Part shown: positions 1 to 30,476 of the stretch, one piece after another | How positions within the stretch are numbered: position 1 is the stretch's first letter | Layout of the letters: every line of letters begins with the position of its first letter | Origin: a virus | Direction: 5' to 3' (one strand) | Length of the DNA: 30,476 nucleotides | Virus record (IMG/VR): IMGVR_UViG_3300046804_004895 | Coordinates: 1 to 30,476 of that record | The notes under the pieces: generated by a model | Database searches by the model: none | What the model was told of the DNA's origin: nothing | The model's input: only the letters and a program-made list of their open reading frames with translations | Made by a program: the position numbers and the translations under genes

Positions 1-1
1 T

Positions 2-610
2 GCCAAGTTGGAAAGTCTCAAAGCACGTTTCGTTAAGGAAAGTGCTGACAAGATGACCCATGCTGTTAGCAAGCATTTAAAGGCTGAACTTAGTCAGTTG
101 AAGGAAGACATCCAAGTTGCTCGTGAGAACAATTTTGGACGTCGTATCTTTGAAGCATATGCAACCGAATTTGGTGCTACTCATCTCAATGAGAAAGCTG
201 AAGTTCGTAAACTGCACAATATTATTGCTGAAAAAGAACGCAAACTCGACGAAGCCATCCAACTTTCATACCGTGCCAAAACACTGGTTGAAAGTAAAGA
301 ACGCGAACTGCGTGTGATTCGTGAATCCAATGAGCGTGAAAACACTCTAGGCGATTTACTGCGACCTTTAAACCGGGAAAAGCAAGAAGTCATGCGTAAT
401 TTGCTCGAAAGCGTTCAAACTAGTCGTTTGAAATCTGCTTTTGAAAAATATCTACCAGCTGTACTAGCAGAGAACAAGCCAGCAAAAGCCACTAAAGTGA
501 TTGCTGAAAGTGTTTCTGAAGTCACTGGCGATAAAACTGCCGCTAGAGTGCAGGAAGATGATGCATCCACAAGCAATGTCTTTGAGCTCAAGCGCCTGGC
601 AGGTATCTAA
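2..610 (+). CDS. 22: Prohead core scaffold protein, gp22-like (5' truncated)
   Basis: The reading frame is open from the left window edge to a TAA at 608-610, so the N-terminus is missing; no start codon is claimed. The visible ~200 residues are highly charged and helical (many Glu/Lys/Arg, predicted coiled coil through roughly residues 1-140) and end in a short conserved-looking tail, ...NVFELKRLAGI. In T4-like phages gp22 is the main internal scaffold of the prohead; it is degraded by the gp21 protease during maturation and lies directly upstream of gene 23. Both traits fit: charged helical composition, and a gap of only 23 bp to an unmistakable major capsid gene. The identification rests on synteny, composition and the C-terminal tail rather than on a catalytic motif. 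Confidence 0.8.
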   Translation, partial: AKLESLKARFVKESADKMTHAVSKHLKAELSQLKEDIQVARENNFGRRIFEAYATEFGATHLNEKAEVRKLHNIIAEKERKLDEAIQLSYRAKTLVESKERELRVIRESNERENTLGDLLRPLNREKQEVMRNLLESVQTSRLKSAFEKYLPAVLAENKPAKATKVIAESVSEVTGDKTAARVQEDDASTSNVFELKRLAGI

Positions 611-633
611 AAAGAAAGAAAAAGGAGACTTAA

Positions 634-1830
634 ATGTCACAAGAACTACTTGAAAGCCGCTGGGGCGAGACCAAAGAAGCCTTAATGGAAGGTCTATCAG
701 GCACCAAGCGCAATAGCATGGGTGTTATCTTAGAAAACACTCGTAAGTATTTGAAAGAGAACGCAAGTTCTGGATCAACTGCTGCTGGCAACATTGCCAC
801 ATTAAACCGTGTGATTCTACCAGTAATCCGTCGTGTTATGCCAACCGTTATTGCTAACGAGTTGGTTGGCGTTCAGCCAATGACAGGACCTGTTGGACAG
901 ATCCACACTCTGCGTGTTCGTTACGCTCAATCATTGCAAGATGACAGCGCAGCTGGCACCAGCGTTACAGCTGGCCAAGAAGCATTGAGCCCATTCACAA
1001 TTGCTCAGGCTTATTCTACTGTTCCTCAGAACACTGGTACAGCCACTGCTTATACTGGTGGTAACACAGCTACCATGGAAGGTACAGGCGGTAAGCAGAT
1101 CAGCATTCAGATCTTGAAGCAAGCTGTTGAAGCTAAAACCCGTAAGTTGCAAGCTCGTTGGACATTTGAAAGTGCACAAGACGCTCAAGCCATGCACGGT
1201 ATCGACGTAGAAGCCGAAATCATGGCTGCTCTGGCTCAAGAAATCACAGCTGAAATTGACCAAGAGATCCTGTTGTCTCTGCGCACTTTGGCTGCTACTG
1301 AGTTCACATACAACCAAGCTACCGTTTCAGGTACAGCTACATTCGTTGGTGACGAACACGCCGCTTTGGCAGTGTTGATCAACCGTGTTGCTAACTTGAT
1401 CGCACAACGCACACGTCGTGGCGCTGGTAACTGGGCTGTTGTTAGCTCTGCTGCACTGACTGTTCTACAGTCTGCTACAACTTCTGCTTTTGCTCGCACT
1501 ACAGAAGGCACATTTGAAGCACCTACAAACACCAAGTTTGTTGGTACCCTAAACGGCGCAATGCGTGTGTTTGTTGACAGCTATGCTGCTGACACAACAC
1601 CTGTATTGGTTGGTTATAAAGGTTCAAGCGAGGCTGATGCCGCAGCGTTCTACTGCCCATACATTCCTCTAATGAGCTCTGGTGTTGTTCTTGACCCAAC
1701 AACATTCGAACCAGTCGTAAGCTTCATGACTCGTTATGGTTACATCGAGCTTACAAACACCGCAAGCAGCTTCGGTAACGCAGCTGACTACTTGGGTGAG
1801 ATCGCTGTTTCGAACCTGTCTTTCAGCTAA
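634..1830 (+). CDS. 23: Major capsid protein, gp23-like
   Basis: 398-residue major head protein that forms the hexamers of the T4-type capsid. It aligns by eye with T4 gp23: the 'GVQPMTGPVGQIHTLRVRYAQ' segment near residue 78 matches the T4 'GVQPMNSPTGQVFALRAVYG' segment; 'ESAQDAQAMHGIDVEAE' near residue 180 matches 'ELAQDLRAVHGMDADAE'; and 'VGYKGSSEADAAAFYCPYIPL' near residue 328 matches the T4 'VGYKGPNEMDAGIYYAPYVAL'. It is shorter than T4 gp23 (521 aa), mainly by lacking much of the insertion region between these blocks. The N-terminal ~60 residues probably form the propeptide cut by gp21; I could not fix the cleavage site. A strong AAGGAG Shine-Dalgarno (about 622-627) supports the ATG at 634. 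A terminator follows. Confidence 0.97.
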   Translation: MSQELLESRWGETKEALMEGLSGTKRNSMGVILENTRKYLKENASSGSTAAGNIATLNRVILPVIRRVMPTVIANELVGVQPMTGPVGQIHTLRVRYAQSLQDDSAAGTSVTAGQEALSPFTIAQAYSTVPQNTGTATAYTGGNTATMEGTGGKQISIQILKQAVEAKTRKLQARWTFESAQDAQAMHGIDVEAEIMAALAQEITAEIDQEILLSLRTLAATEFTYNQATVSGTATFVGDEHAALAVLINRVANLIAQRTRRGAGNWAVVSSAALTVLQSATTSAFARTTEGTFEAPTNTKFVGTLNGAMRVFVDSYAADTTPVLVGYKGSSEADAAAFYCPYIPLMSSGVVLDPTTFEPVVSFMTRYGYIELTNTASSFGNAADYLGEIAVSNLSFS

Positions 1831-1860
1831 TCACTGCAAGCATCCCAGGGATGGGAAGGA

Positions 1861-1890
1861 AAAAAGGACTCTTTGGAGTCCTTTTTTTTG
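1861..1890. terminator. Intrinsic terminator between convergent genes
   Basis: Perfect 11-bp stem (1861-1871 with 1876-1886), 4-nt loop, arms rich in A on the left and T on the right, so it can work in both directions. It lies between the end of the capsid gene and the end of the antisense TPR-glycosyltransferase gene (stop at 1894-1896). Confidence 0.9.
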
Positions 1891-1893
1891 ACA

Positions 1894-3051
1894 TTAGTTT
1901 TTCCACCAGGCAAGATATTGACAGAGTTGATTGATTGCACTATCCCAGTCATTGATTTTTGGTTGTCTAAATAGTTTAACACTGGGATACCAAGGACTGT
2001 CGTTGCGATCAAGCAACCAGCGCCAATCCAGTGCATAATGACTTAACATGATCCATGTAGGTCTGCCCATGGCGCCTGCTAAATGACCAATCGCAGTGTC
2101 TACCCCAATGACCAAATCCAAGTGATGAATTAATCCTGCGGTGTCTCCCCAATGACGTATGGCCCCAGGATATTGACAAACTCCTAATTCGGTTAATTTT
2201 TGATTTTCTTCCTCTGTTGCGTCAGCCTGTAAGTTGATCCATTGATGTCCAGGGTTGCGTTGTATCAAATCAATGATGTTTTCAAATTTTACAGCTTTGT
2301 GTCGATTGATCCAGGTGTCTCGACGACCGCTCCAAAAAATTCCAATTCGTTGTTGAGTTTTAGGCCCCAACCTTAGTTGCCACTCTTTGACGGATTGAGG
2401 TGATGCGTTGATATATTGCAAAGGAGAATTTAAAGTTTGATAATCTAAATCTAGTCCAATTGGAAGACTCATGATCATTGCCCAGTAGTCAAAATCTGTT
2501 GCATTGTTATCATACACACCGATCTCGACATTTTCCATGATGTTGCAACTTTTTAATAAATCAATCATGGAGTCTACTACTTGTAGATAGATTTTTTTGG
2601 GTTGTAATCGTTTGATATTTTCAACAAATCTACAAAATTGAAAAATATCTCCGTGCCCTTGTTCGCCTACAATCAGTATTGACTTACCATCAATGTCTTG
2701 ACCAGTCCACACTGGCTGACTGTAGTTTGGTAATAATCCATCAAGATGTTCAAATTTCCAGCGTGATTCATATTGGCGCATACCGCCTCTTAAATTTCCA
2801 CCAATTAACATTGCCACGGCCAAGTTGAATTGTGCAGTGCTCATGTCGGGATCCAGGATGCAGGCATGTTGTAAAAACGGAATCGAACGCAAAGGAAAAC
2901 CAAGCTCTCTCAGAGTATTACCATAGTTGTTGAATGCTGCTGCAGAGTCAGGTTCTAAGATCATTGCCTGACCAAAACAAGCCAATGCCTTTTCTGGCTC
3001 TGTTTGTTCTCGAAAAGCAATACCTTGATCGATGATCTCTTGATATGTCAT
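1894..3051 (-). CDS. TPR-repeat glycosyltransferase-like protein (GT-B/heptosyltransferase type)
   Basis: 385 aa. Residues about 1-90 contain two to three TPR-like helical pairs ('ALACFGQAMILEPDSAAAFN' and 'SIPFLQHACILDPDMSTAQF'). A linker typical of this family follows ('YESRWKFE', 'QPVWTGQDIDGKSILIVGEQG'), then a GT-B-like fold: 'GEQGHGD' at 129-135, 'RIGIFWSGRR' near 235, and the donor-site-like 'DLVIGVDTAIGHLAGAMGRP' at 312-331. This TPR plus glycosyltransferase-9-like architecture is common in proteobacteria and cyanobacteria and occurs in phages. The acceptor is unknown; modification of host surface glycans or of virion proteins is an inference. It is transcribed against the surrounding structural genes. 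A TTTAAATA late-promoter-like octamer ends 4 nt before the ATG and no Shine-Dalgarno is visible, so the message may be nearly leaderless. Confidence 0.85.
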   Translation of the reverse strand: MTYQEIIDQGIAFREQTEPEKALACFGQAMILEPDSAAAFNNYGNTLRELGFPLRSIPFLQHACILDPDMSTAQFNLAVAMLIGGNLRGGMRQYESRWKFEHLDGLLPNYSQPVWTGQDIDGKSILIVGEQGHGDIFQFCRFVENIKRLQPKKIYLQVVDSMIDLLKSCNIMENVEIGVYDNNATDFDYWAMIMSLPIGLDLDYQTLNSPLQYINASPQSVKEWQLRLGPKTQQRIGIFWSGRRDTWINRHKAVKFENIIDLIQRNPGHQWINLQADATEEENQKLTELGVCQYPGAIRHWGDTAGLIHHLDLVIGVDTAIGHLAGAMGRPTWIMLSHYALDWRWLLDRNDSPWYPSVKLFRQPKINDWDSAINQLCQYLAWWKN

Positions 3052-3055
3052 GGGA

Positions 3056-3063
3056 TATTTAAA
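3056..3063 (-). promoter_or_regulatory. Late-promoter-like octamer TTTAAATA for the TPR-glycosyltransferase gene
   Basis: One mismatch to the T4 late consensus TATAAATA. Only 4 nt separate it from the ATG at 3051. With the T4 convention (octamer at -13 to -6) transcription would start within the start codon. Confidence 0.5.
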
Positions 3064-3075
3064 TCAACCAAAGAC

Positions 3076-3083
3076 CATAAATA
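3076..3083 (+). promoter_or_regulatory. Late-promoter-like octamer CATAAATA
   Basis: One mismatch to TATAAATA, on the plus strand, 83 nt before the ATG at 3167. It would give a leader of about 78 nt, unusually long for this window. Together with the octamer at 3056-3063 it forms a compact divergent promoter pair. Confidence 0.6.
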
Positions 3084-3166
3084 AAATTAACGTAATTCTG
3101 CGTTTTATGCGGATACCACCGCGTAGTGGCTAGAACCCACATCGGACTTCTATAAGGAGAAAACAA

Positions 3167-3991
3167 ATGGGACGTCCTCTCAAAATTCAAAAATATGGCC
3201 CTGCACAGGGTATCACCAACGGTGCCAACGGCGCACTAAACCAACCAGCCGCAGCAGTAACAGTCGATGCAGGCTATCCAAACTGGGGTAGTCTCACTGA
3301 TCCTGTTTATCCTACCACTGCTTTCAACACTGATCAATTCTTGGGTGTTGTCGGTGGCGATTACACACTCAGCCAACCAAGCACAACATATCCTGTTGTT
3401 AAATGCCAAGTTAACATTCAACTTCCAAGCGGTGCTGGCGCCGGCGTGCATGATGGCCGCATCATCCGTCAGAAAGGTTCACACAAGTATTTGGTAGCCG
3501 ATGGTACCACTCTTAACGACGAAGAAATGGTTGTTGGCGCAAGTTACCAGATTCTTAGCTTAGACACTACCAATTGGCAACAGATGGGTGCACCAGCAGG
3601 TGCTATTTCAGGAACAATCTTTACCTGCACCGCACTTTGTGCTAACCCACAAAACGGTACTGGTTTGCTTGTTGGCCAATGTGTTTTGACCAGCGACCTG
3701 ACCCCCGGACCGGGACTAATGGCCATCAGCTATACCACAGGTGACTCAACCGCAGTTGCTATTTCTAAGTTGACCAACAAGTTCTTGTTGAACTGGGATA
3801 ACTTCCAGAATGCCGACGGCACAAGCTTAGACAGTTATGCCAGCGGTGGCAACAACACTGGTGAAGTTATTTACAGTGGCGAAGGCGAACTAGCCGCCAA
3901 CTTCTTCACAGACGAAGGCACTGTTACAAAGTCTGGGTCAGAGCTCAACGCTTCACTCGACTTGGCTATCGTGGAAAACTTCACTTCTTAA
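3167..3991 (+). CDS. Putative virion structural protein (conserved, function unknown)
   Basis: 274 aa beginning MGRPLKIQKYG, an N-terminus I associate with a conserved but unassigned protein found near capsid genes in marine T4-like phages. The composition is Gly/Ala/Thr/Asn-rich with predicted beta structure, no transmembrane segment and no catalytic motif that I can see. The basic N-terminus is followed by a Gly/Asn-rich stretch. A good AAGGAG Shine-Dalgarno (3154-3159) sits upstream of ATG 3167. It has its own late-type promoter and is closed by a strong terminator hairpin at 4012-4044, so it is probably a monocistronic late transcript, consistent with a virion component made in quantity. 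A head decoration role is possible from the position after gene 23, but this is inference. Confidence 0.75.
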   Translation: MGRPLKIQKYGPAQGITNGANGALNQPAAAVTVDAGYPNWGSLTDPVYPTTAFNTDQFLGVVGGDYTLSQPSTTYPVVKCQVNIQLPSGAGAGVHDGRIIRQKGSHKYLVADGTTLNDEEMVVGASYQILSLDTTNWQQMGAPAGAISGTIFTCTALCANPQNGTGLLVGQCVLTSDLTPGPGLMAISYTTGDSTAVAISKLTNKFLLNWDNFQNADGTSLDSYASGGNNTGEVIYSGEGELAANFFTDEGTVTKSGSELNASLDLAIVENFTS

Positions 3992-4011
3992 TTGTAGTTT
4001 TACGTCAGCCC

Positions 4012-4044
4012 AAAACCTCCCAGCTATATACTGGGAGGTTTTTT
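4012..4044 (+). terminator. Intrinsic terminator whose 3' arm contains the next gene's Shine-Dalgarno
   Basis: Perfect 12-bp stem (4012-4023 with 4031-4042), 7-nt loop (4024-4030), then a T run ending at 4044. The ATG of the next gene is at 4045. The 3' arm contains GGAGG at 4034-4038, six nucleotides before that ATG. The same hairpin can therefore end the upstream transcript and hide the ribosome-binding site in any read-through RNA. Confidence 0.85.
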
Positions 4045-4632
4045 ATGAGCATAGCATTTATATTAGGTAACGGAATTAGTCGTCAAGGATTACCTCTGCA
4101 TGATATACAAAAGCATGGCTCAATATACGGCTGTAATGGTTTACATCGAGATTTTATACCGGATGTCTTGGTGGCCACTGACACCCCGATTGCATTATAC
4201 ATTGAATCAATTGGATATCCCCTTGAGCATAAGTTTTACACACGTCGCCCTATGTTGGGGAAAGGTGGATTATCTATTCCTAGACCTTACTTTGGCTACA
4301 GTTCAGGGCCGGTAGCAGTGGCATTGGCAGCACTGGAGCAACACAAAAAAATATACATGTTGGGATTTGACATGGGCCCAACTGAAAATAAAAAATTCAA
4401 TAATGTGTATGCAGGAACTGAATTCTACAAAGAGCCTGGCTCAAATCCCACGTACACTGGTAATTGGATCAAGCAAATACAACAAATTTGTCGTGAATTC
4501 TCGGGAACCAAGTTTGTCAGAGTGTGTGGGAAAACCACAGCAAGGCTGCCAGAACTTGATGGCATTAAAAATATGGAACACCTTGCACTGGATCGCTTTG
4601 TAGAGCGGATAAATAATGTGAAGGATCTTTAA
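4045..4632 (+). CDS. Rossmann-like, sialyltransferase/DUF115-type putative enzyme
   Basis: 195 aa. The N-terminus has a nucleotide-sugar-type loop 'FILGNGISRQG' (residues 5-15), then 'IYGCNGLHRDFIPDVLVATD' near residues 27-46. The second half has 'SGPVAVALAALEQHKKIYML' followed by 'GFDMG' (near 90-114). The order GNG-S / CN...PD...D / (K)xIYxxGxD resembles GT42 sialyltransferases and DUF115/MptE-like proteins; the resemblance is by motif pattern only. The C-terminal half resembles the protein at 14485-15147, so the two may be distant paralogues. The stop codon directly abuts the ATG of the fibre gene at 4633, implying co-translation with the fibre cluster. Glycosylation of fibres or of a host or virion sugar is an inference. 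The only Shine-Dalgarno lies in the terminator stem. Confidence 0.8.
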   Translation: MSIAFILGNGISRQGLPLHDIQKHGSIYGCNGLHRDFIPDVLVATDTPIALYIESIGYPLEHKFYTRRPMLGKGGLSIPRPYFGYSSGPVAVALAALEQHKKIYMLGFDMGPTENKKFNNVYAGTEFYKEPGSNPTYTGNWIKQIQQICREFSGTKFVRVCGKTTARLPELDGIKNMEHLALDRFVERINNVKDL

Positions 4633-5253
4633 ATGGCAACCGTAAAAACAACCAGTGGTGATTACACAATCAACTTAGGGCCGTATGATTCTGGCAATGC
4701 AAAATGGGCTGGAACAATGAATGTCAACGGCAATCTGAATGTTGCCGGGAACATTACTTATGTAGCAGATATTGCTGTAAATGATGCATTCATTGTTGTT
4801 GCCGCTAACAATACTGGCACAGTTCAAGACATGGGACTGGTTGCTACCAAAGGAACGGGCAGTTATGCTGGATTGAGATTTGATACAGTAGCTAACGTAT
4901 GGCAAGTTAGCAGCAGTGTTAACTTTGATGGATCACCAGTCGCTTCTTATGCTAATATTGCAACCGGTAATGCCACTGTGGCAGGATCCAATACACAAGT
5001 TCAATTCAATGATGGCGGAAGTTTTGGAGCCACTGCCAATTTAACTTTTAACAAAACTCTCAATGTGTTAACACTTCAAGGATCTCAAACACTTGGTAAC
5101 ATAGGAACGCCTCCTGCTTCGGTTGCCAATTCGGTGGTAATTTACAACAACGCCACTGGTCCTGGCGGCTCGGGTTTGTATGCAATCACCAGTGCCACCA
5201 ACGACGAATTAACTGCTTACAACAAAGCCAAATTGTTGAGCATTATACTTTAA
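4633..5253 (+). CDS. Tail-fibre-like structural protein
   Basis: 206 aa, rich in Asn/Gly/Ala/Thr/Val. The N-terminal half contains the segment 'MNVNGNLNVAGNITYVADIA' (about 29-48) followed by an 'AFIVVAANNTGTVQDMGLVA' block. The same kind of block occurs near the N-terminus of the 1606-aa fibre ('TTIEDPVILLASNQTGSPSV' then 'IGFIGQRG'), so the two share a fibre module. The middle 'NTQVQFNDGGSFGATANLTF' (about 120-139) is a frequent phage fibre motif. The C-terminus ends 'NDELTAYNKAKLLSIIL' with no chaperone domain. The start codon immediately follows the stop of the upstream gene. It probably contributes to the distal tail or fibre apparatus; its place in the virion is unknown. Confidence 0.75.
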   Translation: MATVKTTSGDYTINLGPYDSGNAKWAGTMNVNGNLNVAGNITYVADIAVNDAFIVVAANNTGTVQDMGLVATKGTGSYAGLRFDTVANVWQVSSSVNFDGSPVASYANIATGNATVAGSNTQVQFNDGGSFGATANLTFNKTLNVLTLQGSQTLGNIGTPPASVANSVVIYNNATGPGGSGLYAITSATNDELTAYNKAKLLSIIL

Positions 5254-5262
5254 GGAATATCA

Positions 5263-5577
5263 ATGTCAATTTCAACCGCAAACGTAACAACTGTAACTGC
5301 CAATGCTTATGTAAGTTCTGGTAACACTGCTGTGACATTTTTAAGTTTGGCAAACTACAGTCTTTCGAACGTCACTGCCAACGTATATGTTGTGCCCAGC
5401 GGCAACGCAGTAGGTAATCTAAACATTGTAGTAGCCAACATTCAAATTACCACACAAGATACCTATCAATTCTATGCTGGTAACGAAAAACTTATTCTTG
5501 CCAACGGTGATTCAATACAAGTGAGTGCTGGCGCCAACAATGCAATTGCAGCGGTGACTAGTTATACATCAATCTAA
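5263..5577 (+). CDS. Small conserved beta-rich structural protein
   Basis: 104 aa, starting MSISTANVTTVTAN. It is predicted to be an all-beta protein with alternating Val/Ala/Thr/Asn residues. The motif 'NEKLILANGDSIQVSAGANN' (near residues 73-92) resembles the small beta-sandwich proteins carried by many tailed phages next to fibre or adaptor genes. AAGGA at about 5252-5256 supports ATG 5263. Its stop overlaps the next ATG by one base (TAATG), indicating translational coupling to the 130-aa fibre-module gene. I know no assigned function; a fibre-adaptor or fibre-associated role is inferred from position. Confidence 0.7.
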   Translation: MSISTANVTTVTANAYVSSGNTAVTFLSLANYSLSNVTANVYVVPSGNAVGNLNIVVANIQITTQDTYQFYAGNEKLILANGDSIQVSAGANNAIAAVTSYTSI

Positions 5578-5969
5578 TGGGATATTTTTTAAAGAATCGA
5601 CAACTACAAAGTGGAAGCTCGGGAGTTGTGATTCCTGTTGGCAGCAGCGCCACACGACCCGACGCTCCTGTTTTTGGACTGATTCGATACAATACTGACA
5701 CTGGATATGTTGAATATTTCAACGGCAGTATTTTTCAAAGTTTGGCCGCAGCAGGCGGCATCAGTTACACTGTTGATAGCTTTACAGGCGATGGCAGCAC
5801 CACTAATTTTACCATGAGCGAGTCTGAAGCCGCAGCCGATGGGGTGATTGTGTTTATCGGTAGTTTGTATCAAATTCCCACAACCAATTACACTGTGTCG
5901 GGATTCAGCATTAATTTTACTTCTGCTCCTCCCAGTGGCGTCCCCATCAACGTCATACACACCAATTGA
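5577..5969 (+). CDS. Fibre-tip-like module protein ('VIPVG...RP' type)
   Basis: 130 aa. It consists almost entirely of a module also found inside two downstream fibres. It begins with 'GVVIPVGSSATRPDAPVFGL' (about 16-35), passes through 'IRYNTDTGYVEYFNG' (about 36-50), and ends with 'IPTTNYTVSGFSINFTSAPP' (about 101-120). Equivalent stretches lie at residues 113-223 of the 223-aa protein (5998) and about 1023-1134 of the 1606-aa fibre (6735). The module is frequent in T4-like marine phage structural proteins. Here it stands alone, so the gene may encode a separate subunit of the fibre assembly or a remnant of a longer fibre. The one-base overlap with the upstream gene supports this start. Confidence 0.75.
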   Translation: MGYFLKNRQLQSGSSGVVIPVGSSATRPDAPVFGLIRYNTDTGYVEYFNGSIFQSLAAAGGISYTVDSFTGDGSTTNFTMSESEAAADGVIVFIGSLYQIPTTNYTVSGFSINFTSAPPSGVPINVIHTN

Positions 5970-5972
5970 TCA

Positions 5973-5980
5973 ACTAAATA
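5973..5980 (+). promoter_or_regulatory. Late-promoter-like octamer ACTAAATA
   Basis: A CTAAATA-type variant of the late octamer, as also seen before the genes at 11632, 13161 and 19767. The predicted start is near 5986, giving a leader of about 12 nt before ATG 5998. Confidence 0.6.
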
Positions 5981-5993
5981 CCCTGTTCGGGTA
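5979..5993 (+). promoter_or_regulatory. Short hairpin overlapping late promoter and ribosome-binding site
   Basis: 5-bp stem TACCC/GGGTA (5979-5983 with 5989-5993) and 5-nt loop. The 5' arm lies at or upstream of the predicted late transcription start (~5986); the 3' arm holds the only G-rich, Shine-Dalgarno-like bases before ATG 5998. The stem is short, so this is weaker than the cases at 6683-6732 and 19746-19767. Confidence 0.4.
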
Positions 5994-5997
5994 AAAT

Positions 5998-6669
5998 ATG
6001 ACAATAAGTTATCTCACAGGTCCAATGCTGAATTCCACCCTCAACAGGGGTGGAATCGATTTGTCCATTACTAATGCCAATGTAACCATTGGCAATATAA
6101 CCATTGCCAACGTGGGAAATGTCAATGCTGGCAACGTCAACATCAACAATTTGGCAAATCCCAGTCAAAATCAAGATGCTGCTACAAAATACTATGTTGA
6201 TCAAATAGCTGGCAATGGAATCAGCAATATTGGCAATTTAACAGTCACTGACACCACAATTACTACTGTAACTGCCAATGCCAACATCAATATTGATCCC
6301 AACGGAACTGGCACATTTCAAATCATAGGCACCAATGGATTTGTTATTCCCATTGGCAACGTAGCCCAACGCCCTGTGTCCCCCAGCGAAGGCACACTGA
6401 GATTCAACAACGATTACGACAGACTTGAATACTATGATGGCACAGAATGGGACGTAGTAGCCGGTGGCATTACCAATCAGACCATAACCACAGCCAATGG
6501 TGTTACAACTATTTTTACGCTGGATCGTGATTCAACCACTGCTGCAACGCTGATCATGCTCAACGGTATTGTGCAGCTGCCAACCACTGCTTACAGCGTG
6601 TCTGGCAACACACTGACCTTTACGCAAGCACCCGAAACCAACGATATTATAGACATTCGTTTCTTGTAA
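5998..6669 (+). CDS. Tail fibre protein with DAATKYYVD motif and fibre-tip-like module
   Basis: 223 aa. The N-terminal ~50 residues are a 'GNVNAGNVNINNLA'-type shaft. Next comes 'NPSQNQDAATKYYVDQIAGN' (about 55-74), a widespread phage tail-fibre motif that also appears near residue 490 of the 1606-aa fibre. Residues about 113-223 are the 'GFVIPIGNVAQRP ... LRFNNDYDRLEYYDGTEWD ... VSGNTLTFTQAPETND' module shared with the genes at 5577 and 6735. The whole resembles a miniature version of the large fibre without its long repeat shaft. It has its own CTAAATA-type late promoter, with a small hairpin across the ribosome-binding region. Role: fibre component or alternative receptor-binding subunit (inferred). 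Confidence 0.8.
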   Translation: MTISYLTGPMLNSTLNRGGIDLSITNANVTIGNITIANVGNVNAGNVNINNLANPSQNQDAATKYYVDQIAGNGISNIGNLTVTDTTITTVTANANINIDPNGTGTFQIIGTNGFVIPIGNVAQRPVSPSEGTLRFNNDYDRLEYYDGTEWDVVAGGITNQTITTANGVTTIFTLDRDSTTAATLIMLNGIVQLPTTAYSVSGNTLTFTQAPETNDIIDIRFL

Positions 6670-6682
6670 ACCCCAAATATCT

Positions 6683-6732
6683 CTTTTTTCCAATCTACAT
6701 AAATAATTCATAAATTAGAGATTGGAAAAAAG
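6683..6732 (+). promoter_or_regulatory. 14-bp RBS-sequestering hairpin with a late promoter in its loop
   Basis: Perfect 14-bp stem: 6683-6696 pairs with 6719-6732. The 22-nt loop (6697-6718) carries the late octamer CATAAATA. The 3' arm holds the Shine-Dalgarno-like GGA (6724-6726), and ATG 6735 lies 2 nt beyond the stem. A transcript starting at the loop promoter (predicted +1 near 6711) lacks the 5' arm and leaves the RBS free; read-through RNA would fold and block it. The arrangement matches the known T4 gene e switch. Confidence 0.8.
6698..6705 (+). promoter_or_regulatory. Late promoter octamer CATAAATA for the 1606-aa fibre
   Basis: One mismatch to TATAAATA. Predicted start near 6711, leader about 24 nt to ATG 6735. 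It sits inside the loop of the hairpin described at 6683-6732. Confidence 0.75.
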
Positions 6733-6734
6733 CC

Positions 6735-9700
6735 ATGGCTGTGACTCGTATAAACAACAATCAGATTTCAGACGCAAGTGCAGGAAATATCTACGTAGGT
6801 ATTAATGCTGCGGTAAAATTACAAAATTACAGTGTCACGGCGACCAAAATTGCCAACAACTTGACCTATGGATCAGATCTTACAGTTACCGGTAACCTGA
6901 TTGTTCAGGGCAATACCACAACAATTGATACCACTTACACCACAATTGAAGACCCAGTTATATTATTGGCGTCTAATCAAACAGGTTCTCCATCGGTGGA
7001 CATTGGTTTTATTGGACAGCGTGGCAACAACATCGCATTTGTCTGGGACGAAAGCGCCAAAGAATTTGTAACAGTTTACACAGCCACTGGAGAAACCAAC
7101 ACCACAATCAACATTGCCAGCTATGCTGATCTGCACATGGGCAATGCCAACATTGGTGGAAACACAGTAATCAACGGAACAACCAGTTTGGTTGGTAATT
7201 TGATTGGTGCTGTTAATGTAACCGGCAACATCACAACTGGCAATCTACTGACTCCGGGGCAGGTCAGTGCAACTGGTAACATCACTTCTACTGCAAACGT
7301 TGCTGGTGGTAACATCAACACTGGAGGACAAGTAAGCGCAACAGCCAACATCACTGGTGGTAATTTGATTACCAGCGGATTGATCACTGCAACTGGCAAC
7401 ATTACATCTACAGCCAATGTCACTGGCGGTAACTTACTGACCAGTGGATTGATCAGTGCAACAGGCAACATAAGCTCTGCAGGAAACATCACTGCAAGTT
7501 ACTACTTTGGTAATGGTAGTCAGTTAACTGGTGTCTCTGCCAATACATCTGGATTCCCAGTTAGTGCTGGAACATCTAATATCAATGCTGTCAGTGGCGG
7601 CAACATTTTTGTATCAATTGGCGGAACACCAAACGTTGTTGTTTGGGCCACCACGGGTGAATATGTAAATGGGTTAGTTTCTGTAACTGGCAACGTAAGA
7701 GCGGGTAACGTTGTTGTTCCAGGCGGCAACGTAGATGTGATTAATTTTATCAATGCTGGAGCAGTTATTACCACTGGTCTAATACAAGCCGGCACAACCA
7801 TGTCAGCGGCTGGTAACATAACTGGCGCAAACATCAACACGGGCGGATTGGTTACTGCCACAGGCAACATCACTTCCACTGCCAATGTTGCTGGCGGCAA
7901 TATAATTGCTACAACCACAGTGTCTGCTGCCAGTGTATTGGGATCCGTTGTATCTGCATTAGGTAATGTAACTGGTGGTAATTTGATAACCAGTGGATTG
8001 GTTACTGCCACAGGCAACATTACCAGCTCTGCTAATGTAGCAGGTGGCAACTTGGTGGCAACCACAGCAGTTGTGACTCCAACAGTGACTGGAACAACAG
8101 TAACCATTAGTTCAACTGGTGGTTTAATTACACTTGCTCCGAGCAGTAACGTCAGCGTTAGCAGTAAAAACATCAATAACTTGGCTCAACCAGTTCAAGA
8201 TCAAGATGCTGCAACAAAACTCTATGTTGACAACATGGTATCAACACAGTTGGCATATCACCAAGGTGTTTTTGCAGCCACAACAGGCACGCTGGAAACA
8301 GCCACAGGCGGCACAATTACCTATGCTCAACCCAACGGTGCTGGCAACGGTGTGGGCGCTACACTCACAGTAGCAGGCGGAACATTCAATTTAATTGATA
8401 CTGCAAATATTCAAACAGCCAACACTCGTGTGTTGGTCAAGAACCAGGCCAATGCAGCTCTAAACGGCGTTTACATTTGGTCAAACGCTACAATACTAAC
8501 ACGTTCCACTGACACTGACGAATATGGTGCAAACAGTTCAGAACAGTTGAGTGTCAATGATTATTTCTTTGTATCCAGTGGCAACGTCAACGCTGGTAGT
8601 GCATGGATTGTTGACTCTCCATCAGGCACAATTACATTTGGTACTAGCAACATTTCGTTTGCTCAGTTTAGTTCAAGCCAAACATACACTGCTAACACAC
8701 AGGCTGGTATACTTTTTACCGGCACTGTTATTAGTGCCAAAGTTGACAACAACACCACTGCGTTTGACGGCGGCGGTAATATCATTGTCAAAGCTGGTGC
8801 AAACTTAACTACACCTAACATTGGTGCCGCCACAGGCACAAGCCTCAGTGTTACTGGAAACTTAACCGGCGCTGGTGCAAACATCAGCGGAAATGTCACC
8901 GGTGGCAACTTGATAACCAGCGGATTAGTCACAGCCTCAGGCAACATTACAGGTGGTAACATTACCACAGCTGGATTGGTTACTGCCACAGGCAACATTA
9001 CTAGTTCTGCCAACGTCACTGGTGGTAACATTACCACAGCTGGTTTGGTTACTGCCACTGGCAACATCACCAGCTCTGCTAATGTAGCAGGTGGTAATGT
9101 AATTGCTACTACTACTGTTAGTGCAGCCAGCGTTTTAGGATCTGTTGTATCTGCATCAGGTAATGTAACTGGCGGTAATTTGATAACCAGTGGACTGGTA
9201 ACAGCAACTGGTAACATTACCTCCACAGCCAATGTTGCTGGCGGCAATGTAATTGCAACCACCGCAATATCTGCACCAACTATCACTGGAACTACTGTAT
9301 CTGCAAGTGGCAACGTTACCGGTGGCAATTTAATTACCGGTGGATTGATCACAGCAACTGGCAACATTACATCTACTGCCAATGTCACTGGTGGAAATAT
9401 TACCACGGCCGGGTTGATTACAGCAACTGGTAACATTACGTCTACTGCTAACGTCATTGGTGGAAATGTAATAACCAGTGGTATAGTAAGTGCCACAGGA
9501 AACATCAATGGAGGTAATGTTAACACCACATCTGTGATTGGCACCACAGTATCCATGAGTGGTAACATCACCGGTGCTAATTTGAACACAGGTGGAGCCA
9601 ACGGTCTAACACTAAATGCCAGCACTATCAATTCCAATGCTGGTAGAATTACCATTAACTCAAATGGCAGTGACGTAGACTTTGCTGTTGATAGCGATGC

Positions 9701-11555
9701 CACAGCCAACGTATTCTATGTAGATGCAGGCACTGGCACAGTAAGCATTGGTAGCTCAACACAAACAACCAATGCTGCACTGGCAATAAATACCACAAAC
9801 TCGTTCTTGATGCCTGTGGGTAATACTGCACAGCGTCCTGCAGTTGGTGTAACAGGTATGTTACGCTTTAACTCTACATTGGATGCAGTTGAAGTATACG
9901 ATACAGATAGTTGGAGCACAGTTGGAACACCAAGTTTTACTGTCGTAACAGATGATCAGTTCACAGGCAACGGAGTGCAAACCATCTACACGTTGGCCAA
10001 TGCTTACACCACAAACTCTGTGATTGTCAGCATCAACGGTGTAGTGCAGATTCCTACCACATCATATTCTGTGTCAGGAAATTCTCTAACATTCACTGAA
10101 GCACCTCAACAAGGTGACTTCATTGATGTTCGTGGATTGACCACAACCACGCAAGTTACTTCTATCAGCAACAGTCCAGGCAACGCTGTCGTTAGTGTTG
10201 ACCCAATGCTAAACGAAGTTGATATCACTGGCAATTTACTGCCTGTTGCCAACAATGTTCAGAGTTTGGGATCTCAAACACTGCGTTGGAAAGATCTATA
10301 TGTTGCTGGCAACAGTATCTACATTGGCAACATTGTGATGAAGAACACCAGTGGAAACACTGTGGCGTTCTACGGTCCAGATGGAACTACTCCTGCTACA
10401 CTGGATTCAACCAACGTTGATACCACAACAATTGCTAACGGAACATCCAATGTTACTGTGGCAAGTTCAGGCGGTAACGTAAGAGTCAATGTCGGTGGAA
10501 CCAGCAACGTAATGGTTGTAAACTCAACCGGTGTAGAAATTACTGGAAACCTAAGTGTTACTGGAAATGCCACACTAAGCGGTAACATTTTGGGCGACAG
10601 AGTACAGAATGGTACAACCAGCTTTGATATTCAAACACAAAACGGTAATGCCAACGTTTCAGTCAGCGGAACCAGCAACGTGGCAGTGTTTGCATCAACA
10701 GGATTGTATGTAACTGGTGTCACCAGCGCCACTGGCAATATTACTAGTGCAGGAAATATATCAGGCGCATTCTTGTTGGGTAATGCTAGTTTTGTCACTG
10801 GATTAAGTGCAAGTAAGATTTTCAACGGAACTACAGAAGCCAATATTGGCACATCTAGTGGTAATGCTAACATTTCAGTAGGCGGAACCAGCAACGTGGC
10901 AGTGTTTGCAAGCACTGGATTGTTTGTAACTGGTGTTGTTTCGGCAACAGGTAATATCACTTCAACAGCCAACGTAACTGGCGGAAATATCACCACTGCT
11001 GGATTGATTACAGCAACAGGTGCTATTACTGGTGCTGCACTTACTGGAACTAGTTTAACAGTATCTACTGGTAACGTAACACTAGGCAATATAGTAAACG
11101 CCGGGGCCAACGGTGTTGGCAACATTGGTAGCGCAACTACCTATTTCAACACTGTATTTGCCAAAGCAACATCAGCTCAATATGCTGACTTGGCAGAAAA
11201 CTACACAGCTGATGCACACTACGAACCAGGAACTGTGCTTAGTTTTGGAGGCACCGCCGAAGTAACAATATCTATAGTTTCAGGAGATTCTAGAATCGCT
11301 GGTGTGGTATCTACTAACCCAAGTTATATCATGAACTCAACACTAGAAAGCGAGAATGTAGTTACTATTGCTCTAACTGGTAGAGTTCCTACTAAAGTTA
11401 CAGGAGCTGTGCGAAAAGGAGACATGATGGTCAGTGATGGCACTGGACGAGCAATGGCATGTGCAACGCCTGCAATGGGAACTGTAATTGGTAAAGCCCT
11501 CGAGAATAACGAAGGCGGAAACGCAGTTATTGAAGTGGTTGTGGGAAGACTATAA
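6735..11555 (+). CDS. Giant repeat-rich tail fibre (1606 aa)
   Basis: Order of parts: an N-terminal attachment-like region (1-130); repeat shaft built on 'TATGNITSTANVTGGN'-type units (about 150-450); 'QDQDAATKLYVD' near 485-496; a fibre domain with 'NTRVLVKNQANAALNGVYIW' (about 560-580); a second long repeat shaft (about 710-950); the 'MPVGNTAQRP ... LTFTEAPQQGD' module (about 1023-1134); a 'GTSNVMVVNSTGVEITGN ... SGNILGDRVQNGTTSFD' region shared with the gene at 13161 (about 1254-1430); and a C-terminal domain 'YADLAENYTADAHYEPGTVL ... GRVPTKV ... VIEVVVGRL' typical of T4-like marine phage fibres. The periodic Gly-Asn-Ile/Val pattern suggests a fibrous beta-structured trimer. No S74 intramolecular chaperone motif is seen. 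Probably the main long fibre for receptor contact. Confidence 0.9.
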   Translation: MAVTRINNNQISDASAGNIYVGINAAVKLQNYSVTATKIANNLTYGSDLTVTGNLIVQGNTTTIDTTYTTIEDPVILLASNQTGSPSVDIGFIGQRGNNIAFVWDESAKEFVTVYTATGETNTTINIASYADLHMGNANIGGNTVINGTTSLVGNLIGAVNVTGNITTGNLLTPGQVSATGNITSTANVAGGNINTGGQVSATANITGGNLITSGLITATGNITSTANVTGGNLLTSGLISATGNISSAGNITASYYFGNGSQLTGVSANTSGFPVSAGTSNINAVSGGNIFVSIGGTPNVVVWATTGEYVNGLVSVTGNVRAGNVVVPGGNVDVINFINAGAVITTGLIQAGTTMSAAGNITGANINTGGLVTATGNITSTANVAGGNIIATTTVSAASVLGSVVSALGNVTGGNLITSGLVTATGNITSSANVAGGNLVATTAVVTPTVTGTTVTISSTGGLITLAPSSNVSVSSKNINNLAQPVQDQDAATKLYVDNMVSTQLAYHQGVFAATTGTLETATGGTITYAQPNGAGNGVGATLTVAGGTFNLIDTANIQTANTRVLVKNQANAALNGVYIWSNATILTRSTDTDEYGANSSEQLSVNDYFFVSSGNVNAGSAWIVDSPSGTITFGTSNISFAQFSSSQTYTANTQAGILFTGTVISAKVDNNTTAFDGGGNIIVKAGANLTTPNIGAATGTSLSVTGNLTGAGANISGNVTGGNLITSGLVTASGNITGGNITTAGLVTATGNITSSANVTGGNITTAGLVTATGNITSSANVAGGNVIATTTVSAASVLGSVVSASGNVTGGNLITSGLVTATGNITSTANVAGGNVIATTAISAPTITGTTVSASGNVTGGNLITGGLITATGNITSTANVTGGNITTAGLITATGNITSTANVIGGNVITSGIVSATGNINGGNVNTTSVIGTTVSMSGNITGANLNTGGANGLTLNASTINSNAGRITINSNGSDVDFAVDSDATANVFYVDAGTGTVSIGSSTQTTNAALAINTTNSFLMPVGNTAQRPAVGVTGMLRFNSTLDAVEVYDTDSWSTVGTPSFTVVTDDQFTGNGVQTIYTLANAYTTNSVIVSINGVVQIPTTSYSVSGNSLTFTEAPQQGDFIDVRGLTTTTQVTSISNSPGNAVVSVDPMLNEVDITGNLLPVANNVQSLGSQTLRWKDLYVAGNSIYIGNIVMKNTSGNTVAFYGPDGTTPATLDSTNVDTTTIANGTSNVTVASSGGNVRVNVGGTSNVMVVNSTGVEITGNLSVTGNATLSGNILGDRVQNGTTSFDIQTQNGNANVSVSGTSNVAVFASTGLYVTGVTSATGNITSAGNISGAFLLGNASFVTGLSASKIFNGTTEANIGTSSGNANISVGGTSNVAVFASTGLFVTGVVSATGNITSTANVTGGNITTAGLITATGAITGAALTGTSLTVSTGNVTLGNIVNAGANGVGNIGSATTYFNTVFAKATSAQYADLAENYTADAHYEPGTVLSFGGTAEVTISIVSGDSRIAGVVSTNPSYIMNSTLESENVVTIALTGRVPTKVTGAVRKGDMMVSDGTGRAMACATPAMGTVIGKALENNEGGNAVIEVVVGRL
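7200..8065 (+). repeat. Coding repeats, first shaft of the 1606-aa fibre
   Basis: Degenerate in-frame units of about 20-23 codons with the core 'ATGNITSTANV(T/A)GGN(I/L)', clearest at 7260-7500 and 7850-8060. They are diverged at the DNA level, so they are older than the 69-bp array at 12370. Confidence 0.8.
8890..9560 (+). repeat. Coding repeats, second shaft of the 1606-aa fibre
   Basis: About ten in-frame units of the same type ('GLVTATGNITSSANV(T/A)GGN'). Some blocks repeat longer stretches, e.g. the 'IATTTVSAASVLGSVVSA' block here (near 9106-9160) also occurs in the first shaft (near 7909-7960), indicating duplication of multi-repeat segments. Confidence 0.8.
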
Positions 11556-11569
11556 AAATCTATAGCCCC

Positions 11570-11604
11570 AAAAAATAGAGCTCCAAGTGGGCTCTATTTT
11601 TTTT
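11570..11604 (+). terminator. Intrinsic terminator after the giant fibre gene
   Basis: 12-bp stem (11570-11581 with 11591-11602), 9-nt loop, T run to 11604. It lies 15 nt after the stop codon and directly abuts the next late promoter (11605). Confidence 0.9.
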
Positions 11605-11612
11605 GCTAAATA
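11605..11612 (+). promoter_or_regulatory. Late-promoter-like octamer GCTAAATA
   Basis: CTAAATA-type variant immediately after a terminator. Predicted start near 11618 and leader about 14 nt before ATG 11632. Confidence 0.65.
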
Positions 11613-11631
11613 TTGTGTATTAGAGTAAAAC

Positions 11632-13140
11632 ATGGCGCTAACCAGACCACGGGCATATCAGATCTACGACATTGATTACAAGCAAGCAACGCGAGTAATC
11701 ACGCTGACCAATATAGTATTGACCGCAGGAGCCCCAAATTCAGTTGATGGTGTAAATCTAAGTCTCAATGATAGAATTTTGGTAGCAGGCCAAAGCAACG
11801 CTGTTCAGAATGGAATCTACTACGTTACTACTCTTGGATCAGGCGCCAACGGGACTTGGTCAAGATCAATAGACACAGATACCACCGGAGAGCTCCTAGC
11901 TGGAACCATTGTAATGGTCACAGAAGGCCTGATATATGCCGACACTCAATGGAAACTCACAACCAATGACCCTATTGTAATTGGCACAACGGCTTTAACT
12001 TTTGAACAAAATTCTGCTTTTGCGTTTGGAAATGTTTATGCCAACGGCACCGCTGTATTGGCCACAAGTGTTGGAGATGTTGTAACATTCAGTGCCGGCA
12101 ATAATATTTCTATTACAGGTAATAACTCTAGCAAAACTGTAACCATTGGTGTAACTGGAATCAGTCTAAACTCAATTTCAAATGGAACATCCAATGTCAA
12201 TGTTGTAAGCTCGGGCGGTAATGTCACAGTAGGGGTTGGTGGAACTAGCAACGTGGCTGTCTTTGCGACCAGTGGTGTTTTTGTTACCGGGGTTGTTAGT
12301 GCAACCGGTAATATCACTGGTGCTAACTTAAACACATCTGGACTTGTGAGTGCAACCGGTAATCTAGTAGGTGGAAATATTACCACAGCTGGATTGATTA
12401 CGGCCACTGGGAACATTACTTCAACAGCTAATGTCACAGGTGGAAATATTACCACAGCTGGATTAATTACGGCCACTGGGAACATTACTTCAACAGCCAA
12501 CGTAACTGGCGGAAATATTACCACAGCTGGATTGATTACAGCTACAGGCAATATCACTTCAACAGCCAACGTAACTGGCGGAAATATTACCACAGCTGGA
12601 TTGATTACCGCTACTGGAAATATTACCTCCTCTGCTAACATTAGTGGTGGAAACATTTTAGGAAACGGTCGTAATCTAACTGGAATTAATACATTCTCAA
12701 CTATTTCAGTCAGCGGCCAGTCAGATGTAGTAGCAGACGCTATCAATGATACGTTAACATTGGCAGCGGGCACGGGCATCGCACTTACTACCAGCGATAC
12801 CACCGACACCATAACAATTTCTCAGGTTTCAACTACTAGTATCTTTGCCACCGGCGGAGATATGGGAACAATAACAGAAGCAGTCACTGTTTCGGAAGAT
12901 TTGGGAAATGTAACCACATCAGCAACAGTTTCTTATGATCTAGGAACAGAAACAACTTCAGGTATTTTGACGCCTAGCTACTTGCTGTTACCCAGCAAAA
13001 CCGTGACCCAACTGGCAAGTCTGACTGCTAGCCCAGCAGGTCAATTTGTTTATTGCAGCGATGAATCTGGTGGTGCAGTGCCTGCATTCAGTGATGGAAC
13101 CAATTGGCGCCGGGTCACAGACCGAGCAATTGTAAGCTAA
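11632..13140 (+). CDS. Tail fibre protein with near-identical tandem shaft repeats (502 aa)
   Basis: Residues about 1-130 form a widespread phage fibre domain ('DGVNLSLNDRILVAGQSNAV', 'NGIYYVTTLGSG', 'WSRSIDTD'); a relative lies in the middle of the 1606-aa fibre. Then comes a 'GTSNVNVVSSGGNVTVGVGG' block (about 185-204), four almost identical 23-residue shaft repeats (about 247-338), and a C-terminal segment 'PAGQFVYCSDESGGAVPAFS ... DGTNWRRVTDRAIVS' that I recognise as a recurring C-terminus of T4-like marine phage structural proteins. Before it, residues ~407-440 show a triplicated pattern (GTITEAVTVSEDLG, GNVTTSATVSYDLG, GTETTSG). It has its own terminator-delimited late promoter. Probably an additional or alternative fibre. 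Confidence 0.85.
   Translation: MALTRPRAYQIYDIDYKQATRVITLTNIVLTAGAPNSVDGVNLSLNDRILVAGQSNAVQNGIYYVTTLGSGANGTWSRSIDTDTTGELLAGTIVMVTEGLIYADTQWKLTTNDPIVIGTTALTFEQNSAFAFGNVYANGTAVLATSVGDVVTFSAGNNISITGNNSSKTVTIGVTGISLNSISNGTSNVNVVSSGGNVTVGVGGTSNVAVFATSGVFVTGVVSATGNITGANLNTSGLVSATGNLVGGNITTAGLITATGNITSTANVTGGNITTAGLITATGNITSTANVTGGNITTAGLITATGNITSTANVTGGNITTAGLITATGNITSSANISGGNILGNGRNLTGINTFSTISVSGQSDVVADAINDTLTLAAGTGIALTTSDTTDTITISQVSTTSIFATGGDMGTITEAVTVSEDLGNVTTSATVSYDLGTETTSGILTPSYLLLPSKTVTQLASLTASPAGQFVYCSDESGGAVPAFSDGTNWRRVTDRAIVS
12370..12645 (+). repeat. Four tandem 69-bp coding repeats
   Basis: Units begin at 12370, 12439, 12508 and 12577. Each encodes 23 residues (GGNITTAGLITATGN followed by ITSTANVT or a close variant). 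The copies differ at only a few, mostly silent positions; the last diverges at its end (ITSSANIS). The length is a multiple of three, so copy number can change without a frameshift. Confidence 0.9.
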
Positions 13141-13143
13141 ATA
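13136..13143 (+). promoter_or_regulatory. Late-promoter-like octamer GCTAAATA
   Basis: It overlaps the stop codon of the 502-aa fibre gene (13138-13140). Predicted start near 13149, followed at once by AGGA (13150-13153) and ATG 13161, so the leader is just long enough to hold a Shine-Dalgarno. Confidence 0.65.
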
Positions 13144-13160
13144 GGATATAGGATTTAACA

Positions 13161-14483
13161 ATGAGCACACAAGTTCAATATAGACGTGGAACAGCAACAG
13201 AAAACAACGCATTTACTGGTGCCTTGGCCGAAATTACTGTTGATACATCTAACTGGACCTTGCGTGTTCACGACGGTGTAACTGCTGGAGGCGGCGGGAA
13301 TCTTGCCACAGTTTCCTACGTCACAGCGCAACTTGCAGCTCTTAGTGCAAACGCCATTACTTTTGGAACATCTAATGTTCAAATTCCTACATCAAACGGT
13401 AACATAAGATTTAACGTAGCAGGAACCAGTAACGTAATGGTTGTAAACTCAACTGGAGTTGACATTACTGGAAATCTTACAGTCACCGGTAATGCTACAC
13501 TTACAGGTAATATTCTCGGAGATCGAGTACAAAACGGCACAACCAGCTTTGACATTCAAACACAGAATGGCAACGCAAATATTTCTGTTAACGGAACAAG
13601 CAACATTGCAGTGTTTGCCAGCACTGGATTGTTTGTAACTGGCGTTACCAGTGCAACAGGTAACGTCACCTCAACAGCCAACGTAACTGGTGGAAATATT
13701 ACCACAGCTGGATTAATCACAGCTACAGGTAATATTACCTCAACAGGCAACATCACTGGTGCTTTCTTGTTGGGTAATGCTAGTTTTGTAACTGGGCTAA
13801 GTGCAAGTAAGATCTTTAATGGAACTACAGAAGCCAATATTGGAACGTCAAGTGGTAATGCTAATATTTCAGTAGGTGGAACCAGCAACGTGGCGGTGTT
13901 TGCATCAACGGGGTTGTATGTAACTGGACTGATTACAGCCACAGGCAACATTACCTCAACAGCCAATGTCACTGGTGGTAATTTGATATCTACTGGAACA
14001 ATTACTACAGCAGGCAACATTGTATCCAGTGCTGCAAACGCTACTGCTAATATTGGTAGCGCCACAACATATTTCAACACAGTGCATGCCAAAGCGACAT
14101 CAGCTCAATATGCTGACGTTGCAGAATATTACGCCAGTGATGCCAACTATGAGCCTGGCACTGTTGTTATTTTTGGGGGCGGTGCTGAAATTACTATATC
14201 AACAGACAATGCCGACAACAGAGTCGCTGGAGTGGTGTCAACCAATCCTGCCTATATAATGAATGCTGGTCTAGCTTGCGAATACGCTGTTCCTGTTGCC
14301 CTGGCAGGAAGAGTACCTACGCGAGTTATTGGGCCTGTAAAAAAAGGAAACATGATGATCAGTGCAGGCAATGGTTATGCACAGGCCTGCGCAACTCCTG
14401 CAGTAGGAACCGTTATAGGTAAATCACTAGAGAATTTTTCTGGTGCAACAGGTGTTATCGAAGTGGTTGTCGGAAGAATCTAA
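13161..14483 (+). CDS. Tail fibre with Mtd-like N-terminal domain (440 aa)
   Basis: Residues 1-45 ('QYRRGTATENNAFTGALAEI ... VHDGVTAGGGG') match the N-terminal intertwined domain of the Bordetella phage major tropism determinant (Mtd_N), an attachment domain used by many fibres. Residues about 86-275 are nearly the same as a segment of the 1606-aa fibre ('GNILGDRVQNGTTSFDIQTQ', 'GAFLLGNASFVTGLSASKIF', 'NGTTEANIGTSSGNANISVG'). The C-terminal ~145 residues ('YADVAEYYASDANYEPGTVV ... GRVPTRV ... VIEVVVGRI') are a second copy of that fibre's C-terminal domain. Thus the two proteins share their distal half but have different N-terminal attachment domains. No C-type lectin fold or diversity-generating variable repeat is seen despite the Mtd-like start. 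Confidence 0.88.
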   Translation: MSTQVQYRRGTATENNAFTGALAEITVDTSNWTLRVHDGVTAGGGGNLATVSYVTAQLAALSANAITFGTSNVQIPTSNGNIRFNVAGTSNVMVVNSTGVDITGNLTVTGNATLTGNILGDRVQNGTTSFDIQTQNGNANISVNGTSNIAVFASTGLFVTGVTSATGNVTSTANVTGGNITTAGLITATGNITSTGNITGAFLLGNASFVTGLSASKIFNGTTEANIGTSSGNANISVGGTSNVAVFASTGLYVTGLITATGNITSTANVTGGNLISTGTITTAGNIVSSAANATANIGSATTYFNTVHAKATSAQYADVAEYYASDANYEPGTVVIFGGGAEITISTDNADNRVAGVVSTNPAYIMNAGLACEYAVPVALAGRVPTRVIGPVKKGNMMISAGNGYAQACATPAVGTVIGKSLENFSGATGVIEVVVGRI

Positions 14484-14484
14484 T

Positions 14485-15147
14485 ATGATTACTCAAAAAT
14501 TTAGAAAAGACTATACTGGAGAGTTTGTAATAACTGGAACAGCTTGGGCAGGCGGCAAAAAAAGAACTCAGCGCGAATGGATTGCTAATCCCATTGAAAA
14601 CCATCATATCTCTGGTAGAGCTGCTTGTATCGGTTCCCCACACATTGACAATTTTGATTTTAGGATTATATCCAAGCACAAAGGCGGCCTACTAGGAACT
14701 AAAAAACTTCAGACTTATGGCACAGGTGAAATTGCCAAACATATACGACTTGATTTTGTTGTAGAAAAAGACGACAGCACTCTACAAGAACTCATCGATC
14801 GTGATTACTATAAAAACAACATCATTTATACTACTCCTAGAAATTGCATAAAATATCCTGGAGTCTTTTATACTATACCTTATAACCCGCCAGTGATCAA
14901 ACAAGTCGCAGCAGCATACATTGCTGCATTTGACGGACACAAAGAAATATTTTTACTTGGATACCACAATGATGCCGAATTAGGGCATGTTAATTGGGAA
15001 CTTCAATTGGAAAAAGTCATAGCAGAATATCCAATGGCACAATTTTTTCATGTTGGCTATGCACCACAGACCCCCAGCGGCTGGAAAAATTACAGCAATC
15101 TAACTCAAATGACCTATAGAGATTTTATTCATTACGCAGACATATAA
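14485..15147 (+). CDS. Second Rossmann-like, sialyltransferase/DUF115-type putative enzyme
   Basis: 220 aa. The in-frame GGAAG about 10 nt upstream and the position 1 nt after the previous stop favour ATG 14485 over a longer frame that would overlap the fibre gene. 'IKQVAAAYIAAFDGHKEIFL' then 'LGYHNDAELGHVNW' (about 139-172) parallels the 'GPVAVALAALEQHKKIYMLG'/'FDMG' region of the protein at 4045, and both then have a 'xxFxxVxG' strand. The N-terminal half is divergent and lacks the clear GNG-S loop of the other protein ('EFVITGTAWAGGKKRTQREW' instead), so activity is uncertain. It follows the last fibre gene, as its relative precedes the first one. A role in sugar modification linked to fibres is inferred. 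Its 3' end overlaps the convergent Nudix gene by 16 bp. Confidence 0.78.
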   Translation: MITQKFRKDYTGEFVITGTAWAGGKKRTQREWIANPIENHHISGRAACIGSPHIDNFDFRIISKHKGGLLGTKKLQTYGTGEIAKHIRLDFVVEKDDSTLQELIDRDYYKNNIIYTTPRNCIKYPGVFYTIPYNPPVIKQVAAAYIAAFDGHKEIFLLGYHNDAELGHVNWELQLEKVIAEYPMAQFFHVGYAPQTPSGWKNYSNLTQMTYRDFIHYADI

Positions 15148-15569
15148 CTGCGTTCCATGACCAAAGTTTTATCTCTTACTGCTTCAAAGTTTACAGTAGA
15201 CCACAATCCAGGATGCAATGGCCTTGGCCAATTGCCTGCTGTAATCCAAGCCCATCCTATATGTTCGTCGTTTAGTGTTGGTGCAAACTCAGATTGCACA
15301 CTACAAAAAAATGTGTGATAGATGAATTTTTCGTCGGCTGATGTAAATTTTTCAATAGGTATCAATCGCAAATAGTCGGGCATTGCGCCCATTTCTTCTT
15401 TGCACTCTCGACAGATAGCGTCAATGAGTGTTTCTCCAGTTTCAATTTTTCCACCAGGTAATCCCCAGGTGCCTGGATGCCTTGGGTCATTTCTTAGTAG
15501 ATAAAGATAGCGTTGGGTCTCAAGAGAATAAAACCATATTCCTACTGCATTTACAGAACTAGACTCCAT
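15132..15569 (-). CDS. Nudix hydrolase
   Basis: 145 aa from ATG 15569, chosen because GGAGG lies just upstream (about 15573-15577 on the minus strand); an 18-residue longer frame exists without such a site. The Nudix box G-x5-E-x7-RE-x2-EE-x-G is complete: Gly40, Glu46, Arg54-Glu55, Glu58-Glu59 and Gly61 ('GKIETGE' then 'RECKEEMG'), preceded by 'GTWGLPGG'. Nudix enzymes cleave nucleoside diphosphates linked to another moiety (NTPs, NDP-sugars, NAD-like or capped RNA ends); the substrate cannot be told here. The start overlaps the end of gp15 by 19 bp, so it is probably the third gene of a minus-strand gp14-gp15-Nudix transcript. The 3' end overlaps the convergent gene at 14485. Confidence 0.92.
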   Translation of the reverse strand: MESSSVNAVGIWFYSLETQRYLYLLRNDPRHPGTWGLPGGKIETGETLIDAICRECKEEMGAMPDYLRLIPIEKFTSADEKFIYHTFFCSVQSEFAPTLNDEHIGWAWITAGNWPRPLHPGLWSTVNFEAVRDKTLVMERSYMSA

Positions 15570-16945
15570 GTTCCTCCAGGATATAATCCTTGATAGCTCT
15601 TGATCCACTGAGTTCCGGTCCACTCATATTGTAATTCTGTTGTGATGTTTGTGACATATTGTTTATTTACAGAACTGTTGCTTCCGTCAAAAACAACTTG
15701 CCATCTCTGGCCAGTATACTCAATGATATCGTTGGCCCTTGCTACAAGATATTGTTGTTGGGTTCCGGCCCATGCATCGGCATAACCATTGTCGCTGCCA
15801 GTATCTTCGGTGAGCAAATATCGTTGTCCTGTTGTTGCCGCAGGTAATCCTTGACCAGGACCGCTCAACAATGGATTAATAACTGCATTGACAGGATCTA
15901 ATGTGTTGGCAGGAACGGTATCTATATCAACTGAAAACAATAAAAATCTATCATCAGTGGGATCATAAGAAACTGTGCCGGTTACTTCGGTCTCGTCTTC
16001 TTGTTGTAGTTTGATAACACTGATACCATCTCGAAGCACACCAAAATCTCCTATCACAGCATGCCACATTAAATTGCTTTCTGGACTGTCAGCTGGCAAC
16101 AAACTGGAGTTTGATTGATCAATCACTTGTTGTGGCCGCAATGCTTGAAGCTTGTTGCCAATTAACAATGCTTGATAATCAAATGGTGTAAAAATTTGTC
16201 TAGTTCCCAACAACAAATCATTGTCTAGTATTGCGTTGGCAGCATCACCATTGGCGTCAAACACTGATGCCACAATGCGTTCAACCACTCCCAACTTTTT
16301 AACTTTGGCTGGACTGGTAATCCAAATTGGAATCTTAAAAGTCAATGTTGCAATATCAATGGGATCTTCTGTGCCCACTGGTATAGTTCTACTGCTCCAT
16401 TTTGTTGAATCTAATTCAACTACACTCAATGATGTCCAATCTATAAAGTTGTCTGTGCTTTGAATTTCTAGAGCAGGATTGAATAACGGAATAATTTGTT
16501 CTAGCAGCTGAAATTTTTGATTGGTATTTGATGTCCAAATGTCCAAATTGATTGTGAGGCTGTAGGGCACAGGCATCAATCTCTCAATGGTAAATGCATT
16601 GCCTTGAGTTGTTTCGTAGGTATCTGTAGCAGTATCGTAGTAGCGTTGACGCACGTTCATTTTGTTAACATGATACGGCTCTTGCATTCTAGGACGATCG
16701 TAGTCTAAACTGGTGATATAAAACGTCATCAACGGAGTGCTAGGCAGTGCGTTGGGAGAGTTATTTTGCATAACTGTGGATACCTGGCGACTTGAATCAC
16801 CGTACCTAACGGGCACACGAACCAGTGTATGATTTGTGCCTTCTTCGTTGCGACCATATTCAACCTGAAAGTTTGAAAAAATTCTAGCAAATTGCAATAG
16901 AAATCTTCTTATTTGTTCGTCATAAAAAAACAGTGGACCAGCCAT
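15551..16945 (-). CDS. 15: Tail completion/sheath stabiliser protein, gp15-like
   Basis: 464 aa. Residues 1-40 'FFYDEQIRRFLLQFARIFSN ... QVEYGRNEEGT ... RVPVRYGDSS' correspond to T4 gp15 'YFYNSSFRRYATLMGDLFSN ... RVPITYAS'. Residues about 124-155 'VPYSLTINLDIWTSNTNQKF ... QLLEQIIPLFNPALE' match the T4 'SPIKMIYELSIFTRYEDDMF ... QIVEQILPYFQPH'. gp15 caps the contractile tail and joins it to the neck (gp13/gp14). It is much longer than T4 gp15 (272 aa). The extra C-terminal half includes 'TGQRYLLTEDTGSDNG ... NDIIEYTGQRWQVVFD ... YEWTGTQWIKSYQGLYPGG' (about 370-464), a Trp/Tyr-rich extension typical of marine T4-like phages. GGAGG lies 6 nt before the ATG, and the start is 2 bp from the gp14 stop: an operon. 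Confidence 0.9.
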   Translation of the reverse strand: MAGPLFFYDEQIRRFLLQFARIFSNFQVEYGRNEEGTNHTLVRVPVRYGDSSRQVSTVMQNNSPNALPSTPLMTFYITSLDYDRPRMQEPYHVNKMNVRQRYYDTATDTYETTQGNAFTIERLMPVPYSLTINLDIWTSNTNQKFQLLEQIIPLFNPALEIQSTDNFIDWTSLSVVELDSTKWSSRTIPVGTEDPIDIATLTFKIPIWITSPAKVKKLGVVERIVASVFDANGDAANAILDNDLLLGTRQIFTPFDYQALLIGNKLQALRPQQVIDQSNSSLLPADSPESNLMWHAVIGDFGVLRDGISVIKLQQEDETEVTGTVSYDPTDDRFLLFSVDIDTVPANTLDPVNAVINPLLSGPGQGLPAATTGQRYLLTEDTGSDNGYADAWAGTQQQYLVARANDIIEYTGQRWQVVFDGSNSSVNKQYVTNITTELQYEWTGTQWIKSYQGLYPGGTWSLVL

Positions 16946-16947
16946 TT

Positions 16948-18246
16948 TTAACCTCCGTTGTCGGCATTGGGTTTGAGAATCTGAGATAGACTCTGACGAC
17001 TCGGTATTGCGCCTCTATCGTTGGTTTGTACAGTATCTGTGTTGTTGACAAAACCAGCACGCAAAGTCTTGGCATTTTCAGCGAAGTCAAGTCCGGTGCG
17101 AACTTTGTCTTCAATTTTTGCCCAACTTGCACCGTTGAATCTAAACAAACGATTTGGAAAATAATCTAATCGCAAACAATAATCCCCTACCACTGGATTG
17201 GGAGGAAAACTTACACCTGGTGTAACAGGTAATCCATTGGGGGCTATTCCGTCGCCGGTTAGATAACCTAGTGTGTAACCATCGCTGCGAGGAGTAGTTC
17301 CTTGACCACCTTCTGTGTCGTCGACAGTAGTGACTGTGTTGTCAGTAGTTATACCAGTAAAAGCAGGTTGTCCGTCCTCGGTAGTGGGCAATATGTAAAA
17401 CTTCACAGTATCATATCCAGACAACGGTAATTCAATATCAGCTTGTGCAAGTATGGCATCGTTGATTTCAAGATCTTTGGGACGAGTTGATGCCTGATCA
17501 GCAATGGTTGTTGGATCTTTTGGTCTCCAGTATTCGGTATTGCCAATGTCTGTTCCCGGTGGAACATTTTTTGTTGCTTCGTAATATTCGTTACCATCAA
17601 GTACCGTGGTTCCTTGTGGATAAAAATTGCCGTTGTCCCAAATATTGTCAGGCTCAAACGGCTGTTTTGTTATATCGTTGTATTCTTGTGCATTGACCAT
17701 GGGTGTGGCTTTGACACGCCAGATATGTGGTAACCATGTTTGACTAAAACCTTCGCTACCAAAGTTAGCTTCTTGAATTACGTAGTAACGTGGTAGCGCC
17801 TTGTTAATGCCTGTGTTCAATGGATGATAGTCTTTTAAATTCGGAAGTTCAAGTACATCACCACTCATGAGCTTGCGTCCAACGGTGTCAATCATGTTGT
17901 TGTAGTGAAATGAAATGAACAATGTATCGTTGTTTAAAAACAATCCAAATTGACTTAGATTGAAATCAATATCCTGTTGCCGATAAACTCCTCGCATGAC
18001 ATAAATGTCTTGATCGTATTTTCTATCACGATTTTCCAACAACAGCAAATCTTCAATAAACAGCGGATTTTGCTGATCGTACACGGGCAATGTAACATCA
18101 GCGTCTCCTGCGTCACCAGTTTGCGGGCCCATGTATTTGTGTAGGTACATATCCAACCCACCAACAGTAAACATTTCACTTATGGTGCGATCAAAAAACT
18201 GGTAATCGTTGGTTCGATTTGGACGATAAAGACTGAGTCGTGGCAT
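16948..18246 (-). CDS. 14: Neck protein, gp14-like
   Basis: 432 aa. Residues 20-180 ('ISEMFTVGGLDMYLHKYMGP', 'LLLENRDRKYDQDIYVMRGV', 'FNLSQFGLFLNNDTLFISFH', 'SGDVLELPNLKD', 'RYYVIQEAN', 'LPHIWRVKATPMVNAQEYND') follow the T4 gp14 pattern ('AESIQMRGVECYYVPR', '[20 protein letters not shown]', '[20 protein letters not shown]', 'RKITAGKFIYSGEEINP'). gp14 works with gp13 in the neck that closes the filled head and binds the tail. T4 gp14 is 256 aa; the excess includes a carbohydrate-binding-like insert (about 200-241, with W203, Y209, G212, Y221-Y222, W240) and a C-terminal 'DYFPNRLFRFNGASW' part (about 361-375). It is first in the minus-strand gp14-gp15-Nudix unit. A CATAAATA octamer ends 6 nt before the ATG, and no Shine-Dalgarno is seen. 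Confidence 0.88.
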   Translation of the reverse strand: MPRLSLYRPNRTNDYQFFDRTISEMFTVGGLDMYLHKYMGPQTGDAGDADVTLPVYDQQNPLFIEDLLLLENRDRKYDQDIYVMRGVYRQQDIDFNLSQFGLFLNNDTLFISFHYNNMIDTVGRKLMSGDVLELPNLKDYHPLNTGINKALPRYYVIQEANFGSEGFSQTWLPHIWRVKATPMVNAQEYNDITKQPFEPDNIWDNGNFYPQGTTVLDGNEYYEATKNVPPGTDIGNTEYWRPKDPTTIADQASTRPKDLEINDAILAQADIELPLSGYDTVKFYILPTTEDGQPAFTGITTDNTVTTVDDTEGGQGTTPRSDGYTLGYLTGDGIAPNGLPVTPGVSFPPNPVVGDYCLRLDYFPNRLFRFNGASWAKIEDKVRTGLDFAENAKTLRAGFVNNTDTVQTNDRGAIPSRQSLSQILKPNADNGG

Positions 18247-18252
18247 AACTGT

Positions 18253-18260
18253 TATTTATG
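18253..18260 (-). promoter_or_regulatory. Late promoter octamer CATAAATA for gp14-gp15-Nudix
   Basis: Minus-strand octamer with 6 nt between it and ATG 18246. Predicted +1 is at 18247, a 1-nt leader. Confidence 0.7.
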
Positions 18261-18300
18261 GGATGTTTAACTGGTCGGCACAGACATCATAAAATACAGC

Positions 18301-18555
18301 ATGGACGAACTCTATCAACGTGCAACAGATTGTGTAGAACAAATCAAAATGATAAAAAATCGGCAAGCTCGGCGAGACCTCTTGCGAATGTTGAACACAG
18401 TAGATTCGGCTCTTAATCAGTTGGATAGAGAAAGTGTAGAATGCCGAAGAGTAAACAAAATTACTACAAAATACCAATCTCAGCTCAAGCAGGTTGAAGA
18501 ATTAATTGTCAACCTAGAAAAACACCTAACTCTTGCCCGTTTACTGTATGTTTGA
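18301..18555 (+). CDS. Small predicted coiled-coil protein, unknown function
   Basis: 84 aa, almost wholly charged helix ('QIKMIKNRQARRDLLRML', 'VEELIVNLEKHLTLARLL'), consistent with one or two coiled coils; no known domain recognised. It lies divergent to gp14 and upstream of the sigma70 promoter that drives the 379-aa gene; its TGA stop (18553-18555) overlaps the -35 box. No convincing Shine-Dalgarno precedes ATG 18301, and the only upstream promoter-like string is an imperfect CATAAAATA. The frame is clean and its composition is protein-like, but it could be a non-gene. Confidence 0.5.
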   Translation: MDELYQRATDCVEQIKMIKNRQARRDLLRMLNTVDSALNQLDRESVECRRVNKITTKYQSQLKQVEELIVNLEKHLTLARLLYV

Positions 18556-18580
18556 CACAAAAAGAGTACAATGCTATAAT
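18552..18580 (+). promoter_or_regulatory. Perfect sigma70-type promoter with extended -10
   Basis: TTGACA (18552-18557), 17-bp spacer, TATAAT (18575-18580), with TG one base upstream of the -10 box (18572-18573). Predicted start near 18587, giving a ~13-nt leader that contains AAGGAG before ATG 18600. It is consensus-like at every scored position, as expected of a strong early phage promoter read by host RNA polymerase. Confidence 0.92.
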
Positions 18581-18599
18581 TACAGTCAAAGGAGCCTGT

Positions 18600-19739
18600 A
18601 TGAAAACTGCAACACGATCCCTGAAACCTCTGAATCCCCGTAGTCCCGACACCAAGTACGTGGGCGAAGAACCCTTGTGGCGCGAACAGCCCACTGAGCA
18701 TCGTTTTACTGCCTTAAGTCGTGCTTTTAATTGGTACAATTATTTCTACGGCAAAAAAGAGGCCAAAGACATGATTGCCACCTATTTGGATGCGCATGAC
18801 CGTGCCAAAGACGCCAAGAAAATTCGTGCCCTGGGCGACAGTCAAATTCGACTGACCACGGGCTGGCTGTCTCGTATGAGCATGATGGGTTTGCAGTTGG
18901 ATGAGCACGAGCAAATCAAACTGGACAACATGATCGCTGAACTGTTGGCAATCAAAGATGCACCCAAAGCCGAGGTAGTTGATGATCAGCCCGAAGTTGT
19001 CAAAACCACTATTCAGGATCGACTACGCGAAAAAGTCAGTGAGTGCATGGGTGAGCTTGAAGCATTGTTTGACGAATTTATTGCCGGCGGAGCAAAGCTC
19101 ACAGCAGACTACAAACCAGTGAGCCTGATGCGTTCAATGAATATTGCACCACAAATGGTGTCCTTGATCAAGGACAAATGGACCAAAAAACTCACAGAGT
19201 TTGAAACTGCGGTTGAAGGCCGAGATGCTGACCTTGTGAGAGCCTACGACTACTTAACAAAAGTACAGCTCAAAAATTGCATTAAGTTCTGTGAGCTTGT
19301 GTTGACTGACTGCGGTAGTTATGTACAGATCAAGAAGGTAGAGCGTAAACCTCGCAAAGTCAAGGCAGTGCCCCCAGAAAAGAAAGCGGCCAAGTTTAAG
19401 ATTCTTGCAGAGTTTGCTGAATTCAAACTCAAGAGCTTGCCGGCTGCACAATTGGTGGACAAGGCTGAAGCTTGGCTCTACGATACTAAAAAACGCAAGT
19501 TGATCCACGTTGTGGCTGACGAGTATGCCAAGGTGTTCACGGTCAAGAACAACAGTGTGATCGGATTCAGCACAGTGGAAACACTACAAAAAACTCTGCG
19601 CAAACCTGCAGAGCAACTCAAAGCCATTGTAGCAGCGGGCAAACCCGCAGCACGAAAACTGTTCAAGGATATCAAGGCCACAGAAACAGCATGGAATGCT
19701 CGCGGCACTGAGAACTTGATTATTCTTCGTGCTTGGTAA
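18600..19739 (+). CDS. Conserved-looking phage protein of unknown function under an early promoter
   Basis: 379 aa from ATG 18600, chosen over a TTG at 18552 because the latter lies inside the -35 box, while AAGGAG (18589-18594) sits 5 nt before 18600. The protein is Lys/Arg-rich and mainly helical. N-terminal third: 'EHRFTALSRAFNWYNYFYGK' (about 33-52) and 'GWLSRMSMMGLQLDEHEQIK'. Middle: acidic to basic helices, with a basic patch 'KKVERKPRKVKAVPPEKKAA' (about 248-267). C-terminus: 'ARKLFKDIKATETAWNARGT' then 'ENLIILRAW'. No enzyme motif, signal peptide or membrane segment was found. The basic, helical make-up would suit nucleic-acid binding, but that is a guess. It is followed 2 bp later by the late promoter and hairpin of gp13. 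Confidence 0.85.
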   Translation: MKTATRSLKPLNPRSPDTKYVGEEPLWREQPTEHRFTALSRAFNWYNYFYGKKEAKDMIATYLDAHDRAKDAKKIRALGDSQIRLTTGWLSRMSMMGLQLDEHEQIKLDNMIAELLAIKDAPKAEVVDDQPEVVKTTIQDRLREKVSECMGELEALFDEFIAGGAKLTADYKPVSLMRSMNIAPQMVSLIKDKWTKKLTEFETAVEGRDADLVRAYDYLTKVQLKNCIKFCELVLTDCGSYVQIKKVERKPRKVKAVPPEKKAAKFKILAEFAEFKLKSLPAAQLVDKAEAWLYDTKKRKLIHVVADEYAKVFTVKNNSVIGFSTVETLQKTLRKPAEQLKAIVAAGKPAARKLFKDIKATETAWNARGTENLIILRAW

Positions 19740-19747
19740 GCTAAATA
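19740..19747 (+). promoter_or_regulatory. Late-promoter-like octamer GCTAAATA for gp13
   Basis: It starts one base after the stop of the 379-aa gene. Predicted +1 near 19753, leader about 14 nt to ATG 19767. Confidence 0.7.
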
Positions 19748-19767
19748 TAGGGACGGAGTTCCCTATA
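19746..19767 (+). promoter_or_regulatory. 8-bp hairpin enclosing the gp13 Shine-Dalgarno
   Basis: Perfect 8-bp stem TATAGGGA/TCCCTATA (19746-19753 with 19760-19767) and a 6-nt loop containing GGAG (19755-19758). The last stem base is the A of ATG 19767. The predicted late start (~19753) leaves out nearly all of the 5' arm, so only read-through RNA, e.g. from the sigma70 promoter at 18552, forms the hairpin. Confidence 0.7.
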
Positions 19768-20528
19768 TGGCTGAAAATACCCTACAAGTTCTCAAACAAG
19801 ACCTAATCAACTATGTGCAACTGCAACTGGGCAGCGGCATGATTGATGTAGAACTTGATCCTGCACACTACGAAGCTGCCTATCAAAAAACCATTGGCAC
19901 ATATCGTCAACGTGCTCAAAACGCTTATGAAGAAAGTTTTAGCTTTCTTGAGTTGGTGCAGGATGTCAACATCTACACACTTCCACAAGAGGTTATAAAT
20001 GTAAGACAAGTGTATCGCAGAACTTTTGGTAATAGTCAAGGACCTTACGCTACAAACTTTGATCCATTTACACAGGCCAGTTTGAACGTGTATTTGATGA
20101 ACTTCAATGTGGCTGGTGGTCTGGCCACATACGACTTTTACACACAGTATGTGGAATTGGCTGGACGCATGTTTGGTCAGTATGTGGTTTTTACCTGGAA
20201 CCCAGTGACCAAAAAATTACAAATGAGCAGGGACTGGCGCGGCACAGGGGAGAATGTCTTGATTTGGACAGACAATCTCAAACCCGAATTCCAGTTGTTG
20301 TCAAACTATCAAACAGCACAGTGGATTCGTGACTACATGGTTGCCAACTGTAAACTTATGATCGGTGAAGCTCGTGAAAAGTTTGGAACCATTGCTGGAC
20401 CACAAGGTGGTGGCACACTCAACGGCACACAAATGAAATCCGAAGCACAGACTCAAATGGATAACCTTATTACTCAATTGGTAAATTATGTAGATGGGTC
20501 ACAGCCGCTGACTTGGGTAATCGGCTAA
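19767..20528 (+). CDS. 13: Neck protein, gp13-like
   Basis: 253 aa. The pattern follows T4 gp13 (309 aa). 'MIDVELDPAHYEAAYQKTIG' (about 25-44) corresponds to '[20 protein letters not shown]'; 'YTLPQEVINVRQVYRR' to the T4 'FDLRGSNVFAVTRILR'; 'FTWNPVTKKLQM' to 'FWFNSANEQLKV'; and the C-terminal 'QWIRDYMVANCKLMIGEARE', 'GPQGGGTLNGTQMKSEAQTQ' to '[20 protein letters not shown]', '[20 protein letters not shown]'. gp13 joins gp14 to complete the neck after DNA packaging. Here it lies on the plus strand, separated from minus-strand gp14/gp15 by two genes. It sits between early-promoter genes but has its own late promoter and an RBS hairpin, so it is probably late-expressed only. Confidence 0.85.
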   Translation: MAENTLQVLKQDLINYVQLQLGSGMIDVELDPAHYEAAYQKTIGTYRQRAQNAYEESFSFLELVQDVNIYTLPQEVINVRQVYRRTFGNSQGPYATNFDPFTQASLNVYLMNFNVAGGLATYDFYTQYVELAGRMFGQYVVFTWNPVTKKLQMSRDWRGTGENVLIWTDNLKPEFQLLSNYQTAQWIRDYMVANCKLMIGEAREKFGTIAGPQGGGTLNGTQMKSEAQTQMDNLITQLVNYVDGSQPLTWVIG

Positions 20529-20557
20529 TTGACATTGTTATTGATCCATGTTATACT
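20529..20557 (+). promoter_or_regulatory. Strong sigma70-type promoter with extended -10
   Basis: TTGACA (20529-20534), 17-bp spacer, TATACT (20552-20557), with TG at 20549-20550 (extended -10). It begins immediately after the gp13 stop. Predicted start is about 20564, at or just after the first ATG (20563). Confidence 0.88.
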
Positions 20558-20562
20558 AAGGC

Positions 20563-21081
20563 ATGGATGTAATGATCGATATCGAAGGCCTGGCAACTGG
20601 TCCAGATGCAACTATTTTAACCATTGCGGCACAGTGTTTTGACCCACTGAGCCGCGGTTATTTTGAGCAGCAATACTATGCTCGCGTTACGTTGGAGAGT
20701 CAAGAAGATAGACAAATTGAGCAAGGCACTATTGATTGGTGGGCAACCCAAAAAGCCGCACAACAAGAAGCATTTAATCCGGAAAATCGCATCCCTCTTC
20801 AACAGGCTCTACAAGAATTACATCGACTGTGTTGGAAATGTAATCGCATTTGGATGAATGGTCCCACTTATGATGCTAACATCTTAGAACATGCTTATAA
20901 GAGTTATGGCATGGCCTTGCCCTGGCAATACTACAAGATTAGAGATGCAAGAACTGTGTATGGGCTTGTACCTGCTTTAAATAAGTATCCAGCCAGTCAT
21001 CATGCTCTGGAAGACTGTCGTAGGCAAATTGATCTTTTACACGACTCGCTGGAATATCTCAACATCAAGGAATTAGTATGA
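20563..21081 (+). CDS. DEDDh-family 3'-5' exonuclease
   Basis: 172 aa. ExoI motif 'MIDIEGLATGPDATILTIAA' with Asp6 and Glu8; ExoII 'NGPTYDANILEHAY' with Asp104; ExoIII 'HHALEDC' with His146 and Asp151 (HxAxxD). These are the metal-binding residues of RNase T/DnaQ-like exonucleases, and the protein resembles the small Rv2179c-like and T4 DexA-like 3'-5' exoribonuclease/exonuclease group. It may degrade host nucleic acid or trim RNA; the substrate is not decidable. Two in-frame ATGs (20563, 20572) are possible. The promoter predicts a start near 20564, which favours the second ATG or a leaderless message, and the DIE motif is kept in both. The stop overlaps the next start (ATGA). Confidence 0.88.
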   Translation: MDVMIDIEGLATGPDATILTIAAQCFDPLSRGYFEQQYYARVTLESQEDRQIEQGTIDWWATQKAAQQEAFNPENRIPLQQALQELHRLCWKCNRIWMNGPTYDANILEHAYKSYGMALPWQYYKIRDARTVYGLVPALNKYPASHHALEDCRRQIDLLHDSLEYLNIKELV

Positions 21082-21722
21082 TCATTGGAATCTGTGGATT
21101 TATTGGCTCGGGCAAAGACACTGTTGCAGATTATCTTGTAAATTTACATCATTTTCGCAGAGAAAGTTTTGCCAACAGTCTCAAAGATGCAGTGGCACAG
21201 ATATTTGGCTGGGACAGAACCATGCTTGAAGGCCGCACTAAGCAAGGCAGAGAATGGCGAGAACAGCGTGATGAGTGGTGGAGCCATAGGTTAGGTCAAG
21301 AGGTAACTCCTCGTTTGATGCTGCAACTATGGGGCACAGAGGTCTGCAGACGCAGCTTTCACGATGATATTTGGATTGCCAGCTTGGAAAACAAGCTTCG
21401 TAACTCTCAAGATGACATTGTAATTACAGACTGTAGATTTCCCAATGAAATCAAATCAATCAAAGCAGCCGGCGGAAAGATAGTAAGGGTAATGCGCGGC
21501 GCGGAGCCCGAATGGTATGATCATGCTGTAAAATACAACGCTGGACCAACTCAAATTGGATGGACTCTAGGCAAAGAAGCACTGAATCGAGTTGGAATTC
21601 ACGCCAGCGAATACAGCTGGGTGGGAACCAAATTTGATGCAATATTAGACAACAACGGAACTTTAGACGATTTGTATAATAAAGTCAAAGATCTGGTTCA
21701 AGATCACCCTGGTTCCAAGTAA
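21078..21722 (+). CDS. 1: Deoxynucleoside monophosphate kinase (T4 gp1-like)
   Basis: 214 aa. The P-loop 'GFIGSGKDT' (7-15) is followed by 'VADYL', as in dNMP kinases. 'SFANSLKDAVAQIFGW' (about 33-48) is the usual acceptor-side helix, and 'PRLMLQLWGTEVCRRSFHDD ... IW' (about 79-100) and 'DIVITDCRFPNEIKSIKAAG' (about 114-133) match the family's LMQxLGTD and DxRxxxE regions. The enzyme phosphorylates dNMPs to supply dNTP synthesis for phage DNA. T4 gp1 is 241 aa; length and motifs are complete. It overlaps the exonuclease by 4 bp (ATGA), so both come from the sigma70 promoter at 20529, suggesting early expression. The 3' end overlaps the antisense HNH gene by 38 bp. Confidence 0.92.
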   Translation: MIIGICGFIGSGKDTVADYLVNLHHFRRESFANSLKDAVAQIFGWDRTMLEGRTKQGREWREQRDEWWSHRLGQEVTPRLMLQLWGTEVCRRSFHDDIWIASLENKLRNSQDDIVITDCRFPNEIKSIKAAGGKIVRVMRGAEPEWYDHAVKYNAGPTQIGWTLGKEALNRVGIHASEYSWVGTKFDAILDNNGTLDDLYNKVKDLVQDHPGSK

Positions 21723-22032
21723 GATTGCTGCGCTTTATTTGCTCAGCACAATTGAGACAAATGGTTTTTAAATTACGGGTGTCGTTGTTGTGTAAATTTC
21801 CATCAACATGAAATACCTGTAGTTGAGCTGAATATCTTGCTCTAAACCCGCATCGATCACATGCGGGTTTTTTCTTATAGCCTGCGGTTTGCCAACGAGG
21901 AACTGGAGCCTTGATCTTCTTGTTTTTTCGTATGCATACCTCGCAACGACTTCGATAGTAAATTTTGTCTCCGCGATAGCAGTTTATTGCCCGTGGCCGT
22001 TGATTGCAAACTGGACAAATTGGTCTCTTCAT
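21685..22032 (-). CDS. Zinc-binding HNH-type protein (putative endonuclease)
   Basis: 115 aa. Cysteine pairs C6-C9, C30-C33, C58-C61 and C92-C95 suggest zinc knuckles. 'FHVDGNLHNNDTRNLKTICL' (74-93) followed by NC is the HNH-like beta-beta-alpha region (H75, D77, N79, N87). I recognise the start MKRPICPVCNQRP and the 'WQTAGYKKKPACDRCGF' block from a protein frequent in T4-like phages of aquatic bacteria, commonly labelled HNH endonuclease. Whether it is a homing enzyme or a packaging/processing nuclease is unknown. It is transcribed against its neighbours from a perfect TATAAATA octamer only 5 nt before the ATG, with no Shine-Dalgarno. Confidence 0.8.
   Translation of the reverse strand: MKRPICPVCNQRPRAINCYRGDKIYYRSRCEVCIRKNKKIKAPVPRWQTAGYKKKPACDRCGFRARYSAQLQVFHVDGNLHNNDTRNLKTICLNCAEQIKRSNLTWNQGDLEPDL
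21844..21873 (+). terminator. Plus-strand intrinsic terminator inside the antisense HNH gene
   Basis: Perfect 10-bp stem (21844-21853 with 21861-21870), 7-nt loop, T run through 21873, about 120 nt after the dNMP kinase stop. The arms are the codons around the third zinc knuckle (C58-C61) of the antisense gene. No T run on the minus strand, so it should act only on plus-strand transcripts. Confidence 0.65.
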
Positions 22033-22037
22033 TTTAA

Positions 22038-22045
22038 TATTTATA
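22038..22045 (-). promoter_or_regulatory. Perfect late promoter TATAAATA for the HNH gene
   Basis: Exact T4 late consensus on the minus strand. With the T4 geometry, +1 falls on the A of ATG 22032: a leaderless message is predicted. Confidence 0.75.
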
Positions 22046-22095
22046 TCAAAACCTTACAGTAAGGGCTCTTAGGAAGGCCTCTTTTTGGATCTATC

Positions 22096-22103
22096 GATAA
22101 ATA
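22096..22103 (+). promoter_or_regulatory. Late promoter octamer GATAAATA for the tail sheath gene
   Basis: One mismatch to consensus. Predicted +1 near 22109, leader about 20 nt with AAGGA (22118-22122) before ATG 22129. A 6-bp CTTTTT/AAAAAG pairing (22081-22086 with 22115-22120) again places the 5' arm upstream of +1, but it is weak. Confidence 0.7.
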
Positions 22104-22128
22104 TCATTAGCTAGAAAAAGGATTTACC

Positions 22129-25100
22129 ATGGCACTAATTTCACCCGGCGTAGAAGTAACAGTAATCGACGAAAGTCAGTATATACCTGCTGCGACCAAT
22201 TCAGTCCCTTATGTGTTGATTGCAACAGCACAAAACAAAGTCTCAGGAACAGGAACTGGTGTTGCCGCAGGCACATTACAGGCAAATGCAAACGTTCCTT
22301 ATTTAATTACAAGTCAACGAGATTTGTCAGCTACTTTTGGGGTTCCATTCTTTTACAAAACCACCGCTGGTACACCTATCAATGGGTACGAGCTCAACGA
22401 ATATGGATTGCTCGCTGCTTATTCGGCTCTTGGTGTTTCTAATCGTTGCTATGTTCAACGTGCAGATATTGACCTATCAGAACTCACTGCTACTTTGACT
22501 CGCCCCACTGGCAACCCCGATGATGGTGATTATTGGTTAGATACTGCAAACACAGTCTGGGGAGTTTTCCAGTGGAATCAAACCACTGCGGCATTTACAA
22601 ATCAAATTCCTATTGTACTTACCAACAGTTCAGACCTTGACAGCACTGTTCCTTTGCAAACAATTGGCTCAATCGGAGATTATTCTGTTGTTGCAGTCAA
22701 TTCTGTAACTGTTCACAATCCAATTTATTACAAACGCGGTGGTCCCAGCACCGATTCATATAGTTCAACTGCAAATTATTCTTCATCAACAGATTTAGTT
22801 GATTTGTACAACAATTGGGTTCTACTAGGCAGCGACGAATGGAAAACAGCTTGGCCAACCATACAAGGTACAAATACCAGTCCTACTCTTACCAACGGAG
22901 ATACAGTTGTTATTAACGGGCAAACTGTTAATGTCGGCAACGGCTCAACAGCAAACGTAAAAATTCTGTCAGACAACATCAACACTGCTGCTATTGCAGG
23001 TGTTTACTCTGGCGTTGCCAACGGTAAATTAGTAATTTATGCAGATTCCACTGCCACTGCCGATGGCTCTACCGCAGGCGAGGGTGCGGTTATAATTGAA
23101 AACGGCACAGGAACGCCACTAACGGCTGTTGGTATCACTGCCAAAACATACTATGCTCCTGCCTTTTTTGCTGGTGCAAGTTATAATCAACCTCGTTGGA
23201 GATCAACTGACACACAACCAGAACCAACAGGATCTGTGTGGCAAAAGACCAACAACGTAAATCTTGGCGCCAATCTTGTGTTAAAGAAATATTCCAGTGT
23301 GTTGGGAACATTTGTTCAGCAAGCCGTGCCAATTTATGCCGGTGGTGGCAATGCAATATACGCACTAGATCCCAGTGGCGGCGGCAAAAATATTCCAATT
23401 GGTACAACCTGGGCAAGATTGAATCCCGGTTTTAGTATACCAGACACTGCCGGTCTGGAGATTAGTGAATTTTATGCCACTGGAGCTACAGTAATCACAG
23501 GTGATACCACTAGTCCAGGACCGTTTGTGAATGGTAATCAGTTCACTATTAGAGCAACACAACCAGGAACACCAGACGTAACTTCGGCAGTAACTGCCAC
23601 CATAAATGGAACAACAGTGGCAGATTTTATTTCTGCTGTGTCAGCCGCTGCTGTACCTTATGTTAGTGCTTCTGTAAACAGTGACGGCGCTATTGTGTTT
23701 ACTCACAGTAGTGGTGGAGCAATTGTGTTGGCCAACACAACCGGAGTTCCACTTACAACAGCTGGATTCAATACAACCATCAAAGGTGTTAGCCCCGGTG
23801 GCCTGGAAAATCAGTTGATTTTGTCAAACTTCACTGCTAGTCCTTATTTTACATACACATCAAGTGACACACCACCCAATCAAGATCCTGCTGACGGCAG
23901 ACTTTGGTATTACAGTTCTGTGAATCAAGTTGATATCATGATTCAAAACGACGGTAATTGGATGGGATATCAGATGGTGGACAATGATGTACGCGGTTAT
24001 AATCTAACTGATACCAACGCCAGCGGTCCGATCTTTTCTCCCACTGCCCCATTGACTCAAACTGACACAGCGCAGAGTCCATTGGTATATGGAGATTTGT
24101 GGATTGACACTGCTGACCTTGAAAACTACCCAGTAATTAGTCGTTGGGAAAATGTCGACGGAGTTGATCAATGGGTTCAGATTGTAAATACAGATCAAAC
24201 AACTGAAAACGGTATTGTATTTGCCGATGCTCGTTGGGCACCAAACGGAACAACAGATCCTATCAGCGATCCTATTCCCAGCATTGCAAGTTTGTTGGTC
24301 AGTGATTATTTGGATTTAGATGCTCCTAACCCTGCACTGTATCCACAAGGTATGTTGTTGTTCAACACACGTCGTAGCGGCTACAATGTCAAGAGTTTCC
24401 AAATTGATTATTTTAACGCACAAAGTTTTCCAGATGATATATTACCCACAGTGACCAACGCTTGGGTAAATGCCAGCGGAAACAAGTCCAATGGTAGTCC
24501 ATACATGGGAAGGCAAGCACAGAGATCAATCATTGTGCAGGCACTTAAATCTGGTATTGACGCATCAAGTGAGATCAGAGAAGAACAACGTCAGTTCAAC
24601 TTGATTGCTTGCCCTCAGTATCCAGAGCTCATCCCTAACATGGTAGAACTCAATAACGATCGTAACAATACTGCTTTTGTTATAGGTGATACACCATTGA
24701 GATTGGCCCCTGATGCTGCCACAATTCAATCGTGGGCAACCGACAATAGTGGTCGAGGATTTGGTTCGGGGGATGGGTTGACTACTGCTGACAGTTATCT
24801 TGGAGTATTCTATCCCAGCTGCCAAACTACCGATCTTAGTGGCAGTTTAGTTGTTCAACCACCAAGCCATATGATGTTGAGAACTATTTTACGTTCAGAC
24901 GAAGTTTCTTATCCATGGCTTGCTCCAGCTGGAACTAGACGCGGTGTGATTGACAATGCTTTGCGCATTGGATATGTAAACGCAACCACAGGAGAATTTA
25001 TAACACTGGGTGTAAATCAAGGACTGCGAGACGTTCTGTACGAAATTGATATTAACCCAATTACATTTGTTCCAGGGGTTGGTATTACTAACTTCGGCAA

Positions 25101-25473
25101 CAAGACTGTGACATCAATTGCATCTGCACTGGACAGAATAAACGTTGCTCGATTGGTTGCTTATATTCGCAACAGATTACAAGAAATTGGTAAATCATAC
25201 TTGTTTGAACCCAACGATCAAATAACAAGAAATCAAATTACCAGTTCTGTAAATTCGTTGATGATTGACTTACTGAACAAGCGTGGTATCTACGACTACC
25301 TTGTGGTTTGCGATTTGACTAACAACACACCTGCTAGAATTGATCGCAGTGAATTGTGGGTAGATATTGCAATTGAACCAGTGAAAGCAGTTGAATTCAT
25401 CTATATTCCTCTGCGTTTGAAGAACACTGGTGAAATCGCAAGTGGTGTCAGTACTGTAGCCACCAGTGCTTAA
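22129..25473 (+). CDS. 18: Tail sheath protein, gp18-like (enlarged)
   Basis: 1114 aa contractile sheath subunit. The N-terminus 'ISPGVEVTVIDESQY' (4-18) is the standard sheath start. The C-terminal part carries the conserved order 'PYPWLAPAG-type' (SYPWLAPAGTRRGVIDN, about 926-942), 'NVARLVAYIRNRLQEIGKSY' (about 1005-1024), 'FEPNDQITRNQI' and 'ELWVDIAIEPVKAVEFIYIP' (about 1078-1097). T4 gp18 is 659 aa, so about 450 residues are inserted between the N-terminal domain and the conserved C-terminal half. The insert shows repeated modules: four 'G-x2-W' blocks (near 130, 367, 587, 653) and two 'INGxTV... V(P/G)LT'-type beta domains (about 255-345 and 475-565). It is followed by a terminator. Highly expressed late gene with a good ribosome-binding site. 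Confidence 0.96.
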   Translation: MALISPGVEVTVIDESQYIPAATNSVPYVLIATAQNKVSGTGTGVAAGTLQANANVPYLITSQRDLSATFGVPFFYKTTAGTPINGYELNEYGLLAAYSALGVSNRCYVQRADIDLSELTATLTRPTGNPDDGDYWLDTANTVWGVFQWNQTTAAFTNQIPIVLTNSSDLDSTVPLQTIGSIGDYSVVAVNSVTVHNPIYYKRGGPSTDSYSSTANYSSSTDLVDLYNNWVLLGSDEWKTAWPTIQGTNTSPTLTNGDTVVINGQTVNVGNGSTANVKILSDNINTAAIAGVYSGVANGKLVIYADSTATADGSTAGEGAVIIENGTGTPLTAVGITAKTYYAPAFFAGASYNQPRWRSTDTQPEPTGSVWQKTNNVNLGANLVLKKYSSVLGTFVQQAVPIYAGGGNAIYALDPSGGGKNIPIGTTWARLNPGFSIPDTAGLEISEFYATGATVITGDTTSPGPFVNGNQFTIRATQPGTPDVTSAVTATINGTTVADFISAVSAAAVPYVSASVNSDGAIVFTHSSGGAIVLANTTGVPLTTAGFNTTIKGVSPGGLENQLILSNFTASPYFTYTSSDTPPNQDPADGRLWYYSSVNQVDIMIQNDGNWMGYQMVDNDVRGYNLTDTNASGPIFSPTAPLTQTDTAQSPLVYGDLWIDTADLENYPVISRWENVDGVDQWVQIVNTDQTTENGIVFADARWAPNGTTDPISDPIPSIASLLVSDYLDLDAPNPALYPQGMLLFNTRRSGYNVKSFQIDYFNAQSFPDDILPTVTNAWVNASGNKSNGSPYMGRQAQRSIIVQALKSGIDASSEIREEQRQFNLIACPQYPELIPNMVELNNDRNNTAFVIGDTPLRLAPDAATIQSWATDNSGRGFGSGDGLTTADSYLGVFYPSCQTTDLSGSLVVQPPSHMMLRTILRSDEVSYPWLAPAGTRRGVIDNALRIGYVNATTGEFITLGVNQGLRDVLYEIDINPITFVPGVGITNFGNKTVTSIASALDRINVARLVAYIRNRLQEIGKSYLFEPNDQITRNQITSSVNSLMIDLLNKRGIYDYLVVCDLTNNTPARIDRSELWVDIAIEPVKAVEFIYIPLRLKNTGEIASGVSTVATSA

Positions 25474-25492
25474 GGTATTGATTGTACAAAAT

Positions 25493-25524
25493 AAAAATAG
25501 GGTCCTCGTAGACCCTATTTTTTT
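25493..25524 (+). terminator. Intrinsic terminator after the sheath gene
   Basis: Perfect 12-bp stem (25493-25504 with 25511-25522), 6-nt loop, T run to 25524. It separates sheath and tube transcripts. Confidence 0.92.
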
Positions 25525-25538
25525 CTTGACCAAAACAG

Positions 25539-25546
25539 TATAAATA
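25539..25546 (+). promoter_or_regulatory. Perfect late promoter TATAAATA for the tail tube gene
   Basis: Exact T4 late consensus. Predicted +1 near 25552, leader about 17 nt containing AGGAG (25556-25560) before ATG 25569. The standard, leader-bearing arrangement. Confidence 0.9.
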
Positions 25547-25568
25547 AACATATACAGGAGATATTAAA

Positions 25569-26225
25569 ATGGCAGTAGCATCATTAACAAAAATGACAGT
25601 GCCTTTGGCAAGCGACCAGAGTCAAACAACTCAGGGCTTGTTAATGCCGAAACTGAAATATAGATTCAGAATAACATTTGAAGGATTCGGAGTTACAAAC
25701 AGTGCTTCGCCTACTACAGAAATAACAAAACAAGTAATGGATTTTACTCGTCCTACTGTGACTTTTGAACCTATTGACATTCCAATTTATAACTCAACAA
25801 TTAAGTTAGCTGGTAAACACAGTTGGAATGATGTCACTTGCACGTTGCGTGACGATGCTAGCGGTCAAATTACTAGAATTGTTGGTGAGCAACTTCAGAA
25901 GCAATTGGACTTTGCTGAACAGGCAAGCGCCGCAGCTGGCATTGATTACAAGTTTACAACAACTCTGCAAGTACTAGACGGAGGCAATGGTGCTAACGAA
26001 CCAGTGGTGTTGGAACAATGGGAAATGTATGGTTGCTATTTGAGTGAAGTCAACTATGGCGACATGAATTATGGTAGCAGTGAGCCAGTAACAGTGGCCA
26101 TGACCATTAGATATGACAATGCCATGCAGATAAACTCTGCTAGCGGACAAGCTGATGGTGTTGGTTCCGATATTGGAATAAGAGCTCAAGGAACTGTTGC
26201 CACTGGCCCAACTGGCGTAGCCTAA
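25569..26225 (+). CDS. 19: Tail tube protein, gp19-like
   Basis: 218 aa. It follows the sheath gene directly, as in T4. 'MPKLKYRFRITFEGFG' (about 26-41) matches the opening strand of tube proteins ('ARPNLFQVEISYLG' in T4). 'DFTRPTVTFEPIDIPIYNST' (about 58-77) parallels 'KATALPAGIVEKIPVGFMNR', 'LAGKHSWNDVTCTLRDD' (about 80-96) parallels 'VAGDRTFDDWTVTVMND', and 'VLEQWEMYGCYLSEVNYGDM' (about 146-165) parallels 'IEIKGLWPTNVGELQLDWDS'. It is longer than T4 gp19 (163 aa), mostly through a Gly/Ala-rich C-terminal tail and an N-terminal extension. It forms stacked hexameric rings through which DNA passes. It probably shares a late transcript with the next genes (8-bp gap). Confidence 0.93.
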   Translation: MAVASLTKMTVPLASDQSQTTQGLLMPKLKYRFRITFEGFGVTNSASPTTEITKQVMDFTRPTVTFEPIDIPIYNSTIKLAGKHSWNDVTCTLRDDASGQITRIVGEQLQKQLDFAEQASAAAGIDYKFTTTLQVLDGGNGANEPVVLEQWEMYGCYLSEVNYGDMNYGSSEPVTVAMTIRYDNAMQINSASGQADGVGSDIGIRAQGTVATGPTGVA

Positions 26226-26233
26226 TAGGTATT

Positions 26234-27454
26234 ATGGCATTTGGACAAGACTACATTCTAAAAGGTTTTTCTGGCACCGAGGGCGTAAAAGACTACACCC
26301 ATGCCGCAAAAACCTTTTTGTCTAATGGGTATCAGTTTACACCCAGAAACAAGTTTCAATTTCATGTTTATTTTACTATCAATACAGCCTTTGTTCCTGC
26401 ACTAAGAACTGCTTTTGGTGATAATCAAGAAATTGCCACAATTGGTCTTATGGTCAAAAATGTGCAACTGCCGAATTACAACATATCTGTTGAAACCATG
26501 AATCAATACAATCGCAAGAGATTGGTTCAGACAAAAATTGACGGCGGCGATTTAATTAGAGACTTTTGGTATAGTTATTACTCATACTATTACAAAGATC
26601 CCAATCAAAAATACGATAACCTTACCAACACCAATGGCAGCTTAGGTCCTTTGGTTGGTACTCCCAATGCATTTAGTTACAACGACAGAGACATCTACAA
26701 CAATGACAGATATGTAAACGACTGGGGCTACATTGGTGAAGGGTACCGTGATGGCGCTGATACATTCTCTATATCAAGAACAGGAAAGCCTCCGTTTTTT
26801 AGAGACATAAGAATTTACGGACTGAGCCAACACAAGTGGGCCAGTTACGTTTTGATCAATCCCTTGATCACAGAATGGCAACATGATACCTATGACTACA
26901 GTCAAAGCAATGGCACCATGAGCAATAGAATGACCATACGCTACGAAACTGTAAAATATGGAACCGGAGCCATTGGAGATGTGAGACCAGATACCAACGT
27001 AGTAGGATTCGCAGACCCCAGTTACTACGATACTCAACGCAGTGGTATCACAAGAACTGGAACAAATGCCACAGTGTTAGGTCAAGGCGGTCTTGTTGAT
27101 ACCGGAATTGGTATTGCTGAAGACTTGGCATCGGGGGGAGTTGCTGGGTATGTTGGCGCAGCACAGAAAGCCCTGGCTGCATACAATACATATAAAGATA
27201 AAAATCTTGCCAGTATTGCCAATCGAGAGATTAGACAAAGTGCAACAGCAATTGCCAAAGGTGCATTGCCAGCTGTTCAACGTGCAGTGATTGGTACACC
27301 TGGCACACGTGGTATTCCAGGAACAGGACAACGTGGTATTCTGGATGGGATATTCTTTCCAACCCCGCCTACTACTAGCGTTACTGGTCCAGCGCCTGCA
27401 CCCACTCCTGGAGACTTAGCCACTCAACTTGCTCGTCAAGGTACAGTGAGATAA
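26234..27454 (+). CDS. Tail-tube-like virion protein (tube paralogue; tube-initiator-type candidate)
   Basis: 406 aa. Residues about 33-110 show a tube-fold pattern like that of gp19: 'FTPRNKFQFHVYFTIN' (opening strand), 'IGLMVKNVQLPNYNISVETM' (about 70-89), then 'NQYNRKRLVQTKIDGGDLIR'. 'YYSYYYKDPNQKY' (about 118-130) follows. Compared with a tube protein it has a large central insert and a low-complexity, Gly/Pro-rich C-terminal tail ('GTPGTRGIPGTGQRG', 'TTSVTGPAPAPTPGD'). In T4 the tube is nucleated by the tube-like gp48/gp54, so this could be a gp54-like initiator or another tube-associated baseplate protein; synteny beside gp19 is the main support. I have seen similar proteins listed only as virion structural proteins in marine T4-like phages. 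Confidence 0.75.
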   Translation: MAFGQDYILKGFSGTEGVKDYTHAAKTFLSNGYQFTPRNKFQFHVYFTINTAFVPALRTAFGDNQEIATIGLMVKNVQLPNYNISVETMNQYNRKRLVQTKIDGGDLIRDFWYSYYSYYYKDPNQKYDNLTNTNGSLGPLVGTPNAFSYNDRDIYNNDRYVNDWGYIGEGYRDGADTFSISRTGKPPFFRDIRIYGLSQHKWASYVLINPLITEWQHDTYDYSQSNGTMSNRMTIRYETVKYGTGAIGDVRPDTNVVGFADPSYYDTQRSGITRTGTNATVLGQGGLVDTGIGIAEDLASGGVAGYVGAAQKALAAYNTYKDKNLASIANREIRQSATAIAKGALPAVQRAVIGTPGTRGIPGTGQRGILDGIFFPTPPTTSVTGPAPAPTPGDLATQLARQGTVR

Positions 27455-27457
27455 AAC

Positions 27458-27817
27458 ATGCCAACTATCAACGCAATCAATGACAAAATTGATCAGACGG
27501 TTAGGATCTACGACGAATTTTACAATTACTCAGAAGACGTCCCTGCCGCTGAGTACGATATTGTAAACAGTTATTTCAAAAGTGTTTTTGCCACAGCGGA
27601 ACAAGCTGAAAACTTTACAGTTGCTATTTTTAGAGTAGCACAGGAAAGTGGCGATAGTGCAATAAGCATTGTACAACAAATACAAGGAGTCACTGGGCCA
27701 GAACTCACTGCCAGTCTTTGTTATTATCTCAACAGTGTGAGAAGCAGGGCAACATTGTTGGGCATTCTGCAACCCGCCGTGCCAAACTACTGGACTGCTA
27801 GAAATGTGAGACAGTGA
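27458..27817 (+). CDS. Conserved small phage protein, function unknown
   Basis: 119 aa, helical, soluble; no motif for an enzyme. Features: 'DEFYNYSEDVPAAEYDIVNS' (about 19-38), 'YFKSVFATAEQAENFTVAIF' (39-58), 'QQIQGVTGPELTASLCYYLN' (about 71-90) and 'RSRATLLGILQPAVPNYWTA' (about 93-112). I recognise this pattern from a conserved open reading frame next to gp4/tube genes in cyanophages and related viruses. It follows the tube-like gene with a 3-bp gap, and its stop overlaps the next ATG by one base (TGATG), so it is translationally coupled to gp4. A role in head-tail morphogenesis is inferred only from position. Confidence 0.8.
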   Translation: MPTINAINDKIDQTVRIYDEFYNYSEDVPAAEYDIVNSYFKSVFATAEQAENFTVAIFRVAQESGDSAISIVQQIQGVTGPELTASLCYYLNSVRSRATLLGILQPAVPNYWTARNVRQ

Positions 27818-28248
27818 TGGCCAAATGGGCGCAAGGGTCTTACACAATTCAAAATCCTGAAAAATATGTCGGCCGTGGAACACCCAGGTATAGATCGGGC
27901 TGGGAGCAGGCATTTATGCGATTTTGCGATACAAATGAACATGTACTACAGTGGGCTAGCGAGAGCATAAACATTCCGTATCGTAATCCACTCACAGGCA
28001 AACAAACAATTTACGTTCCTGATTTTTTGGTTGTTTATAGAACCAAAAACAGCACAGTCAAAGCCGAAGTAATAGAAATCAAGCCATCGGGACAAAGTGT
28101 GATCACTGAAAAACAAAATGGTAAAGAACGTGCGATTGTTGCTGTAAACTATGCCAAATGGGATGCTGCAACCAAATGGTGCCAGCGCCAAGGGTTGACG
28201 TTTAGAGTTATAACCGAAAACGAAATGTTTCACAACGGTCGTGCTTGA
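27817..28248 (+). CDS. 4: Head completion protein, gp4-like (PD-(D/E)xK nuclease fold)
   Basis: 143 aa from ATG 27817 (a GTG three bases earlier is also in frame but would extend the overlap). 'KYVGRGTPRYRSGWEQAFMR' (about 16-35) matches the T4 gp4 'KYRGDPKKITYRSNWEKFFF'. 'LQWASESINIPYRNPLTGKQ' and 'IYVPDFLVVYRTK' (65-77) match 'IAWGSETAVIPY ... RYFMDIWM'. 'VIEIKPSGQ' (85-93) matches 'FIEIKPKKE', and 'AKWDAATKWCQRQGLTFRVI' matches 'DKWKAAQSLAEKRGIKFRVL'. Candidate catalytic residues are E30, D69, E87 and K89. In T4 gp4 (gp50) is needed to finish the packaged head so that tails can attach. Family length is about 150 aa; complete. Confidence 0.93.
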   Translation: MAKWAQGSYTIQNPEKYVGRGTPRYRSGWEQAFMRFCDTNEHVLQWASESINIPYRNPLTGKQTIYVPDFLVVYRTKNSTVKAEVIEIKPSGQSVITEKQNGKERAIVAVNYAKWDAATKWCQRQGLTFRVITENEMFHNGRA

Positions 28249-28251
28249 GTC

Positions 28252-28259
28252 CATAAATA
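28252..28259 (+). promoter_or_regulatory. Late promoter octamer CATAAATA close to the gp16 ATG
   Basis: Only 4 nt lie between the octamer and ATG 28264, and there is no Shine-Dalgarno in them. A late transcript from here would start within the start codon, so gp16 would be leaderless or read from upstream RNA. Confidence 0.6.
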
Positions 28260-28263
28260 TGGC

Positions 28264-28749
28264 ATGACTAAAAAATTAGAAGAACTTTTTGATCTTCCTG
28301 CCACTGAACCCGAAACAGATTCTATTCCTGCTATAAACGAAACTCGTAGTGCGCTAGTTGCCATAGACGACACCATAGACAAAATAGATGCAGCTCTGCC
28401 AGCAGTGCGCGGTCTTGATGCGTCAGACAACGAAATGGACGAGTTAGCAACCAAAGCTACCAAGACCTTTGATGATCTCATGGATTTGGGCATGCAAGTT
28501 GACAGCAGATTTGCCAGTGAAATTTTTGCTGTAGCTGGCACAATGCTGGGTCATGCACTCACTGCAAAAACAGCCAAGATGAACAAAAAACTTAAAATGA
28601 TTGAGCTCCAGATGAAGAAAATGAAACTGGATCAAGACAATGACAATGATGCCACTACTGGGGAAACAGCGCAAGGGCAAGTATTAAACCGTAATGATTT
28701 GCTAGAACGTCTCTTGGCCACAAGAACTCAAAACAATAAATCCTCATAA
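28264..28749 (+). CDS. 16: Small terminase subunit, gp16-like
   Basis: 161 aa, close to T4 gp16 (164 aa). It has an acidic N-terminus starting MTKKLEELFDL, a central helical region, then a long helix pair 'DSRFASEIFAVAGTMLGHAL ... TAKTAKMNKKLKMIELQMKK' (about 81-120) in the place of the T4 '[20 protein letters not shown] ... EILKLHKDMKDI' core oligomerisation hairpin. The C-terminal 'GQVLNRNDLLERLLATRTQN' segment occupies the place of T4 'NATVFMGSPTELMDEI'. Small terminase rings recognise phage DNA and regulate the gp17 packaging motor; the large subunit gp17 is not in this window. Assignment rests on length, helical pattern and synteny with other late genes, not on exact identity. Confidence 0.75.
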   Translation: MTKKLEELFDLPATEPETDSIPAINETRSALVAIDDTIDKIDAALPAVRGLDASDNEMDELATKATKTFDDLMDLGMQVDSRFASEIFAVAGTMLGHALTAKTAKMNKKLKMIELQMKKMKLDQDNDNDATTGETAQGQVLNRNDLLERLLATRTQNNKSS

Positions 28750-28752
28750 ATA
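28745..28752 (+). promoter_or_regulatory. Late promoter octamer CATAAATA overlapping the gp16 stop
   Basis: The gp16 TAA (28747-28749) is part of the octamer. Predicted +1 near 28758, then AGGGAA (28759-28764) and ATG 28770: a ~12-nt leader with Shine-Dalgarno. Confidence 0.7.
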
Positions 28753-28769
28753 TCGTATAGGGAACTGAC

Positions 28770-29369
28770 ATGAAACATTTCAAAGATTATTTGATTGAAA
28801 GCGAAAGAACCTACTCTTATCGCATCAAATTCGCTGGTGATGTACCTGGTGAATTTATGAAAGAATTTAAATCTAAACTGGATCAATTTGATCCTGTAAA
28901 AATTAGCGACGTTAAAACAACTCCGATTCAAGCTCGTACGCCAGACTTCCCGGCATTCAGCAATGAGCGAGTGTGTACAGTAGACGTAGAGTTTCGTTAT
29001 CCTGCAATCGATGCACAAATTAGACAAATTGCACAGTTATTAGGTATGGATCCTAATCGCGTGTTAATGCAGACTCCTAACTACAGTGACAACAATCAAG
29101 AAGAGCGAACCGACATCGAAGATCAAAACAAAGACCTTATAGACGACACAGATTATCCTGCGCCTGATGCCAAACAAAAAGCATTGAGCAAAGATTATCC
29201 ATATGATCATGCAGTTCTCAAGAACGCTTATCGTTCAGATTTTACTGTTGCTGGTGGAAAAACCAAGCCAGCAGAAACAACCAATGATTTGCCACAGGGC
29301 AACATGAGCCCAATGAGCACTGTCAAACGCCCACCCAAGCCAGCTACTGGCCGTAACCCAAGAGGATAA
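28770..29369 (+). CDS. Conserved phage protein, function unknown
   Basis: 199 aa. The N-terminus 'MKHFKDYLIESERTYSYRIK' begins with the 'F.DYLxE' signature seen in many T4-like marine phage virion proteins. Residues 18-105 look like a compact alpha/beta domain ('FAGDVPGEFMKEFKSKLDQF', 'VDVEFRYPAIDAQIRQIAQL', 'GMDPNRVLM'), reminiscent of a ferredoxin-like fold. The C-terminal ~90 residues are polar and Pro-rich ('KRPPKPATGRNPRG') and probably disordered. No catalytic motif seen. A good Shine-Dalgarno and its own late promoter support expression late in infection; a minor capsid or assembly role is inferred from position only. It leads, after a 5-bp gap, into the truncated gene at 29375. Confidence 0.75.
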   Translation: MKHFKDYLIESERTYSYRIKFAGDVPGEFMKEFKSKLDQFDPVKISDVKTTPIQARTPDFPAFSNERVCTVDVEFRYPAIDAQIRQIAQLLGMDPNRVLMQTPNYSDNNQEERTDIEDQNKDLIDDTDYPAPDAKQKALSKDYPYDHAVLKNAYRSDFTVAGGKTKPAETTNDLPQGNMSPMSTVKRPPKPATGRNPRG

Positions 29370-29374
29370 TTGAA

Positions 29375-30476
29375 ATGACATTTTTTTACGACCTAAACAA
29401 AAAACTGGACAGCATTCGTGAGAAGCCAGAGACCACACACAAACGACTTGACGAACGTGCCATAGCAGAAAAGATTTCTCCACCAATCAAAACCAATCCT
29501 GCTGAACGCGGCAAATACACTGGCAAAGACATTGGTGATCTCAAATCCATGAAAGCAGCCAATTTGAAAAAAACTGCCGGCTATCGCGAGCGCGGCGAGA
29601 AAGTGCCAGACGAACTCAAAGGCAAAACTGCCGAACTGAATTTTGCACTACGAGCAAAACAAGCCCATGGCGGCAAGTGGGGTAAAATCAAAGAATCTGA
29701 TCTAGCAGAAAACATGACCGATGATAAAACAGCAGCCCAACAAGCTCTGCAAGCTCTGGGTCAAGGCAACAATCAAGACATGATCAAGGACCTACAACGC
29801 AGAGCTGGAGTGCCACAGACTGGAAAAGTTCAGCCTGGTCAACAGCCCATGGCCGAAGACGACATGGAAGAAGGCAACAAGTTCACTGGCAATCTTATGA
29901 AAGCTCGTGCTGCTGGCAAGAAACAAGCTGACTTGGACGGCGATGGAGACATGGAACCAGTAAGAGAAGAAGACATGGGTGAAGGCATTGAAGACCGCAT
30001 CGGTGATTTGGACATGACCAATCCAGTTAATCAACCAGCGTATCAACGCAAGGCCGCAGCACAAGGCGGTGCAGCACCAGGAACAAAATCTGCAATCGGA
30101 AAACGACATGAAGGCTTTCCCCGATTCTCTGGCGGACAAAAACCAGCCGATATGCCAAAGAGTCACGAAGGGTTCCCTCGTTACTCTGGTGGCGGCGGCT
30201 ATACAGGCAAAGGTACAGCACCTGCTCAAAAACCCGGTGCGTTGGATGAAGTAGCACCAAAAGCATTACAAAAGGCTGGCGATGTAGCTGGTCAGGTAGT
30301 TGGCGGTGCACTTGCTGGTGCACTTGCTGCCATTCCAGGCATTGCTATCGGCGGTGCCACTCTTGGTCCTGGCGGTGCCGTTGGTGCCGGTGCCGCACTA
30401 GGACTAGCTGGCGCCAAAGCAGGAGCTGATGTAGGTGGACACCTTGGTCGACAAGCCACTAACAAAGCCTATGACA
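29375..30476 (+). CDS. Large phage protein, 3' truncated by the window: EF-like loop, HEGFPR repeats, Gly-zipper segment
   Basis: The frame opens at ATG 29375 (GAGGA about 29362-29366 upstream) and has no stop through the window end: at least 367 codons. N-terminal ~140 residues are polar and charged ('MTFFYDLNKKLDSIREKPET'). Then 'ALGQGNNQDMIKDLQRRAGV' (about 128-147), faintly like a peptidoglycan-binding helix. Next comes 'FTGNLMKARAAGKKQADLDG ... DGDMEPV' (about 170-196), whose DxDGDxD resembles an EF-hand or dockerin loop but lacks the usual Glu at position 12. 'HEGFPR(F/Y)SGG' occurs twice (residues 245 and 264). From about residue 300 there is a Gly/Ala-rich hydrophobic stretch ('GQVVGGALAGALAAIPGIAI', 'GPGGAVGAGAALGLAGA') that looks like a glycine-zipper membrane segment. 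Function unknown; an ejected or membrane-interacting virion protein is one possibility. Confidence 0.85.
   Translation, partial: MTFFYDLNKKLDSIREKPETTHKRLDERAIAEKISPPIKTNPAERGKYTGKDIGDLKSMKAANLKKTAGYRERGEKVPDELKGKTAELNFALRAKQAHGGKWGKIKESDLAENMTDDKTAAQQALQALGQGNNQDMIKDLQRRAGVPQTGKVQPGQQPMAEDDMEEGNKFTGNLMKARAAGKKQADLDGDGDMEPVREEDMGEGIEDRIGDLDMTNPVNQPAYQRKAAAQGGAAPGTKSAIGKRHEGFPRFSGGQKPADMPKSHEGFPRYSGGGGYTGKGTAPAQKPGALDEVAPKALQKAGDVAGQVVGGALAGALAAIPGIAIGGATLGPGGAVGAGAALGLAGAKAGADVGGHLGRQATNKAYD

Follow-up and report, generated by a model that had tools for sequence, protein, structure and literature searches.

We propose, with moderate confidence, that a hairpin between two genes of a jumbo phage is a four-in-one boundary: a terminator for the upstream gene (3167), a silencer of read-through RNA, a weak late promoter held in the loop, and the Shine-Dalgarno sequence (SD) and spacer of the downstream gene (4045). 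The structure of the hairpin, its covariation, its placement, the motif in its loop and the spacing of that motif are observed, and from these we infer termination, initiation at 4036 and translation from a short leader.

The hairpin at 4012-4042 and its relatives

The window, by which we mean the whole stretch of DNA analysed (30,476 nucleotides), comes from an IMG/VR virus record and represents about 30 kb of the genome of a jumbo phage of the T4 superfamily. In its major capsid protein it shares 68% identity with Pseudomonas phage PA5oct and 63% with Cronobacter phage GAP32, and uncultured contigs as long as 344 kb are very close relatives of the phage. A homologue of gp55 (phrog_12791, E 4e-76), adjoining a gp47-like gene, is encoded in nine of ten contigs. 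The features that concern us, all on the forward strand, are as follows.

3167-3991 (+): upstream gene, 274 aa, the conserved partner of the hairpin; the terminator would end its RNA
4012-4023 (+): 5' arm of the hairpin, AAAACCTCCCAG (sequence, fold, covariation)
4024-4030 (+): loop, CTATATA, candidate late -10, one base off CTAAATA (motif in 67/67 leaders)
4031-4042 (+): 3' arm of the hairpin, CTGGGAGGTTTT (sequence, fold, covariation)
4033-4038 (+): GGGAGG, SD of the 4045 gene, paired within the stem of read-through RNA
4036 (+): predicted late transcription start, RNA 5'-AGGUUUUUUAUG, 6 nt past the last A of the -10 (T4/Aeh1 geometry)
4039-4044 (+): T6, terminator U-tract, doubling as the SD-to-AUG spacer (T6-7 kept in relatives)
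4045-4632 (+): gene served by the hairpin, encoding a 195-aa Rossmann-like protein with weak likeness to GT42 sialyltransferases
4609-4615 (+): ATAAATA, late -10 of the fibre-like gene, predicted start 4621 (kept in relatives, 16-17 nt spacing)
4633-5253 (+): fibre-like gene, with its own late promoter and not dependent on the hairpin

The first-pass annotation had described a 12-bp terminator with GGAGG in its 3' arm, 6 nt before ATG 4045, and a T tract abutting that ATG, and the sequence agrees exactly: GGAGG occupies 4034-4038, and only TT separates the 3' arm from the ATG. When RNA spanning 4010-4062 is folded, the hairpin is the sole structure (-18.7 kcal/mol, z = -4.4, with none of 200 shuffles as good). 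It has the build of an intrinsic terminator, a 12-bp stem with six GC pairs (core CCUCCCAG/CUGGGAGG) followed by U6. The upstream stop codon ends at 3991, so that the gap from stop to hairpin is 20 nt (14-28 nt in relatives), and a stop codon this close upstream may weaken intrinsic termination (PMC4824070). An exact-pattern search for the hairpin of the window itself returned no match.

By taking relatives of the upstream and downstream genes from viral contigs, we assembled 67 distinct leaders. In all 67, the stop codon is followed after a short gap by the hairpin with its SD-like 3' arm, then by U6-7 and the abutting ATG, although in one of them (L163) the stem is offset. The same plan is found in a further 46 distinct leaders recovered from more distant upstream genes, a set that partly overlaps the 67. 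An alignment of 26 hairpins shows pairing in 96.5% of its stem cells, and two-sided changes occur at 7 of the 12 pairs, in 35 cells compared with 9.1 +/- 2.5 in shuffles. Sliding the stem partner by one column reduces pairing from 96.5% to 54-64%. Covariation, together with this loss of pairing, indicates that the stem is selected as a stem. Both arms, whose conservation the first-pass annotation had proposed as a check, are therefore kept with covariation, and the 3' arm remains SD-like throughout (GGAGG, GGGGA, AAGGA). A relative in which the hairpin was retained with the ribosome-binding site (RBS) elsewhere would have counted against the earlier reading, and none was found among the recovered leaders. 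The proposal that read-through RNA would have its RBS locked in the stem is supported by the pairing of GGGAGG in the fold and by the covarying arms.

This arrangement is not a product of chance. Across seven contigs (about 1 Mb) carrying 78 terminators, an ATG-abutting terminator occurs only before the 4045-type gene, once per contig, and at none of the other 71; similarly, a TAxxTA loop is found only in the 4045-type hairpin (0/71 among the others). The window contains other A-tract/T-tract terminators at 1858-1889, 11570-11602 and 25493-25522. For the latter two, the late -10 of the next gene lies within about 35 nt downstream, which is the ordinary arrangement.

The product of the 3167 gene had no match in Pfam, PHROG or PDB searches and its predicted structure is poor (pLDDT 58). 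Relatives of the gene, down to 34% identity, are each followed by the hairpin and a 4045-type gene. A late -10, ATAAATA, lies ahead of it at 3077-3083 (predicted start 3089), and its leader at 3088-3169 (+) is a freshwater-2 RNA (RF02980, 74.7 bits against a cut-off of 49.9), and each of the nine relatives tested also has it ahead of the orthologous gene. Given this -10 and predicted start, the freshwater-2 motif of Rfam seems to form the 5' UTR of a late gene that is conserved in jumbo T4-type phages.

The likeness of the 4045 protein to GT42 sialyltransferases is confined to its first 36 residues, in addition to a weak PHROG match (alpha-2,3-sialyltransferase, 4.8e-5). Profiles from the PDB matched CstI/CstII with E values of 0.04-0.13, and Foldseek gave vague Rossmann matches only. 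Because the gene is strictly linked to the 3167 gene, its product may act on the 3167 protein or on another structural one. In Pelagibacter phages, relatives of the 4045 protein (35% identity) occupy different gene contexts and have an overlapping start, where the hairpin is not expected.

The loop as a candidate late promoter

The late -10 of this phage group is TAAATA, with the consensus [CA]TAAATA. The hexamer accumulates 15-24 nt before ATG codons, with a peak at 17, and is kept rigidly before the orthologous tail-sheath, tail-tube and other late genes, where only the first flanking base is free. For comparison, the late -10 of T4 covers positions -13 to -6, and the CTAAATA of Aeromonas phage Aeh1 begins at -12 (PMC1524935). 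A second TAAATA peak, 4-7 nt before the ATG, is seen at 69 of about 990 genes in the seven contigs and is conserved between orthologues; examples in the window are genes 28264, 16948 (-) and 21685 (-). This second peak predicts leaderless late mRNAs.

It had been stated earlier that no late octamer lies between the hairpin and the ATG. That is true of the interval itself, but the loop is a candidate late -10 with one deviation, CTATATA. The loop motif, NTAxxTA, is one change from [CA]TAAATA in 67/67 leaders, whereas only 3% of shuffled centres come within one change. Nine forms occur (ATAAGTA, CTACATA, TTAAATA, CTATATA, ATACATA, CTAAGTA, ATAATTA, CTAACTA and CTAATTA), and the two centre bases are never changed together. 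Where the first base is T, the TAAATA core is perfect (12/12), and where it is A or C, the core carries one change (55/55). Furthermore, the motif stays 14-17 nt from the ATG although the stem-loop boundary moves (loops of 4-10 nt), as expected of a DNA element and not of an RNA element centred on the loop.

Applying the T4 start rule to the 67 leaders gives, in every case, a predicted RNA with a 5' end of GGGA, AGGA or AGGU, 9-12 nt before the AUG. RNA from the predicted start at 4036 folds with no structure over the SD, which on this short RNA would be only 4-6 nt long and at the extreme 5' end. In 25 of 52 ordinary late promoters of the group, the SD starts 6-7 nt past the -10, and leaders are about 12 nt long. 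With this shared spacing of -10, SD and ATG, the hairpin is spaced as a late promoter with its RBS would be. In T4, late promoters that deviate at a single position are functional in vitro and have been associated with 5' ends in vivo (PMC2988020), and thus a -10 that is one base off can work.

The full [CA]TAAATA is present in the loop of none of the 67 leaders, and a collection-wide scan for a perfect version with RGGATTTTTTATG found none before a 4045-type gene. At promoter distance before other genes, TACATA, TATATA, TAACTA and TAAGTA are not enriched; TAATTA alone is. The loop of lineage L031, GTACATA, is two changes off consensus, and the C that follows the loop motif (60/67) is more constant than in ordinary late promoters. 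The loop could be conserved for some reason other than a promoter. The constant distance from consensus, with the core perfect only behind an unfavourable first T, fits a promoter that is held weak, and on the sequence evidence a weak late promoter probably sits in the loop and makes RNA free of the hairpin. A sigma70 promoter within the hairpin (TATACT, 4027-4032) was considered and rejected, being lost in most relatives.

In the model that we favour, RNA from the 3167 gene would fold into the 12-bp hairpin and be terminated at the U-tract. In read-through RNA, GGGAGG would be paired in the stem, leaving the 4045 gene untranslated. As the motif, spacing and conservation suggest, the loop DNA would act as a suboptimal gp55-type late -10 from which polymerase starts at 4036, within the 3' arm. 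The resulting RNA would be unable to form the hairpin and its SD would be usable, with the U-tract doubling as the spacer between SD and AUG. The net effect would be to insulate the sialyltransferase-like gene from a strongly expressed neighbour while giving it low-level expression from its own weak late promoter.

The first-pass annotation had suggested that the 4045 gene, and with it the fibre gene, may need the stem to be opened by ribosomes or a factor. For the 4045 gene, the candidate -10 in the loop and the predicted start at 4036 argue otherwise, since RNA made in this way would lack the 5' arm. The fibre gene has no need of stem opening because it has its own conserved late promoter. 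Its ATG at 4633 abuts the stop codon ending at 4632, and its -10 falls within the 3' end of the 4045 gene, at a distance of 17 nt from the ATG, in the layout ATAAATA-atgtg-AAGGATCTTTAA-ATG; the predicted leader is the 12 nt AAGGATCTTTAA. ATAAATA also precedes the fibre-gene relatives in five contigs (G009, G008, G005, G002 and G003), and CTAAATA precedes a probable relative in G010.

If the model is right, the predictions of terminator, promoter and RBS all fall on the same ~35 bases, and annotating the downstream gene as dependent on read-through would be wrong. The hairpin would then also represent a minimal insulator, one that stops both transcription and translation from a neighbour while its own gene is still expressed, which could be useful for compact circuits.

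The same plan in other genes, and alternative readings

A blind search of viral contigs for GGGAGGTTTTTTATG and AGGAGGTTTTTTATG yielded 107 distinct ORFs of 60 aa or longer, and 11 of these have a terminator-SD hairpin. An embedded promoter, with its start in the loop or 3' arm, was present at 9/11 hairpin sites compared with 18/92 sites without a hairpin (Fisher p 7e-5, with some entries related). One of the nine belongs to the 4045-gene family. The genes of this plan include the following.

RuvC-like gene (L016, L059, L064, L078): hairpin containing a perfect TATAAATA, with the SD in its 3' arm and U6 ahead of the ATG
Haem oxygenase gene: GTAAATA, predicted 5' end AGGAGG
dUTPase gene (L079, L103): consensus sigma70 promoter TTGACA-17-TATAAT, whose -10 lies within the 5' arm of a terminator-like hairpin that sequesters the SD
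Two 75-aa ORFs: TTGACA-17-TACAAT and TTGACA-17-TATTTT
80-aa ORF: TTGAAA-18-GATAAT

Upstream of the RuvC-like gene lies a different, structural-looking protein. The leaders of the RuvC, haem oxygenase and dUTPase genes have no close DNA relatives in isolated phages. In bacterial genomes, 71 sites had an ORF of 60 aa or longer, and six of them an SD-terminator-ATG hairpin; none of the six has a sigma70 promoter inside the hairpin, and two (L550 and L596) are an FMN riboswitch followed by an SD-terminator hairpin.

These comparisons suggest that the plan may have arisen more than once. We are evenly divided on whether it is a general, repeatedly evolved phage device, in which an upstream terminator would hold the promoter (-10 in the 5' arm or loop) and SD (3' arm) of the downstream gene, so that only RNAs started inside it could be translated. 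Such a device would span at least five unrelated gene contexts and both late gp55-type and sigma70 classes of promoter, with the promoter of the 4045 family kept one step below consensus for low-level expression.

Control at the level of RNA, with no promoter, strikes us as rather unlikely. On this account, most upstream transcripts are terminated, the rest are poorly translated because the SD is paired, and the loop either binds a protein, which could be a phage repressor or the product of the gene itself, or is kept by loop-stability rules. T4 has translational repressors that bind loops, and a bound loop would suit both a motif that is conserved yet never reaches the full late consensus and the unusual constancy of the base after it. 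However, the register of the motif moves relative to the stem while the distance to the ATG stays, all nine loop 7-mers are one step from the promoter consensus, and unrelated genes of the same plan carry good promoters at that place. Less probable still is cleavage of read-through RNA within the loop by an endonuclease such as RNase E, which would free the SD and leave an RNA beginning UAC.... Every relative does have an AU-rich, single-stranded loop of 5-8 nt, but cleavage leaves unexplained both the match to a late -10 and the spacing shared with other late promoters, and a cut in the loop is inconsistent with the versions bearing sigma70 promoters.

We give equally little weight to an ordinary terminator whose G-rich 3' arm happens to act as an SD in tight gene packing, where breathing of the hairpin suffices and the loop is irrelevant. 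The genome is dense, and a G-rich arm followed by a U-tract naturally resembles an SD and spacer; nevertheless, none of the 71 other terminators in the seven contigs abuts an ATG or has a TAxxTA loop, and the loop motif and its spacing are fixed. A riboswitch-like expression platform, in which terminator and SD sequestration coincide, seems to us extremely improbable. The pattern matches in bacteria at L550 and L596 are of just this kind, but here only 20 nt (14-28 nt in relatives) separate stop codon and hairpin, and Rfam detects no aptamer between 3170 and 4045; the lack of space for an aptamer makes this reading unlikely. A leader-peptide or riboswitch match (Phe_leader, E 0.93) was discarded at 22 bits against a cut-off of 55. 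Classical translational coupling to the 3167 stop was also rejected: the stop lies 20 nt from the stem and 53 nt from the ATG, and, judging by the size of its footprint, a ribosome terminating there should not extend into the stem.

Comparison with known systems

No description of a combined terminator, promoter and SD element was found in the openly accessible literature that we searched. The closest known systems are the RBS-hairpin leaders of T4 gene e (lysozyme), soc, 49, I-TevI and segB and of Aeh1 mobE, in which a hairpin pairs the RBS in long transcripts and a late promoter at the 5' arm or loop gives translated RNAs without the 5' arm (PMC3014915, PMC2988022). As in the gene e/I-TevI type, the hairpin at 4012-4042 is stable and pairs the RBS in read-through RNA, as its folding energy (-18.7 kcal/mol) and covariation indicate; in contrast, its candidate late promoter is one base off consensus, with the right spacing, in 67/67 leaders. 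The candidate -10 is of the same type and spacing as the late promoters of Aeh1 and T4 (CTAAATA/TATAAATA, gp55), and a gp55 homologue is encoded. However, the loop is a constant one-off variant, whereas ordinary late genes of the window's group keep the core. Riboswitch expression platforms, such as those for FMN at L550 and L596, likewise place the SD in a terminator stem and a U-tract before the AUG, but their promoters are far upstream; the hairpin at 4012-4042 has its candidate promoter inside and no aptamer (Rfam, 3170-4045).

Finally, descriptions of hairpins of the T4 gene e type do not include an intrinsic terminator whose U-tract spaces the SD from the AUG, whereas the hairpin at 4012-4042 is terminator-like. 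Those hairpins silence early read-through of late genes; this one would separate two late neighbours. What is new relative to the T4 e, I-TevI and Aeh1 mobE leaders is the proposed terminator function and, if our reading is right, the logic of gene e has here been extended from the control of timing to the separation of genes.

Follow-up and report, generated by a model that had tools for sequence, protein, structure and literature searches.

A candidate start-site-dependent translation gate of the T4 gene e type ahead of a giant tail-fibre-like gene in a T4-like phage

Known start-hiding devices

Leaders that hide a translation start have been reviewed for the T4 genes e, soc, 49, I-TevI, I-TevII, I-TevIII and segB, and for mobE of phage Aeh1 (PMC2988022, PMC3014915). 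The late genes covered by these reviews share transcripts with genes for early and middle products (PMC2988022, PMC3014915). In I-TevI, I-TevII, I-TevIII, segB and mobE, the ribosome binding site is masked on upstream transcripts, and a late start frees it (PMC2988022). The late genes soc and 49 likewise have their start region masked on long transcripts (PMC3014915).

The locus considered here lies upstream of a tail-fibre-like gene in the window, the whole analysed stretch of 30,476 nucleotides, which is a 30-kb virus fragment of a T4-like phage. In its major head protein, this phage shares about 68% identity with cultured jumbo phages (e.g., PA5oct and Vibrio 2.275.O). As in T4 gene e, the late-promoter octamer of the fibre leader lies in a hairpin loop and the start region in the 3′ arm; the octamer of I-TevII is also found in a loop, whereas the folds predicted for soc and 49 leave it outside the loop. 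The geometry is therefore that of the T4 e / I-TevII device, and the unusual part is its location at a structural fibre gene. Gene e, by contrast, encodes lysozyme, has two late octamers, is read through from early transcription, and differs in sequence and protein. The I-Tev genes, segB and mobE encode homing endonucleases located in introns or between early and middle genes, while soc encodes a capsid decoration protein and 49 an endonuclease. The preliminary description of this DNA had suggested an undescribed variant. This view has to be given up, since the loops of T4 e and I-TevII also hold a late octamer and the mechanism has already been reviewed (PMC2988022, PMC3014915). In the titles and abstracts of the open-access papers retrieved, no such gate was found on a tail-fibre or sheath gene.

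The hairpin and its surroundings

The elements of the locus and of its upstream region are as follows.

4608–4615, + strand: octamer GATAAATA upstream of gene 4633, a possible source of read-through
5973–5980, + strand: octamer ACTAAATA upstream of gene 5998, a possible source of read-through; its count in the window is no more than chance
5998–6669, + strand: upstream fibre-like gene, with its stop 13 nt before the 5′ arm
6683–6696, + strand: 5′ arm CTTTTTTCCAATCT, which precedes the predicted late start and is thus expected only in read-through RNA
6698–6705, + strand: octamer CATAAATA of the late promoter, located in the loop and unchanged throughout the aligned close relatives
6710–6711, + strand: predicted transcription start, placed 12–13 nt after the first base of the octamer by the freshwater-2 offset
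6719–6732, + strand: 3′ arm AGATTGGAAAAAAG with the Shine-Dalgarno-like GGA at 6724–6726
6735–11555, + strand: repetitive tail-fibre-like gene of 1606 aa, the gene presumed to be controlled by the element

The two arms form a perfect 14-bp inverted repeat around a 22-nt loop that contains the late octamer, upstream of the fibre ATG at 6735. Every coordinate given for these elements in the preliminary description was confirmed. The stem is the longest perfect one in the window (loops of 3–40 nt), and stems of at least 14 bp arise in 0.2% of 998 dinucleotide shuffles of the window, a figure that does not yet take into account the octamer within the loop or the start codon 3 nt past the arm. The hairpin region has an RNA fold z of −2.44, and the hairpin alone is predicted to be worth −14.1 kcal/mol. 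The 3′ arm makes up the region where translation of the fibre gene starts, and the stem ends 2 nt short of the ATG. A Shine-Dalgarno sequence had also been placed in this arm. The GGA, 8 nt ahead of the ATG, is indeed there, but it is weak, and the counterpart of the GGAG seen in close relatives is AGAG at 6717–6720, which is split evenly between loop and arm.

The upstream neighbours of the fibre gene are fibre-like or unassigned, and late octamers precede genes 3167, 4633 and 5998, so that these neighbours, judged by sequence, look late as well. Read-through from them is plausible because no terminator-like site is present on the + strand between 5174 and 7586. The position of the upstream stop, 13 nt before the stem, means that a terminating ribosome should not melt it. 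The hairpin was also considered as a terminator and rejected: no T-run follows the 3′ arm, and no + strand terminator-like site is found there.

Late promoter and predicted transcription start

The octamer CATAAATA differs by one letter from TATAAATA of T4 and is the commonest or joint-commonest octamer form upstream of open reading frames (ORFs) in several related genomes. In the window and seven related records, TAAATA octamers upstream of ORFs occur mainly on the sense strand (sense to antisense 9:2 in the window and about 2–6:1 in the relatives), typically 25–37 nt ahead of the start codon. A late sigma factor of the gp55 family is encoded once per genome in five of the eight records searched, all five being larger relatives; the 30-kb window, itself a fragment, gave no match.

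The position of the transcription start was calibrated on an unrelated RNA, and the offset obtained was then applied to the fibre gene. The 14 records searched, namely the window and 13 relatives, each hold a single copy of this RNA, freshwater-2 (Rfam RF02980), and in the seven oriented copies it begins 12–13 nt after the first base of an octamer. Transferred to the fibre leader, the offset predicts a start at about 6710, past the 5′ arm, which ends at 6696, and ahead of the 3′ arm. A late transcript starting there would lack the 5′ arm.

The freshwater-2 copy of the window (74.7 bits, 3088–3169, + strand) starts 12 nt after the first base of the CATAAATA at 3076–3083 and extends as far as the start codon of ORF 3167. 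Its single copy per record and its start 12–13 nt after an octamer suggest that freshwater-2 forms the leader at the 5′ end of a late phage mRNA.

Predicted cost of opening the start region

For read-through and late-start RNA, the opening cost was computed over a region that runs from 16 nt ahead of the ATG to the end of that codon. For the fibre gene, the predicted cost is 16.0 kcal/mol on read-through RNA versus 3.3 kcal/mol on RNA starting at about 6710. The identical script gave read-through and late-start values of 16.5 and 2.5 kcal/mol for T4 e, 16.5 and 3.7 for 49, and 13.4 and 0.4 for I-TevII. Three other late genes of the window cost 4.0–6.3 kcal/mol on read-through RNA. The fibre leader tops a list of 157 late-octamer sites, drawn from eight phage records, when these are ordered by start-region pairing to sequence lying before the start.

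Conservation in related phages

Fibre leaders of relatives were taken from IMG/VR. A hairpin is present at the equivalent place in L001 and L014, in L008 with a 2-nt bulge, and in L003 with an internal loop; those of L040 and L042 are weaker, being shorter or imperfect. In tests that shuffled only the segment upstream of the octamer, and whose p-values are not independent among relatives, start-region pairing gave p = 0.005 for the window, 0.01 for L008 and L001, 0.02 for L040, 0.04 for L014 and 0.05 for L003. The imperfect stem kept by L042 gave p = 0.82 under the same upstream-segment shuffle. Of the distant fibre orthologues, the majority show no such pairing, and p-values across the whole fibre family are not shifted (KS 0.17). 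In the distant orthologue L360, a 17-bp stem of unrelated sequence has the octamer in its loop, and its arm contains GGAG (p = 0.005). The element is consequently restricted to a lineage, with hints of independent rebuilding.

The preliminary description had looked to related phages for compensatory changes in the two arms. Outer-stem pairs altered on both sides do occur, namely four T-A to A-T changes in L003 and one G-C pair in L001, but formal covariation on six sequences is not significant: with four pairs changed on both sides, the observed score was reached in 79 of 500 shuffles.

Two pattern scans of viral contigs combining the arm and the octamer returned 37 and 52 stretches. Octamer-bracketing stems before an ORF among these comprised fibre leaders and a few short unrelated candidates. 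No DNA match was found in phage records, and no relative in contigs of bacterial or archaeal genomes.

Proposed mechanism and alternative explanations

The fibre leader probably works as a translation gate whose state depends on the RNA start site, as in T4 gene e and I-TevII. Read-through RNA from the upstream late genes would carry both arms and fold the 14-bp hairpin over the fibre start region, and such RNA would be poorly translated for the fibre. A late holoenzyme of the gp55 type would instead start at the loop octamer, at about 6710, giving an RNA that lacks the 5′ arm and can be translated. What the analysis shows is the sequence, the fold prediction, the recurrence in close relatives and a late sigma gene in larger relatives, whereas the start point, the read-through and the effect on translation are inferred. 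The analogy with T4 gene e that had been drawn earlier holds for the geometry and the predicted energetics, and the element recurs at an equivalent position in close relatives. Exclusive translation of the fibre from its own late transcript, as put forward in the preliminary description, would be a further, conjectural step.

Other functions can be imagined for the same sequence. The 5′ arm might be a DNA element of the late promoter, such as a T-tract or spacer, with an incidental complementarity to the A-rich start region. A T5 tract is indeed found between −25 and −8 upstream of 11% of late octamers versus 2.5% of octamers within ORFs, and the sheath leader retains a T-tract in most relatives. 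This explanation is nevertheless improbable: in L003 the A-rich stretch lies on the 5′ side and the T-rich one on the 3′ side, L014 and L040 pair despite having no T-tract, and the base profile of 137 sites shows no general upstream element. A similarly low probability is assigned to the hairpin acting as a stability or processing element of read-through RNA (protection of a 5′ or 3′ end, or an RNase site), with start hiding as a side effect. A stable hairpin between two genes that have no terminator-like site between them would suit such a role; however, the stem covers exactly the start region up to 2 nt before the ATG, and its predicted energetics agree with those of the T4 translation gates.

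The dyad symmetry around the promoter also recalls an operator for a dimeric regulator, a possibility modelled on I-TevI, which represses its own late promoter (PMC2988022). The 22-nt centre speaks against a DNA-level inverted repeat of this kind, as do arms that drift among relatives yet continue to pair, a constraint that an operator would not impose; the operator reading is consequently very unlikely. Equally hard to credit is a chance repeat retained through short common descent. It would fit the non-significant covariation and the absence of the hairpin from the majority of distant relatives, but not the 0.2% frequency in shuffles, the changes on both sides of the stem, or fibre 5′ ends whose DNA identity to the window is just 74–81% in those relatives that keep the hairpin.

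If the leader does work as a translation gate, the T4 logic of early read-through and late start is not directly transferable, because the upstream neighbours look late too. The biological benefit is accordingly less obvious than in T4. With a structural fibre gene and late-looking upstream neighbours, the gate would tell one class of late RNA from another.

Tail sheath and other late genes

A weaker second instance of the layout is found at the tail-sheath gene.

22096–22103, + strand: octamer GATAAATA ahead of the tail-sheath gene (ATG 22129), set between CTTTTT and AAAAAG

In 40 non-redundant sheath leaders, the distribution of pairing p-values is shifted (KS 3e-5, without correction for kinship). 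In the sheath leaders L236–L315, the start region recurrently pairs upstream of the octamer, with sequences that differ by relative (e.g., L282 and L315). The families 28770 and 4633, used as negative controls, show no shift in only 7 and 13 non-redundant leaders, respectively. Pairing as a general feature of late promoters was rejected: across 150 late sites, p ≤ 0.05 was reached in 10% versus 5.5% of controls, which makes it slightly commoner.

A broader and more tentative possibility is that the gate in this jumbo-phage group separates two late messages, uncoupling large virion proteins (the fibre and, more weakly, the sheath) from upstream late polycistronic RNA. Their own promoter would then set the dose, and the pairing would be rebuilt with different sequences across lineages. 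The predicted fibre gate extends a control device well known from T4 to a giant structural protein and to jumbo phages of the T4-like kind that are uncultured. It offers a testable idea, namely that start-site-dependent hairpins set the dose of virion proteins, beyond delaying lysis or endonuclease genes.

Several smaller observations were made in the window and its relatives. In 22038–22129, CCTTACAGTAAGGGC is located between the divergent octamers of a small HNH-like gene (21685–22032, − strand) and of the sheath gene; most relatives inspected carry a palindrome resembling it, for example CCTTTGCCAAAGGGC. Two short ORFs of 101 and 98 aa (G012 L203 at about 5728 and G010 L164 at about 19622) have similar leaders, CATAAATA...ATGTAGGAGTTTA, and their start regions pair imperfectly with sequence upstream of the octamer. 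Finally, the related record G002 carries the Rfam Polynucleobacter-1 RNA (91.1 bits, L145 769–904), which points to a freshwater betaproteobacterium as a possible host.
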